DNA of 64,000 bases. It comes from Heliocidaris erythrogramma. Lineage: Eukaryota > Echinodermata > Echinoidea > Camarodonta > Echinometridae. Made by a program: the position numbers and the translations under genes. Below the pieces are notes generated by a model that did not search any database, was not told where the DNA came from, and was given only the letters and a program-made list of their open reading frames with translations. Within the stretch, counting starts at the first letter, position 1; each line of letters opens with the position of its first letter. The stretch is from positions 29,841,927 to 29,905,926 of the forward strand of contig CM046870.1 of NCBI GenBank assembly GCA_025617745.1, written 5' to 3'. Below are positions 1-64,000 of the stretch, one piece after another.

Positions 1-98
1 TGTTGGGTAAATGCATGTAAAAGTTGAGCAAGATTTAACCAACCTATGCCCAATCTTCATTTACCCAGTGGCATTTACCCAACATTTCTAAGAGTGTA
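1..98. mobile_element. MITE end fragment (TTTACCCAA family)
   Basis: The window opens inside a short element. Bases 1-12 (TGTTGGGTAAAT) are an exact inverted match to 73-84 (ATTTACCCAACA). The right end reads TTTCTAAGAGTGTA, close to the right end of the elements ending at 20614 and 24606 (TTTTTTAGAGTG). TTTACCC motifs recur inside, as they do in the 20.5 kb element. The left part is probably outside the window. The superfamily is not determined. Confidence 0.5.
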
Positions 99-673
99 AC
101 AACTGATTTTATGAAGGAAAGTATATCATTTTGAAAATTAGGCTTCATTATTCGTCTGCGCGCCTGAATGAAATATTGCATGAGTGTAGATAAGCAGTAA
201 GTTTTTGTCCATATGTAGAAGCTACCACATGAGAAAATTTGCTTTTATTCTTATTTGGCTAAGTTTACCTGAATACCTCATTTACCTTGCCAATCTTAGC
301 CGTATATACCCCAAAGCTTCAACAGTCTTACTAAGATATGAACTTAGCGCAAATATTGAAATGTCACGTACTATGTTTGTCACATGCATATGGAAATAGA
401 CCTGTCTCTTACCTTACAAGGCAAATATAAAATGGCTAAGTATGATAAGGTATTTGGTTTGAAAAGCAATAGATTAAAAAAAATGCAGCAACGTAATGTA
501 TGGACCCTTACGTCCACATTTCCCATGCAGAGATACAACTGTTCGTGGCTTATACATCCGTACATTGTACCCTTTAAATGTTCACCCAATTACCCTCCGA
601 AAACTATCTAGGGGTAACAAAAGAAGCAGGGGGCTCTCTGGGGATATTGTCTATGGTAGTTGTCCAGAGTTAA
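99..673. other. No gene seen
   Basis: AT-rich single-copy-looking DNA. Several short ORFs overlap here in different frames, none with a recognisable domain or good codon pattern. Confidence 0.5.
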
Positions 674-1101
674 GGGGCCTTCACACTATAACGAACTGAG
701 GAAACGAACGGGAACGAATGGAGCAAGTCCGAATACGCAGAAATACGCGCACAATTCCCGACGAATAGATTCTCGCGGGGCTGGATGGAACGAAGTAACA
801 ACGATCTCGAACGAATTTAAAAATCATTGCAAAATGAACTCGTAACTGTACCAGAGCAAATGATAAACGAAAGTCAATGATCTCTTAACTTTATTTTTAA
901 GATAAAAATTTGAATAGAAAGTTGTCCGCCGGAATATCTTTATATAATAACTTTAACTAATTCATAACCACCAAATGGATTCGTTCCAGATCGTTGTTAG
1001 TGCTAGCCCCGGGAATGTATTCGTCAGGAATTTTGTTCGTATTCGGACTTGTGCCATTCGTTCGCGTTCGTTTCTTCAACTCGTTATAGTGTGGAGGCCC
1101 C
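674..1101. mobile_element. Foldback MITE with long terminal inverted repeats
   Basis: The left end, GGGGCCTTCACACTATAACG, is mirrored by the right end, whose reverse complement begins GGGGCCTCCACACTATAACG. The match continues inward for about 130-140 bp through motifs such as AAACGAACG and CAAGTCCGAATACG, with indels. The arms are rich in AACGAA words. There is no coding capacity. The flanks share GAGTTA on both sides, but the exact target duplication is unclear, so the superfamily is open. Confidence 0.75.
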
Positions 1102-1179
1102 ATGAGTTATCCTATATGGACGCAGGGGGGGGGGGGGGGAGGGGGAGAGACTGTGAATAACCCCATCAGTTCCAAGAGA

Positions 1180-1787
1180 TTAAAGGGGTACTCCGGCCTG
1201 AAATTAATATGAATTGAATAAATAGAGTAAAATTAAACAAACAGATCACTGAAAATTTCATCAAAATCGGATGAAAAATAGTGAAGTTATGGAATTTTTA
1301 AGTTTTCCATTATTTTGGTAAAACAGTTATATGCACGTCATCATGAATATGCAGTGGTGAGCTGATGATGTCATATCCCCACTTTTTCTTTTGTATTTTA
1401 TTATATGAAATTGCAATTATTCAAATTCTCTGCTTCAAGCCTATAACTAAAAGGACTGACTCCTTATTTAATGTGTAAGTTCATCATTGCTGTAACTTAT
1501 TTTGTTACAAGGGAGATATTTTTTATAGACATGTATGTAAAAAATGAAATAATGAAGATTTCATATAATACAGTTAAAAGAGGAAAGTGGGGACGTGACA
1601 TCATCAGCTCACTCATTACATATTCATGATGACATGCTTAGAACTGTTTCCCAAAATAATGCAAAACTTAAAATTCAATAACTTCGTTATTTTTTATCGG
1701 ATTTCGATGAAATTTTCAGTGTTTGCTTGTTTAATTTTACTCTATTCATTCAATTAATATTATTTTCAGGCCGGAGTACCCCTTTAA
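1180..1787. mobile_element. Long-TIR MITE with TTAA ends
   Basis: The left end TTAAAGGGGTACTCCGGCC is exactly the reverse complement of the right end GGCCGGAGTACCCCTTTAA. The two arms stay alignable for roughly 220-240 bp (for example GCTGATGATGTCA on the left against TGACATCATCAGC on the right). TTAA at both borders fits a TTAA-targeting superfamily (piggyBac or Kolobok), but TTAA could also be part of the TIR itself. It is non-autonomous, with no transposase. It lies only about 80 bp from the preceding foldback. Confidence 0.8.
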
Positions 1788-2924
1788 GTAATGCATGTCT
1801 ACGCCAACGCTTACATCAGTGCGAGTTTCTATACTACTTTGCATCGGCAGTGACGTTCATGTTAGAGACGATGTCAAGAACGAGCCGTTAGTCAGAAAAA
1901 CACAACTCATCGTACAGAATGGTACTCTGGAAACAACCAGACCTTTTTACTGGGTCGTTTAAGGACTTTCTTTCCTGCTTGGCGCTTGTTTAGACATGGT
2001 GTATGTCAAGCTTGTTTAAATGTGCTGAATATTTTACGGATTTTTATCCACAGAATGAAGCCGAACGAAGTAAGCATGTTAGTTTTAACTCCGGGAATTA
2101 CATGTAATTAATTTCGGTATAGCTATCCAAAATACATCAATACATAAGACATAATTCTCCTTTTACAAATATACCAATCAGGAAATTCATTCTGAATACA
2201 TGAAAATGGGATATACTTGTGATGATATGTATATCATAGGCTGGTAGTTTATTATACTGAATTTGTTAATACCCCTTACACGCAAGGTGTCATGTCAATT
2301 GTGTTATTACCTATACGCTAATCAGACCCAGGGAAATAAATTGGGCATGTGCCTGTTAGTCAAAGCAATATTTTGCACTGCATGATGGGGAACCAATGTC
2401 TGCGCACCTAAGTTTGACTTGAAATTGAACAGGAATTTCTTTCATATTCCTCTAGTGTCTAACCGGATATTATTCCTGATATTCTAAAGAGTAAGTCTGC
2501 AAAAAAAAAAATGCTCATCAAAATTAGAGCAACAACAATCATGTCATTTTCACAAGAGTATGCAGACGTGTCATTTTGACATTGAAAAGACAACAACAAT
2601 GGTGCCCACATATGTCTGCGCACGCATTCATTTTACACGCAGTTCGGGATTTTTTTTACACAAAAGACAACATTTAGAGGCCTGTGAATAAAATTATTGA
2701 AATTAAAACCTTTTCAGTTGTTTAACTGTATGGTTATTTTCATGAATATCTATTGGTATATATATATATAAAAAAGACGAAAAGTTATTGTTCGTTTCGT
2801 GTACTGTTTTATCAGACATGTCAGAATCTCTCAGTAACGCGTGTGCGCAGGCAAGGGCGCTACGCAGACTTGGGCACCCTAGCCATACATTTCCATTCTC
2901 ATCGGACATAATAAATGTCCTACA
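1788..2924. other. No gene seen
   Basis: AT-rich stretch with short homopolymers and a TA dinucleotide run near 2759-2770. No supported ORF, RNA gene or repeat unit was recognised. Confidence 0.5.
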
Positions 2925-3042
2925 GGGCCCAGTTTCATAAAACTTTTCGTCAATGACAAGTTGCAATAACTGTTATAAGCTACTGAAATCTTTGCATCTG
3001 ATTGGCTGAGAGTAAATTTGTCGGTAAAATCACTGACAAGAC
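2925..3042. mobile_element. MITE, GGGCCC-GTTTCAT family, left part
   Basis: Starts GGGCCCAGTTTCATAAAAC and continues with ACAAGTTGCAATAACTG and TTATAAGCTACTGAAATC, shared almost word for word with the copy at 41872. The right terminal repeat is missing or unrecognisable, so this is a truncated copy. One of four copies in the window. Confidence 0.75.
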
Positions 3043-4149
3043 ACTTGATGACACGCTCCCAGATCAATTCGCTCAAATTCACGTCATTGTCCATAATGAT
3101 CATTATTATCATACCAATTGAAGAATGTGAAAAAAGAGTATTAATGTATTCTGTGCACAGAGAGAAAGTGATGGAAACAACAACCACGCAGACATGTAAA
3201 GTCCTTTTGATGAATCCGAAAATAAGTCTGGCCAAAGGCATGGGGGCCACAGTGTCAAATAACCTTCCTGATCGAAGATGCCATTGCATTAAGTGGAGAC
3301 AGCAAGAGCAATTTTGTTGTCATGGTCAACATTTCGGCGTTCAGCTTGTTGTTGTTGTTTGTTTTCAACGTGGGTGTATGGTGTCTTACTGATGACAGGT
3401 CAAGGTGAAATGCAACTAACTGATATATTATACCTATCCGATATGCATGATATGCTTTACCCTGTATTTCAAGTATTGATAAGTTTGGTTGCTCAGTCTA
3501 TTTTTTTTAACATGAAAGCAACTTTCAAACGTAGGTAAGGAACTACTTCATAAAGAAAGATGATCCATCATCCTTTCTGAAATTCTGAAATTCTGAAATT
3601 TATAGGCCTACTTTAGATGTGAATGCAAACTTTTATTTCTTCTTTCTTTCCATTTAATTCATTCCATACCTGTAGATTCGATCAGAATGTTGACAGCAAC
3701 AGTGTCCTGATTCATTCTATAATCTCATTTTGATGTTTCCGTTTTTTATTTATACATATACTTGCTTCATACTATAGCATTCCGTGTCAAAAACATATAT
3801 TAGAATGTTTAGTAAGAGCCGATCTATCGTAAATGAAAAATGATGAAGTATGGTAACTGCAGTGAATTTCATTTTGAATTTCACTTCCAAGTTGTGACTA
3901 ATATATATTTCAACATGGTCGATTCAAGTATTTTGATAGAAGAATAATACCCTAACAATTTTGCTCCGTGGAATGTCTTTTTTATTTTTTGTATATCGTT
4001 TTGTGAAGGTGTTTTTTCTGCCCTTTGAGGGCATTGACATAGGCTCCAAATTATAAATTACATGCTTATATCCTTAATATACTCGGTGAATTTAATATGT
4101 ATGAAAACGACAAGTTAGAAAATCCGGAAAAATAAACCTGCATAAACCA
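3043..4149. other. No gene seen
   Basis: Two overlapping ORFs of about 125-135 codons on opposite strands (2879-3289 minus, 3018-3392 plus) run partly through the MITE and have no recognisable domain. A small direct repeat of GAAATTCT lies near 3580-3600. Nothing else was recognised. Confidence 0.4.
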
Positions 4150-4290
4150 GGGCCCCGTTTCATTAAACTTGTCATAGATAAAAAGTTAAAATAATTGTTA
4201 TAATCTACTGAAATCCTTGAATCTGATTTGCTGAGAGCGAATATGTCATAGAAATGAGGCAGTTGTTATTGAAAACAAGTTTTAGGAAAC
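4150..4290. mobile_element. MITE, GGGCCCCGTTTCAT family
   Basis: Left end GGGCCCCGTTTCATTAAAC; internal words TATAATCTACTGAAATCC and GAGGCAGTTGTTATTG match the 41872 copy. The right end is worn (AAGTTTTAGGAAAC where the family has AGGTTTTATGAAACGGGGCC). Length about 140 bp, as in the complete copy. Confidence 0.75.
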
Positions 4291-5889
4291 TTACAAGTGG
4301 ATCACAGAGAAAACAGTGTTATTCTAATTACCTGGTCAGGTAGGAACTTTTATCTTTTAGCTCTAGGAATTAGTTTTAAGCTGAAAATGGATGGCACATA
4401 ATTCGCCATAATCCAGGGAGTAGATTTGCTTCTTTTAAATGATAATTGAAAATATATTTTCCGTGAATCAAGATTACTAGACAAATAAGACATTTCTTCT
4501 CTCAATACCTACTTTATTTTTTAACCATTTTTCATCAAATCTAGAGAGTAGGCTGTTCATAAGCCCCTTAAAGGTTTTATAACACGTAAATGATAATTTT
4601 AATAAATGTCGACATGTAGTGTGCGCAGCCTCTATGTACGCAGGATTTCTTTTTTCATGAATAATGAATAAAGGATTTATATAAGTTTCGTTGACATTAT
4701 AGATAGTTGAGGCTTAAGGATTTTGTTATAGGTGTCAATAGACGGATCTAGTTTCACATACGAAGGAAGGTTATTGTAGAGTGATAAAAGTGATAAATTT
4801 TAATAACGCTCCCATGTAATTTTGCAGACACAGGTTAAATGAGTGCCTTTCCTCGGTTATCCATACCTGAACGGGATAGATGTAGCGTCGGGCCGCAGAA
4901 AAAAAACAACAACAAAAGCCTCCACCAAAAACTAAGAGTTTATTTTATATAAGCTAAGTGCTGCCTTATACCAAAACAAACTTCCGGGACTTTGTGCTAT
5001 CCTTCTGGGGTTTGGACCACAAAAAATAGTTAATTATAAACTATATAAAGTAATATTTCCACAAGCGGCTTGAAATGACATAACATTTTATCTCTAATTG
5101 TAAAAATATGAAAAGGCAAAATCTCTGTGCTCTTTTACTACAATAAAGTTCGCAACAAAGGAGCAAAAATGAGACGAAAAGGTCACTTCACGCTTTCCAC
5201 ACGGTTCTCTAGCGCCCAAGGTTAGAAGTTGGAGAGCAAAAATCTATATACTTGTATAATTCTGTCCTGTGTATTTTTTCACACAGATTGTATTGTACAT
5301 TAAAAGCGCTAGATAATTGTTTGGACACAAATGTAATCAGTAATGAAGTTGGCTTGATGAAGCTGTTTATGTCCATGTTATTTTCAAATTTGTAACTTAT
5401 CTCTCTTTTGCGAGTGAAGCTATGTCTAAGAACAAGTTCCAAATTCGACTGATTTTGTGGAAATTCTTTTTACTTAATATTTACCGACGAAAAAATCCGC
5501 TGTTATTCGAAGAACAGCCCCTAGAACTCAGAATGGTTGATTTGATCTTGCTGCTTGCTGTTCGATTTGTCTAATTTTCTTTGAGACTGTCCTCTTTTCG
5601 CAGCACTTTGTGTAGAAACCTGTGGAATATGGACATTGAAATTAGTCTATGAGTTTAGCTTGCATTCCAAAGGCTGCAGAAAAAAAATATTTAGAACTTT
5701 CTAAAGAAAGTTAGAAAAAAAAGCGAGGGTGATAAATTTAATTGGGGCAAATTACAATCGACAACAATCACAACCCGCAATATGTACTGACTACTGAGTA
5801 ATAATGAAAATCATAACAAAGCAATATTGTGCAATCTTCAGTAGCTAAACTTTCCGACATGTCTGAGGCGCATGAGTTAGATATCACCC
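4291..5889. other. No gene seen
   Basis: AT-rich DNA with scattered homopolymer runs. The longest ORFs here have no recognisable domain. No repeat family was identified. Confidence 0.5.
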
Positions 5890-6048
5890 CCACCCCCGAG
5901 ACTGTACCTATTTACTTCACCTTGGCCGAGCGAGGTAAATGTGGATTATTGTCTTACGAAATGACGTTAGTGTTATGGTCGGGATTCAAACCCCGTAGCA
6001 TTTGATCAACAGTTCGGTGACTGATCCACTCGGTCCCTTTTCTTTGCT
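5890..6048 (-). mobile_element. tRNA-derived SINE, head portion
   Basis: Read on the minus strand, this holds a tRNA-like head (CCGAGTGGATCAGTCACCGA) and a box B-like GGTTTGAATCCC, followed by a body in the same order as the SINEs at 33.1 and 63.5 kb (TAACGTCATTTCGTAAGACA, then ATCCACATTTACC). The (ATT)n tail is absent, so the copy is 3'-truncated and strongly diverged. Confidence 0.65.
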
Positions 6049-6890
6049 TATTACTCCGCTATTATATATCTACCAACATTAACTGGAATATACATCGATC
6101 TATTTCTAGCCTTCTAGTCATCAAGAGTAAGTTTGACTTATATTTCTGAATCCCCCCCCCCCCCCGCCATTTCAGAACCCAGGTTTACTTGGAAACCCGC
6201 AAGTGCAGGGAATGAACGTTTAAGGGCTCAGCACTCTGGTTGCTGAAAAGCAATGTCTGACGAGTCTAGTACATGTGTCCTTTATCATGCGCAAAAATGT
6301 AATTACTAACTGGCTTATCGATGGGCTATGAACAAACACAATGCAAAGGAAGTTCATTCAGTGTTTCATGAAGCTGATATTTCACTTCTGCTTATTCATT
6401 TGCTTGTATTATATTTGCATTGGTGCCCTTTTACGAATCTTCCAAACACTCCTTATGTGCGACGGGATATCCACGGTTCTAGGTATCACTACCCTCCCGC
6501 AAGCCGGTCAAGTACTCTTTTCTTGGCACAGTTTCACCGTTTGAGGAATACTGTCCCCTATGGGGAATGCGAAACCTGATAGATGGAGTGTATCGTCGCA
6601 TTGTTTACCCAGTTTGATGGTCATAATTACTAAATTTTAATCAGATTTTAGTGTTTATTTGCTGCGTCCTTCAGTGTCTCTTGAGCGTTGGCTTTTACTT
6701 TGACTGGCAAAACCAAACCAGGTCTAAACGTTGTCAAGGCGATGTGTGGTAATTGACTCCCCGATTCCCCTTTAATAGATAATTAAAATCTCTTCTGCGT
6801 AATATAACAATCATTCGTTAGCAGATGAGCCTATTCTCCTATTCAATTCGTGGGCAGGTTCACTTGACCTTGGGTCGCCCCCAAGGTCGC
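6049..6890. other. No gene seen; one poly-C tract
   Basis: A C homopolymer lies at about 6152-6165. ORFs at 6328-6579 and 6341-6544 overlap in two frames of the same strand and show no known domain. Confidence 0.45.
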
Positions 6891-6894
6891 TACT

Positions 6895-7235
6895 CTATTA
6901 TTTCCGAAGGTTCGCAACTCCGACGATTCGTAATTCCGAAAATGAAATAGGGTTCATAATTCCGAAAATGAAAAAGAGTTCATATTTCCGAAGGTTCGTA
7001 ATTCCCAGAAGTTATGTAGGGCTCTATTGCATTTTCGGAATTACGAACCTTCGGAATTATGAACACTTTTTTCATTTTCCGAATTACGAACTTTTGGAGT
7101 AATGTATGTATCAAATGTTCGGAATTATTTCTTTTTTTGACATTACGAACACCCTGCTAGGGGAAATTTGTGTTTCGGAATTACGAACCTTCGGAATTAT
7201 GAACCTTCGGAATTACGAACCTTCGGAAAAACGAG
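6895..7235. repeat. Cluster of TTCGGAATTACGAACC repeats in both orientations
   Basis: About a dozen degenerate copies of a 16 bp unit, TTCGGAATTACGAACC. The left half (about 6898-7016) carries the unit mostly as the reverse complement (TTCGTAATTCCGAA) and the right half (about 7036-7232) in the forward sense, so the whole cluster is roughly palindromic. The last units (7172-7232) are nearly exact tandem copies. An ORF running through 7106-7441 is a by-product of this repeat. Confidence 0.8.
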
Positions 7236-10200
7236 TACCCCCGTACTATTACGAACTGGCATGCACATTGTTTGGAGTCACTGAATTCATCCATACATCA
7301 ATGTATGACATCACCATCTCCCATCAAATATGCATTTGCTATTCCGTAATATGTATTACCATCATCATTTCTGGCTTGAGATTTACCATGATGTGGAGCA
7401 TAATCAACTTCAATCGGGATACACCTGAAAGTTTTAGATGAGACAAACGATGTCTGAATTTGATTTCCGTAGATTTACAGATAATGGGATAAAAAAAATT
7501 TCATCCAAATCATGCGATATCACAAAGTAGATTTACCGTTGGCAAATTTTGTTACTTCCACTGTTATTAGTATAGAATTTCTTAAAAGATACTGTCCACA
7601 TTTCTTTTCTTGGCACAATGTTGAATCAATGTATTTTCTCATTTTCTTTAGAACTGCAGAATGAACCTGACATTATCTCTGCAGGCACTTTTGCGGTGTG
7701 GCATACAATCATTTGATCGCGTGTGGTTTTGTGTGAGCCGTGAATGACTTGGAAACGTTCATCAATCTCACAGCAGAGGGAACAGACCCCAGATGAACGC
7801 CTGATACAACTAATGAACCATGATTAATCAATGATTATTACAGAACTACATGGAATCGGTGACCAAATTCTTGGAAATGTGAACAAACCATGGATAAGGC
7901 GGTATCACATGCGCTTCGCCAAAAAAAAAAAAAAAAATCATGTTCGTTTGGATAACCTTTGGGAAATATATCTATTTCAGTTACCGAAATTATGAACATG
8001 CAAAGAGGCAGAAAGTTACACACCGATTTCATAGCCATAAGCCAAAACAACAACAACAAACAACGAAATGAATATACAGAAATAGGGAGCGAGAGGACTC
8101 ATTGATACGGCTGTTAGTATGGAGGAAGAGACAGAGATTTGGAAGATTGATACATAATAACAATAATGATTATAATAATAATAACAAATAATATCGACGT
8201 TTTAGTGCTATTTGAAAGAGCATTGTTGTACTATTTCCAAGAAGACCTTATCATATTGATTCACTCAGTCTCTCGTTCCTTACATCTTCGTTGCTTGAAG
8301 GTTTGGGAAGAAACGCACTGTTAAAATGTTTAAAGTTAGTACAGATATGAGATGGGGGATGGTAATTGTGATGTCTTAATGCGCCCTGGGCCATTTTCGT
8401 GAACGTTTGCATTTGAAACGATGTAAGCCACAATTTTTCACGTTATTCGTAACTGTGCTTTGATACTATTTCCCAGTTGAACCGATACTGTTTTGATTTC
8501 AGAAATGTCTCCGCAAAGGCTTTTTTTTGTCTAAGCAGTGGACTACTATGTAAAGATAAATTATGGCAAGTTAAAAAAGTAAATTCATACCGTGTTTCAT
8601 TTTCATTTATTTTCTACACAATCAACATTTACTAGTCCACATACATGTACCTACTTTGACTTCTCATTTCGAAATTTTGTTCCCCCTCCCATACATTTTT
8701 CTTCCCGATAATCTTCCAATTTACTAGATATTCATGTTTGAACGTAATCCATTTGAGAGAAAAAAAAGCTTCGCTCATCTGAAATTAACAATTTCGATAA
8801 TGTAGCTAAAAGCACTCTCATCTGCCAAGGCTGACGGGTAATTAAAATAATGCATCTGAAGAGAGTATCAGCATATGGCATTCCGTGAAACACTGCATAA
8901 TTGTATTTTGCTGACTCACATTAAAAAGATATAAAGTGCTTGTCTGATTCTATTTTTGGCGGAAAGCTATATATTGCATTTCTAAATTCAAATGTTTGCT
9001 TTTAAACGTAAAATCAAACTTAATGACAAAAAATGGCTGAATTTCATCTCATCATTCTTAACCGCACCTGATCACAAGTCCACGTAAATCTGGTTACATT
9101 TAACGTTTTATTCAGTACGATGTGAAAGAAAGAGAGAGTTTGATGTGGCCTCTGGAAAGGTCTTGCCATTTACGTCAAGCCGTAATCCCTTTATGGACGA
9201 CGTATGCTAAATGTTTTGTATCCTTCATTGATTTTAAATCTAGAATAATCATCGTCTACATACACGAACCAATGCAAAAAAAAAATGACTGGGAATACAA
9301 AATTGAAACAGAATTAATCAAGGTGACGGCTTTAACGTCACGAGGTACTTACATCACTCTGTTGTTTTATCATTTTCAGTTTTGAGCTTTTTTAAGATTG
9401 AAAAAGCACAGCTTAACCGATCAGACCAGTAAACGTGGAAATCTTAGTTTATATCAGTTATATTCCAGTAAAGATCAACGTCTGGTAAACTAACAAAAAG
9501 TGATGTCCATGTTGCTTGTGTCCCCATTACATCTATTGATTTGAAACATGAATTTATGAAGACTCGTTCATTGATTTCTTTGTTAAATGTTAAGAAACTG
9601 GGCTAAATATCAACTGCTCATATCGCATTTTCAACATGGATACTCTACCTTACTTTATTTGTATAATCATGGTCTTTTCGTGAAGTGCTTTTGTAGCCCG
9701 GGATAAATTGCACTCTCCTTTAATAGGGTGTCGACTGGCTGGACGGAGTGTGGTTCCGTCCCCATGGATTGTGTCGTCTGGCTAATCGGTAAATTTTAAG
9801 ATTCTTTCTTTTAAAGAATCCTTTTGAGAGAATGTAAAGTTCTGAAAACATAATCCACTTGATACCCTTATATCGTGGATTGCATATAGATATGTCTCAT
9901 AGATCTGGTTAAAGGAAGTTGAACTGCGAGAAACATCTAAAGAATAACTGCGTAATATCAGACTACTATGGAAATTACTGCCTCTAGCTCGTAGTTGCTC
10001 TATGCCAGCATAACATACTAAAACTGACAACCAGAATCAGACATACAAGAAAATGTCAAAGGCGCAAAATGTCGTCTGGGCCATCATAACTAATTGATGT
10101 ATCTAAAGCCGTACGGTACATTTTCATTTAGATATGGTGTTAGCTGCATTGCAGATCTTGCAGATCGCTCGCAATTCCACGGACCGAAATTCGTAAATAA

Positions 10201-11940
10201 TGAACTAGCCTATGTAAAGTAGAAAGCACCTGGAAGGTGTATCAATATTATAGGGGATACAAAGTCAGCAGTTTGGAGAGAAACAAAATCACCAGCCGAG
10301 GCTAGGTTGCAAAACTCTGGAAGAATGATCTTGAAGTATCTCTTCATATTTATTTTATTGACAGTATGATTTGGTGTGTGATTGAGGTATTACAAAAAAA
10401 TATATGACAAAGAAGAGCGCATGCTAATGATGTGTTTTTTTTTCTTGAGGATGCAAGCGGGGAGGGGCGTGCGAACTGCGAAAGTTCAATTTTAAGATTC
10501 AACTACTTTGCGGCATGAAACTTTCGTGATGCTGAACCACCTGTGTTTCTTTTTTAATTTTGGTTGTAAACACGGTCACAGTAATGTATATGACCCAGAG
10601 AATTATTGATATAGGAAAGCTGTTTACAGAACGAATGAAAATAGCAGAATAATTGCCTGGGTAGCATGCTCGGCGAGGAATCGACTTTGCAGCTGGAATA
10701 ATCATAATTCAACGTTTCTTTTAAATCTATTATTTTTAACCTTTAATATACTAGTGAATAGAATATGTTTCTTTTAATTATCCCATACACACATCTCTAC
10801 CAATCTGCAACTAAAGGGAATTTTTCAGCAAACTCCATTCTAGATGACATATCGTGTTAAAAGGACGTTAAAAAAACCCAGAGAGAAACACGTTATTAAT
10901 GTCTGGGCGAAAATGGACAAAGAGAAAAGAACCCCAAAACAATTCTTTAATTGTTACATTGCAGAAATGTATACTTTTATATGGAAGACACAAGATGTCA
11001 TCGCTGCTAGTCAGGGAAAAAGTGCACACTAACTTTGAAATTGCCCTTTGAAAATAGAACTGTAAAACCCACTAATTTGTCATATACCTGGAAATGTAAG
11101 GAAATACGTGATATTTAAGATACAGTAGTTTTCCTAAATTATGTCGCGATCGAAAGATCAAATCTGAAAATTTGTGGTTTACATAGACTTAGCCATGTAG
11201 CTATCACAGCTTTCAAACATTCATATCTCTCCTATTATTCATCCATTTTTTTTCCCTTCTAAATTCCACCCTCTTCCATTTCTGATTTTACTTTCTTTGC
11301 GTTCATAAAATTCAACTTGTAGAAAGGATCATATTGTCATTTAAATGTTTGAATCTTTCGGATATCTGAGTTCCAGGGACGTGTATTTCCATGAAATCGT
11401 AAGGGAGTTAAAATTAGGTATCTCATTGGAATGTAATTTGTCCATATCAGTTTTAGATTTCCAACAAAATTGTGCACATTAAGAAACCACTGTAATTCGA
11501 TAGATCACGTTTCTCCCACAAAAATACTTTGAATAAATGGAAATTGTTTATAAAGAGAAATTTTAAATTCATATTCGAACCCTCTAATGCTATATTCTTA
11601 CTATGTTCCTTGCTATTAGATTATTTCTTCATTTTCAGCTACAAATTCAATTTGGCTGCTTTGTGAGGGATAATGCCTGACGTAAGATAGTCAGATGATA
11701 TTGATCGCGCGGCGGGGATAGGTATTAGGCTATCAAAATATCATCCATCGTCGATTTAGTTCATTCACCCGCCTTTCCTAGAACACGACGAGGATTGGCA
11801 AGCGTTTGATTTGGGATGACATGTAACGTATCATTATAACAGGATCATTTACTTACTGGTAGCCCATCATTGGGTACTCGTAAATCTGAACATGGTCATT
11901 CCCTTTTGGTCAGGGGTTAAAACTATGCTTTGCGGCTGGT
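7236..11940. other. Long stretch with no gene recognised
   Basis: AT-rich, with ATA/TAA simple sequence near 8155-8192, A-runs near 7920, and short domainless ORFs on both strands. A GC-rich segment at 10435-10473 is listed separately. No splice chain, RNA gene or transposon end could be supported by eye. Confidence 0.4.
10435..10473. repeat. Short repeat, inverted partner at 13618-13653
   Basis: The word GAGGATGCAAGCGGGGAGG, with its flanks, is found as the exact reverse complement about 3.1 kb away (13618-13653), with similar sequence a few bases beyond (AATGATGT on one side). Matches of this length in AT-rich DNA are not expected by chance. It may be a piece of a dispersed repeat, but no element end was identified. 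Confidence 0.65.
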
Positions 11941-12088
11941 ATACGGTCGCGGCGATGTAACCTGACATTCAAACCGGCGCCAGAAATAGAAGACCAAGAG
12001 TGTTTCCCTGGGGCACTCTCCTACTTGTTACCAGACCGGTAAGGGTAACCGTTGCCCCTCGCTTCAGCTTTCCAGGCTTCGATGAAAT

Positions 12089-12180
12089 GTAGCTGAGCCG
12101 GTGGTATCAGTGTCAGACGCTTGATCTGATCTGCTCGGCTGCGCTCCCGTAGTTGTGGGCATCGATCTGGGGTTATTTTT
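12089..12180 (+). mobile_element. Possible tRNA-like SINE head
   Basis: TAGCTGAGCCGGT fits the pol III box A consensus, and about 75 bp on GGGCATCGATCTGGGG loosely resembles box B. The box B match is poor and the spacing is long for a tRNA, so this could be a worn SINE head or chance. No body or tail was recognised. Low confidence. Confidence 0.25.
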
Positions 12181-25169: not shown

Positions 25170-25530
25170 AACTGCTACTGTGCATTATGACTACTACTAC
25201 AACTACCATACTAATACTAAAATACCACTAGTACTACTACTAGTACTACATGTACTACTACTACTACTACTACTACTGCTACTACTACTACTACATGTAC
25301 TACTTCTACCACTACTTCTATAACTACTACTACTACTATTACTACTACTACTTCTATTACTATTACTACTGCTATTACTACTACTACTATTATTACTTCT
25401 ATAATTACGACTATTACTACTACTACTTCTATTACTACTACTACTATTACTACTACTACTACTACTACTTCTATAATTATTACTATAACTATTACTACTA
25501 CTACTATACAACAACTGCTACTGTGCATTA

Positions 25531-27080
25531 TGTGAGAACATGAAACTTACATATCTTTTGTACTACAATGTTTAGATTATGGAAGAAAGTGTATGATTAT
25601 TTTCACCTGACCTAGCTATTTCATCTCATATAGTGAGGTTCTTTTTTCTATAGGTAAGATAAGTTAAGAAGATCGCCATTTAAAAGCTTGTGGGAATCTG
25701 GGACTCCACGTCGATTAGCAATTTGGGAGTTTACAAATTGTTTTTACCCACTGCGTCATTCTTGTGCTGAATGCTTCCATGTAGATCTAACTTCCATTAC
25801 GCTAATCATTGATTAGCATATTATGTGAATGAATAATATTGGTTGCTCTTTTAGAACCTTTAGTAGGCTTCAGCGACTCGATTAAAGATGGAATGGGATA
25901 TGTAAATCTTTTATGAAGATGAAAAAAAAAAAATTCTACAAGAGTTGGTCTTTGCTATGAGGAATTTGTTGTGCTCTAACTTTAATCTGTACACAGTCGT
26001 TTATTAATAGAACGCCTTCATTTGGACAGGGGATCGTTATATCAAATCAACTCCATGACAGTCATAACTCTTGCCCGCGATCTAAGGAAATGGACCAGAC
26101 TAACCGTTTAACATGACATGATAAAGGACAACTCTGTGATATCGGTACCCATCGGCTAAGCATCATAGTCTTAATTACAATCCACCAGATTTACCGCCAA
26201 TTACCCAAACAGATTTTGAGGGTCAATTTTGCTTGAACTGTTCCAAAATGTACAAAATGACAGCAAAAATGACTATTAATTATTCAAATATCATATTTAC
26301 ATGAAAAAATGTGTTAATTATGGCATCTTAAGTAAGAAAACCCGAAGTTTGTTCACGTTTGAGAGCAAAAATGAAATTAAAATATTGTGTGACCCAATTT
26401 TTAATGTCTATTCATGAAAAATATATGTAATTATGTTTCGTGATCTACAACCCCCTGTTGAGGTATGTGAGAAATGGCGCGAACTAGCGTCTGTTGTGAT
26501 ACTCGGATTCTTAATCTGGTTGTCTGCTTCTGTCAATATAGTGTAGAGGGTCAGCGGCCACTTGAGTATGCAAGTAGCCTAGAAGATTGATCGGAATACG
26601 ATTGGGTGAAGCTCCTAAGTCCTTTATGGTCCCCTTGAGGTATCTGTTTGGCCTGCTGGCTTTTCAGTTCCTCGAACTCATTTGGAAATGGTTTTCAACT
26701 GTTATCCCTCTATTCCCTTCTCCTCGTGGTAATCGACCAAGCTTGGTCTATGTAATACGTATATGTACATCTATATTATGTTGAATGGAAATCATTATGG
26801 ATTTGCAACATTACTCCCCTCACCTACCACACAATTGATCTTGATAGATTTCAGCACATCGCTTATAAATGCGTAGATACCGAATATGGCTATTTTATGG
26901 GCGCCAAGTCTAAGCCAATCGTCTGGAAAAATTTGTACCGAAGTTTTGGAAAATTAGCATCAAAGACTTGCCTTAAGACTTTCCACACACATGGCAGTGC
27001 GTTGCTTATCGCGACCAAGTCACTCTGAAATTAATCTGTCTCCTATATTGAGGATGTTGAGTGTGTACGGATTATTGGGA
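25531..27080. other. No gene recognised
   Basis: Mixed AT-rich DNA without a supported ORF, element end or RNA gene. A-runs near 25920. Confidence 0.4.
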
Positions 27081-27593
27081 CAGTGGCGGCGTGCCCGGGA
27101 GGGGAGGGGGGGGGGGGGCACACAGTGCTCCCCACTTTATCAAGTAACCCAAAGCGCCCATATAAAGCAGGTATATTTCAGTTATGATTCTAAATTGACC
27201 AATAAATAACTCTGCATATGATTAATTGTACATGAATATCCCTTTGTTCATTTTATGTGAAAAAGAAGTAGATGTAAGGTCCCTTTTCCCTGGCTCGCAA
27301 TGTTAACAGAAAACATTTTAAATGAAAACGGTGTCATCTACTTGGAGAAAATTATTGCTCCTGTCTCAAGAAACTCCATAAAGTCTTCATGGATGAAATA
27401 ATCATGAGCCCTGTCTGAAATATTGATGAGAAGGTGGGCTAGAAATTCCAACACTGTGTAAGCTTTATTGACATCTTTACCAACTCGTGATGATCAGGAT
27501 GCAATGATTAAAGAGAGGATTAAAGATTTATGACAGGCACAAACACCTCAGTCGGGAATGGGAATGTTCCTCCTGTCGTATCATCCGCCACTG
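27081..27593. mobile_element. Possible hAT-type non-autonomous remnant
   Basis: CAGTGGCGGC at the left and CCGCCACTG at the right form a 9 bp inverted repeat that looks like hAT ends (CAG start). The 8 bp flanks do not match, and the arms do not extend further, so the pairing may be chance. A poly-G run lies at about 27107-27118. Confidence 0.3.
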
Positions 27594-27715
27594 ACGCCAC
27601 ACTATAGGCTTATTATTATTCTACAGGGGCGAAGAGAATGATATGTCATTAAAAAAAAAAAATATCATGACCTTTCAAGCCTGATGTGCATTGATGCAAC
27701 CGTGTTTGCTGTAAT

Positions 27716-28027
27716 ATTATGCATAGTGACGAATTCATTTTAACATTACAGCCCTGGAAAATATTATTAGACCAAGCTTCTGTAATAAGGGTACTGTAAT
27801 ATGCATACAAAATTATAAAATGATTTGTCTTTGTATTTCATTGATTGAATACCAAATTCCAGCAATTATACCTTGCTTTTACGATATTTAATTTCCTTCT
27901 TACCAGCTAAATGACTATCAGTAACCATTCTTCGTCTAATATTTTTGTCCATGGCTGTACACTAAAATGTATATCAGTATACATACATGTATTATGCATA
28001 GTGACGAATTCGTTTTAACATTACACT
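27716..28027. repeat. Direct repeat pair with GACGAATTC core
   Basis: TATTATGCATAGTGACGAAT, continuing to TTTTAACATTACA, occurs near 27716 and again near 27991 with one difference. ACTAAAATGTATATC occurs at about 27961 and again at about 28025. These look like remnants of a local duplication. Confidence 0.65.
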
Positions 28028-28053
28028 AAAATGTATATCCGAAGTAATAATAA

Positions 28054-28226
28054 TATACTGTTAATACATGGTTGGGAGTGTGTTAGTGCGATCCGGCAAC
28101 ACAAAGGTTTTTATCGTGGTGTACTAACGCACGAGGCGTAGCCGAGTGTGTTAGACACCACGATAAAAACCTGCGTGTTGCCGGATCGCACTAACGCACG
28201 ACCTCACAACCATGTATTAATAGTAT
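28054..28226. mobile_element. Foldback element of about 173 bp
   Basis: TATACTGTTAATACATGGTT at the left pairs with AACCATGTATTAATAGTATA at the right. The inner arms (GTTAGTGCGATCCGGCAACA, TTTTTATCGTGGTGT) pair almost completely, leaving a loop of about 25 bp around 28121-28147. It is CpG-rich relative to its surroundings. Possibly a hairpin MITE. No clear target duplication. Confidence 0.8.
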
Positions 28227-28249
28227 AATCTTTGTGCTTTCACTTACCT

Positions 28250-28405
28250 CAAACTGTCATGGCATGTCCCATGCGTGAATCCTGCTCAGCAAAACATGTA
28301 GTAGACTGTTGCAAACGTACAATGTTCATTTACAATGTTTAGGCCTAGTCTAGACGGTTGCGAACGTATATACAATGTTTATTTACAATGTTTAGGCCTC
28401 GTCTT
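28250..28405. repeat. Local tandem duplication with AACGTA and TTAGGCCT words
   Basis: GTTGCAAACGTACAATGTTC ... TTTACAATGTTTAGGCCT is followed by GTTGCGAACGTATATACAAT ... TTTACAATGTTTAGGCCT, a unit of about 52-58 bp repeated twice. Confidence 0.7.
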
Positions 28406-28409
28406 AGAC

Positions 28410-28916
28410 CTATTTGTTAGTAATGTGAACCTGACAATTATGGAAGTGGTATTGAATCTGGTTCACCGATGTATTTTCACTTCCTTGAGCTTGGCTGAGC
28501 ATGTTCGAATTTGAGCTTATATTGAAGCTTGAAGATGAAGACAAGGTGCCACCAATGGCACTAGGAGTAGGACTAGTACCAGTACTAGCACTCGTAGTAG
28601 GAACAGGACTAGTACTAGCACTAGTACTAGTAGTAGGAGTAGGACTCGGAGTAGGAATCACTTGGCACAGTTGAGTTGTGTTCTTTGTGTAGTCCGTTCC
28701 ATCCGCTTTTCTGATGCCTGCATAGGAATGGCTCAACAGCGTATCTAACTCACGTTGCGTGATGGTGGATAGGTCCGTGCGACTGAGTTTAGCGAAACTT
28801 TCAAGCTTTGAAAATTTCACTGCTCTTTTCGTACTGTTGGAATCCTTCCCATTCAGTAGATCGTCGAGTTCTTCCTCCGTGAGAAGTGCAAAACTGAGAT
28901 TCGAAGATACAGCCAT
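28410..28916 (-). CDS. Crypton-like protein lacking the catalytic region (168 aa)
   Basis: The open frame extends upstream to 29081, but the likely start is the Met at 28916 (MAVSSNLSFALLTEEELDDL), giving 168 aa. Residues of about 11-85 resemble the N-terminal core-binding part of Crypton tyrosine recombinases: LLNGKDSNSTKRAVKF recalls the family's KDSKNTKR motif, and YAGIRKADGTDYTKNT its Y-A-x-x-R-K-x-D-G-T block. A Ser/Thr/Pro-rich stretch follows (PTPSPTPTTSTSASTSP), encoded by a low-complexity AGT/AGC repeat. The end, QIQYHFHNCQVHITNK, resembles C-terminal tails I associate with such proteins. The catalytic Arg and Tyr region is missing, so the protein could not recombine DNA. It is probably an internally deleted Crypton copy or a derived short gene. 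It lies beside the tail of the LINE, on the same strand. The family call rests on motif memory only. Confidence 0.55.
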   Translation of the reverse strand: MAVSSNLSFALLTEEELDDLLNGKDSNSTKRAVKFSKLESFAKLSRTDLSTITQRELDTLLSHSYAGIRKADGTDYTKNTTQLCQVIPTPSPTPTTSTSASTSPVPTTSASTGTSPTPSAIGGTLSSSSSFNISSNSNMLSQAQGSENTSVNQIQYHFHNCQVHITNK

Positions 28917-29084
28917 TTTTGACACGCTTCTATCGTCAAAAATTAAACTTAAACTTTCATTTTCGGTACTGAACTTCACCGATCCGACCGCGGTAGCGCT
29001 ACAGCTGTAATTTTGTTGATTTGTTGATTTGTTGACATAAGCGACGATCGATAGCGTATACGGCATAGCGTGTAAAAACATATA

Positions 29085-29135
29085 GCAAAATAATAATAAT
29101 AATAATCACAGCATTTATAATGCGCCATCGATCTA
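29085..29135 (-). repeat. LINE 3' tail, GCGC...(ATT)n
   Basis: Minus strand: GATGGCGCATTATAAATGCT, GTG, then ATTATTATTATTATTATT. The same GCGC - AT-rich spacer - (ATT)n layout ends the SINEs at 18765, 33069 and 63518. This tail is the likely recognition site of the LINE RT. Confidence 0.75.
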
Positions 29136-29315
29136 GTATGAATATTTAGAGGCGCAGAGGGATAAAGAAGTTAAAGGATTAAAGGAGGATAGAGACTTAA
29201 GATATGATAATGTATAAGTATATAAGTGCAAGTAATTATCTAACAAATTTTCACATAAATATGATGAAAATAAGTAGGATTTAAGACACTTTTTAAATGG
29301 TTCAACCGATTCTGC

Positions 29316-30680
29316 TCATCGGATCCTCAGTGGAAGAGCATTCCAAAGTGATGGAGCTGAAAAAGAAAAAGCATTTTCTCCCAGAGTTGAATTTGTCCTT
29401 TGAACCTTTAGCTGATTACTACTAGATGAACGCAAATTTCTTCCAGGAACATATTTTGAGACAAGGCTTTGCAGGTATAGGGGAGATTGACCATGCATTG
29501 ATTTCCATGTGAGGAGTAAAATTTTAAATTCTATTATTTTGGTTACCGGTAGCCAGTGGAGATTTTTGAGAATTGGTGTTATATGAGAGAAACGAGATGC
29601 TCCACTGAGGGCCCGAGCAGCAGAAATTTGAACACGTTGCAGCTTGGCAAGTTGATGAGATGTAGTTTTAAAAAGTAAGGCATTTCCATTATCAATTCGA
29701 GATATTACATACGAATGAATTACAGATGCTGCAACTTTAGATGGCAGAGATTTCCTAATACTATGAATGCTTCGCAATTGCAAATATATGGATCTACATG
29801 TAGCAGTAATATGTGATGACATTGACAGCTCATTGTCAAAACGAATTCCAAGATTTCTACAACTGGACAAAGATTGTACTTCAGCACATCCTTTACGTAT
29901 AGACTGACTACGGACCTTAGCACCAAGGTTTCTGGAGGCAATAATCATAAATTCAGTCTTATCATCGTTCAATTTTAGTTTGTTCTTTACCATCCACTTC
30001 CTCATGTCATCAATGCAAGATTCAACTTTATGTTTAGAAGAGGCCTCGCATAAAGGGTCAGCAGGATCGAATGGCATGTATAGCTGGGTGTCATCAGCAT
30101 AGAGATGTATATTGATGCCATGTGATCTTGCAATTTTGGCAAGAGGGCTGGCATAAAGACTGAAGAATGACGGACCCAGAACGGATCCCTGTGGCACGCA
30201 GTATGGAAGCTCAGCTACCGATGACAAGGAATCATCAATCTTCACAATCTGCGAGCGGTTGCTCAGATACGAAGAAATCCAAGCTAGAGCAGATCCAGTC
30301 AAGCCTATCGAGCCAAACCTTCTGATCAGAATATCCTTGTCGATGGTGTCAAAGGCTGCGGACATGTCAAGTAACACCAAGAAGACAGCCTGCTTCTGGT
30401 CAAGGGCTTGAGTGATATCATTGTGAACCTTGATAAGAGCAGATTCGGTGCTATGATCCTTATTATAAGCTGACTGAAGGGGTTCACAAAGAACATTCAG
30501 TTCCAGATAATCTTGAAGACGCTGGGCTACGACTCGTTCCAATACCTTTGAGACGAACTTCAGGTTTGACACTGGCCGGTAGTTCTTTAGGATATCCGGG
30601 TCAAGCCTTGGCTTCTTCAAAAGAGGACGAACAACTGAATGAGTCAGGAAAAATGCCTGTTTCCAATGACATATTGACAA
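29316..30680 (-). CDS. LINE ORF, 3' part: reverse transcriptase (454 aa)
   Basis: Holds almost the whole RT of a CR1/L2-type LINE. Motifs: VVRPLLKKPRLDPDILKNYR (17-36), NYRPVSNL (33-40), the palm Asp D105 in LLDMSAAFDTID, VPQGSVLGP (162-170), and YADD (194-197), the active-site pair. Then DKTEFMIIASR, the thumb, and the C-terminal block PILKNLHWLPV ... SLWNALPLRIR. Both catalytic blocks are present, so this half looks chemically intact. The first residues before about 15 are out-of-frame read-in rather than true N-terminus. The ORF stops at 29316 about 20-25 codons short of the expected end. The downstream text is in the same frame, so this stop is a point change. Confidence 0.9.
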   Translation of the reverse strand: MSICHWKQAFFLTHSVVRPLLKKPRLDPDILKNYRPVSNLKFVSKVLERVVAQRLQDYLELNVLCEPLQSAYNKDHSTESALIKVHNDITQALDQKQAVFLVLLDMSAAFDTIDKDILIRRFGSIGLTGSALAWISSYLSNRSQIVKIDDSLSSVAELPYCVPQGSVLGPSFFSLYASPLAKIARSHGINIHLYADDTQLYMPFDPADPLCEASSKHKVESCIDDMRKWMVKNKLKLNDDKTEFMIIASRNLGAKVRSQSIRKGCAEVQSLSSCRNLGIRFDNELSMSSHITATCRSIYLQLRSIHSIRKSLPSKVAASVIHSYVISRIDNGNALLFKTTSHQLAKLQRVQISAARALSGASRFSHITPILKNLHWLPVTKIIEFKILLLTWKSMHGQSPLYLQSLVSKYVPGRNLRSSSSNQLKVQRTNSTLGENAFSFSAPSLWNALPLRIR

Positions 30681-31040
30681 TAAATATTGTACTTGGCAGA
30701 ATAAGATCTAAATGTTTTTTTCAGAATCCATGTGGGAACTGAATCGTGTGAGCTCGAAGTGGATGGAGAACTTTTTATAATCCTCTTCGCTGCATCCTCA
30801 GATGCCAAGTCGAAGGTGTCAAGCACTTGGTCTTTCCCAGCAGAATGTTCGGTAACTAAATCTGTGCCAGATACCACTTCCAGCTTCTAGTCCTTCTCGA
30901 ATGTCCTTTATCTTTTTGGAAAAGTATAGGCAAAACTTCTCCGCAAGGACTTGGTCACAGCGGTGTGTAGGAAGCATAGATTTCACACAATTATGAAGCA
31001 TCTTGTTTATGACTCTGTACACTTCCCTTGACCACAGCAC
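30644..31040 (-). pseudogene. LINE linker region in shifted frames
   Basis: Two short frames (31040-30819, then 30877-30644) carry the stretch between endonuclease and RT: KEFCLYFSKKIKDIRE-type text written here as AEKFCLYFSKKIKDIREGL, then SSSHDSVPTWILKK, a conserved pre-RT motif of CR1-like elements. The switches from one frame to the next show small indels in the original single ORF. Confidence 0.75.
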
Positions 31041-32491
31041 TCAGAGATCAACTTCTCATAATAAGAGGCCTTTGCATGCTTTATCATGTTCCACGCAACC
31101 TGGCGTTGAGTTTTGAAGCACTGCCTATCAACTTCAAGTTTGGTATTTCGCCACTTTTTTTCTAACCTCCTCCTAAGCTTCTTTACCTCTGTGATCTCTT
31201 CTGAATACCAAGGATTTGGCGAGTGTAAGGAAACAACACCATGCTTATCCAGAATATCTGAAAGAGTTCTCTCGTACTGATCTGTCAGCTTGTTGATGTC
31301 AGTCTCTGGTTCCTGAAACAGATCAGATGACTCCAGGTCTTTAGCAAAGGCATCGTGATCAATTGCCTTCAGTTTCCGATACACTATTTCTTTACGACCT
31401 AATGCTGGCTTGAAGATATTAAGGTCACAGTGTACCGCTGCATGATCACTAAGGAAGGAAGAGACCTCTACGGACTTGACAATATCCTCATAATTTCTAG
31501 ATAAGATGTAGTCCAAAATGTACCCACTTGTATGTGTACAGTCACGTACATTTTGAAGAAGGTCATAAGTCTTCATCATCTCAGAAAAGTTCTTGGTATC
31601 AACATTCGCCTGATCATCCCAGTGAATATTGAAATCATCAACTATCATCAGCTTAGGGGGAAAAGTTGATAAGACAGACAAGTAATCAGCAAAGTCCCGA
31701 AGAAACATTGATGTCGTTGTTCTATTCCTTGGACTGTATGGTGGCCTGTAGATTACTACCAATTTAACAGAGACCGAGGAGCTACTGTCAGGCATAATAT
31801 CACAGCACATACTTTCAAAGCTGACAAAAGTTTGAGACGAGGATGTAACCAGATTTAGTGAATCTCGATGAATAACAGCAATCCCTCCTCCTGTTCGATT
31901 CAAACGTGGAGTGTGCTGGAACTTAAATCCTGGAAGTGTCAGATCAGCAATAACTTTACTTTTTTTTTCTCCATTTGACAACCAAGTCTCTGTTAAACAC
32001 ACAACATCAAAGTCATGTTCAATAAAGTAGTCAGTCAGAAGATCAGCCTTATTACCAACAGACTGTGTGTTAATAAGGCAAAGCTTGCAAGTCTTCTTCC
32101 GGTCACCTAGGAAGATCGATCTTTCGCAAGTTGATACGGACTTAAGCTCAACTGGAAGGGAATTCCCGTTATTCCCTTTCCTCTTTCTCTTGACACCTCC
32201 TCTGGTCCCTCTCACTGTGGGACTCTTTACATTGATACCAAGAGACTTCACGTTGGCCCAAACATCAGATAACATGTAGCCATCGTGATCAAGGTCGAGG
32301 AGGGCTGCTCTACTGTAACGTATTCTTTGCAGAGTTCCCAACTCATCATTCCTCTCACATTTCGACCCATCTTTGTTTATTGGGCCAGGGTTTGCCTCAA
32401 TATCTCCTGCTACCGATAGTAATACATTAAATGTTGCAGTAGAATTGATGTAGTAGTAGATTCTCTTAAGGAGATTGACTGGATGGGACAA
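31007..32491 (-). CDS. LINE ORF, 5' part: 2A-like leader and AP endonuclease (494 aa)
   Basis: Residues 1-37 are a hydrophobic leader (IYYYINSTATFNVLLSV) ending AGDIEANPGP, which matches the 2A ribosome-skipping consensus D-(V/I)-E-x-N-P-G-P (32407-32381). 2A motifs at this place are known in sea urchin CR1-like LINEs. A basic linker follows (KRKRK, residues 101-105). The exonuclease-endonuclease-phosphatase fold runs from about 137 to 360, with N141 (LINTQSVGNK), E168 (CLTETWL), D286/N288 (VDDFNIH) and S348-D349-H350 (FLSDHAAV). This nuclease nicks the target site so that reverse transcription can be primed. Residues beyond 370 are the linker to the RT. The frame is lost near 31020, where the next coding block is in another frame, so a complete protein is not made. 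Confidence 0.85.
   Translation of the reverse strand: MSHPVNLLKRIYYYINSTATFNVLLSVAGDIEANPGPINKDGSKCERNDELGTLQRIRYSRAALLDLDHDGYMLSDVWANVKSLGINVKSPTVRGTRGGVKRKRKGNNGNSLPVELKSVSTCERSIFLGDRKKTCKLCLINTQSVGNKADLLTDYFIEHDFDVVCLTETWLSNGEKKSKVIADLTLPGFKFQHTPRLNRTGGGIAVIHRDSLNLVTSSSQTFVSFESMCCDIMPDSSSSVSVKLVVIYRPPYSPRNRTTTSMFLRDFADYLSVLSTFPPKLMIVDDFNIHWDDQANVDTKNFSEMMKTYDLLQNVRDCTHTSGYILDYILSRNYEDIVKSVEVSSFLSDHAAVHCDLNIFKPALGRKEIVYRKLKAIDHDAFAKDLESSDLFQEPETDINKLTDQYERTLSDILDKHGVVSLHSPNPWYSEEITEVKKLRRRLEKKWRNTKLEVDRQCFKTQRQVAWNMIKHAKASYYEKLISECCGQGKCTES
32381..32407 (-). other. 2A-like ribosome-skipping motif in the LINE ORF
   Basis: The codons read G-D-I-E-A-N-P-G-P, identical to the core 2A consensus. 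In known 2A peptides the ribosome skips the bond between Gly and the final Pro, releasing the upstream 36 aa and continuing translation. The preceding residues are hydrophobic, as in sea urchin 2A leaders reported to act also as signal sequences. Function here is inferred. Confidence 0.8.
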
Positions 32492-33068
32492 TCCTCGATG
32501 AAAGGACTACACAATAAGAGGAGGTGCAATATAGTGAGGAATCCCATTGTCTATCCAATGAAGAATACGACGACAATCAAAGCACTGCTTCCACTATTGT
32601 TGGTCCAACTCTTTACAACAATGCAGACTAGAAGAAACGAGCACGGTGTACATGACTGTGCAACACCAAGTATGGCTCCTTCCAGCTATAACAGTCCAAG
32701 TTAAAGGTGAAAAATAGGACCAAGGAATAAATGATGATGTACGATGAACCAGAGTTCAAACTTTGTCCAGCAGAATCTAAAATGTAAAACTGCTATGCTG
32801 GTAAAGTTTAAAACACAAACAGAAAAGAATATTCCATTCAAAAATGAAATTAGAAGAGACAGGTTCCAGAGCTGCTCCTCCCTTGAAGAGCGCTAAGGTA
32901 AACAAAAAAAATTAAAAAATCGATTCGTATCGTCTGCGCTACATAAATGTTTACATGTTTATGTTTCCATGTGCAACAGTCCCCTTTACCGTATGTTATC
33001 ACTTTTTTGCACAGTCACGTGGTGTTATTTGACCAATCAGGATGGCTACATTCTTGAACCCGTTTTAT

Positions 33069-33315
33069 AAATAATAATAATGGTGGCTTCTTGTATAGCG
33101 CTCATGTCCGTCACGTCGTGACGCTCCTGGCGCTTCAACATTATTACCCCAGTCATAGCTTGGCGGCCAAATATGTAGCGCTCTAGCATATCGGGTATCT
33201 ATTTACACCTGGGTGGAGAGTGGCAAATGTGGATTAAATCTTGCCAAAGGACGTTAGTGCCAGGCTGGGATTCGAACCCTTAACCTTTTGATTAAGAGTC
33301 AAGTGAATGAACCAC
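33069..33315 (-). mobile_element. tRNA-derived SINE with LINE-like tail
   Basis: Minus strand, 5' to 3': a worn tRNA-like head with box B GGTTCGAATCCC (seen within AAGGGTTCGAATCCC), a body (CCTTTGGCAAGATTTAATCC, CATTTGCCACTCTCCACCC, AGGTG), then GCGCTATACAAGAAGCC and (ATT)n. The body matches the 63.5 kb copy closely. About 245 bp. It sits just upstream (5') of the CR1-like LINE. Confidence 0.8.
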
Positions 33316-36300
33316 CATAAGTAAAATGTTCTAAATATTCCTTTTGAAAAAAAAAATGATTTTACAAATTCAAATGCATATGACTTCCTTATTACGGTAC
33401 TATAAGATATAACACGATATGACGACTCAACTGCAGGCATCAATATGCGCTATGTAAATATTTACCGAGGAAAAACTAAATTTTTCAAAAGCCACTTTGC
33501 AGAAAACCTGTTGATCCTCTTGCTTTTAACAATTTTGCCTGTTGGGTATATCACTTGCTTCATGGCTGGAAATTACAAAATTAAGGCCTGTGTCTTTTTA
33601 CCGGTAAGGTATACGACTGGATTTCGAGTGATCTTTCTGAAATGACGGGGGAAATATTTACATTAAGAGTATTTTCCTAATCCGCCTAAAATGTATTATC
33701 TACATTGTTAGTCTTTATGCATCGCGATCATACATTTTGCAATACGCTGAAGATGAATATACATAAAGAAAGTGGGAAGTAATTTATTTTCTAGAGACAT
33801 ACTCGACTTCAACAAACAAACAAACGAAAACGAGTCGCTCCCGAGACCCCCCATGAGCATTACCGCAGAAAAATTGCCATCATGCCCATTTATCTTATTG
33901 GATAACCTTAAGCAATTTTGATCACGCACTGCCCCTCTTATAGGCGAAAACGATGATAAATCATAGAGAGGCGATTATCATTTCAACTACAGGTTCAGAT
34001 TAGGGGTCCCCGTCGTTGTTTCCTTGCTGAGTAGTTATGTTGTTGGTGCTTGACCGGCTTTTGTTTCTAGTTAAAATGGGATGAAAGTTGACAGTTAGCG
34101 ATCTCAACTGTGCACGTCAAGATGATCTCTGTCATTCGTAAAAATTTGTTCTCGAGCTTTTGCTCTTATCCGCTTTTCATCTTTCGGATGATTTCACCAG
34201 GTCTGTTGAATCCATGGAATAGAACGGTGAGGATTCTGTAAGGTACAATCAAATGTTTTAATGAGCTTAAAAGGGAAGGGTTTTTTCATTCGTTGTTAGT
34301 CTCAAATTGTATTCTAACCAACGATGGTTACTAGCGTTCAAGTTAGTACACTCGTTTACATTCATAAAAAGATCAAGAATATTGTTCATAGTCCATAACG
34401 GTTATGGCGCCCAATCACGTACTCCTTGATGTTTTGCTCCATTTTATTTATAGTGCCACCGTGTACAGTTTGCTAAAATTACGCAGGTATTCATAATCTA
34501 TATACGTAAATTTACGGTGGTGATGTTTTTAGATAACCCTCTAGGGCATTCCTTTAAAACGAGTGAGAAAAACAGCGAACCTTCACGTCAAGTTTGGAAA
34601 TGTTTTCATTGAATTAAAATGCAGAATACGTAGAAGTACTTGGTAATTGCCTGCAACAGCTTATTAAAAAATAAATGAAAGAAAAAGATGAGGCCTCTTT
34701 CCTTCTCGGGAATTTCAAGCGAATATTATCAAAGAGTAGAAAATGACAAACAGAAAATGAATATAAATATATTATGTTCCTTAAAAAGTTAATCGAAATC
34801 TCATATATTGATTGAGGCTTCGGAAAACAATTTCAAATTGAAATGCCTATTGTTTCAGAAAAATGCATGCCTTTGAAAAATGGTTCCACTAAGAACAATG
34901 CAGCAGATGTAGTAAATTACATAACAGATTTGTGTTTCGGGTCATCTTCAATGAAGATATTTACTCGTGTACAAAATGCCGGAACAAAATATACCTAATA
35001 TGCCATATAAAAAATAAAGTGCAACTTTTTTTGCACTTTGTATCAGAAAATACATTTTTTGATGATGAAAACGTAATTCTGTGGCAGCCATTTACCATTC
35101 ACATGGTGCGTAAGAAAATTGCGCATCCATGCGAGATCAAAATCGACAAACTACGTTTTGAGATATACGAAAAAATGCTAGGGGGACTTACTTTTTTGGC
35201 TGAGTTTATGTATATATATAACTAAACAAGAGAGATACAACAGCGAAAAAAAAACTACAGCACTTCCCAAAAGAATAAAGTCTGGTGTATGCTTGAGGCA
35301 TCAGTGAATCTGGTTTTCTGTTAAATGAGGATTGCAACATAAGCACCATGTTGCCCGGGGAGGTTATTTCTAGAAACTGGGAAAACCCTTGTGGAAAAAT
35401 GTCCGACAGGTACTTTGGTAGAGAATTTAAGATGCTCCCGAAGTGCTCCGATGTGCGGATCGCCGTAGGCTTGATGCGCACAGCGTTCTGAAAATCAGGC
35501 CGTGTGAATTAATTTCATGTTGCTGAACATTCACATGGTATTACGTAAATTAATTGGATAGGGTATAACGTGAGAGTTGCTTCCATATCGTCCCGTGCAC
35601 AATGTAATTGAGTGGTTCTTATCCATCATGGTGTACTGTAGATTTACACAATTCGAGATAATTTGGAGGAGACAAGTCATGAATGATGAAACACCGTTAC
35701 TAGTGAATTCCATTTACTTGACTGACAGTTATAATTATAGCGTGACATTACTTGTAGTGGAGGTGTTTAATATTCATTTCCATAATGTTCGTAGCTATCC
35801 CGTGTCTCTGGGTTGGCCTATATATAGAATTCACCATCTTCCTATTACGGGGGGGGGGGGGGGGGAGGCTTCATAGAGATCCTTTTCTGTTCGAATATTA
35901 CAACCCTTCTCCCCAACCATTCCTTAGACATGCTGGTATGGTCATTTAAATACCTGATGAATACTGAATTCATCTCAAACGTACAAGAACGGATATATAT
36001 TCATTAAAAAAACGCTTTATATCGTAGATTGTAAACGATCTTGGGATTAAAATGATGGTCTTAAGGCAGATCGAATTAATTTCAAAACAGGAGAATATTC
36101 AGAGGATAAATCAAGCAAGGGTTTTTTTTTTTAAATCTCGTCAGGTATACATTTGCAAATACACAAGTTTATTTGTTTCAGAATCTGAATAATAAGTACT
36201 GGAGAGACCTATTAACCAGTAGTGAACGGGTTAACAGCAATCGGGCGAAAAATTATACTAAGCGAATAGCCATGGAAAATCTTCGTCGATTCATATTTCT

Positions 36301-36609
36301 GCATTGCTGATTTGCTATGACGTCATGGATGGTGATAAGATTGATAGGAGGCTTTTATGCACATTTTCGATGGTTCTATGACTTGCCTAAGCACCACCTT
36401 GTACGGTTATTGATGCCCTAGGAGAAAAATGCATTAGCAATACATCGGCTTCCATGGCGGTACTGTGTATCCGTAACACACCGATAAAAGTTTCAGAGTA
36501 ATGCCCTTGAGAAATATGTACAGTAAAATATAAATGTAGTTTTAAAGGTATGTACCCGTTATCCTTTTCATAATGTCGGACGTTAGTTGTTTTCATGAAA
36601 ATGAATACA
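33316..36609. other. No gene recognised; poly-G tract
   Basis: AT-rich, with a G homopolymer at 35850-35865. ORFs of 90-100 codons at 34932-35225 (plus), 35206-35481 (minus) and 35577-35876 (plus) have no known domain; the last runs into the poly-G tract. No element ends were supported. Confidence 0.4.
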
Positions 36610-36690
36610 TTAACCCATAGACTACGGGAACCGGGTGGCTCCTGTATTAAGCCTATAGGAGTTTAAGACTTCAGTAGTCAACGGTTTAAG
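36610..36690. mobile_element. Small foldback (MITE-like), TTAACCC ends
   Basis: TTAACCCATAGACTAC at the left is an imperfect inverted match to GTAGTCAACGGTTTAA at the right; the middle holds GTATTAAGCCTATAGGAG. About 80 bp. TTAA at the left border suggests a TTAA-targeting family, but this is uncertain. Confidence 0.55.
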
Positions 36691-36775
36691 TTAAGGAAAT
36701 AATATTTCAAACAACTTTTTGTGGAAGCGTATAGAGATACTATATCATGATACGATGTACGGTATACAAAAGCTG

Positions 36776-36850
36776 TCATTATTATTATCATGATCATTAT
36801 TATAATGACCATTATTATTATTATTATTATTATCATTATTATTATTTGTT
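36776..36850. repeat. ATT/ATC microsatellite
   Basis: Runs of ATT and ATC triplets. The Asn-rich and Tyr-rich ORFs crossing it are artefacts. Confidence 0.85.
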
Positions 36851-37187
36851 ATTCCCAAAACCTTACAGCATGGGATGCCAAATGATCGGAGTAATTCAAT
36901 TACAACCTTCACAGACAGGACAATTAAGCTATACTTAAGCTCTAAAATGTAAGACGTTTTTCTGCAGTGGTAAAACAACTACTCTGATTTGTAAGTTTTC
37001 ACCCTTTTCTGGGTCTTTTGTTTTTCTATATGACTTATAAAATAATTGTTAAGATTTATTATACACATATCATGTATTTGCAATATACGCCTATATTACA
37101 TCAGGTTTAATCCAGTTGAAATACGACCTTCAATATTTCCGTTGTTTATTTCCCACTGCGTCCCAGCTCCCTCCCAATCTATCTATT

Positions 37188-37225
<38 letters not shown>

Positions 37226-40194
37226 CCCTCTCTCTCTCTCTCTCTTCAATCTTTCAGTCGCTCATTGATTGATTGCGTTAAAGAAATTGAAAAAAAAAAT
37301 GCATTGGTTCACGTTTAATGCCAAGGCCTTCATGAGCAAAGATTGTAATCATATTAATTACAGTGTATCAATCATATATATTTAAAAGCAATTACACGTC
37401 TAGAATGAATTCAGTGACAAAATGCTGAAAAAATCAATGGTGCAAAATATATTCAATTTTAGTTCAATTCCATTCTTAATCTTCCTATCTTCAATGTAAG
37501 TTTTTTAAATTATTGGGGTTTTTTTACTATTAAAAATGGAATAAAAACAAAAAGGGAGGCGGAATCCTTACGGAGCTGGGATAAATTCCTTAGGTACCCC
37601 TCTAGCCGCAGTCCCACTCCAAGCATATTTTTCTGGGCCTTCAATGGAGGGCGTTTGACGGCTCCACAATTCACTGAATACGCCACGTCGTTCGTAATAA
37701 TTGTGAAAATTTCGGCACTGTTGACAGATCATAGTTGCAATTTGAGGATTCGTAAACGCTCATTCATAATGCAACAGGTGAACGTAATATCCACCTTTCA
37801 ACAACTTTAACACAAATTTTCTCCTTCGTTGCTTCGATGAATTGTTACAATTGGCCCGTCTATGATATAGATGAACTATGACTAGGGAAACCATTGAACA
37901 TGCAATTCGAGTTGTCACTCAATCGCCATGCGCGTATTGAATGCCGTAAATTATCGCCCACCTCGACTATTTGGCAAAACTACAAGTATTTACCCAGTAT
38001 CGTCGCGGGTTCATATTTCACCTATCTATAGCTTAAATTGGTTCGAAATGGAAAGGATCGTTTCTCTCTAAGGCTGCAAACTTAATTCATCATCTGATCG
38101 TAGGGCACAGGGGACCATTAACTGAAACTGCTGTCCTATTTCTGTAAAATCTCATTTTGAAAACAGGTTTATTTCAATGAGAATAAGAAAGGTACGACAA
38201 AAAATACAATGTTAATTTTCGTGATTGACGATCTTTAAAAGATGCTTTTGTCAATCTAAGGAAGCATTTTAAAACTAAAATCCGACAGAAATACGATGAC
38301 ATTTAAAACAATTACGACCCTTTTAAGTGGACATAACAAGTGACAAAGCTTCTGGTGATGGCATACTCCACAGTATACTATTATTTTATTAAATGTGTAG
38401 ATACCCGGGGATGGGGGAGGATAGGGAAAACTATGGGTGCATCCTCCCCTCTATGTTAGGAAATAGGTACACCTCCCAAGATAGAAACAAATCCTTTAAA
38501 AGGCAAAGGTTTTCCATTCTGTCCGCATTTGCCGAATTTCTGTGATGGCATTTTTAAAACAAAATAGGGGGGGGGGGGGGGGCTTTCTCTGTTCAAAAAT
38601 CCTATTGTGATGTTCCATTTCAAATTTTATCTCCGCTAAAATCACTGTAGTCTGTTATCGTGACAGCAGACTCTTTTAAGGAAGTAACATGTTATTGTTT
38701 GTGTTTTAACCCATATTATGCTGAGGTTCCAAGATATTGCCGTTATAGTGGCATTACTCCCCAGTAAGTTTTTATCATTTTTTAAGTTGAACATTATTCA
38801 TGAATATCATTTTATCGAAAGAATACATCTGGCACTTAGGGATAAATAAATGCATAAATGGAAGAATTTTGCATGCTCACATCGGCGTATCGGTAATGGA
38901 CTAATGAAATGTTATACACGATAAACACGATATGGGCGACAATACGTTTATTGCAAACTAGTATTTTGAAATGCCCATCAAACTATGAAAATGTACTATT
39001 TGGGAAGTATTGCTTTGCAATCGTGTATCTATTTTCTTTATCATTTTTTCTTGCTAGACAAAAATTAACTATCCTCTTCAATTCCGTCAACCCGATCGAT
39101 TATGAAAAAAATAACATTCCGCTAATGTGATTTACTATAATGTGTATACCCAATATGATGGTATTCGTCTTTAACACCTCTTATTTAAGCTTTCAGTTTT
39201 TTCATCAGGTAGGAACTGCAAATTAAGCACAAATAATGAACAAAATACTTAAAAATTCGTATTATTTATTTGAAAGTCAAAACGATTAAACAAGTTTGGA
39301 AAACATCCTTATAGAGCTAATGTAAAAATCTTCCATTGCATCATAACTTTAGTATTGAAAATGCGAGATTTCCAATAAGGGGAGGGAGGCGATAAGTCAG
39401 AGAGTAAACTGGATTGGAATTTCAATTCGGCGTGTTCGCGGTACGAAACTTTCAATTCCACGGAGTCGATCGGCGTATGATCGGCGTACTCTGTATTCTT
39501 TCTCTCCTTTCTTGTATGTGTAGGGGAAGGGCGTGGCGGCGAAAACCCCCCTTCCTTCTGCCATGTCTGCATTGACAACAAGCTGACTACTTTTATTTCT
39601 TCTTGAGTTGCTTTCAATGATAACGATACCGTCCAGCTCTTCCCGAGACTGTCGTAAAAGAAAGATATTACAAGTCGGCTAAAGCGGCGTGGGTTTAAAA
39701 ACTCGTCAGGTTACATATAAGATCCCAAGGCAAATTTAGGTTATGCATTGCCTAAAGGCAAAGGTGGAACGTTTTTAAGAGCATTTTAGATAATTTTCCT
39801 TTTTCAATGACCGAAATATTTGAATATATAAAAAGAAATCAGTGTAGACAATACCACGTTAAGACATCCATTTCCTCTAAAAATAAAACCGCCTGGAATC
39901 AATTGCGGCATCCAAGTATCACGTGAGGATACAAGAGGTCAGGTATTAAATGGACAATAGCCGAATCAGTAATCAAGGCGGTCAGAGATGCGCTCAGTAT
40001 CCTCCTGTTTGTGACCACTTTAAAATTGAAACAGTGTGGTAATTGCTTAACCAACCCAGCTGTGTGTCACAATTATGCATGCTGACTTTTGCTGGTTACA
40101 GCGCTTTGGAGCGTGCCGCTAAGGAATCTTGGGACAGAGGAATGACCAAGTGAGGTCAACGCTCATCAAAGCCAATAATCTCATATAGGTGTTA
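36851..40194. other. No gene recognised; (CT)n and poly-G tracts
   Basis: (CT)n lies at about 37192-37244 and a G homopolymer at 38567-38582. ORFs with Leu-Ser repeats over the (CT)n tract are artefacts. The rest is AT-rich with domainless short ORFs. Confidence 0.4.
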
Positions 40195-40440
40195 AGGGCC
40201 GGTTCCACTTAACCTATAGTGATAACTATAGCTATAAAGCGCTCCCAAATCGAAATCCCGAAGATTACGAGATATTCGATATGCCATCGATCTGAGCAAA
40301 AATAGGTGTTAAAGCCACGTTTATAGTAGCATTTGATGAGATGGGATCACTGTTTTTTGTTGTTTTGTTTTTTTGCTAATGAGCCCTCAAAACTGATTTC
40401 CTCGGATCGATGGCACAGCCGTTACTGCAATTTATATTTA
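40195..40440. mobile_element. Possible MITE with inner inverted repeat
   Basis: GGGCCGGTTCCACTTAACC starts the block. ATATGCCATCGATCTGAG near 40278 pairs with CTCGGATCGATGGCAC near 40401. No terminal repeats or target duplication were found, so this is tentative. Confidence 0.3.
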
Positions 40441-41069
40441 AGTCGAAATATCAATATATAATGCATCCATGCAGTTTAATTATGAATGATATGTACAATT
40501 TTGCTATGAATGATTTTGTACATTCTTTGTATATGATTTGAGAGATATAATACTAAATGTCAATCAGACATATATTTGACCTTGTGATCTCTCTATACGA
40601 GAAGCACCAACTTAATTATTTTATACATGTAGTTACTTGATAAAGAACTTGGTGAGTGTGATGAGGATTGGATACAGAGGTTCCTAATTGCTACACATTC
40701 TAATTGTTCGTTTGTGTATTGTACACAATGTCTTGTGACGATAAGAAGTGTATGGTCATTGAACCTATTACCGACCATGTCTTCTACAGAATAGCCATCG
40801 AAAGGTCAACGGAGTCTACGAGTTGACCTACAGTATTATGCGCTTGTTACCCAGCGCAACCATGGCAACAGGCGTGTAAATCAGCGCGCATCACGGCGCA
40901 ATCGAATTTTAATGCACTTTCTACTCAATTTTGCAGTCAATTATACTATTACGAGTGGAATTCCAAAAATTATATGATTTGAAAGAGAATATTCCATTTA
41001 TCTTGCTCTCCAAATCTGGTGACGTGAAAGAATTAATGGTGCATAATTATATTGTTGCGTTTCATAATG

Positions 41070-41102
41070 GGTACCAGCAAGGAGTACCTCCTTGTTGGTA
41101 CC
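41070..41102. repeat. 33 nt hairpin sequence
   Basis: GGTACCAGCAAGGAG, 3 nt spacer, CTCCTTGTTGGTACC: 15 bp arms with one mismatch. ACCTCCTTGGTACCA recurs at about 41132-41146. Confidence 0.75.
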
Positions 41103-41232
41103 AATACAAAGAGGTTCTAGGCAAGCATAGTACCTCCTTGGTACCAACTACCGCATTACTGTCTAATGTGCGTGATCTCGATGGGGGTAAACTTGCTAGT
41201 CATAAGAACCGCTATGCGTAACGCGTGACTAA

Positions 41233-41340
41233 ATGAATAGCGGTTTTGTATGAATAGCGGTCCTTCTAAATAGCGAGCAAACCATAGAAAAATTAGCTCG
41301 CTATTCACAAGGACCTCCATTCATAAGGACCACTATTCAT
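41233..41340. repeat. Foldback built of TGAATAGCGGTCCTT-like units
   Basis: Left arm 41233-41277 (TGAATAGCGG... ending ATAGCGAGC) and right arm 41296-41340 (GCTCGCTATTC ... ACTATTCA) form a 45 bp imperfect stem with an 18 bp loop. Each arm itself contains two or three copies of an AATAGCGG/CCTT word. A related word, AAGAACCGCTATGCG, precedes it at about 41206. Confidence 0.75.
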
Positions 41341-41871
41341 CAGGCGCCGCGGAAAGTCTTGGAAAGTGGAAGGGGCTTAGTGGGGGGGGGGGGGCTGCGT
41401 GTATTACCACATTTTTGCACTGCCATACGTTTGCACGTGTTTAAGATTAAGAGTCCGATATTAACATCACATGTTTTCAGGTAAAAAGGTTTACAAGGGT
41501 TTATCATTCTGACGATTAAGTAAAAACTCTAAGGATGCAACGCATAAAAGTTAGTTAATTTTGCTTGTCTTCCTTTTTATCCTGTTATTATGTAATTTTC
41601 AAAATTTTTATCAATAGAATTTCCTATATTACGAAAGAATATAGCATTATAAGTGTCCGGTTATAGGTTCTCGCATCATACATATATTTCTTTTTTGCCA
41701 AAACATGAAACTATACCATTATACTTTAGACGTGTTTTTGATGTGTCCTTCATATTTATAAGTCTTCACAGAATATTCGTGAGAGGGAACTGTTGGGAGC
41801 TCCATGGTCCGCCATGTTGTAAACTAAGACTAATTTTGCGCGTGCTACAACTCACTCTTTCAACGCGCCCT

Positions 41872-42014
41872 GGGCCCCGTTTCATAAAGCTTGTTATCAA
41901 TAACAAGTTGCAATAACTGTTATAAGCTACTGAAATCCTTGCATCTAATTGAGAGCGAATTTGTCATAGAATGAGGCAGTTGTTATTGTCAATAGGTTTT
42001 ATGAAACGGGGCCC
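41872..42014. mobile_element. MITE, GGGCCCCGTTTCATAAA family, complete copy
   Basis: Left end GGGCCCCGTTTCATAAAGC; right end TTTTATGAAACGGGGCCC: exact inverted repeats over about 16 bp. Total 143 bp with no coding capacity. This is the best-preserved of the four copies (2925, 4150, 41872, 63316). Superfamily not determined from the sequence. Confidence 0.9.
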
Positions 42015-43242
42015 TGGTCTGAACTGCTTGTTGTCTTTGACATATCCCCCTGATCCCCATGAGACTTATTTGCTGTAACGTTATACTTTATGCATGTTTT
42101 CATAAATACGTGGCGGACGACTGATATGATTTGCATCACCCAAAAATGGGATAAAATCATCTGGACGTACCTTAAAGGGATACGCCACCAGGCGGCCGTG
42201 GGGAAAGTCAGGACTGCGTAAGCCCCATTCACTCGTACACAAAGTTTGTGCGTCAAACACGTCCGTCGGACTACTGGGATCATAGACGTATTATAGATTT
42301 ACTAGACGGAAAGCAGCACGCGCGGAAATCATTACGCGAATGGAATTAGGCCACGCCTCTTGGGGACCATTAGAAAGGACGATAAGCACCCGTTATCGCC
42401 GTGATATCGATAATAGCTGTTGCATTATTAATTTTTCTTGCGCTTGTCATTTTATTGTGAGACTTTGATTGGATGCTATGTTATGAATATGTATCTATTT
42501 CGATAGTATCGATCAGGGTTATGTTAATTTTTTTGACCTCAAATTCGTCACTCAAGATCAATTAATTATGCAGATTATATGCAATGACGTCACCCGCACG
42601 AAATGAGAGATTTTAGTTCAAAAGTACAAGGTGAGTAGAGCTCAAATTGCGAGTAAACTATATAATTTAATTCATTAAGAACAATTAGTTGTACTATTCT
42701 AGGTGATCTATAATAATTTCTCTACAATTTAAAAGGATTGACAAGAGTTGTGTTGAAAAAGAACTGAAACAATTTTCTCTCGAAATTACAGTTCTAAATT
42801 TATCGTCGAGAGGTAGTTTGACACGGAGATGGCTGTCCTCACACGCTGCGGCTCATGACAGCTACCCAGGCAGTCCCGGGTCAGTTCCAGCCACCGGCGC
42901 GGTGGCTACAGCGTCAAAGATGCAGTGCATGCAAGCAAGAAATATTGGATCTAAGTAGGCCTAAATCTAGATCTAGATATAACGTTAGTCAACTCTTTGA
43001 ATTATGATAGACTATTGCATAAGTTTTTCCTCATGTTGTCCATCTATATGCTGCACACAAGTGTATTCATTAGTCCAACTTGGACTTGGAATCTTGTGGA
43101 TCTAAGTTAACGTACGGTTAGAATAGATTTGGAGACTGAGTGTGACTGTGCGACTGTATGGTGGGATCTACTGTTTTCAACTCACAATAATTGTTGACAT
43201 TTTATTCCATAAACCGAAGTCTGAAGAATAGTACCGTATCTT
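42015..43242. other. No gene recognised; locally GC-rich block at 42.83-42.92 kb
   Basis: A GC-rich patch (CCCGGGTCAGTTCCAGCCAC near 42875, CACCGGCGCGG near 42893) stands out from the AT-rich surroundings, upstream of the candidate spliced transcript. It could be promoter-proximal, but I see no TATA or clear start. TTAAAGGGATACGCC near 42173 resembles a TTAA-type transposon end without a partner. Confidence 0.35.
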
Positions 43243-43252
43243 GAGTAGATGT

Positions 43253-43704
43253 AGACCGAAAATTCTGTCTCTCGTTCGTTAGCTCTTCACTTAGAGACTA
43301 GACAGAAGCGCTCCATACACTCGCCTGTGCAAACCGAATGCACATTGACTTACACACTATAACAGTTGAATACGGCTGGAAGATTTTCAAACGGAGAAAA
43401 CCTTAGACCCTGAATTACCTGAAAAACGAGCAATAAAAGGAATAACAGTCAAATTGGTAAGTTGAACATGTTCGTTTAAGTATAGAGCCTAGGCCTAATC
43501 TATTTAATTTAGGCCTACACAAACATTGTTAAAATGTGAATATTACGATTTTTTAAAACGACATGCCTACTGCCTCTCGGCTGTCAGTGAGTTTGCACAG
43601 CCACTAGGCGAGTGAATGGAGCGTTTCTGTCTAAGACTTAAAAGTGAAGGGCCGACCCTATCCAAATAAGAGGCTAACGAACGAGAGACAGAATTTTCGG
43701 TCTA
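43253..43704. mobile_element. Long-TIR element, MULE-like by target duplication
   Basis: Left AGACCGAAAATTCTGTCTCT and right AGAGACAGAATTTTCGGTCT are exact inverted repeats, and similarity extends inward about 90-110 bp (GCGCTCCATACACTCGCC against GGCGAGTGAATGGAGCG), with an extra block in the right arm. GAGTAGATGT flanks both sides (43243-43252 and 43705-43714), a 10 bp direct repeat. Long TIRs with 9-11 bp duplications are typical of Mutator-like elements. No transposase. The unpaired loop (about 43346-43589) holds a strong splice donor. Confidence 0.75.
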
Positions 43705-46120
43705 GAGTAGATGTAGACTCACTTAGCGAGGCCTAGGGCTAAAGCTGTGTTTGGGAACGAATTCAAAGTAACCATGTTTGATAAGAAATTATGATGGGTG
43801 TAGACTCTTTTCAACTTCACTTTCAATTCATGCCTGACTGTGTTTTTGTTCTATTATCATAGGCTACGTGGTTCAGTTCATCCCATTTGGTCAATTAAAC
43901 TGACTAAGTTAAATATTAGTCCGATAGACTGTTTTTTTTTTAATGGGGGGGAGGGGGGGGTAGGCAAATGTATTTTGGGCAAAACTTCAGTCTGGTGTAA
44001 ATTAAGCGAGTTTATGAATCCCTTTTCAAAATTTCAGACACACTATAAGTTGCAGAGGTTGTTTCTTTTTCTTTCCAAGAAACTTATAAAGCTTGAATGC
44101 ACCTTAATTAATAAATAAATATAAGACAGCTGATGAATATTGAATTTTTACCTATTACAAATAATGGATTGGAATTTACAAATGTATTTGCGTGATAAAA
44201 ATAATTATTATCAATGTAACTGTGACATGTATCAAGAACTACCCCCCCCCAAAAAAAAGCCAAGAAGTTACAACTGTGTTTTTTTTTTGTTTTTGTTTTT
44301 TGGTTTTTTTTTACAACAGATCAAAATGGAAAGGAACCCAAGAAGTGTTATTCAAACATTGCGACAACTGTTGACCGTACATGATGAAGCAGAAATTTAG
44401 CCCTCCTAAATTACAGGTAAGTTTCATCTTTCAAGAGTATTGTATATGCTTACTACGTAAGTCAAATCAATTTAACAGGAAACAAGGAAATTAACTATAA
44501 AAGCAATCAGGGCTTCCAGCCTCCAGGGGTCCCTAAAAGTGTTCGTTAAAATCATATTACACATACCCTCACTAGTTCCCATTGTTATTTTGATAGCTTG
44601 TCTTTAAACTATGTAAACATTATTTGAAACCATTACTAACAAAGCCCACCATTGTGTGTGAGCATGGAGAAGAAGATTGCACATTTATTCACAATACATT
44701 CTATGAAAACGGTTTCTTTTGAGCTGTAATCTATGATCTAAATTAGATGTACATTTCTATGTGTATCTAGATGTTTAAGAAGATCGAAAATATAAGAAGT
44801 AGTGGAGTACAATTTTTTCTGCGAAATATATCTTGTGAACCTCTAAATTACTTTCATTTACTTATAATTTATTTATTTATCCTTTTTTTACACAGCGTGA
44901 TTCTTTACAATAGATGGTGAAGGAATATTGAGATACACAATCAGGAGAGATGAACAAAGAGCAAATATAATAGTACTGACCTGCTCAAGCTTGGAGAGGT
45001 AGGCCTATACTGTGTTAAATGTGGTAATCCCCCCCCCCCCCCCCACAACAAAATTTTTTTTTTTAATACATGAATATAAAAAATCTATAATATATATAAT
45101 ATATCAATAGTACACAACTTGTAGAGGAGGAAGCAAGTTATTTGAAATAATTGTAATTCCATTCCCCTCTGACCTTTAAAAGAAGAATTTTTAGTCAAAT
45201 ATGGGAATTTCTTTCAAAGGATTGATCATTCCCATTTTCATGCTTACAAAAGAACTTGGTTTTAATGAATGTGGGTAAAATAGCTTTTTATCAAGCTATA
45301 TTTCCTCTGTTTCAGTCATGCATATAGACATATCTGGCACATTGCAGTCCTGTCATATTGTGTATGACCTTAGTAGTTTTTAATTTGTTCTATTTTCTCT
45401 TTTCATTCAACAGACTTACGGTATACCACTACAGCTCTTCATAGACATCTACCTTATCATGATACCATGTGCTTCAGATGCCAGCAGTGGATGTTCAAAA
45501 AACTGTTCAAGGAATAAACTCATATAATTTAGCAGGAAAGTCCACCCTGATAAGTTGGTTATAAAAGAAGCAGAAAAATTAAAGAAACAGATCAGTGGAG
45601 GTTTGAGCTCCTCTCCCATTTGCTCCATACAGAAAATTTCATAAATTTCCATTTTCTTAGTTTCTGATGAAGGAATAGGTTTTTTCCTACAGGTTTTGTA
45701 AACAAAAAATTGTATGAGCAATGATTATATATCTAAGGTGCATGCCAAGTATGTTTGAATATTTTCTTTAGAGAAAATGGAAATTAATGATTTTTGGGGT
45801 ACAGTGCAAATGGGAGAGGAGCTCACAAGATACGACACAGAGTTGCCAATTTATCTTTGATTGATTACAACTTCAAAAAATCATAACTAGTTTCTTATGT
45901 CGTATCATATTTTGCTCAAACCTTCACTGATCTGTTTCTTTAAGTTTTCTGCTTCTTATAAAACCAACTTATAATCAGGGTGAACTTTCAATTTAATATT
46001 ATACTAGCTCAATATGTATTTTTGTAAGGTCCTCATTAATCAGCAATCTCACAAGTGGAGATATGTAATGAAGGTGGGGCTTTCATTCAAAATAAAACAA
46101 TATAGATATCATGGTTTCTG
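43380..46120 (+). other. Candidate spliced transcript (four exons)
   Basis: Consecutive consensus splice sites on the plus strand: donor TTG|GTAAGT at 43457; exon 44320-44416 between T-rich ACAACAG and ACAG|GTAAGTTT; exon 44896-44998 between TTTTTTTACACAG and GAGAG|GTAGGC; acceptor TTTCATTCAACAG at 45413 opening a last exon, with AATAAA at about 45512 and 46089. In phase 0 the end of the first exon (LDPELPEKRAIKGITVKL) runs into the second (IKMERNPRSVIQTLRQ) and stops at 44398-44400. Later exons are full of stops. So it is either a long non-coding RNA, a transcript with a short ORF, or chance. No known domain. The last exon overlaps a foldback element. Confidence 0.4.
45536..45989. mobile_element. 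Complex foldback element of about 454 bp
   Basis: GAAAGTCCACCCTGATAAGT at the left against GGTTTTATAAG ... CAGGGTGAACTTTC at the right; about 75 bp arms containing AAAGAAACAGATCAGTG. Inside, a second inverted pair (GAGCTCCTCTCCCATTTGC and GCAAATGGGAGAGGAGCTC) continues the fold. A further segment between them starts GATACGACA and ends TGTCGTATC. The whole looks like one long foldback with a smaller foldback in its right half. Confidence 0.8.
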
Positions 46121-46686
46121 ATTGGGAGGATTTCTATTGGAATATTGCATTTGCTGAAAGCCTAACAAATAAGTGCCTTCAGCTGAATGAAATTTAACCA
46201 AACCTAGATTTGAATTATGTTGGTGACCAGCAAAAGTGTAATAGAATGAAGCGGTTGTCATGAATATTTCTTGAAAACTGTTGAAAAAACCCTGAATATT
46301 CATTCAATTATATGTGATGTGAAAATTTAAACTTCTGCAAAGATTTTCATTATTATTTTTTGTTTAATTATAAACTTGTTATTTTAATTGATATTTATTG
46401 TTATTAAATAGACAACAATAACAACAACAAAAAGATTTAGTTTATCTCTCTTATGTTAAGGAGATGAAAAGTCATCTAGTTGCCTTAAATATTTACATTT
46501 TTTTAGAGCTTGTCAAATTCAAAATTCTCCTTTCAGTGATAATGTTCATGTGATATACTTTTATGTATGAGAGGATTCAAAGTGGGAGGGTTCCATAACT
46601 AGAAATGTGAAATTTAAAATTTCTGTGAAAGGTAAGCTAGAGTGACCTTTATACTAATGAGAAAGATACAAAATGAGAGTAAAAGC

Positions 46687-47028
46687 AGTGGTATCGCTGG
46701 AGGGGGTAGGGGTGGGTGGAGGCAGTGAGAGAAGGCTTGCAGCCCATGCCCCCTTGATACAAAGTGGCATACCTTCAGTATACAACTCCAAGATTGTGCC
46801 CCATCTTTTACAAAATCCTGGATGCACCCCTAGGGTGGTGGAGGGTAATACACCTTAATATTTGTAATTTTCAAACTGTCGGTATTTTGGCATGTCAAAA
46901 AATATATAAAACTAATAGAACTTCCATTTTCTTTTTTCATTATTGAAAATTTGTGGGAATTTTTTTTTTTCGGCACGGTTAGTATTGCCCCACCACTCCC
47001 CATTCAAAATGCTCTAGCGACACCCCTG
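46687..47028. mobile_element. Possible hAT-type MITE
   Basis: Left CAGTGGTATCGCTGGAG; right CTCTAGCGACACCCCTG, whose reverse complement is CAGGGGTGTCGCTAGAG: 17 bp with three differences. CAG-starting ends fit hAT. The 8 bp flanks do not match, so the target duplication is lost or the call is wrong. Confidence 0.5.
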
Positions 47029-48159
47029 CTTGAAATAAAAGGAAGAGTGAAGACAATAAGCTCTGACTGGAATGGTTAATCATAAGTAGAAGTAAATGGA
47101 TGGTATTGTGTGGTGACTTACAGGCATGAAAGCTGGAAAGGAATGGCAACATAAATTTTACTCACAAATGCAAAGTAAACGTTAATATAGAACATATACT
47201 TCTTCCCGGTAATTTGATTATTCCTGACAAATAAAAAAAAAATCCCTTAAAAAAGAGAATAAACGTACACTTTTATTTAATTGCCAACATAAAAACAAAA
47301 TTACATTAACATCAAGTCTAAATAAAATGGTACAAAAAAAAACTCAATTAACTAAAGGACCCCACCGCCACACCCCAAATGAAGATTATCCTTCCTATTA
47401 AGAAAACCATCCCTGAAAAAAATCTTACTTTGAAAGATAACTTCTTTGTTTTTTATTCATTATGCATGTATTATTTATGTATTTATTTATGTATTTATTT
47501 ATCATTATACTTAACGCATATTTAATGAATACATTCACGGGTATTAAGTATATCAACAAGAAAAGAGACTTTTGCCACTGGCGACGTGTCAAATACTTCA
47601 CATTATTTTTACATTATCTTTGTTCATGATTACATTTGATTCGGTCCCGTCCGGTTACATTTTTAAGCTTTATTTACTTGTTTACATATTTGCAAAGCGA
47701 TAGATTTTGATTTGGAGATCGATTACAATTAAAGTGCATTGACCGAGCCCCGTCTGTCATAATTAGAAATTGCCGTCGCTGATTCGCCGAATCTGTTGCG
47801 TTGAAGCAATGAATACATTACCATAAATGCATATATTACTGAATTTGACCTTTCTTACTGCGCATGCCCCAAGCTGATGTGCGAATTTGTTTTCATACCA
47901 CATACAAACACACGCTACTCTCGGGGAGCATCTTACAAAATGAATCATGCATTTACGCTCATGAATTATGCAACGGTGCTTATCGGACCTTCTAATGGAC
48001 CCCGACAAGATGGCGGAGCTTTAGGGGCCTGACTGGGATTATATTTCGGACTGCACGAAGCCGACCGAATCTTGCACGAGAGCTCGAGCTAAGGCGGAGC
48101 GTGCATGTTGCGCAGCGACTAGCCTATCCGAAGTTTGCGCCCCACAGGGCAACGGCATG
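47029..48159. other. No gene recognised; GC-richer end
   Basis: AT-rich to about 47740. 47990-48150 is CpG-rich (CGAGAGCTCGAGCT, GGCGGAGCGTGCATG), just before the hAT MITE. A TTTATTTATG repeat lies near 47472-47502. No ORF with a domain. Confidence 0.4.
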
Positions 48160-48167
48160 ATCAGGTA

Positions 48168-48356
48168 TAGAGTACCTACATAAAGAGAGTAGCGACAACT
48201 CATGATTTGAACGCCATTTTGTTTCCTCTGCTATGCAGCATTTCTATTCAATTCCGATGAGCACCTGGGTGTTCTCAATAGAAAGAATTCAAACGCCATT
48301 TTGTTTCACGAAAAGTCAGACGTCTATGTCGCTACCCTATATATAAAGGTACTCTA
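48168..48356. mobile_element. hAT-type MITE with exact 8 bp target duplication
   Basis: ATCAGGTA flanks both sides (48160-48167 and 48357-48364). The ends TAGAGTACCT and AGGTACTCTA are inverted repeats, and GTAGCGACA / TGTCGCTAC continue the arms. CCATTTTGTTTC occurs in both halves. An 8 bp duplication with TAGAG-type ends fits the hAT superfamily. 189 bp, no coding capacity. A clean duplication suggests a fairly recent insertion. Confidence 0.85.
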
Positions 48357-48364
48357 ATCAGGTA

Positions 48365-51178
48365 ACGAACACGGTGCCCTCTCGCGGCATGAAAACGTCC
48401 ACAATCTGCGATTGAGTATCCTTTTAAGAGTCGTCTTTCTTCTAATTTCTCCCGCCCCCCCCCCCCCCCCCGCCTTCTCCCCCTCTCTGTCTCTTGATAG
48501 CATGTGTATGTATGGCTCTTTGCCTACTCTCTTTTTTTTTCACTCTTCCGATTGTTTTTGTCTTTTTACAATATTTTCGTCTCTCTTCGTATAACTGAAA
48601 AATACAGTCTCGTGCACCATCACACATCATTTGAATAGGATACTTGTCGAACCAGTTCTGACGTTCAGGATTCAAGAGAACAGTGTTTCATGAAGAAATC
48701 AATCGATTCACTAATCTTGGTCAAGTTTCCTGTACAGTTTTTAGCCACGTATACTCCATGATATAGGACATCGTTTTTAAGTCACATTCTAACTTCTGTT
48801 AAAAGTAAAAGTATTAAGGTAGTAATGTGTAGTTTGTTCAGTATTCGTTTTCGCGACTGGAAAGTGTAACTTCCAAACCCCTATCCGATCATCATTAGTT
48901 GGCTGTATACGCCCCTTTTTGGAGTGGAAATCATTGATCCGAGGAGAGGAGAAGAGGTTAATGGCTCTGAAAGTCAGATGAATTCGATAGCAGGAACATA
49001 ACATCGTGTTTCGTGGTGGGATTCTATTCCGCAATCTGCGGGGATTATTCCAGGAGGTATCGATGAGCGCTTAGCGCCTATTCCACGCAGAGATAATCAC
49101 TAAGGGATAAGTGCTTACTTGTGAGATAGAAACGTGACCAGAATAAACTTGAGAGGAGTGAGCATTAGGGAGGATGCGGAAAGGAAAAGGCAAAGACAAG
49201 AGAGGAAGAGCGGAGGCGTGTCGTCTTCTCATTTGATGATACTGTAAGTTCCTGCAGGGTCGTTTTCTGGGGATAATACCCATATTATTTGGGTCTAACT
49301 TTGCAAGAAATATGCATCACTTAAAGTCGTAGCATTTGTATTCATCGCTCTTGAATTTTTCCTTCAGTTTTTTTTAATGAAAAGGTCAAGATCATCGTTC
49401 CCAGAAATAGGCAATCAAAGACAGAATACAGGTAGAGCAGATTCCTTTCTGAAACCAATCTGGAATAGGGACATATAATACTTTCTTTCTATCCCATTCC
49501 CTCTAACCTTCTATCCTCTTATATACAGTGCGTATAAAAAGTGCACACTTTGAAAATATACTCCAAAATCATAATTTCACAACATTGACACGATTTTATT
49601 TCTCATAACATTATGGGTTAGGGTCTGTTTCATCGGATGGCACCATGGATATAGACAATATTTTACGCTTGAGTGAGTACTGGCTACTTTTGTAAAAGTC
49701 GCAAAAATTGGTTTTTCGCGAAAATGCCGCAGTCGTGAATTTGATCAAAGTGCGTGTCAGACATTAACTGCATGTTCTCTGTTAACCATCAATAACTGAT
49801 TTGAACACTCATTTTACCCTTTACCTAGCAGTGCACACAAACAGAGCGTATCAAGAAATTGATAAAGGGGACGGGTGGGATGCTCCCAAGACAGGGATTA
49901 AATGCGCGACTGCAAGTGAGGCAATTTCAAAAGTGAAAAAGATTAGGACACATAATTTCTAAAACTCCCTGAATATACAAAACAAACATGCAGGACAAAA
50001 TCCTTTGCTACTATGATCAGTTTTTATTAGAATCTCATTATTAGACACGTGACATTTCATCCTATATTTCTATGGAAATATTCAGGATACAAGCTGCTGG
50101 CTAAAAAATGCAAGACTGACGTGAAGTCACATCAAAGAGGTTTTTGCATACTACCCAAGCCTCAAGATATTGACCCATTAAAAGAGCGACATGCATATCA
50201 ATCTAAACTTTAAGAAAATTAATGAGTGGAGTGCCTCTAGAATGGGGCTAACGCAGAGGAAACAGTGCTCAATGTCCTTACGCTGGCTGCAGATATCTGA
50301 CGACAAATTAGCATCTTAAACACTACGCTAAAATACTGGTATTTGGAGAGAAAACAAGATAGTTGATTCTGCAGAAGTAAAGAAATTAGTTGTTCTGATA
50401 TTATATGCAATAATAATACTGCTAATAACCAAATCGGGTATCAATAAAAATGTGCATTTATTTTTTCTTGATTCAAATTATATTTAAAAGAAGATAAATA
50501 AACGCTCGTTTCTACTTACATAGTGACTCGTTGTGCAAAACAAATCTTAGAACCATCATCTGCTTTCATACACTTCACCCACACACACCCTCGCCCACAC
50601 ACCACGCCCCTCTGTGCCCGGATAATGTTCTATTTCAGTACTTATCAAATCAAAGGGCAGCAGATCACACCCTGATCCAGCAAGCCTGTTAGAGGATTAA
50701 TGATTTCACGTCTGCGTTGAAAAGGGTAAAAGAGTTATTGGCAATCTGCCCGCAGGGGATCCCCCTCGCTAATGTGTATTGAGTGCCTGGGGTAGATGTT
50801 GCGTGAAGCCTAGCGTGGAAGCGACAATCAAACTCAACATCAGGAACGCATGTTTACACTGCGCGCAAATGCAATGTAATTTTTGTCTCAGTAAAATGGT
50901 GGACAACCCTTCCGCGCGCATTTACAGTGTGTATATGCAGTCAGTATCACGTGTTCGCGTTAAAATCATGATGCTTCAAGACATTGTATCTAATGATTGC
51001 ATGTACAATTATATAAACCGTGTGAACAGGTACAGGGAAAAGCAAGATCATGTGCAAAGTCATATTAAACATACATTAGCTATTGAACTGTGAATGAAAT
51101 AGTACGAATAATAGTATCTGAATGACAAATCCAGGTCTATGTAGAACTAGAATGTCATATTGTTTTAAATTTTATTAC
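48365..51178. other. No gene recognised; poly-C tract and one transposon-like end
   Basis: A C homopolymer lies at 48456-48470. TACAGTGCGTATAAAAAGTG at about 49525 resembles a Tc1/mariner-type terminus, but no right partner was found. A 104-codon plus ORF (50779-51093) has no known domain. Confidence 0.35.
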
Positions 51179-51206
51179 CTGAGGAAGGCCATTGCAAGCC
51201 GAAAAC
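51179..51206 (+). ncRNA. Hammerhead-core-like motif, weak
   Basis: CTGAGGA, a short GGC/GCC hairpin, then GAAAAC: the order of the conserved hammerhead ribozyme core (CUGANGA - stem II - GAAA). Similar CTGANGA...GAAA words occur in Penelope-like elements. Stems I and III are not convincing by eye, so this may be only a retroelement remnant or chance. Confidence 0.25.
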
Positions 51207-54200
51207 TTGTGCGAAATAACAGAATCGATGAGTTACGTCTCCGCTTTCCGCTTTATATTCGCCTTCACTCATAATTATGTTATGAAAGCAAGCACCTCCA
51301 AAATGTATAAGTTGATGTTGTTCAAATTTACATATATATATATATTATACACATGTGTAAGAGGTACCAATGGTGCCAAGAGAGGTAATATAAATGTCTC
51401 TGTTAAAACATATGGATTAGTTCGTCTCACCTGATAAAACCCTTTACAATGTAAATGTTGAATATTCAGCATGATTAATTAAACTAAACAAAAGGAGAAA
51501 CGGTTAATCGCTATAAATGCACTGTTGGAGCCTTATAGCGCGAACCTCATTATTTCATACCGTCTATTTGATAACCCGATTTAGAACTTGGCAAAGTGCC
51601 TTTCAATCTTCTTTCAGTCACGATGTAGACGTCCCCCTTTAGCAATGCCCTTGTTCTTCGGGTCGCTGGCAGCAGGAGAGGCTTGTAGCAGAGTCTAATG
51701 TCTCTGAAGTGGTACATCGGATGGTATCGTGAACATTGTACAGCGCAGTACGAGGAAAGCCCGACTTACTCACTACTAAGACAGAAAATGAAAATGGGGT
51801 TAAAAATCGACTCGTTCGAACACTGAAATAAGCATCCGAAAAAGTTGCTTGAGACATTGGAAAATCCTCCCGAGTCACGATTTGTTGAGGCGGTCTGTTG
51901 CTCATTACACGATTACGACTGAATTTCTACGATATTTTATTAATATTCATGAATATGCTAGAACAACAATTCGTACATTTTGTATCCCTTTAACGTTAAA
52001 ATATCCTATAGAATGACGGCGATATGGATAAGCATGAGCCGATGCGAGTGTGTCAGAATCAAACATTAGAATGACTGTGGCAGAATGTGTTTCAATATGT
52101 TCTTCATCTAGTTTATTTGAGCAGAGGCGCATAAAAAGTTTTACCGACAAAAACAACAAAATAGATTTCCCACGGTACAGCAATTCATGCTTTGTTCTCT
52201 TCCAAGACGCTGTAGCTCAGTTACTCTTTCCGAAACATGTCACCGTAGAGATTTTGGTAATGATTATTAGGAGTCAGTTGCAGTTCTGACTATTCATGGT
52301 AGGATGTATGCAGAAAAAATAAAAGAAAATGTTCTCGGGTAATTTTCTATATCTCTCGTGACATCATATCGCATCCATTTATCGTTCGATTTGTATCACA
52401 ACCTATCTTGATGTCGAGCCCCAGGGAAATCCAGATTGGGGGGTGAAGCAGGAACTTTCAAGACAGATATAGAAGGAATCGATGAAAACCTGTCCTAAAT
52501 AAAAGAGCAATCAAGCATGACATGGCGTGCAATCTTCAGTAAGAATTTCGCAAAGCTATCCAGGAAGAGGAGACATCTAAAGAATGAACGTGGGCATATT
52601 CCAAGAGATATGCCAGTTTTCTAAAACTTAAGTGCTACATCAAAAAGTATCTTCACTTTAATCAGGTATCAGCCATGAAGCGTAACGGGTTATTAAAGGT
52701 TCTGTATTTTGGTTAAATAATTAATTTTGTATATTAACTTTATGCAAAATACCCATTTCCTCATGCTTATACAAATATGAAACGGGTGCATACACGACGA
52801 AGCATGTATAAAGCTATATTATACTTTCGGAACAGGCTTTACCAATCATTTTTTAAAACTAGGTGCTTTGAGGATATTGAGAATTGGGCATTTCTTTTCT
52901 CAAGCTATTGTTTTGATCAGTTTCTATATATCAACTGCTTTTCTTTAAAGCGACTCATTGGCTGCTATCGCTTCTACTTAGCTTATGATGGCTGGCCCCT
53001 GCATTCACTTAATTTCGATATATTATTATATTTCAAGTTTTAAGATTTCAGAATATATTTGTATATATATATTTTTTTTTTGTTAAATTATAATTTAAGT
53101 ATATTAACTGTCGCACTTCTTGTTTATCAATCGCCTTATAAATTGTATGATAAAGAAAAGAAAAATGTTAATACTTGTTTCATCAATAAAAGCAGAAACA
53201 ACTGGAAGTTCCTTTGGAAACTGGGCATCCATTTAACCTTGACATCAGTGCCTCTCTGTTAGCACGACCCTAGAATGAGCACAAGTTTCCCTACATTAAA
53301 TATTTCTAAATAAATTTGTTTATACATGTTTCTAATGAAGCGTTGCGTATTGCCCATCTTCACTTGCAAATACTGGTTTTCTACTTTTATTGATCAGACA
53401 CGTCCTTGGGTGGTTTCGGGAACACAAAGTCATTGACTTGCACCAGAATTGAACACGATCGAAACAGTGACAGGGTAACATGGGAAAGCAGGGTGCACTT
53501 GGATGTTTGGGAGGACATCAAGAATCAGTTCCAATGCATCAACTTATTCTACATTCAGTCGAGATCTCACGCTTACTGACCAGCTTATCACAGCTTCGTC
53601 ACCGCGTAATTCCACATCGCGCTGTCAACTTTCTCCCTGTCATCGTCGGCTAATGTCTCATGGTAACGCAAAAATTCAATTAAATATTTACTGAAAGTCA
53701 CAGCTTCACTTTCGTTCTCTGCCAAGTGACCGAAGTTCAATTTACAAATCTCGTTGCTTTTGTTTGTCTACGTCCTGCTCACGATACGGAAAGAGGGGGC
53801 TCTGCTTATAAACTTTGTCTAGCTCTACATCTTTACATCTATGGCATCTTTTATATTATGTCTAGTAGACTCTACCTCCTAAGGGGCGGCCCCGTATAAA
53901 ATGTCAGTATTAACATGCTAATGCAGGGCTTGCTTCTTTTGCTTTTTCATACTAAAATAACATACTGTCACAACTAACCATAACAATACCTGATTTTGAA
54001 GACTGTCTATAAAACGTGGCGAAGGCTTAAAACAAAATCGATTTTAGATATGTAGACAGTGAGATATAGCGTGCATCTGAACAATCACACTTTCGTTCAG
54101 TTTGTACCGCAGATATGGTACACTGTCATACCCGAAACAGAAAAATATACACAACGTCGTAAAACTGATATCTCTTCAACCAATTAATGCTATTCGTTAT

Positions 54201-54659
54201 TTACTAATAATTTTCCAAAGTCTTATTAATATACAGGGTAAGGACACTCGGTAGGATTACTACTTTACAAGTACGTCCGACGTACAGTCTTAGTGGACGG
54301 TAACCCCATAAAATTTTAGTACATGCGAAGGATGGGTAAACCAGAATGATTATTTCACACCCTTTTATTATAACGATAATTTCAAAATTGAATAATATTA
54401 AAACAATGGTGCTGCAAACATTAATACCGGTCCAACCTTCATATAACTACACTTATTATTGAAATGTATGGCTTCACGTTGTTTTGGATATGACGACATA
54501 GCCATCCATCCAAAGGGGTTTTTGCCATTGTTATAATGAATTTACTAAAAAATGTCGGTCCATTACAAAAATATTTTCTTTAAAATGCACTATCGTAATA
54601 TGAACATGTAGCGTTTTGTACGACACGTGATGTCCTTTTCTTCAACCCACCACAGAGAC
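51207..54659. other. No gene recognised
   Basis: AT-rich with TA runs near 51332-51343 and 53062-53071. Domainless ORFs of 60-90 codons on both strands. Nothing supported. Confidence 0.4.
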
Positions 54660-54661
54660 TA

Positions 54662-55050
54662 CACTGTAAAAAAAAAGTACTGTAAAATTACAGAAATCTG
54701 ATGTCAGCAGAGTCGCCAGAAATTTGCTGTAAAAATACATGCTGTATGTAATTTTAGCACACATTTCAGATCTGTAATTCAGATAACAGGTTCTTATGTA
54801 ATTGCGATGGAACCCGAGTCCTACAATACATTAAGGTAAAAAAAATAAACTGTAAAATTACACAAAAAAAGTGTATAAAAACCCTATTTTGCCTTAAAAT
54901 CACAAGTTTCTGATGTAACTCAGTTTTGCAATTACAAATGAGGTACTTTTACGGGAAAAATGTAAAAATAACATCACAACTGCTGTATTTATAATAAACA
55001 GAACAAATCTGTATTTTTCCCCTGTAAAAATACAAATATTTTTTACAGTG
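54662..55050. mobile_element. 389 bp MITE, CACTGTAAAAA ends, TA duplication
   Basis: CACTGTAAAAAAAAAGTAC at the left; right end ATTTTTTACAGTG, an inverted match. TA at 54660-54661 and 55051-55052. CTGTAAAATTACAG, TGTAAAAATACA and similar words recur throughout, giving many internal small palindromes. The terminus is shared with the 24074 element. No transposase. Confidence 0.8.
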
Positions 55051-55052
55051 TA

Positions 55053-58000
55053 TGCTAATGCAAATGCCTTATCTCCCTCTTCAAATAAAGTTGTTAAATT
55101 ATCTCGCAAAAAGTGCACATAACGAGGTACAAGTATCAGTGCGTCAATCAACGAGACTTCATCGTGTAAGAAGCAACAAGTGCAATTGCTCAGACATCTG
55201 ACACCGCCGTTGGGCAAATGGAAAATTACTTAGCTAGGTATACGTCTTGGCTCCTGAGATCGCTCGAACGATAATGTTTTGGAATACCTCGCCGCACTTT
55301 CGAATTGAATGGAGCTCGTTCTGAGCTCTTGAATTAACTTCCACTCACTGAGATACTCCGTGTGATATCAAATTGGACAGGTGAAAACTAAACAGGGAGC
55401 ATTTCCTTATAGGACAGAAAGAAAACCATCTTACATCTTACTTGTACAATACAAGGGGAAGGGTTCAACATTTTTTGCTGTTGAATTGCCATGATCATGT
55501 GGAAACCTTAAAGCGGTTTTGATGATTCTTTTCTCATGTATAGCGACGAAAGGTCATGAATCATGCAGGTGATTTTATGTGATGCTTCCTGTGTCGAGGT
55601 TATGCAAAAGTCCATTGCTTATCGAAACATGGATTCGGATCCTCGTAAACCATTCTATTACTGTACTTCATTTGTATTTAATGATAAACGGAAGTCCGCA
55701 AGTAGAAAATATTGTCGTAATTCCAAACCTAAAGTCGAGTTTGACATATGGACTTGTAAACGGAGGTCTGAACTGCTGCTTTGTCAAGTGCTACCTCAGT
55801 TAATGCTGGACACTGGGTACGCGTCAAACGGCTGAACACTGTTTGTCATTGATTTCCCCCATTCCAGTACATTTTTTTAAAGCCGTTCGTCAGACTTAAG
55901 TTATTAAATATCATATGGGCCTTCATATCTCACAGTATAATTATTGTGAAAAGCAGCCCATTATGAACCAACTGTGATATCTTTTGTTTTCAATCCAGCA
56001 TGCTTCTTGCAAGCTTTACAAATACATTTCACTCATTTCTATCATTTTATCTTTCGAATAGAATTCTGCTTACTAGAACCACATATTCTTATGAAATAGA
56101 AAAATTGTTGTTTTTAATAAGGTGTTCATAATTATACAGGCTTACTTTGGCAGAAGAGAGAAATAGAGAGAGAGAGAGAGAGAGAAAATATCAATGTCAC
56201 TAAAAGAGTTTCCGTGTCATTGACCGAACCAAGTTCCTGTTTCAAATACAAAAGTCACAGGAATCGGTAAGGCCCCGATATATCACAATGTCAACATCTT
56301 ACTTAGATAGCACCAGAATGTTTACAGAGCATTCCAAGGCATCTACTAATTGTGCGCCTATTGTAACATTTTCCTTCACCCTGTTAGGGTTGTTTAAGAT
56401 TAAAAAACTATTTGAATAACAGCTCTATTTTCGGAATTCACTTACATGGATGTTTGCCTAAAAACACTAACCACTCGGCTACACTTACCATGAAAAGTGA
56501 ATGTCTTTTTGCCTTCCAGAGGCTCCACCCCCCCTGCTTTTTCATCAACGTGTGTATTGCCATGCCACTAGCATGCGACATGGTAGCCATTAGCCTAATC
56601 GCTCCACGGGCAGAACCAATTTGTCTTATCTGACTGTTTATCTTTGAGAGACAAATTTTGCACCATTAGAGCTTGATGGCCCAAAAATGACCGTCAGTTA
56701 CACCCCTTTTCAGAGGTAATAACATAATATAATATAAATCTTATATTGAATCGTGTAACATTAAATTGCATTTTTTGTGGTTAAGGATTGAGAACCCTTG
56801 AAATGTTCCGTGCAAACACATCACAGTTCAGAACGAAATTCTTTACTGCAATATCAATAACTTTCGCCTACTTTCTAAACTTTTTAGTTGTCTAGTAGTC
56901 TCCATGGTAAAGTTCATCAATAATCATTTCATCAGTTCTGCATGACCGAGGGATTCATTTTACAAGAATAATGCTTTGTTTCTTTATATCAACTAATCGA
57001 CTGCCCGAAGTTATTTTTTTAATCGTGTTGATAACTGAAAACTTCGATAAGTTCTGTGTGAGGGAGAGCTTTACGTTTTTTATGTATAGTATTTAAGCAG
57101 CATCTCAAATCTGTTTACACTTATCACCGTCACTGTTGCAAGTTGTATAACCAGAAATAGCCTTTTCAATTGAAAGCTCAGAGTACCTGTTTATAAAACT
57201 CTTCCACTTGCATGTATACCACACCCATTAAGATGATGTCCCTTCGAAACCATGTGTTGCTCAACCCCGGTAAGCCCCTGTCACCAACCCGACAACGCCA
57301 GGCTCATACTTCCATCATAAACAAGGTTAATTCACAATCAATCACCATTGTGATCTCCGCAATCAGGTGGCTTACGTGTTACTCTGGAACTCTGAACATT
57401 TTTCTTTGCTAACCTTTGTTTTCGAGTCTGATGAAGACATATGCTAATGGTGTCTGGCGGCCATCTGTCTTTTGATCAATGTACAGATGCCTCTACGACA
57501 CCATTTAGGAGCTAATTCCCGAGAAGGCAAGCATTAAAGAAAACATAAACAATGTCAGATCTTCTTCTCTCTCATCCTTATTTCCTTCCATCTGTTTCTC
57601 TTTTCTCCACCCTTGTCTCCCTTCTTGATCTTATTGCCGTTTACAATACTTTATCCGTTCTACATTGCATAGACTGGAATATTAAAGAGGATGCATCTGA
57701 ATTCAACGTGGAAAAGGTTACTTTTACGTTATTATCTCTTTGGACTCATTTTCCCCTTTATATGTATATTTCTCGGAGAAACTTCCCCCAAAACAACATA
57801 AAATATAATCAAGAGGAAGCATAAGTTGATGGCATCCAAGTTTTGTTGTTGTTTCGTTTAAGAATGCTTCGGGATTTCTATATGCCGTGGTAGAAAAGTA
57901 GAGATTCCTCAGAAATGGCGATACAGGCAACCGGTACACTTATACCGTAGTCCTTATCATCAATTGGGATAGACATTTAGTGGTTTACCACGAAATGATT

Positions 58001-58589
58001 ATTAAATATTACAATAAATGAGACTCAGCCTCTCCTTTTTTAAATCCTCTATACTTTTTTAAATTATCATTTTGACAAATAATATGAGCAAATAGGGTGT
58101 AAACAAACCTGAAACACGGGAATAAGTTTAAAATTTTGTAGGAAGAGGCTGTTCCTTCTTTTATCATTTCCGTCCTCTCTATGTCTCAGTAGAGGACCTT
58201 TTACATCTTTACCTCTTTAGCTTGTTTCATATCATATATTTTGCAAAAACAGGAAAAATTGTTCCGTCATAGTTTTTCCGTAGGAGGATTGTTATCAGGT
58301 ATTGTTGAAAATAGAAATTTTCCATGAATCCATGGTGAATCCAGCTGAATATATGTAGCTTTTTGAAAAGATGTTTAGTACTACAGAATCGGAAAATGGC
58401 GTTGAAGAGAGACATATCTGAAGCTTTTCGTCTTGCACTCATCGGAGTATCGGAAAGCCGAAATCGAACAATATACTGGAAACTAAAGGAACAAAGCGCG
58501 CGAACTATTAGACAGAATTTGATTGGCTGCCTCAACATAACGGGAAATTAGGCTTATTGCCAGCCGGTTTTGTAATAACGGGAGCTAAA
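55053..58589. other. No gene recognised; (GA)n tract
   Basis: (GA)n lies at about 56163-56186. ORFs of 60-105 codons (for example 55563-55835 plus and 58227-58538 minus) have no domain I recognise; the last may be read-out beyond the Penelope-like remnant. Confidence 0.4.
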
Positions 58590-59860
58590 ATAATATGAGC
58601 GTCCTCACGAACTCTTTCTGTCGGCACAAAACAGGGTCAGTGAGCTGAATGTATGTGGGTTCGAGCATGGGCAGATGTGTAAAGTTTCTCGCTCGGCTAA
58701 GAATTTTAAACCAAGATGAAGAGTATTATTCAGCGCACTCTTGATTGTTAAGTAATAAGTGGTGAGCGATCACAGAATTGGCATTGTCTGCCGCGATGCG
58801 CACATTTGTTTGTCTAAACGAGCGCGGGGGTTGTGACCGCGCGCTAGCCTGGCGATTCCGAATAGAGGAAGGTACGTGCTGCTTTACGCGATCTGCTAGT
58901 CTTTGAGTCGTACGCCCTATGTACCGAGCTTCACATCGGCACTTGAATTCGTAAATAACATTGGAAATCTGCGTGATAGGGAGTACATCTTTTCGGACCG
59001 ACGAGATGATTCTGTGTGTGGTAAATACCACGCGAGGCTCCACGGTAGGGAAAGCGCTACATACGGCTTGCTTGACCTGTTTCTCAAACTTTTGGGATGC
59101 TTTCCCTCGCCACGGCAGTTTGAGATAGACAGGACATTTGTTTGGTCCAAAGTCCGGTGTCTTTGTCGGTTTGTTCAGTTTCCGCGTAACGTGGCATTCG
59201 ATAACATGGTCAGAATAGCCATTTTCGCGCAGAATATCCTTGACACGATCGATCTCTGCTTTGAGTTTGCACGGAGAGCAGATTCTCAGTGCTCTATCGA
59301 TTAGGATATTGATAAGACTTGTACTGACCTGTGAATGTAGGTTTCAGATAGACGGAAGTAGTGAAGCCGTGCGCTGACTTTTCTACCAGTACGTCAAGAA
59401 ACGGAAGTGCGCCATCATGTTCAATCTGAATTGTACATACGCGGATTCTGCAAAGGTGAATGAATACTTAATGGCAAAATCAGACACTTCACACAAAGAG
59501 CGGGCTGAAGTACTTTGCTAAGCCATTTGGCCAATTCATGTTGCGCCGAATTAGTCATTGAACCACTTTATGCCAAGAATATAAAGAGGCAGAAAGTTTG
59601 GAGTTCAGATCATTTTCTGAATCCAAATCCTTAAGTTCAATCCCCGATGGAGAGTTTAAAGAGCTTTCGCCTTTCTAAAGGTCAACATCTACCAGTCTCC
59701 ATCTCCAACGGTTCCAGAATCAATTCGTCTTTGGAGAATATTTTACAAACATCCTTCAAGTTTTGTATAAGGGGAGGCTGGTATGTTACTCTAGAAAGAT
59801 TCATAGCTTATCGCACAAAGTGGTAGAGAAAATTCGTTACTAATGCATCGAAGTTGAATG
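58590..59860 (-). mobile_element. Penelope-like element remnant with GIY-YIG domain
   Basis: On the minus strand, pieces of a Penelope-like retroelement lie in the right order: late RT text (ELAKWLSKVLQPAL near 59540; LPFLDVLVEKSAHGFTTSV near 59400), the connector before the endonuclease (VEPRVVFTTHRI), then the GIY-YIG nuclease (YEFKCRCEARYIGRTTQRL near 58950), and a C-terminal tail (PVLCRQKEFVRTL near 58610). Penelope-like elements use this nuclease to open the target. The copy is broken in several places and lacks the early RT, so it is a fossil; the upstream border near 59.86 kb is uncertain. Confidence 0.8.
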
Positions 59861-61064
59861 ATTCCTTTGTATTAACTGGATACTCAGGCTAAGCACTCGC
59901 TGAGTATGACCTGATTTTTTTTTTCTTTCCATACGTTTGAGGAGCCCCTAGAAAAAAAAAGGATTTTCTTTCCGGGATACACCCATCCCCTCATATGATC
60001 ACGCAAACATAAGCAGTACACCCTAAGAGGGACGAGGCGTACTTTCTAAGAACATTTCCTAGAAGCCAAATCTTGCTGAAAAATAAAGGCAAATAATGAA
60101 GGGGGAAAAGGAACTAGGGTCAGATTCTTATCAAAAGGAAAGAAGGGAGCAGATTTAACCTTGGATTATTATCAAACTAATCAAGCGCAACATCTCGTTC
60201 CGCTGTGCCTCTGTTCACCCCTTGTAACATGAAAACAAAGTATTCACATGAAAAGCAACACGCAATATGCAAATAGCAAGCAGAGCCGTCCACCTGCGGG
60301 GGAAAGGAAATTACAATTAGATTAGCTTTGGCTGAAAAGCTGTGGTTGTAACATCATGATTTGAACGAAATAACGTCATTGCCAATGCTTTTTCTCGTTG
60401 TGTGTACACATGGTTTCACGCAGAAATATGCTTTTACATACAACCAAGGCCGCATGCTTGTTCTAATGAAGGATGGTTCCTTACCAAAATAGAATTTGAT
60501 ATTCAGAAACAAAGAAACGAATCGATATTAGAAGAGCCATAATCTGCTTATCTAATTTAGGTGACGCCAGCAAACGTACGACTTTGAAAAACAGTACTGT
60601 ATCTGCTGCTATCTTTGATTTTCCTTCTATTTTTTCGTGAGTTGATGATATGATTTTTATCTGCATACTTTATAGAGAGTAAAAAATGCCGATGAAATGA
60701 CACATTGATATCCTATAAAAGCCCAGTGAAAGTGCGAATGATAATATTTCACAATCTTGATCGTGTGAGTAAGTTCTTGCCTCATTACTCTTTCAAGGAT
60801 TTGAACTCGATAGGTTTGATCTGATAAAATTTTAGGTCCATAATTTCTTGTTTGTTTATAGAGGAGACTATAGTTGATGGAAATAAAATATGCCGGGAAT
60901 CCGACTAATGCGTGGCGTTGATACTTGTTTTCAGTGTAACTAAAGATACATGAAAATCATGTACACGTGTCTGTTGTTCATTCTCGTTGAAACTTATTTT
61001 TGGTACTAGTCCTGAAATTGCTTTTTGAGGTAAACTTGCTCAAATCATTCTAAATTCTTTATAG
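59861..61064. other. No gene recognised
   Basis: AT-rich sequence without supported features. Confidence 0.4.
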
Positions 61065-61186
61065 ATAAGAAATTTTAATTGCTAAAGAAGCACTGCACAT
61101 ACATACATGTGTTAATGTTGTAGATTTCCAATGATAAGACATTTTAATTTCTAAAGAAGCACTGTACATACATACATGTGTTAATA
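61065..61186. repeat. Tandem duplication of about 68 bp
   Basis: GATAAGAAATTTTAATTGCT at 61065 and GATAAGACATTTTAATTTCT at 61133 begin two copies that share CTAAAGAAGCACTG, ACATACATACATGTGTTAAT. Part of a third copy (ACATGTGTTAATGTTGTTGA) begins at 61341, on the far side of the palindrome. Confidence 0.85.
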
Positions 61187-61222
61187 AAGAAAGTGTTCTG
61201 CGTCGGTTTAGGTAAACTATAC

Positions 61223-61342
61223 GTAGAAAAGACAAATATAAATTAAAAAACCGTAGAGATGGCAATTATCCGATAGGCTATGCCCGAAATATCGGATAAT
61301 TGCCATCTCTACGGTTTTTTAATTTATATTTGTCTTTTCTAC
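61223..61342. repeat. Perfect 53 bp inverted repeat with 14 bp loop
   Basis: Arms 61223-61275 and 61290-61342 are exact reverse complements over all 53 bases (GTAGAAAAGACAAATATAAA at the outer left; CCGTAGAGATGGCAATTATC inside). The loop is GGCTATGCCCGAAA. It lies between copies of the 68 bp tandem unit. No recognised transposon ends or target duplication. Confidence 0.95.
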
Positions 61343-63315
61343 ATGTGTTAATGTTGTTGATTTCCAGTGATCCCTCCAATAAAGCAAAGGAATATGGAAT
61401 CACTTTTTTTAGACCCAAGGTACAACTTGTTTTTCTTTGTAAGCCTTCTTCTCCTTATTTTGCTATTTACTGAAAGAAATAAACAGTTTGTTTTCAAATC
61501 CCGTATGGTTTGGACAAAGACGTCATGAAATATAGTAAAAATAGAAGGAATTTTAATTGGTCAAACTGCAAACAATATATAAAACACACCGTTTTGATTG
61601 AGAGGAAAGTGGCTTTATAGCCAGCAGCCATGAAACAGGAAATCAACATTCATAATTGTATATCGATTTGTTTTTTGGTAACTAAAGTTACAGGTTATTG
61701 GAAATGTACGATAACGCACCACAGGCTCGGCTTGAAATAGGTCTGGTGTTGCAGAGGAATAATTTGATGACGATTGATACATAAATGAATGGTTGATGTA
61801 TTTGCAGAAATGGATAAAGATACTTGATTAAACGAATTAATACTTTGACATGACCTAGAAATACATATAGAATCAAATCTGTAATTTGAAATTTAAAACT
61901 AATATAGGAAACATTCAGTTTGAGGGCTTTAAGGACTGATCACATTTGTCCGAAAACGATGACAACGAGATTTTCAGTTAAAAGTACAACCTACTGTGTT
62001 TTGTGTAAGTGTGAACATGCCCGCGTATGATAATAGTAGTAGAGCTATATAGGGTGTACCGTTAATTTTGTTTTGTAGTTTTCTTTATTGCATTCATTCA
62101 GTACACACGAAAAATCATACATCTTCATTTTTAGTTATGTACATAACATATCATAAGTAAAGGACATTATACAAACTTCAGTAATACATAACATAATCAA
62201 ATACATGAATAGTACATAGTGCACTCAAATTAATTACACTGAATGAATATTATAGATTAAAGCCTCCCCCTCCCCTACAAACAAACAACAAACACAATGA
62301 AAAATCTCGCTATAGTTATCGCTATCGGACATTTCTGACAAGCCATTTAGGCCCCTTACCTTCCTCAAAAACACTACATTAACTTGTGTTTATTTATAGG
62401 TGTACGTGTGTGTGTGCGTTGGTGTTCACCGGCAACCGCGGACACTTTTATGAAAACACACCATCGAACCGAGGACACACACGAGACCGAGGACTGTCCT
62501 CGTTTAGATTTATAGTTTGTTGGCTTAATTACACTGTTGACCTTTCGAGCATTTCTGAGCAGAGTCAGCGTTTGGGTGGTAGTGAAATTTTTCGTGGGTA
62601 TAATTTTTTTATTTTTTTTTTTTCTTGGCTTACGCACTCTATCCAATAGACGGGCACGCCCGGAAAGCATGTTACAATTGAACAGGATTTATTTTTAGTC
62701 TTCCAGGATTATTCTCTTCAAAAACAATTGAAAAATAACTGTGAATAGTTAATTATGAATAATTATGAATAAGTCCACGGTTGGGTAATGTTGACACACG
62801 GTCCTCGTTTTCCGGTGGAAACACGTATGTGTTTGTGGGTGGCATTGTATGTGTGCGTGTGTGTATGTGTGTGTGTACGTGCATGTTACCAACAACAGAC
62901 ATAAAGCAATATATTTTCACTATCACAACGTCCATGATTCATTGTTTGGGCTTTGATCACAGAATGTTTGACTATGTTGAATACACTGTAATAGTGACAA
63001 AATACACAAATCTCAGAGGTTTTCATAAGTATCCTCCTGAAATTCTTCCTTATTGTCTTTCGTTTCCACCGATCACTGAGCCATTTTGACTACTTTCCTC
63101 TATCCTTCTTTATGCAATACCGATATTTTGCGTCAAGTAGATGGTAGAGTAAAATTATAGTTCAAATGCTAAAGTAGGTCCACATTTCAATCAGCTTGAT
63201 CTCAGTCAGACCCTCTTACCTCCACGTATAAGCATATTTTATATTTGTGTAACTGGTGACAGTAAATCTGCATTTGGTTTAAAACAACTACAATAAAACA
63301 AATATTGCTTGTCAT
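61343..63315. other. No gene recognised; (TG)n tract
   Basis: (TG)n-rich sequence lies at about 62840-62885 and a poly-T run at about 62605-62622. Short ORFs lack domains. Confidence 0.4.
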
Positions 63316-63468
63316 GGCTCCCGTTTCATAAATCTCTTTTATCAGTAACAACTGCCACGTTTCTATGACAAATGCGCTCTCAGCCAATCAGATGCAATGA
63401 TTTCAATAACTTATTATAACTGTCATTGCAACTTGTGAGTGATAACAAGTTTTATGAAATAGGGCCCA
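63316..63468. mobile_element. MITE, GGGCCC-GTTTCAT family
   Basis: Left GGCTCCCGTTTCATAAATC; right ACAAGTTTTATGAAATAGGG then CCC. Internal words (ACAAATGCGCTCTCAGCCAA, TTATTATAACTGTCATTGCA) are the reverse complement of those in the 2925 copy, so the copy is inverted relative to it. About 150 bp. Confidence 0.85.
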
Positions 63469-63517
63469 AGTTTTGAAAGAGACTTGCATTTTATGGACAT
63501 TAACCATGTTAACCTAA

Positions 63518-63875
63518 CATAATAATAATAATAATAATAATATGGACATTTGTATTGCGCCGGTATCCATCATGAAAGATGCTCATGGCGCATTATTATT
63601 ATCACCGGTCATTGGATTTTGGCACGCCCGCACACAGTGTGTGCACATTCTCCACTCCCTGGGGAGCATTCCAGCCAGGCGTCTGTTAAGCGCACACATG
63701 CTAAGCAAAGGACATTACCTTTCGCCATCCTACCGGGTACCCATTTAACACCTGGGTGGAGAGTGGCAAATGTAGATTAACGTCTTGCCAAAGGACGCTA
63801 GTGCTGCGGTGGGATTCGAACTCCGGACCTCGTGGTTCACAGTCCGGGGACTTATCCACTGATCCACTGATCCAC
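63518..63875 (-). mobile_element. tRNA-derived SINE, nearly complete, LINE-like tail
   Basis: Read on the minus strand: tRNA-like head (GATCAGTGGATAAGTCCCCG, GTGAACCACGAGG) with box B GAGTTCGAATCCC, then a body shared with the 33 kb copy (CCTTTGGCAAGACGTTAATC, ATTTGCCACTCTCCACCCAG, GTGTTAAATGGGTACCCGG), a further unique part, and GGCGCAATACAAATGTCC followed by (ATT)n. About 355 bp. This is the most complete SINE in the window. The ORFs here on either strand are artefacts. Confidence 0.85.
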
Positions 63876-64000
63876 ATCACATATGTGATACCAAAAAAAT
63901 AAGAAAAAAAAATGAACAAGTATACATTAATATTTACTTTCATGTGATCTTCTGAAACGTTATATCCAAAATATGCCTCATTTCCATCATAAAGTTTTAT

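Follow-up and report, generated by a model that had tools for sequence, protein, structure and literature searches.

A 2A-bearing LINE in Heliocidaris erythrogramma and its relatives with signal-peptide-like leaders and varied 2A cores

Odon and co-workers reportedly described, in 2013, 2A sequences in APE-type non-LTR retrotransposons, lying upstream of the AP endonuclease and reverse transcriptase (RT) in one long frame. 2A sequences are known in non-LTR retrotransposons and in NLRs (PMC11512398), and 2A-bearing non-LTR retrotransposons are known from sea urchin, with LINE 2As described as internal (PMC4981915). In cellular genes, StopGo is described as rare, and an L-rich upstream context ending in A/S/C-G before D12 marks a known StopGo class (PMC12846837). 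The S. purpuratus SpNLR2A, a leader of NLRs, spans 26 aa with overlapping signal and 2A, and its dual targeting was shown with reporters (PMC4981915). When a signal was placed ahead of 2A in yeast, the upstream product went to the ER and the downstream product was cytosolic; signal sequences inhibited 2A in some contexts, and longer 2A stretches insulated it (PMC2978324).

The window, by which we mean the whole 64-kb stretch of DNA that was analysed, contains a LINE copy with the following features:

29089..32812, minus strand: body of the LINE copy, ~3.7 kb; the 5' limit is the start of similarity to L003 and L004, the 3' limit is the (ATT)n tail
32381..32407, minus strand: 2A core GDIEANPGP, read in frame 32506-31007
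31442..32056, minus strand: AP endonuclease domain (Pfam PF03372, Exo_endo_phos), residues 151-355 of frame 32506-31007, E 5.5e-11
30644..30886, minus strand: out-of-frame piece in the interval from endonuclease to RT; the frame is broken and there is no Pfam match
29847..30608, minus strand: RT domain (PF00078), residues 34-287 of frame 30707-29316, E 1.3e-31

The body was taken as about 3.7 kb because the similarity of L003 and L004 to the window sequence starts at 32812 and the 3' end, ..GGCGCATTATAAATGC.. followed by the (ATT)n tail, lies within 29133-29089 (the tail itself at 29109-29089). The stop-to-stop frame 32506-31007 (minus strand, 499 aa) opens with SFHRGLSHPVNLLKRIYYYINSTATFNVLLSVAGDIEANPGPINKDG... 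and runs through GDIEANPGP on into the AP endonuclease. The core fits the StopGo pattern (D/G/C/N)(V/I)ExNPGP, and NPGP was found nowhere else in the window in any of the six frames. The sequence-only reading had placed this core ahead of an AP endonuclease, and the core at 32407-32381 (minus strand) with its PF03372 match (E 5.5e-11) bears this out. Two marks of an APE-type LINE, an AP endonuclease and an RT downstream on the same strand, are present. The RT matched five PDB sequences, four of LINE-1 ORF2 and one of another RT, the best being a LINE-1 ORF2 protein (E 1.3e-6). The RT sits in a different frame (30707-29316) and the piece at 30886-30644 is out of frame, so the copy is broken, as the sequence-only reading had also said. 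It belongs to a known kind of element, the 2A-bearing APE-type LINE, and is an unremarkable dead copy.

At least 16 DNA matches of the window family were found in its own genome, at 95-97% copy identity, and the family seems, from these matches, to be low-copy. Copies lie in neighbouring pairs (C18:29.37/29.87 Mb, C18:20.96/21.43 Mb and C4:20.18/20.29 Mb); both C18 pairs share 5' flanks, as if the family had partly spread by segmental duplication. Three other stretches of the window were also observed. A 231-aa frame with no Pfam match lies just 3' of the LINE (28411-29105, minus strand). A weak GIY-YIG match, below the Pfam cut-off (58727-59343, minus strand, E 0.00037), is perhaps another retroelement piece. 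A repetitive tract with Ser-rich and Thr-rich frames lies at 24598-25323, in a 4-kb bin with a GC skew of -0.149.

The leader of the window copy was then compared with four sisters, L002, L003, L004 and L006, in an alignment of five copies. The features concerned are:

32488..32547, minus strand: signal-peptide-like N-terminus MGFLTILHLLLLCSPFIEDC, with residues identical in the window copy and L002
32410..32547, minus strand: leader ORF of 45 aa, with its ATG at 32547, frameshifted before the 2A and stopping at 32410
32467..32468, minus strand: site of a 49-nt segment missing here but carried by L002, L003, L004 and L006
32381..32467, minus strand: conserved 2A block KRIYYYINSTATFNVLLSVAGDIEANPGP, common to other families in the 18-family comparison given below

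The 49 nt, directly before the 2A, are present in all four sisters and absent from the window copy. Because they are missing, the frame from the ATG at 32547 runs into the stop at 32410 without reaching the 2A, and the first 13 residues of frame 32506-31007, SFHRGLSHPVNLL, are out of frame relative to the sisters. Frame 32506-31007 has no Met upstream of the 2A. The claim that the protein opens with a hydrophobic leader therefore fails for this copy, and the alignment gap rules out the leader as the true N-terminus of the window protein. The motif had also been called intact in an otherwise broken element; its letters are indeed intact, but the 2A is out of reach in frame from the ATG. In L002-L004, the same ATG follows ACA and starts a leader of 72 aa, MGFLTILHLLLLCSPFIEDC..., that runs through GDIEANPGP. 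The L002 start context is TAG-ACA-ATG-G, and its best hydrophobic 11-mer starts at residue 3. The upstream DNA of L006 differs beyond the shared part, and no Met was found there. All five aligned copies have the same DNA over the 2A core. Selection on the 2A of the window copy was considered and dropped, since copies at 95-97% identity offer too few differing sites to demonstrate it.

A protein search of the same genome, in which 86 of 5,119 first-look candidates were scored, yielded 93 matches; the families described here are therefore a sample. A number of the protein matches lie in open frames of 1,091-1,163 aa. Among 39 short stretches retrieved over the leaders of relatives, 31 carry NPGP (L094 and L107 with cut leaders), L074 carries HPGP and the copy L086 NLGP; no leader could be recognised in five (L079, L088, L089, L092 and L106), and L100 was off target and uninformative. 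Intact relatives without the motif had been named as what would speak against a real 2A. On this partial test, the motif itself is widely present, as NPGP in 31 of 39 stretches, but its canonical glutamate is absent in 14 of 18 families.

The leaders of the relatives share an architecture of a Met, a signal-peptide-like stretch, a conserved block of ~30 aa and the 2A. It was examined in 26 Met-containing leaders drawn from the full set of loci, some of which had been found through the 2A motif itself. They are 58-122 aa long (median 77), with a purine at -3 of the start in 21 of 26. In 25 of the 26, the most hydrophobic 11-mer begins no later than residue 20; position alone would predict 8.4 such leaders (nominal p 1e-11, for families that are related). 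Shuffling individual leaders gave p <0.05 in 18; eight, including the window family (L002, p 0.096, not significant alone), missed this level, so the case for a signal peptide rests on the group. The shuffle test of L074 (p 0.47) began at an upstream Met.

Instead of an ER signal, the hydrophobic stretch might be a membrane anchor, or might belong to a longer nascent-chain context that serves StopGo. Full FMDV activity requires more than 30 aa of native sequence (PMC12846837), which together with the eight of 26 leaders that miss p 0.05 in the shuffle test lends this alternative some weight. In 24 of the 26 leaders, however, at least 45 residues separate the end of the best hydrophobic 11-mer from the core (37 in L025 and 2 in L010, whose most hydrophobic segment adjoins the 2A), so the stretch should lie beyond the ribosomal tunnel at the time of skipping. 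The spacer between stretch and core also varies in length and sequence. We therefore regard this alternative as unlikely. The reading of the stretch as an ER signal, separated from the endonuclease-RT by the 2A as the sequence-only reading had proposed, is supported at the level of the family by L002-L004 and by the position of the stretch in 25 of 26 leaders, and does not hold for the frameshifted window copy.

The same distinction bears on a simpler view, in which the window match is nothing but leftover sequence of a dead element, without meaning. The frameshifted leader and the broken RT frame fit this for the window copy but not for the family, since relatives with long open frames share the arrangement; as an account of the motif, we consider it improbable. 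In addition, a PHD finger (PF00628) follows the 2A in L009 and falls just below the Pfam cut-off in L011; PHD-like fingers were observed right behind the 2A in the LINE families L009, L010, L011, L014 and L021, those of L010, L014 and L021 by eye.

We compared the 2A cores of 18 families, entered by endonuclease homology with one row each and located by the pattern G/S-D-[VIM]-x-x-[NH]-P-G-P. Duplicates, partial leaders (e.g. L048, L049, L094 and L107), the NLGP copy L086, and L079, L088, L089, L092, L106 and L100 were left out of this table. The comparison was ungapped, and two of the 18 rows (L077 and L096) are shifted by indels upstream. Position 14 holds E in four families, S in four, H in four, Q in two, N in two, D in one and K in one, so that the canonical E is found in 4 of 18 and a different residue in 14 of 18. 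G11, D12, P17, G18 and P19 are invariant in 18/18, with 2-4 synonymous codons each; all four Gly codons and all four Pro codons are used at these positions. N16 is kept in 17 families, with H in L074, and A, S or C at position 10 with G at position 11 precedes D12 in 17 of 18, as in the L-rich StopGo class (PMC12846837). Upstream, Y at -5 (16/18), N at -2 (15/18), F at 3 (15/18) and L at 7 (16/18) are conserved, also among the 14 non-E families alone. Open frames of 1,123-1,163 aa were found in families with each of D, Q, S, H, N and K at position 14. Mere decay was rejected as an account of the non-E cores, with position 14 confined to a polar set and the flanking core positions invariant.

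The changes at position 14 were placed on an endonuclease tree of 23 of 28 rows over about 200 aa, in which L010 is a long branch and the outer rows are weakly similar; L009, L017 and L021 matched too short to be included and L025 and L029 were unmatched. On this tree, position 14 changed at least nine times, and at least three changes were between E and non-E. A crude one-step codon model gives p about 3e-4 for all nine changes falling inside the set E, D, N, Q, H, S and K. Within the D family, five copies lie 2-9 nt from L046 over 1,186 nt, which suggests, from the copies compared, that this family was recently active; its other copies are more diverged or rearranged. L046 and L057 have the same leader; the core reads GDIDLNPGP in several near-identical full frames but GDIELNPGP in L057, which may reflect a recent change between D and E. 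L074 (C15:40722077-40722977) has the core GDIHPHPGP, with H at both positions 14 and 16; in viruses, H at either position is active alone (PMC12846837).

A census of cores was performed over the genome (1,064 Mb, 26 contigs). The pattern D-[VIM]-E-x-N-P-G-P gave 398 sites and its reversed-pattern control none, so the GDIEANPGP core is not a chance match. The wider pattern G-D-[VIM]-x-x-N-P-G-P gave 671 sites (control 1), which are copies and not independent events and include sites in host genes. Position 14 is E at 357 of them, N, K, H or Q at 220, S by AGY codons at 51 and D at 35. A, G or V is found at 1, TCN-Ser or P, T, L, F, I or M at 2 (control 1), and the remaining 5 have R, C, W, Y or a stop. 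The polar set E, D, N, K, H, Q and AGY-Ser thus accounts for 663 of 671 sites, its codons being 14 of 61, and 314 sites have no E. Genome-wide, Ser at position 14 is encoded by AGY at 51 sites and by TCN at 2 at most, as if one step from Asn (AAY). Among the first 100 listed sites, 34 lie inside C2 arrays, all with E, and were excluded; the other 66 are E30, N13, S10, H7, Q3, D2 and K1.

On C2, cores cluster at 39.7-40.9, 54.2-58.1 and 63.9-65.3 Mb. All nine loci examined in the first cluster (L030-L038) are short frames ending in the 2A, followed by a splice-donor-like gtagg or gtaag, and six of them (L030-L033, L035 and L036) resemble SpNLR2A6, GFCxLYLxxILLMRxGD[VI]ETNPGP, with small changes. 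Judged from the 2A leaders, this cluster is probably a set of tandem NLR genes.

The non-E families might have lost skipping, the motif being a fossil or a ribosome pause and the endonuclease-RT being fused to the leader or started downstream. Consistent with this, E at position 14 is almost exclusive in viral StopGo (PMC12846837), and one natural viral sequence, MDNPNPGP, had no activity (PMC2885027). However, a fossil should lose G-D and P-G-P too, and both are invariant in all 14 non-E families while synonymous codons vary. Position 14 also stays in one polar set (A, G or V at 1 of 671 sites; TCN-Ser, P, T, L, F, I or M at 2 of 671). Moreover, GDVHPNPGP is the 2A-like motif of two yadokariviruses (PMC10817634), and H at position 14 is >95% active, with E14Q at 56% or 26% (PMC12846837); the sections of that paper considered here do not name S, N, K or D at this position as active. 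We hold a loss of skipping to be doubtful, and the non-E cores are best read, from their pattern of conservation, as StopGo sequences that would still work, perhaps with altered efficiency.

Some of these nonapeptides are known elsewhere. GDVHPNPGP occurs in two LINE families at six loci (L081, L082, L083, L099, L102 and L104), where it lies in a LINE leader, whereas that of the yadokariviruses lies in a viral polyprotein (PMC10817634). GDVQSNPGP of the LINE family L071 is the same nonapeptide as the Molecular Rheostat mutant F2A(3), which is engineered and has a different upstream context (PMC3508920). In that system, mutant 2As deliberately set the balance between membrane-bound and secreted product (PMC3508920). 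Among the papers listed for the strings HPNPGP, SPNPGP, NPNPGP, KSNPGP and QSNPGP, three contain one of them (PMC3508920, PMC2885027 and PMC10817634), and none of these three is on LINEs.

From the architecture and constraint described above, we infer signal function, skipping and targeting in the relatives, which probably carry a signal leader followed by StopGo, with the position-14 variants still working. Translation of a relative that encodes endonuclease and RT in one long frame would start at the Met, followed by the signal peptide. By the time the ribosome reached the 2A (residue 58-122), the signal would already have emerged from the exit tunnel, and SRP and the translocon would be able to engage it. 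At the ~30-aa block and 2A core, the ribosome would then skip the Gly-Pro bond, as expected from the core, its surroundings and what has been published on comparable sequences. The leader would go to the ER, and the endonuclease-RT would be a separate, signal-free protein starting with Pro and able to reach the nucleus; the 2A would therefore exclude the enzyme from the secretory pathway. Across sister families, position 14 has shifted between E and other residues (D, N, Q, H, S or K), with most other core positions held.

This arrangement resembles SpNLR2A in joining an N-terminal signal function to a 2A. The SpNLR2A leader has 26 aa, with signal and 2A overlapping, and belongs to NLRs (PMC4981915), whereas the leaders described here have 58-122 aa, keep the two separate and precede a LINE endonuclease-RT; the window-family sisters L002-L004 have a 72-aa leader. 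With the signal at least 45 residues ahead of the core in most LINE leaders, SRP could bind before skipping, which would not be possible in the same way for a 26-aa leader.

The arrangement is also like that of APE-type non-LTR retrotransposons with 2A, in which a single long frame carries the 2A and, after it, the AP endonuclease and RT. Here, the signal-like segment lies far from the 2A and position 14 is not E in 14 of 18 families. A more speculative possibility is that position 14 acts as a natural dial, which lineages would reset repeatedly, each residue of the set (E, D, N, Q, H, S or K) giving its own skipping rate. With a signal peptide ahead of the 2A, the skipping rate would set how the endonuclease-RT is divided between the cytosol and loss to the ER. 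This would be a self-limiting control of transposition by ribosome skipping, and the families would form a natural library of StopGo variants that fall outside the accepted motif.

2A sequences in LINEs are known; the signal-peptide leaders and the diversity at position 14 look new, as far as the literature listings show. Among the matches listed, judged by title and abstract opening, no paper deals with a LINE 2A with a signal peptide. StopGo is defined by a motif in which glutamate is treated as nearly fixed, and the 314 non-E sites of 671 would escape searches that insist on E. In the families examined closely, the non-E cores have a conserved context and long open frames. If these cores are active, the motif would be wider than its definition, the sea urchin families would offer ready-made graded variants, and skipping would be tied to protein targeting in a mobile element.
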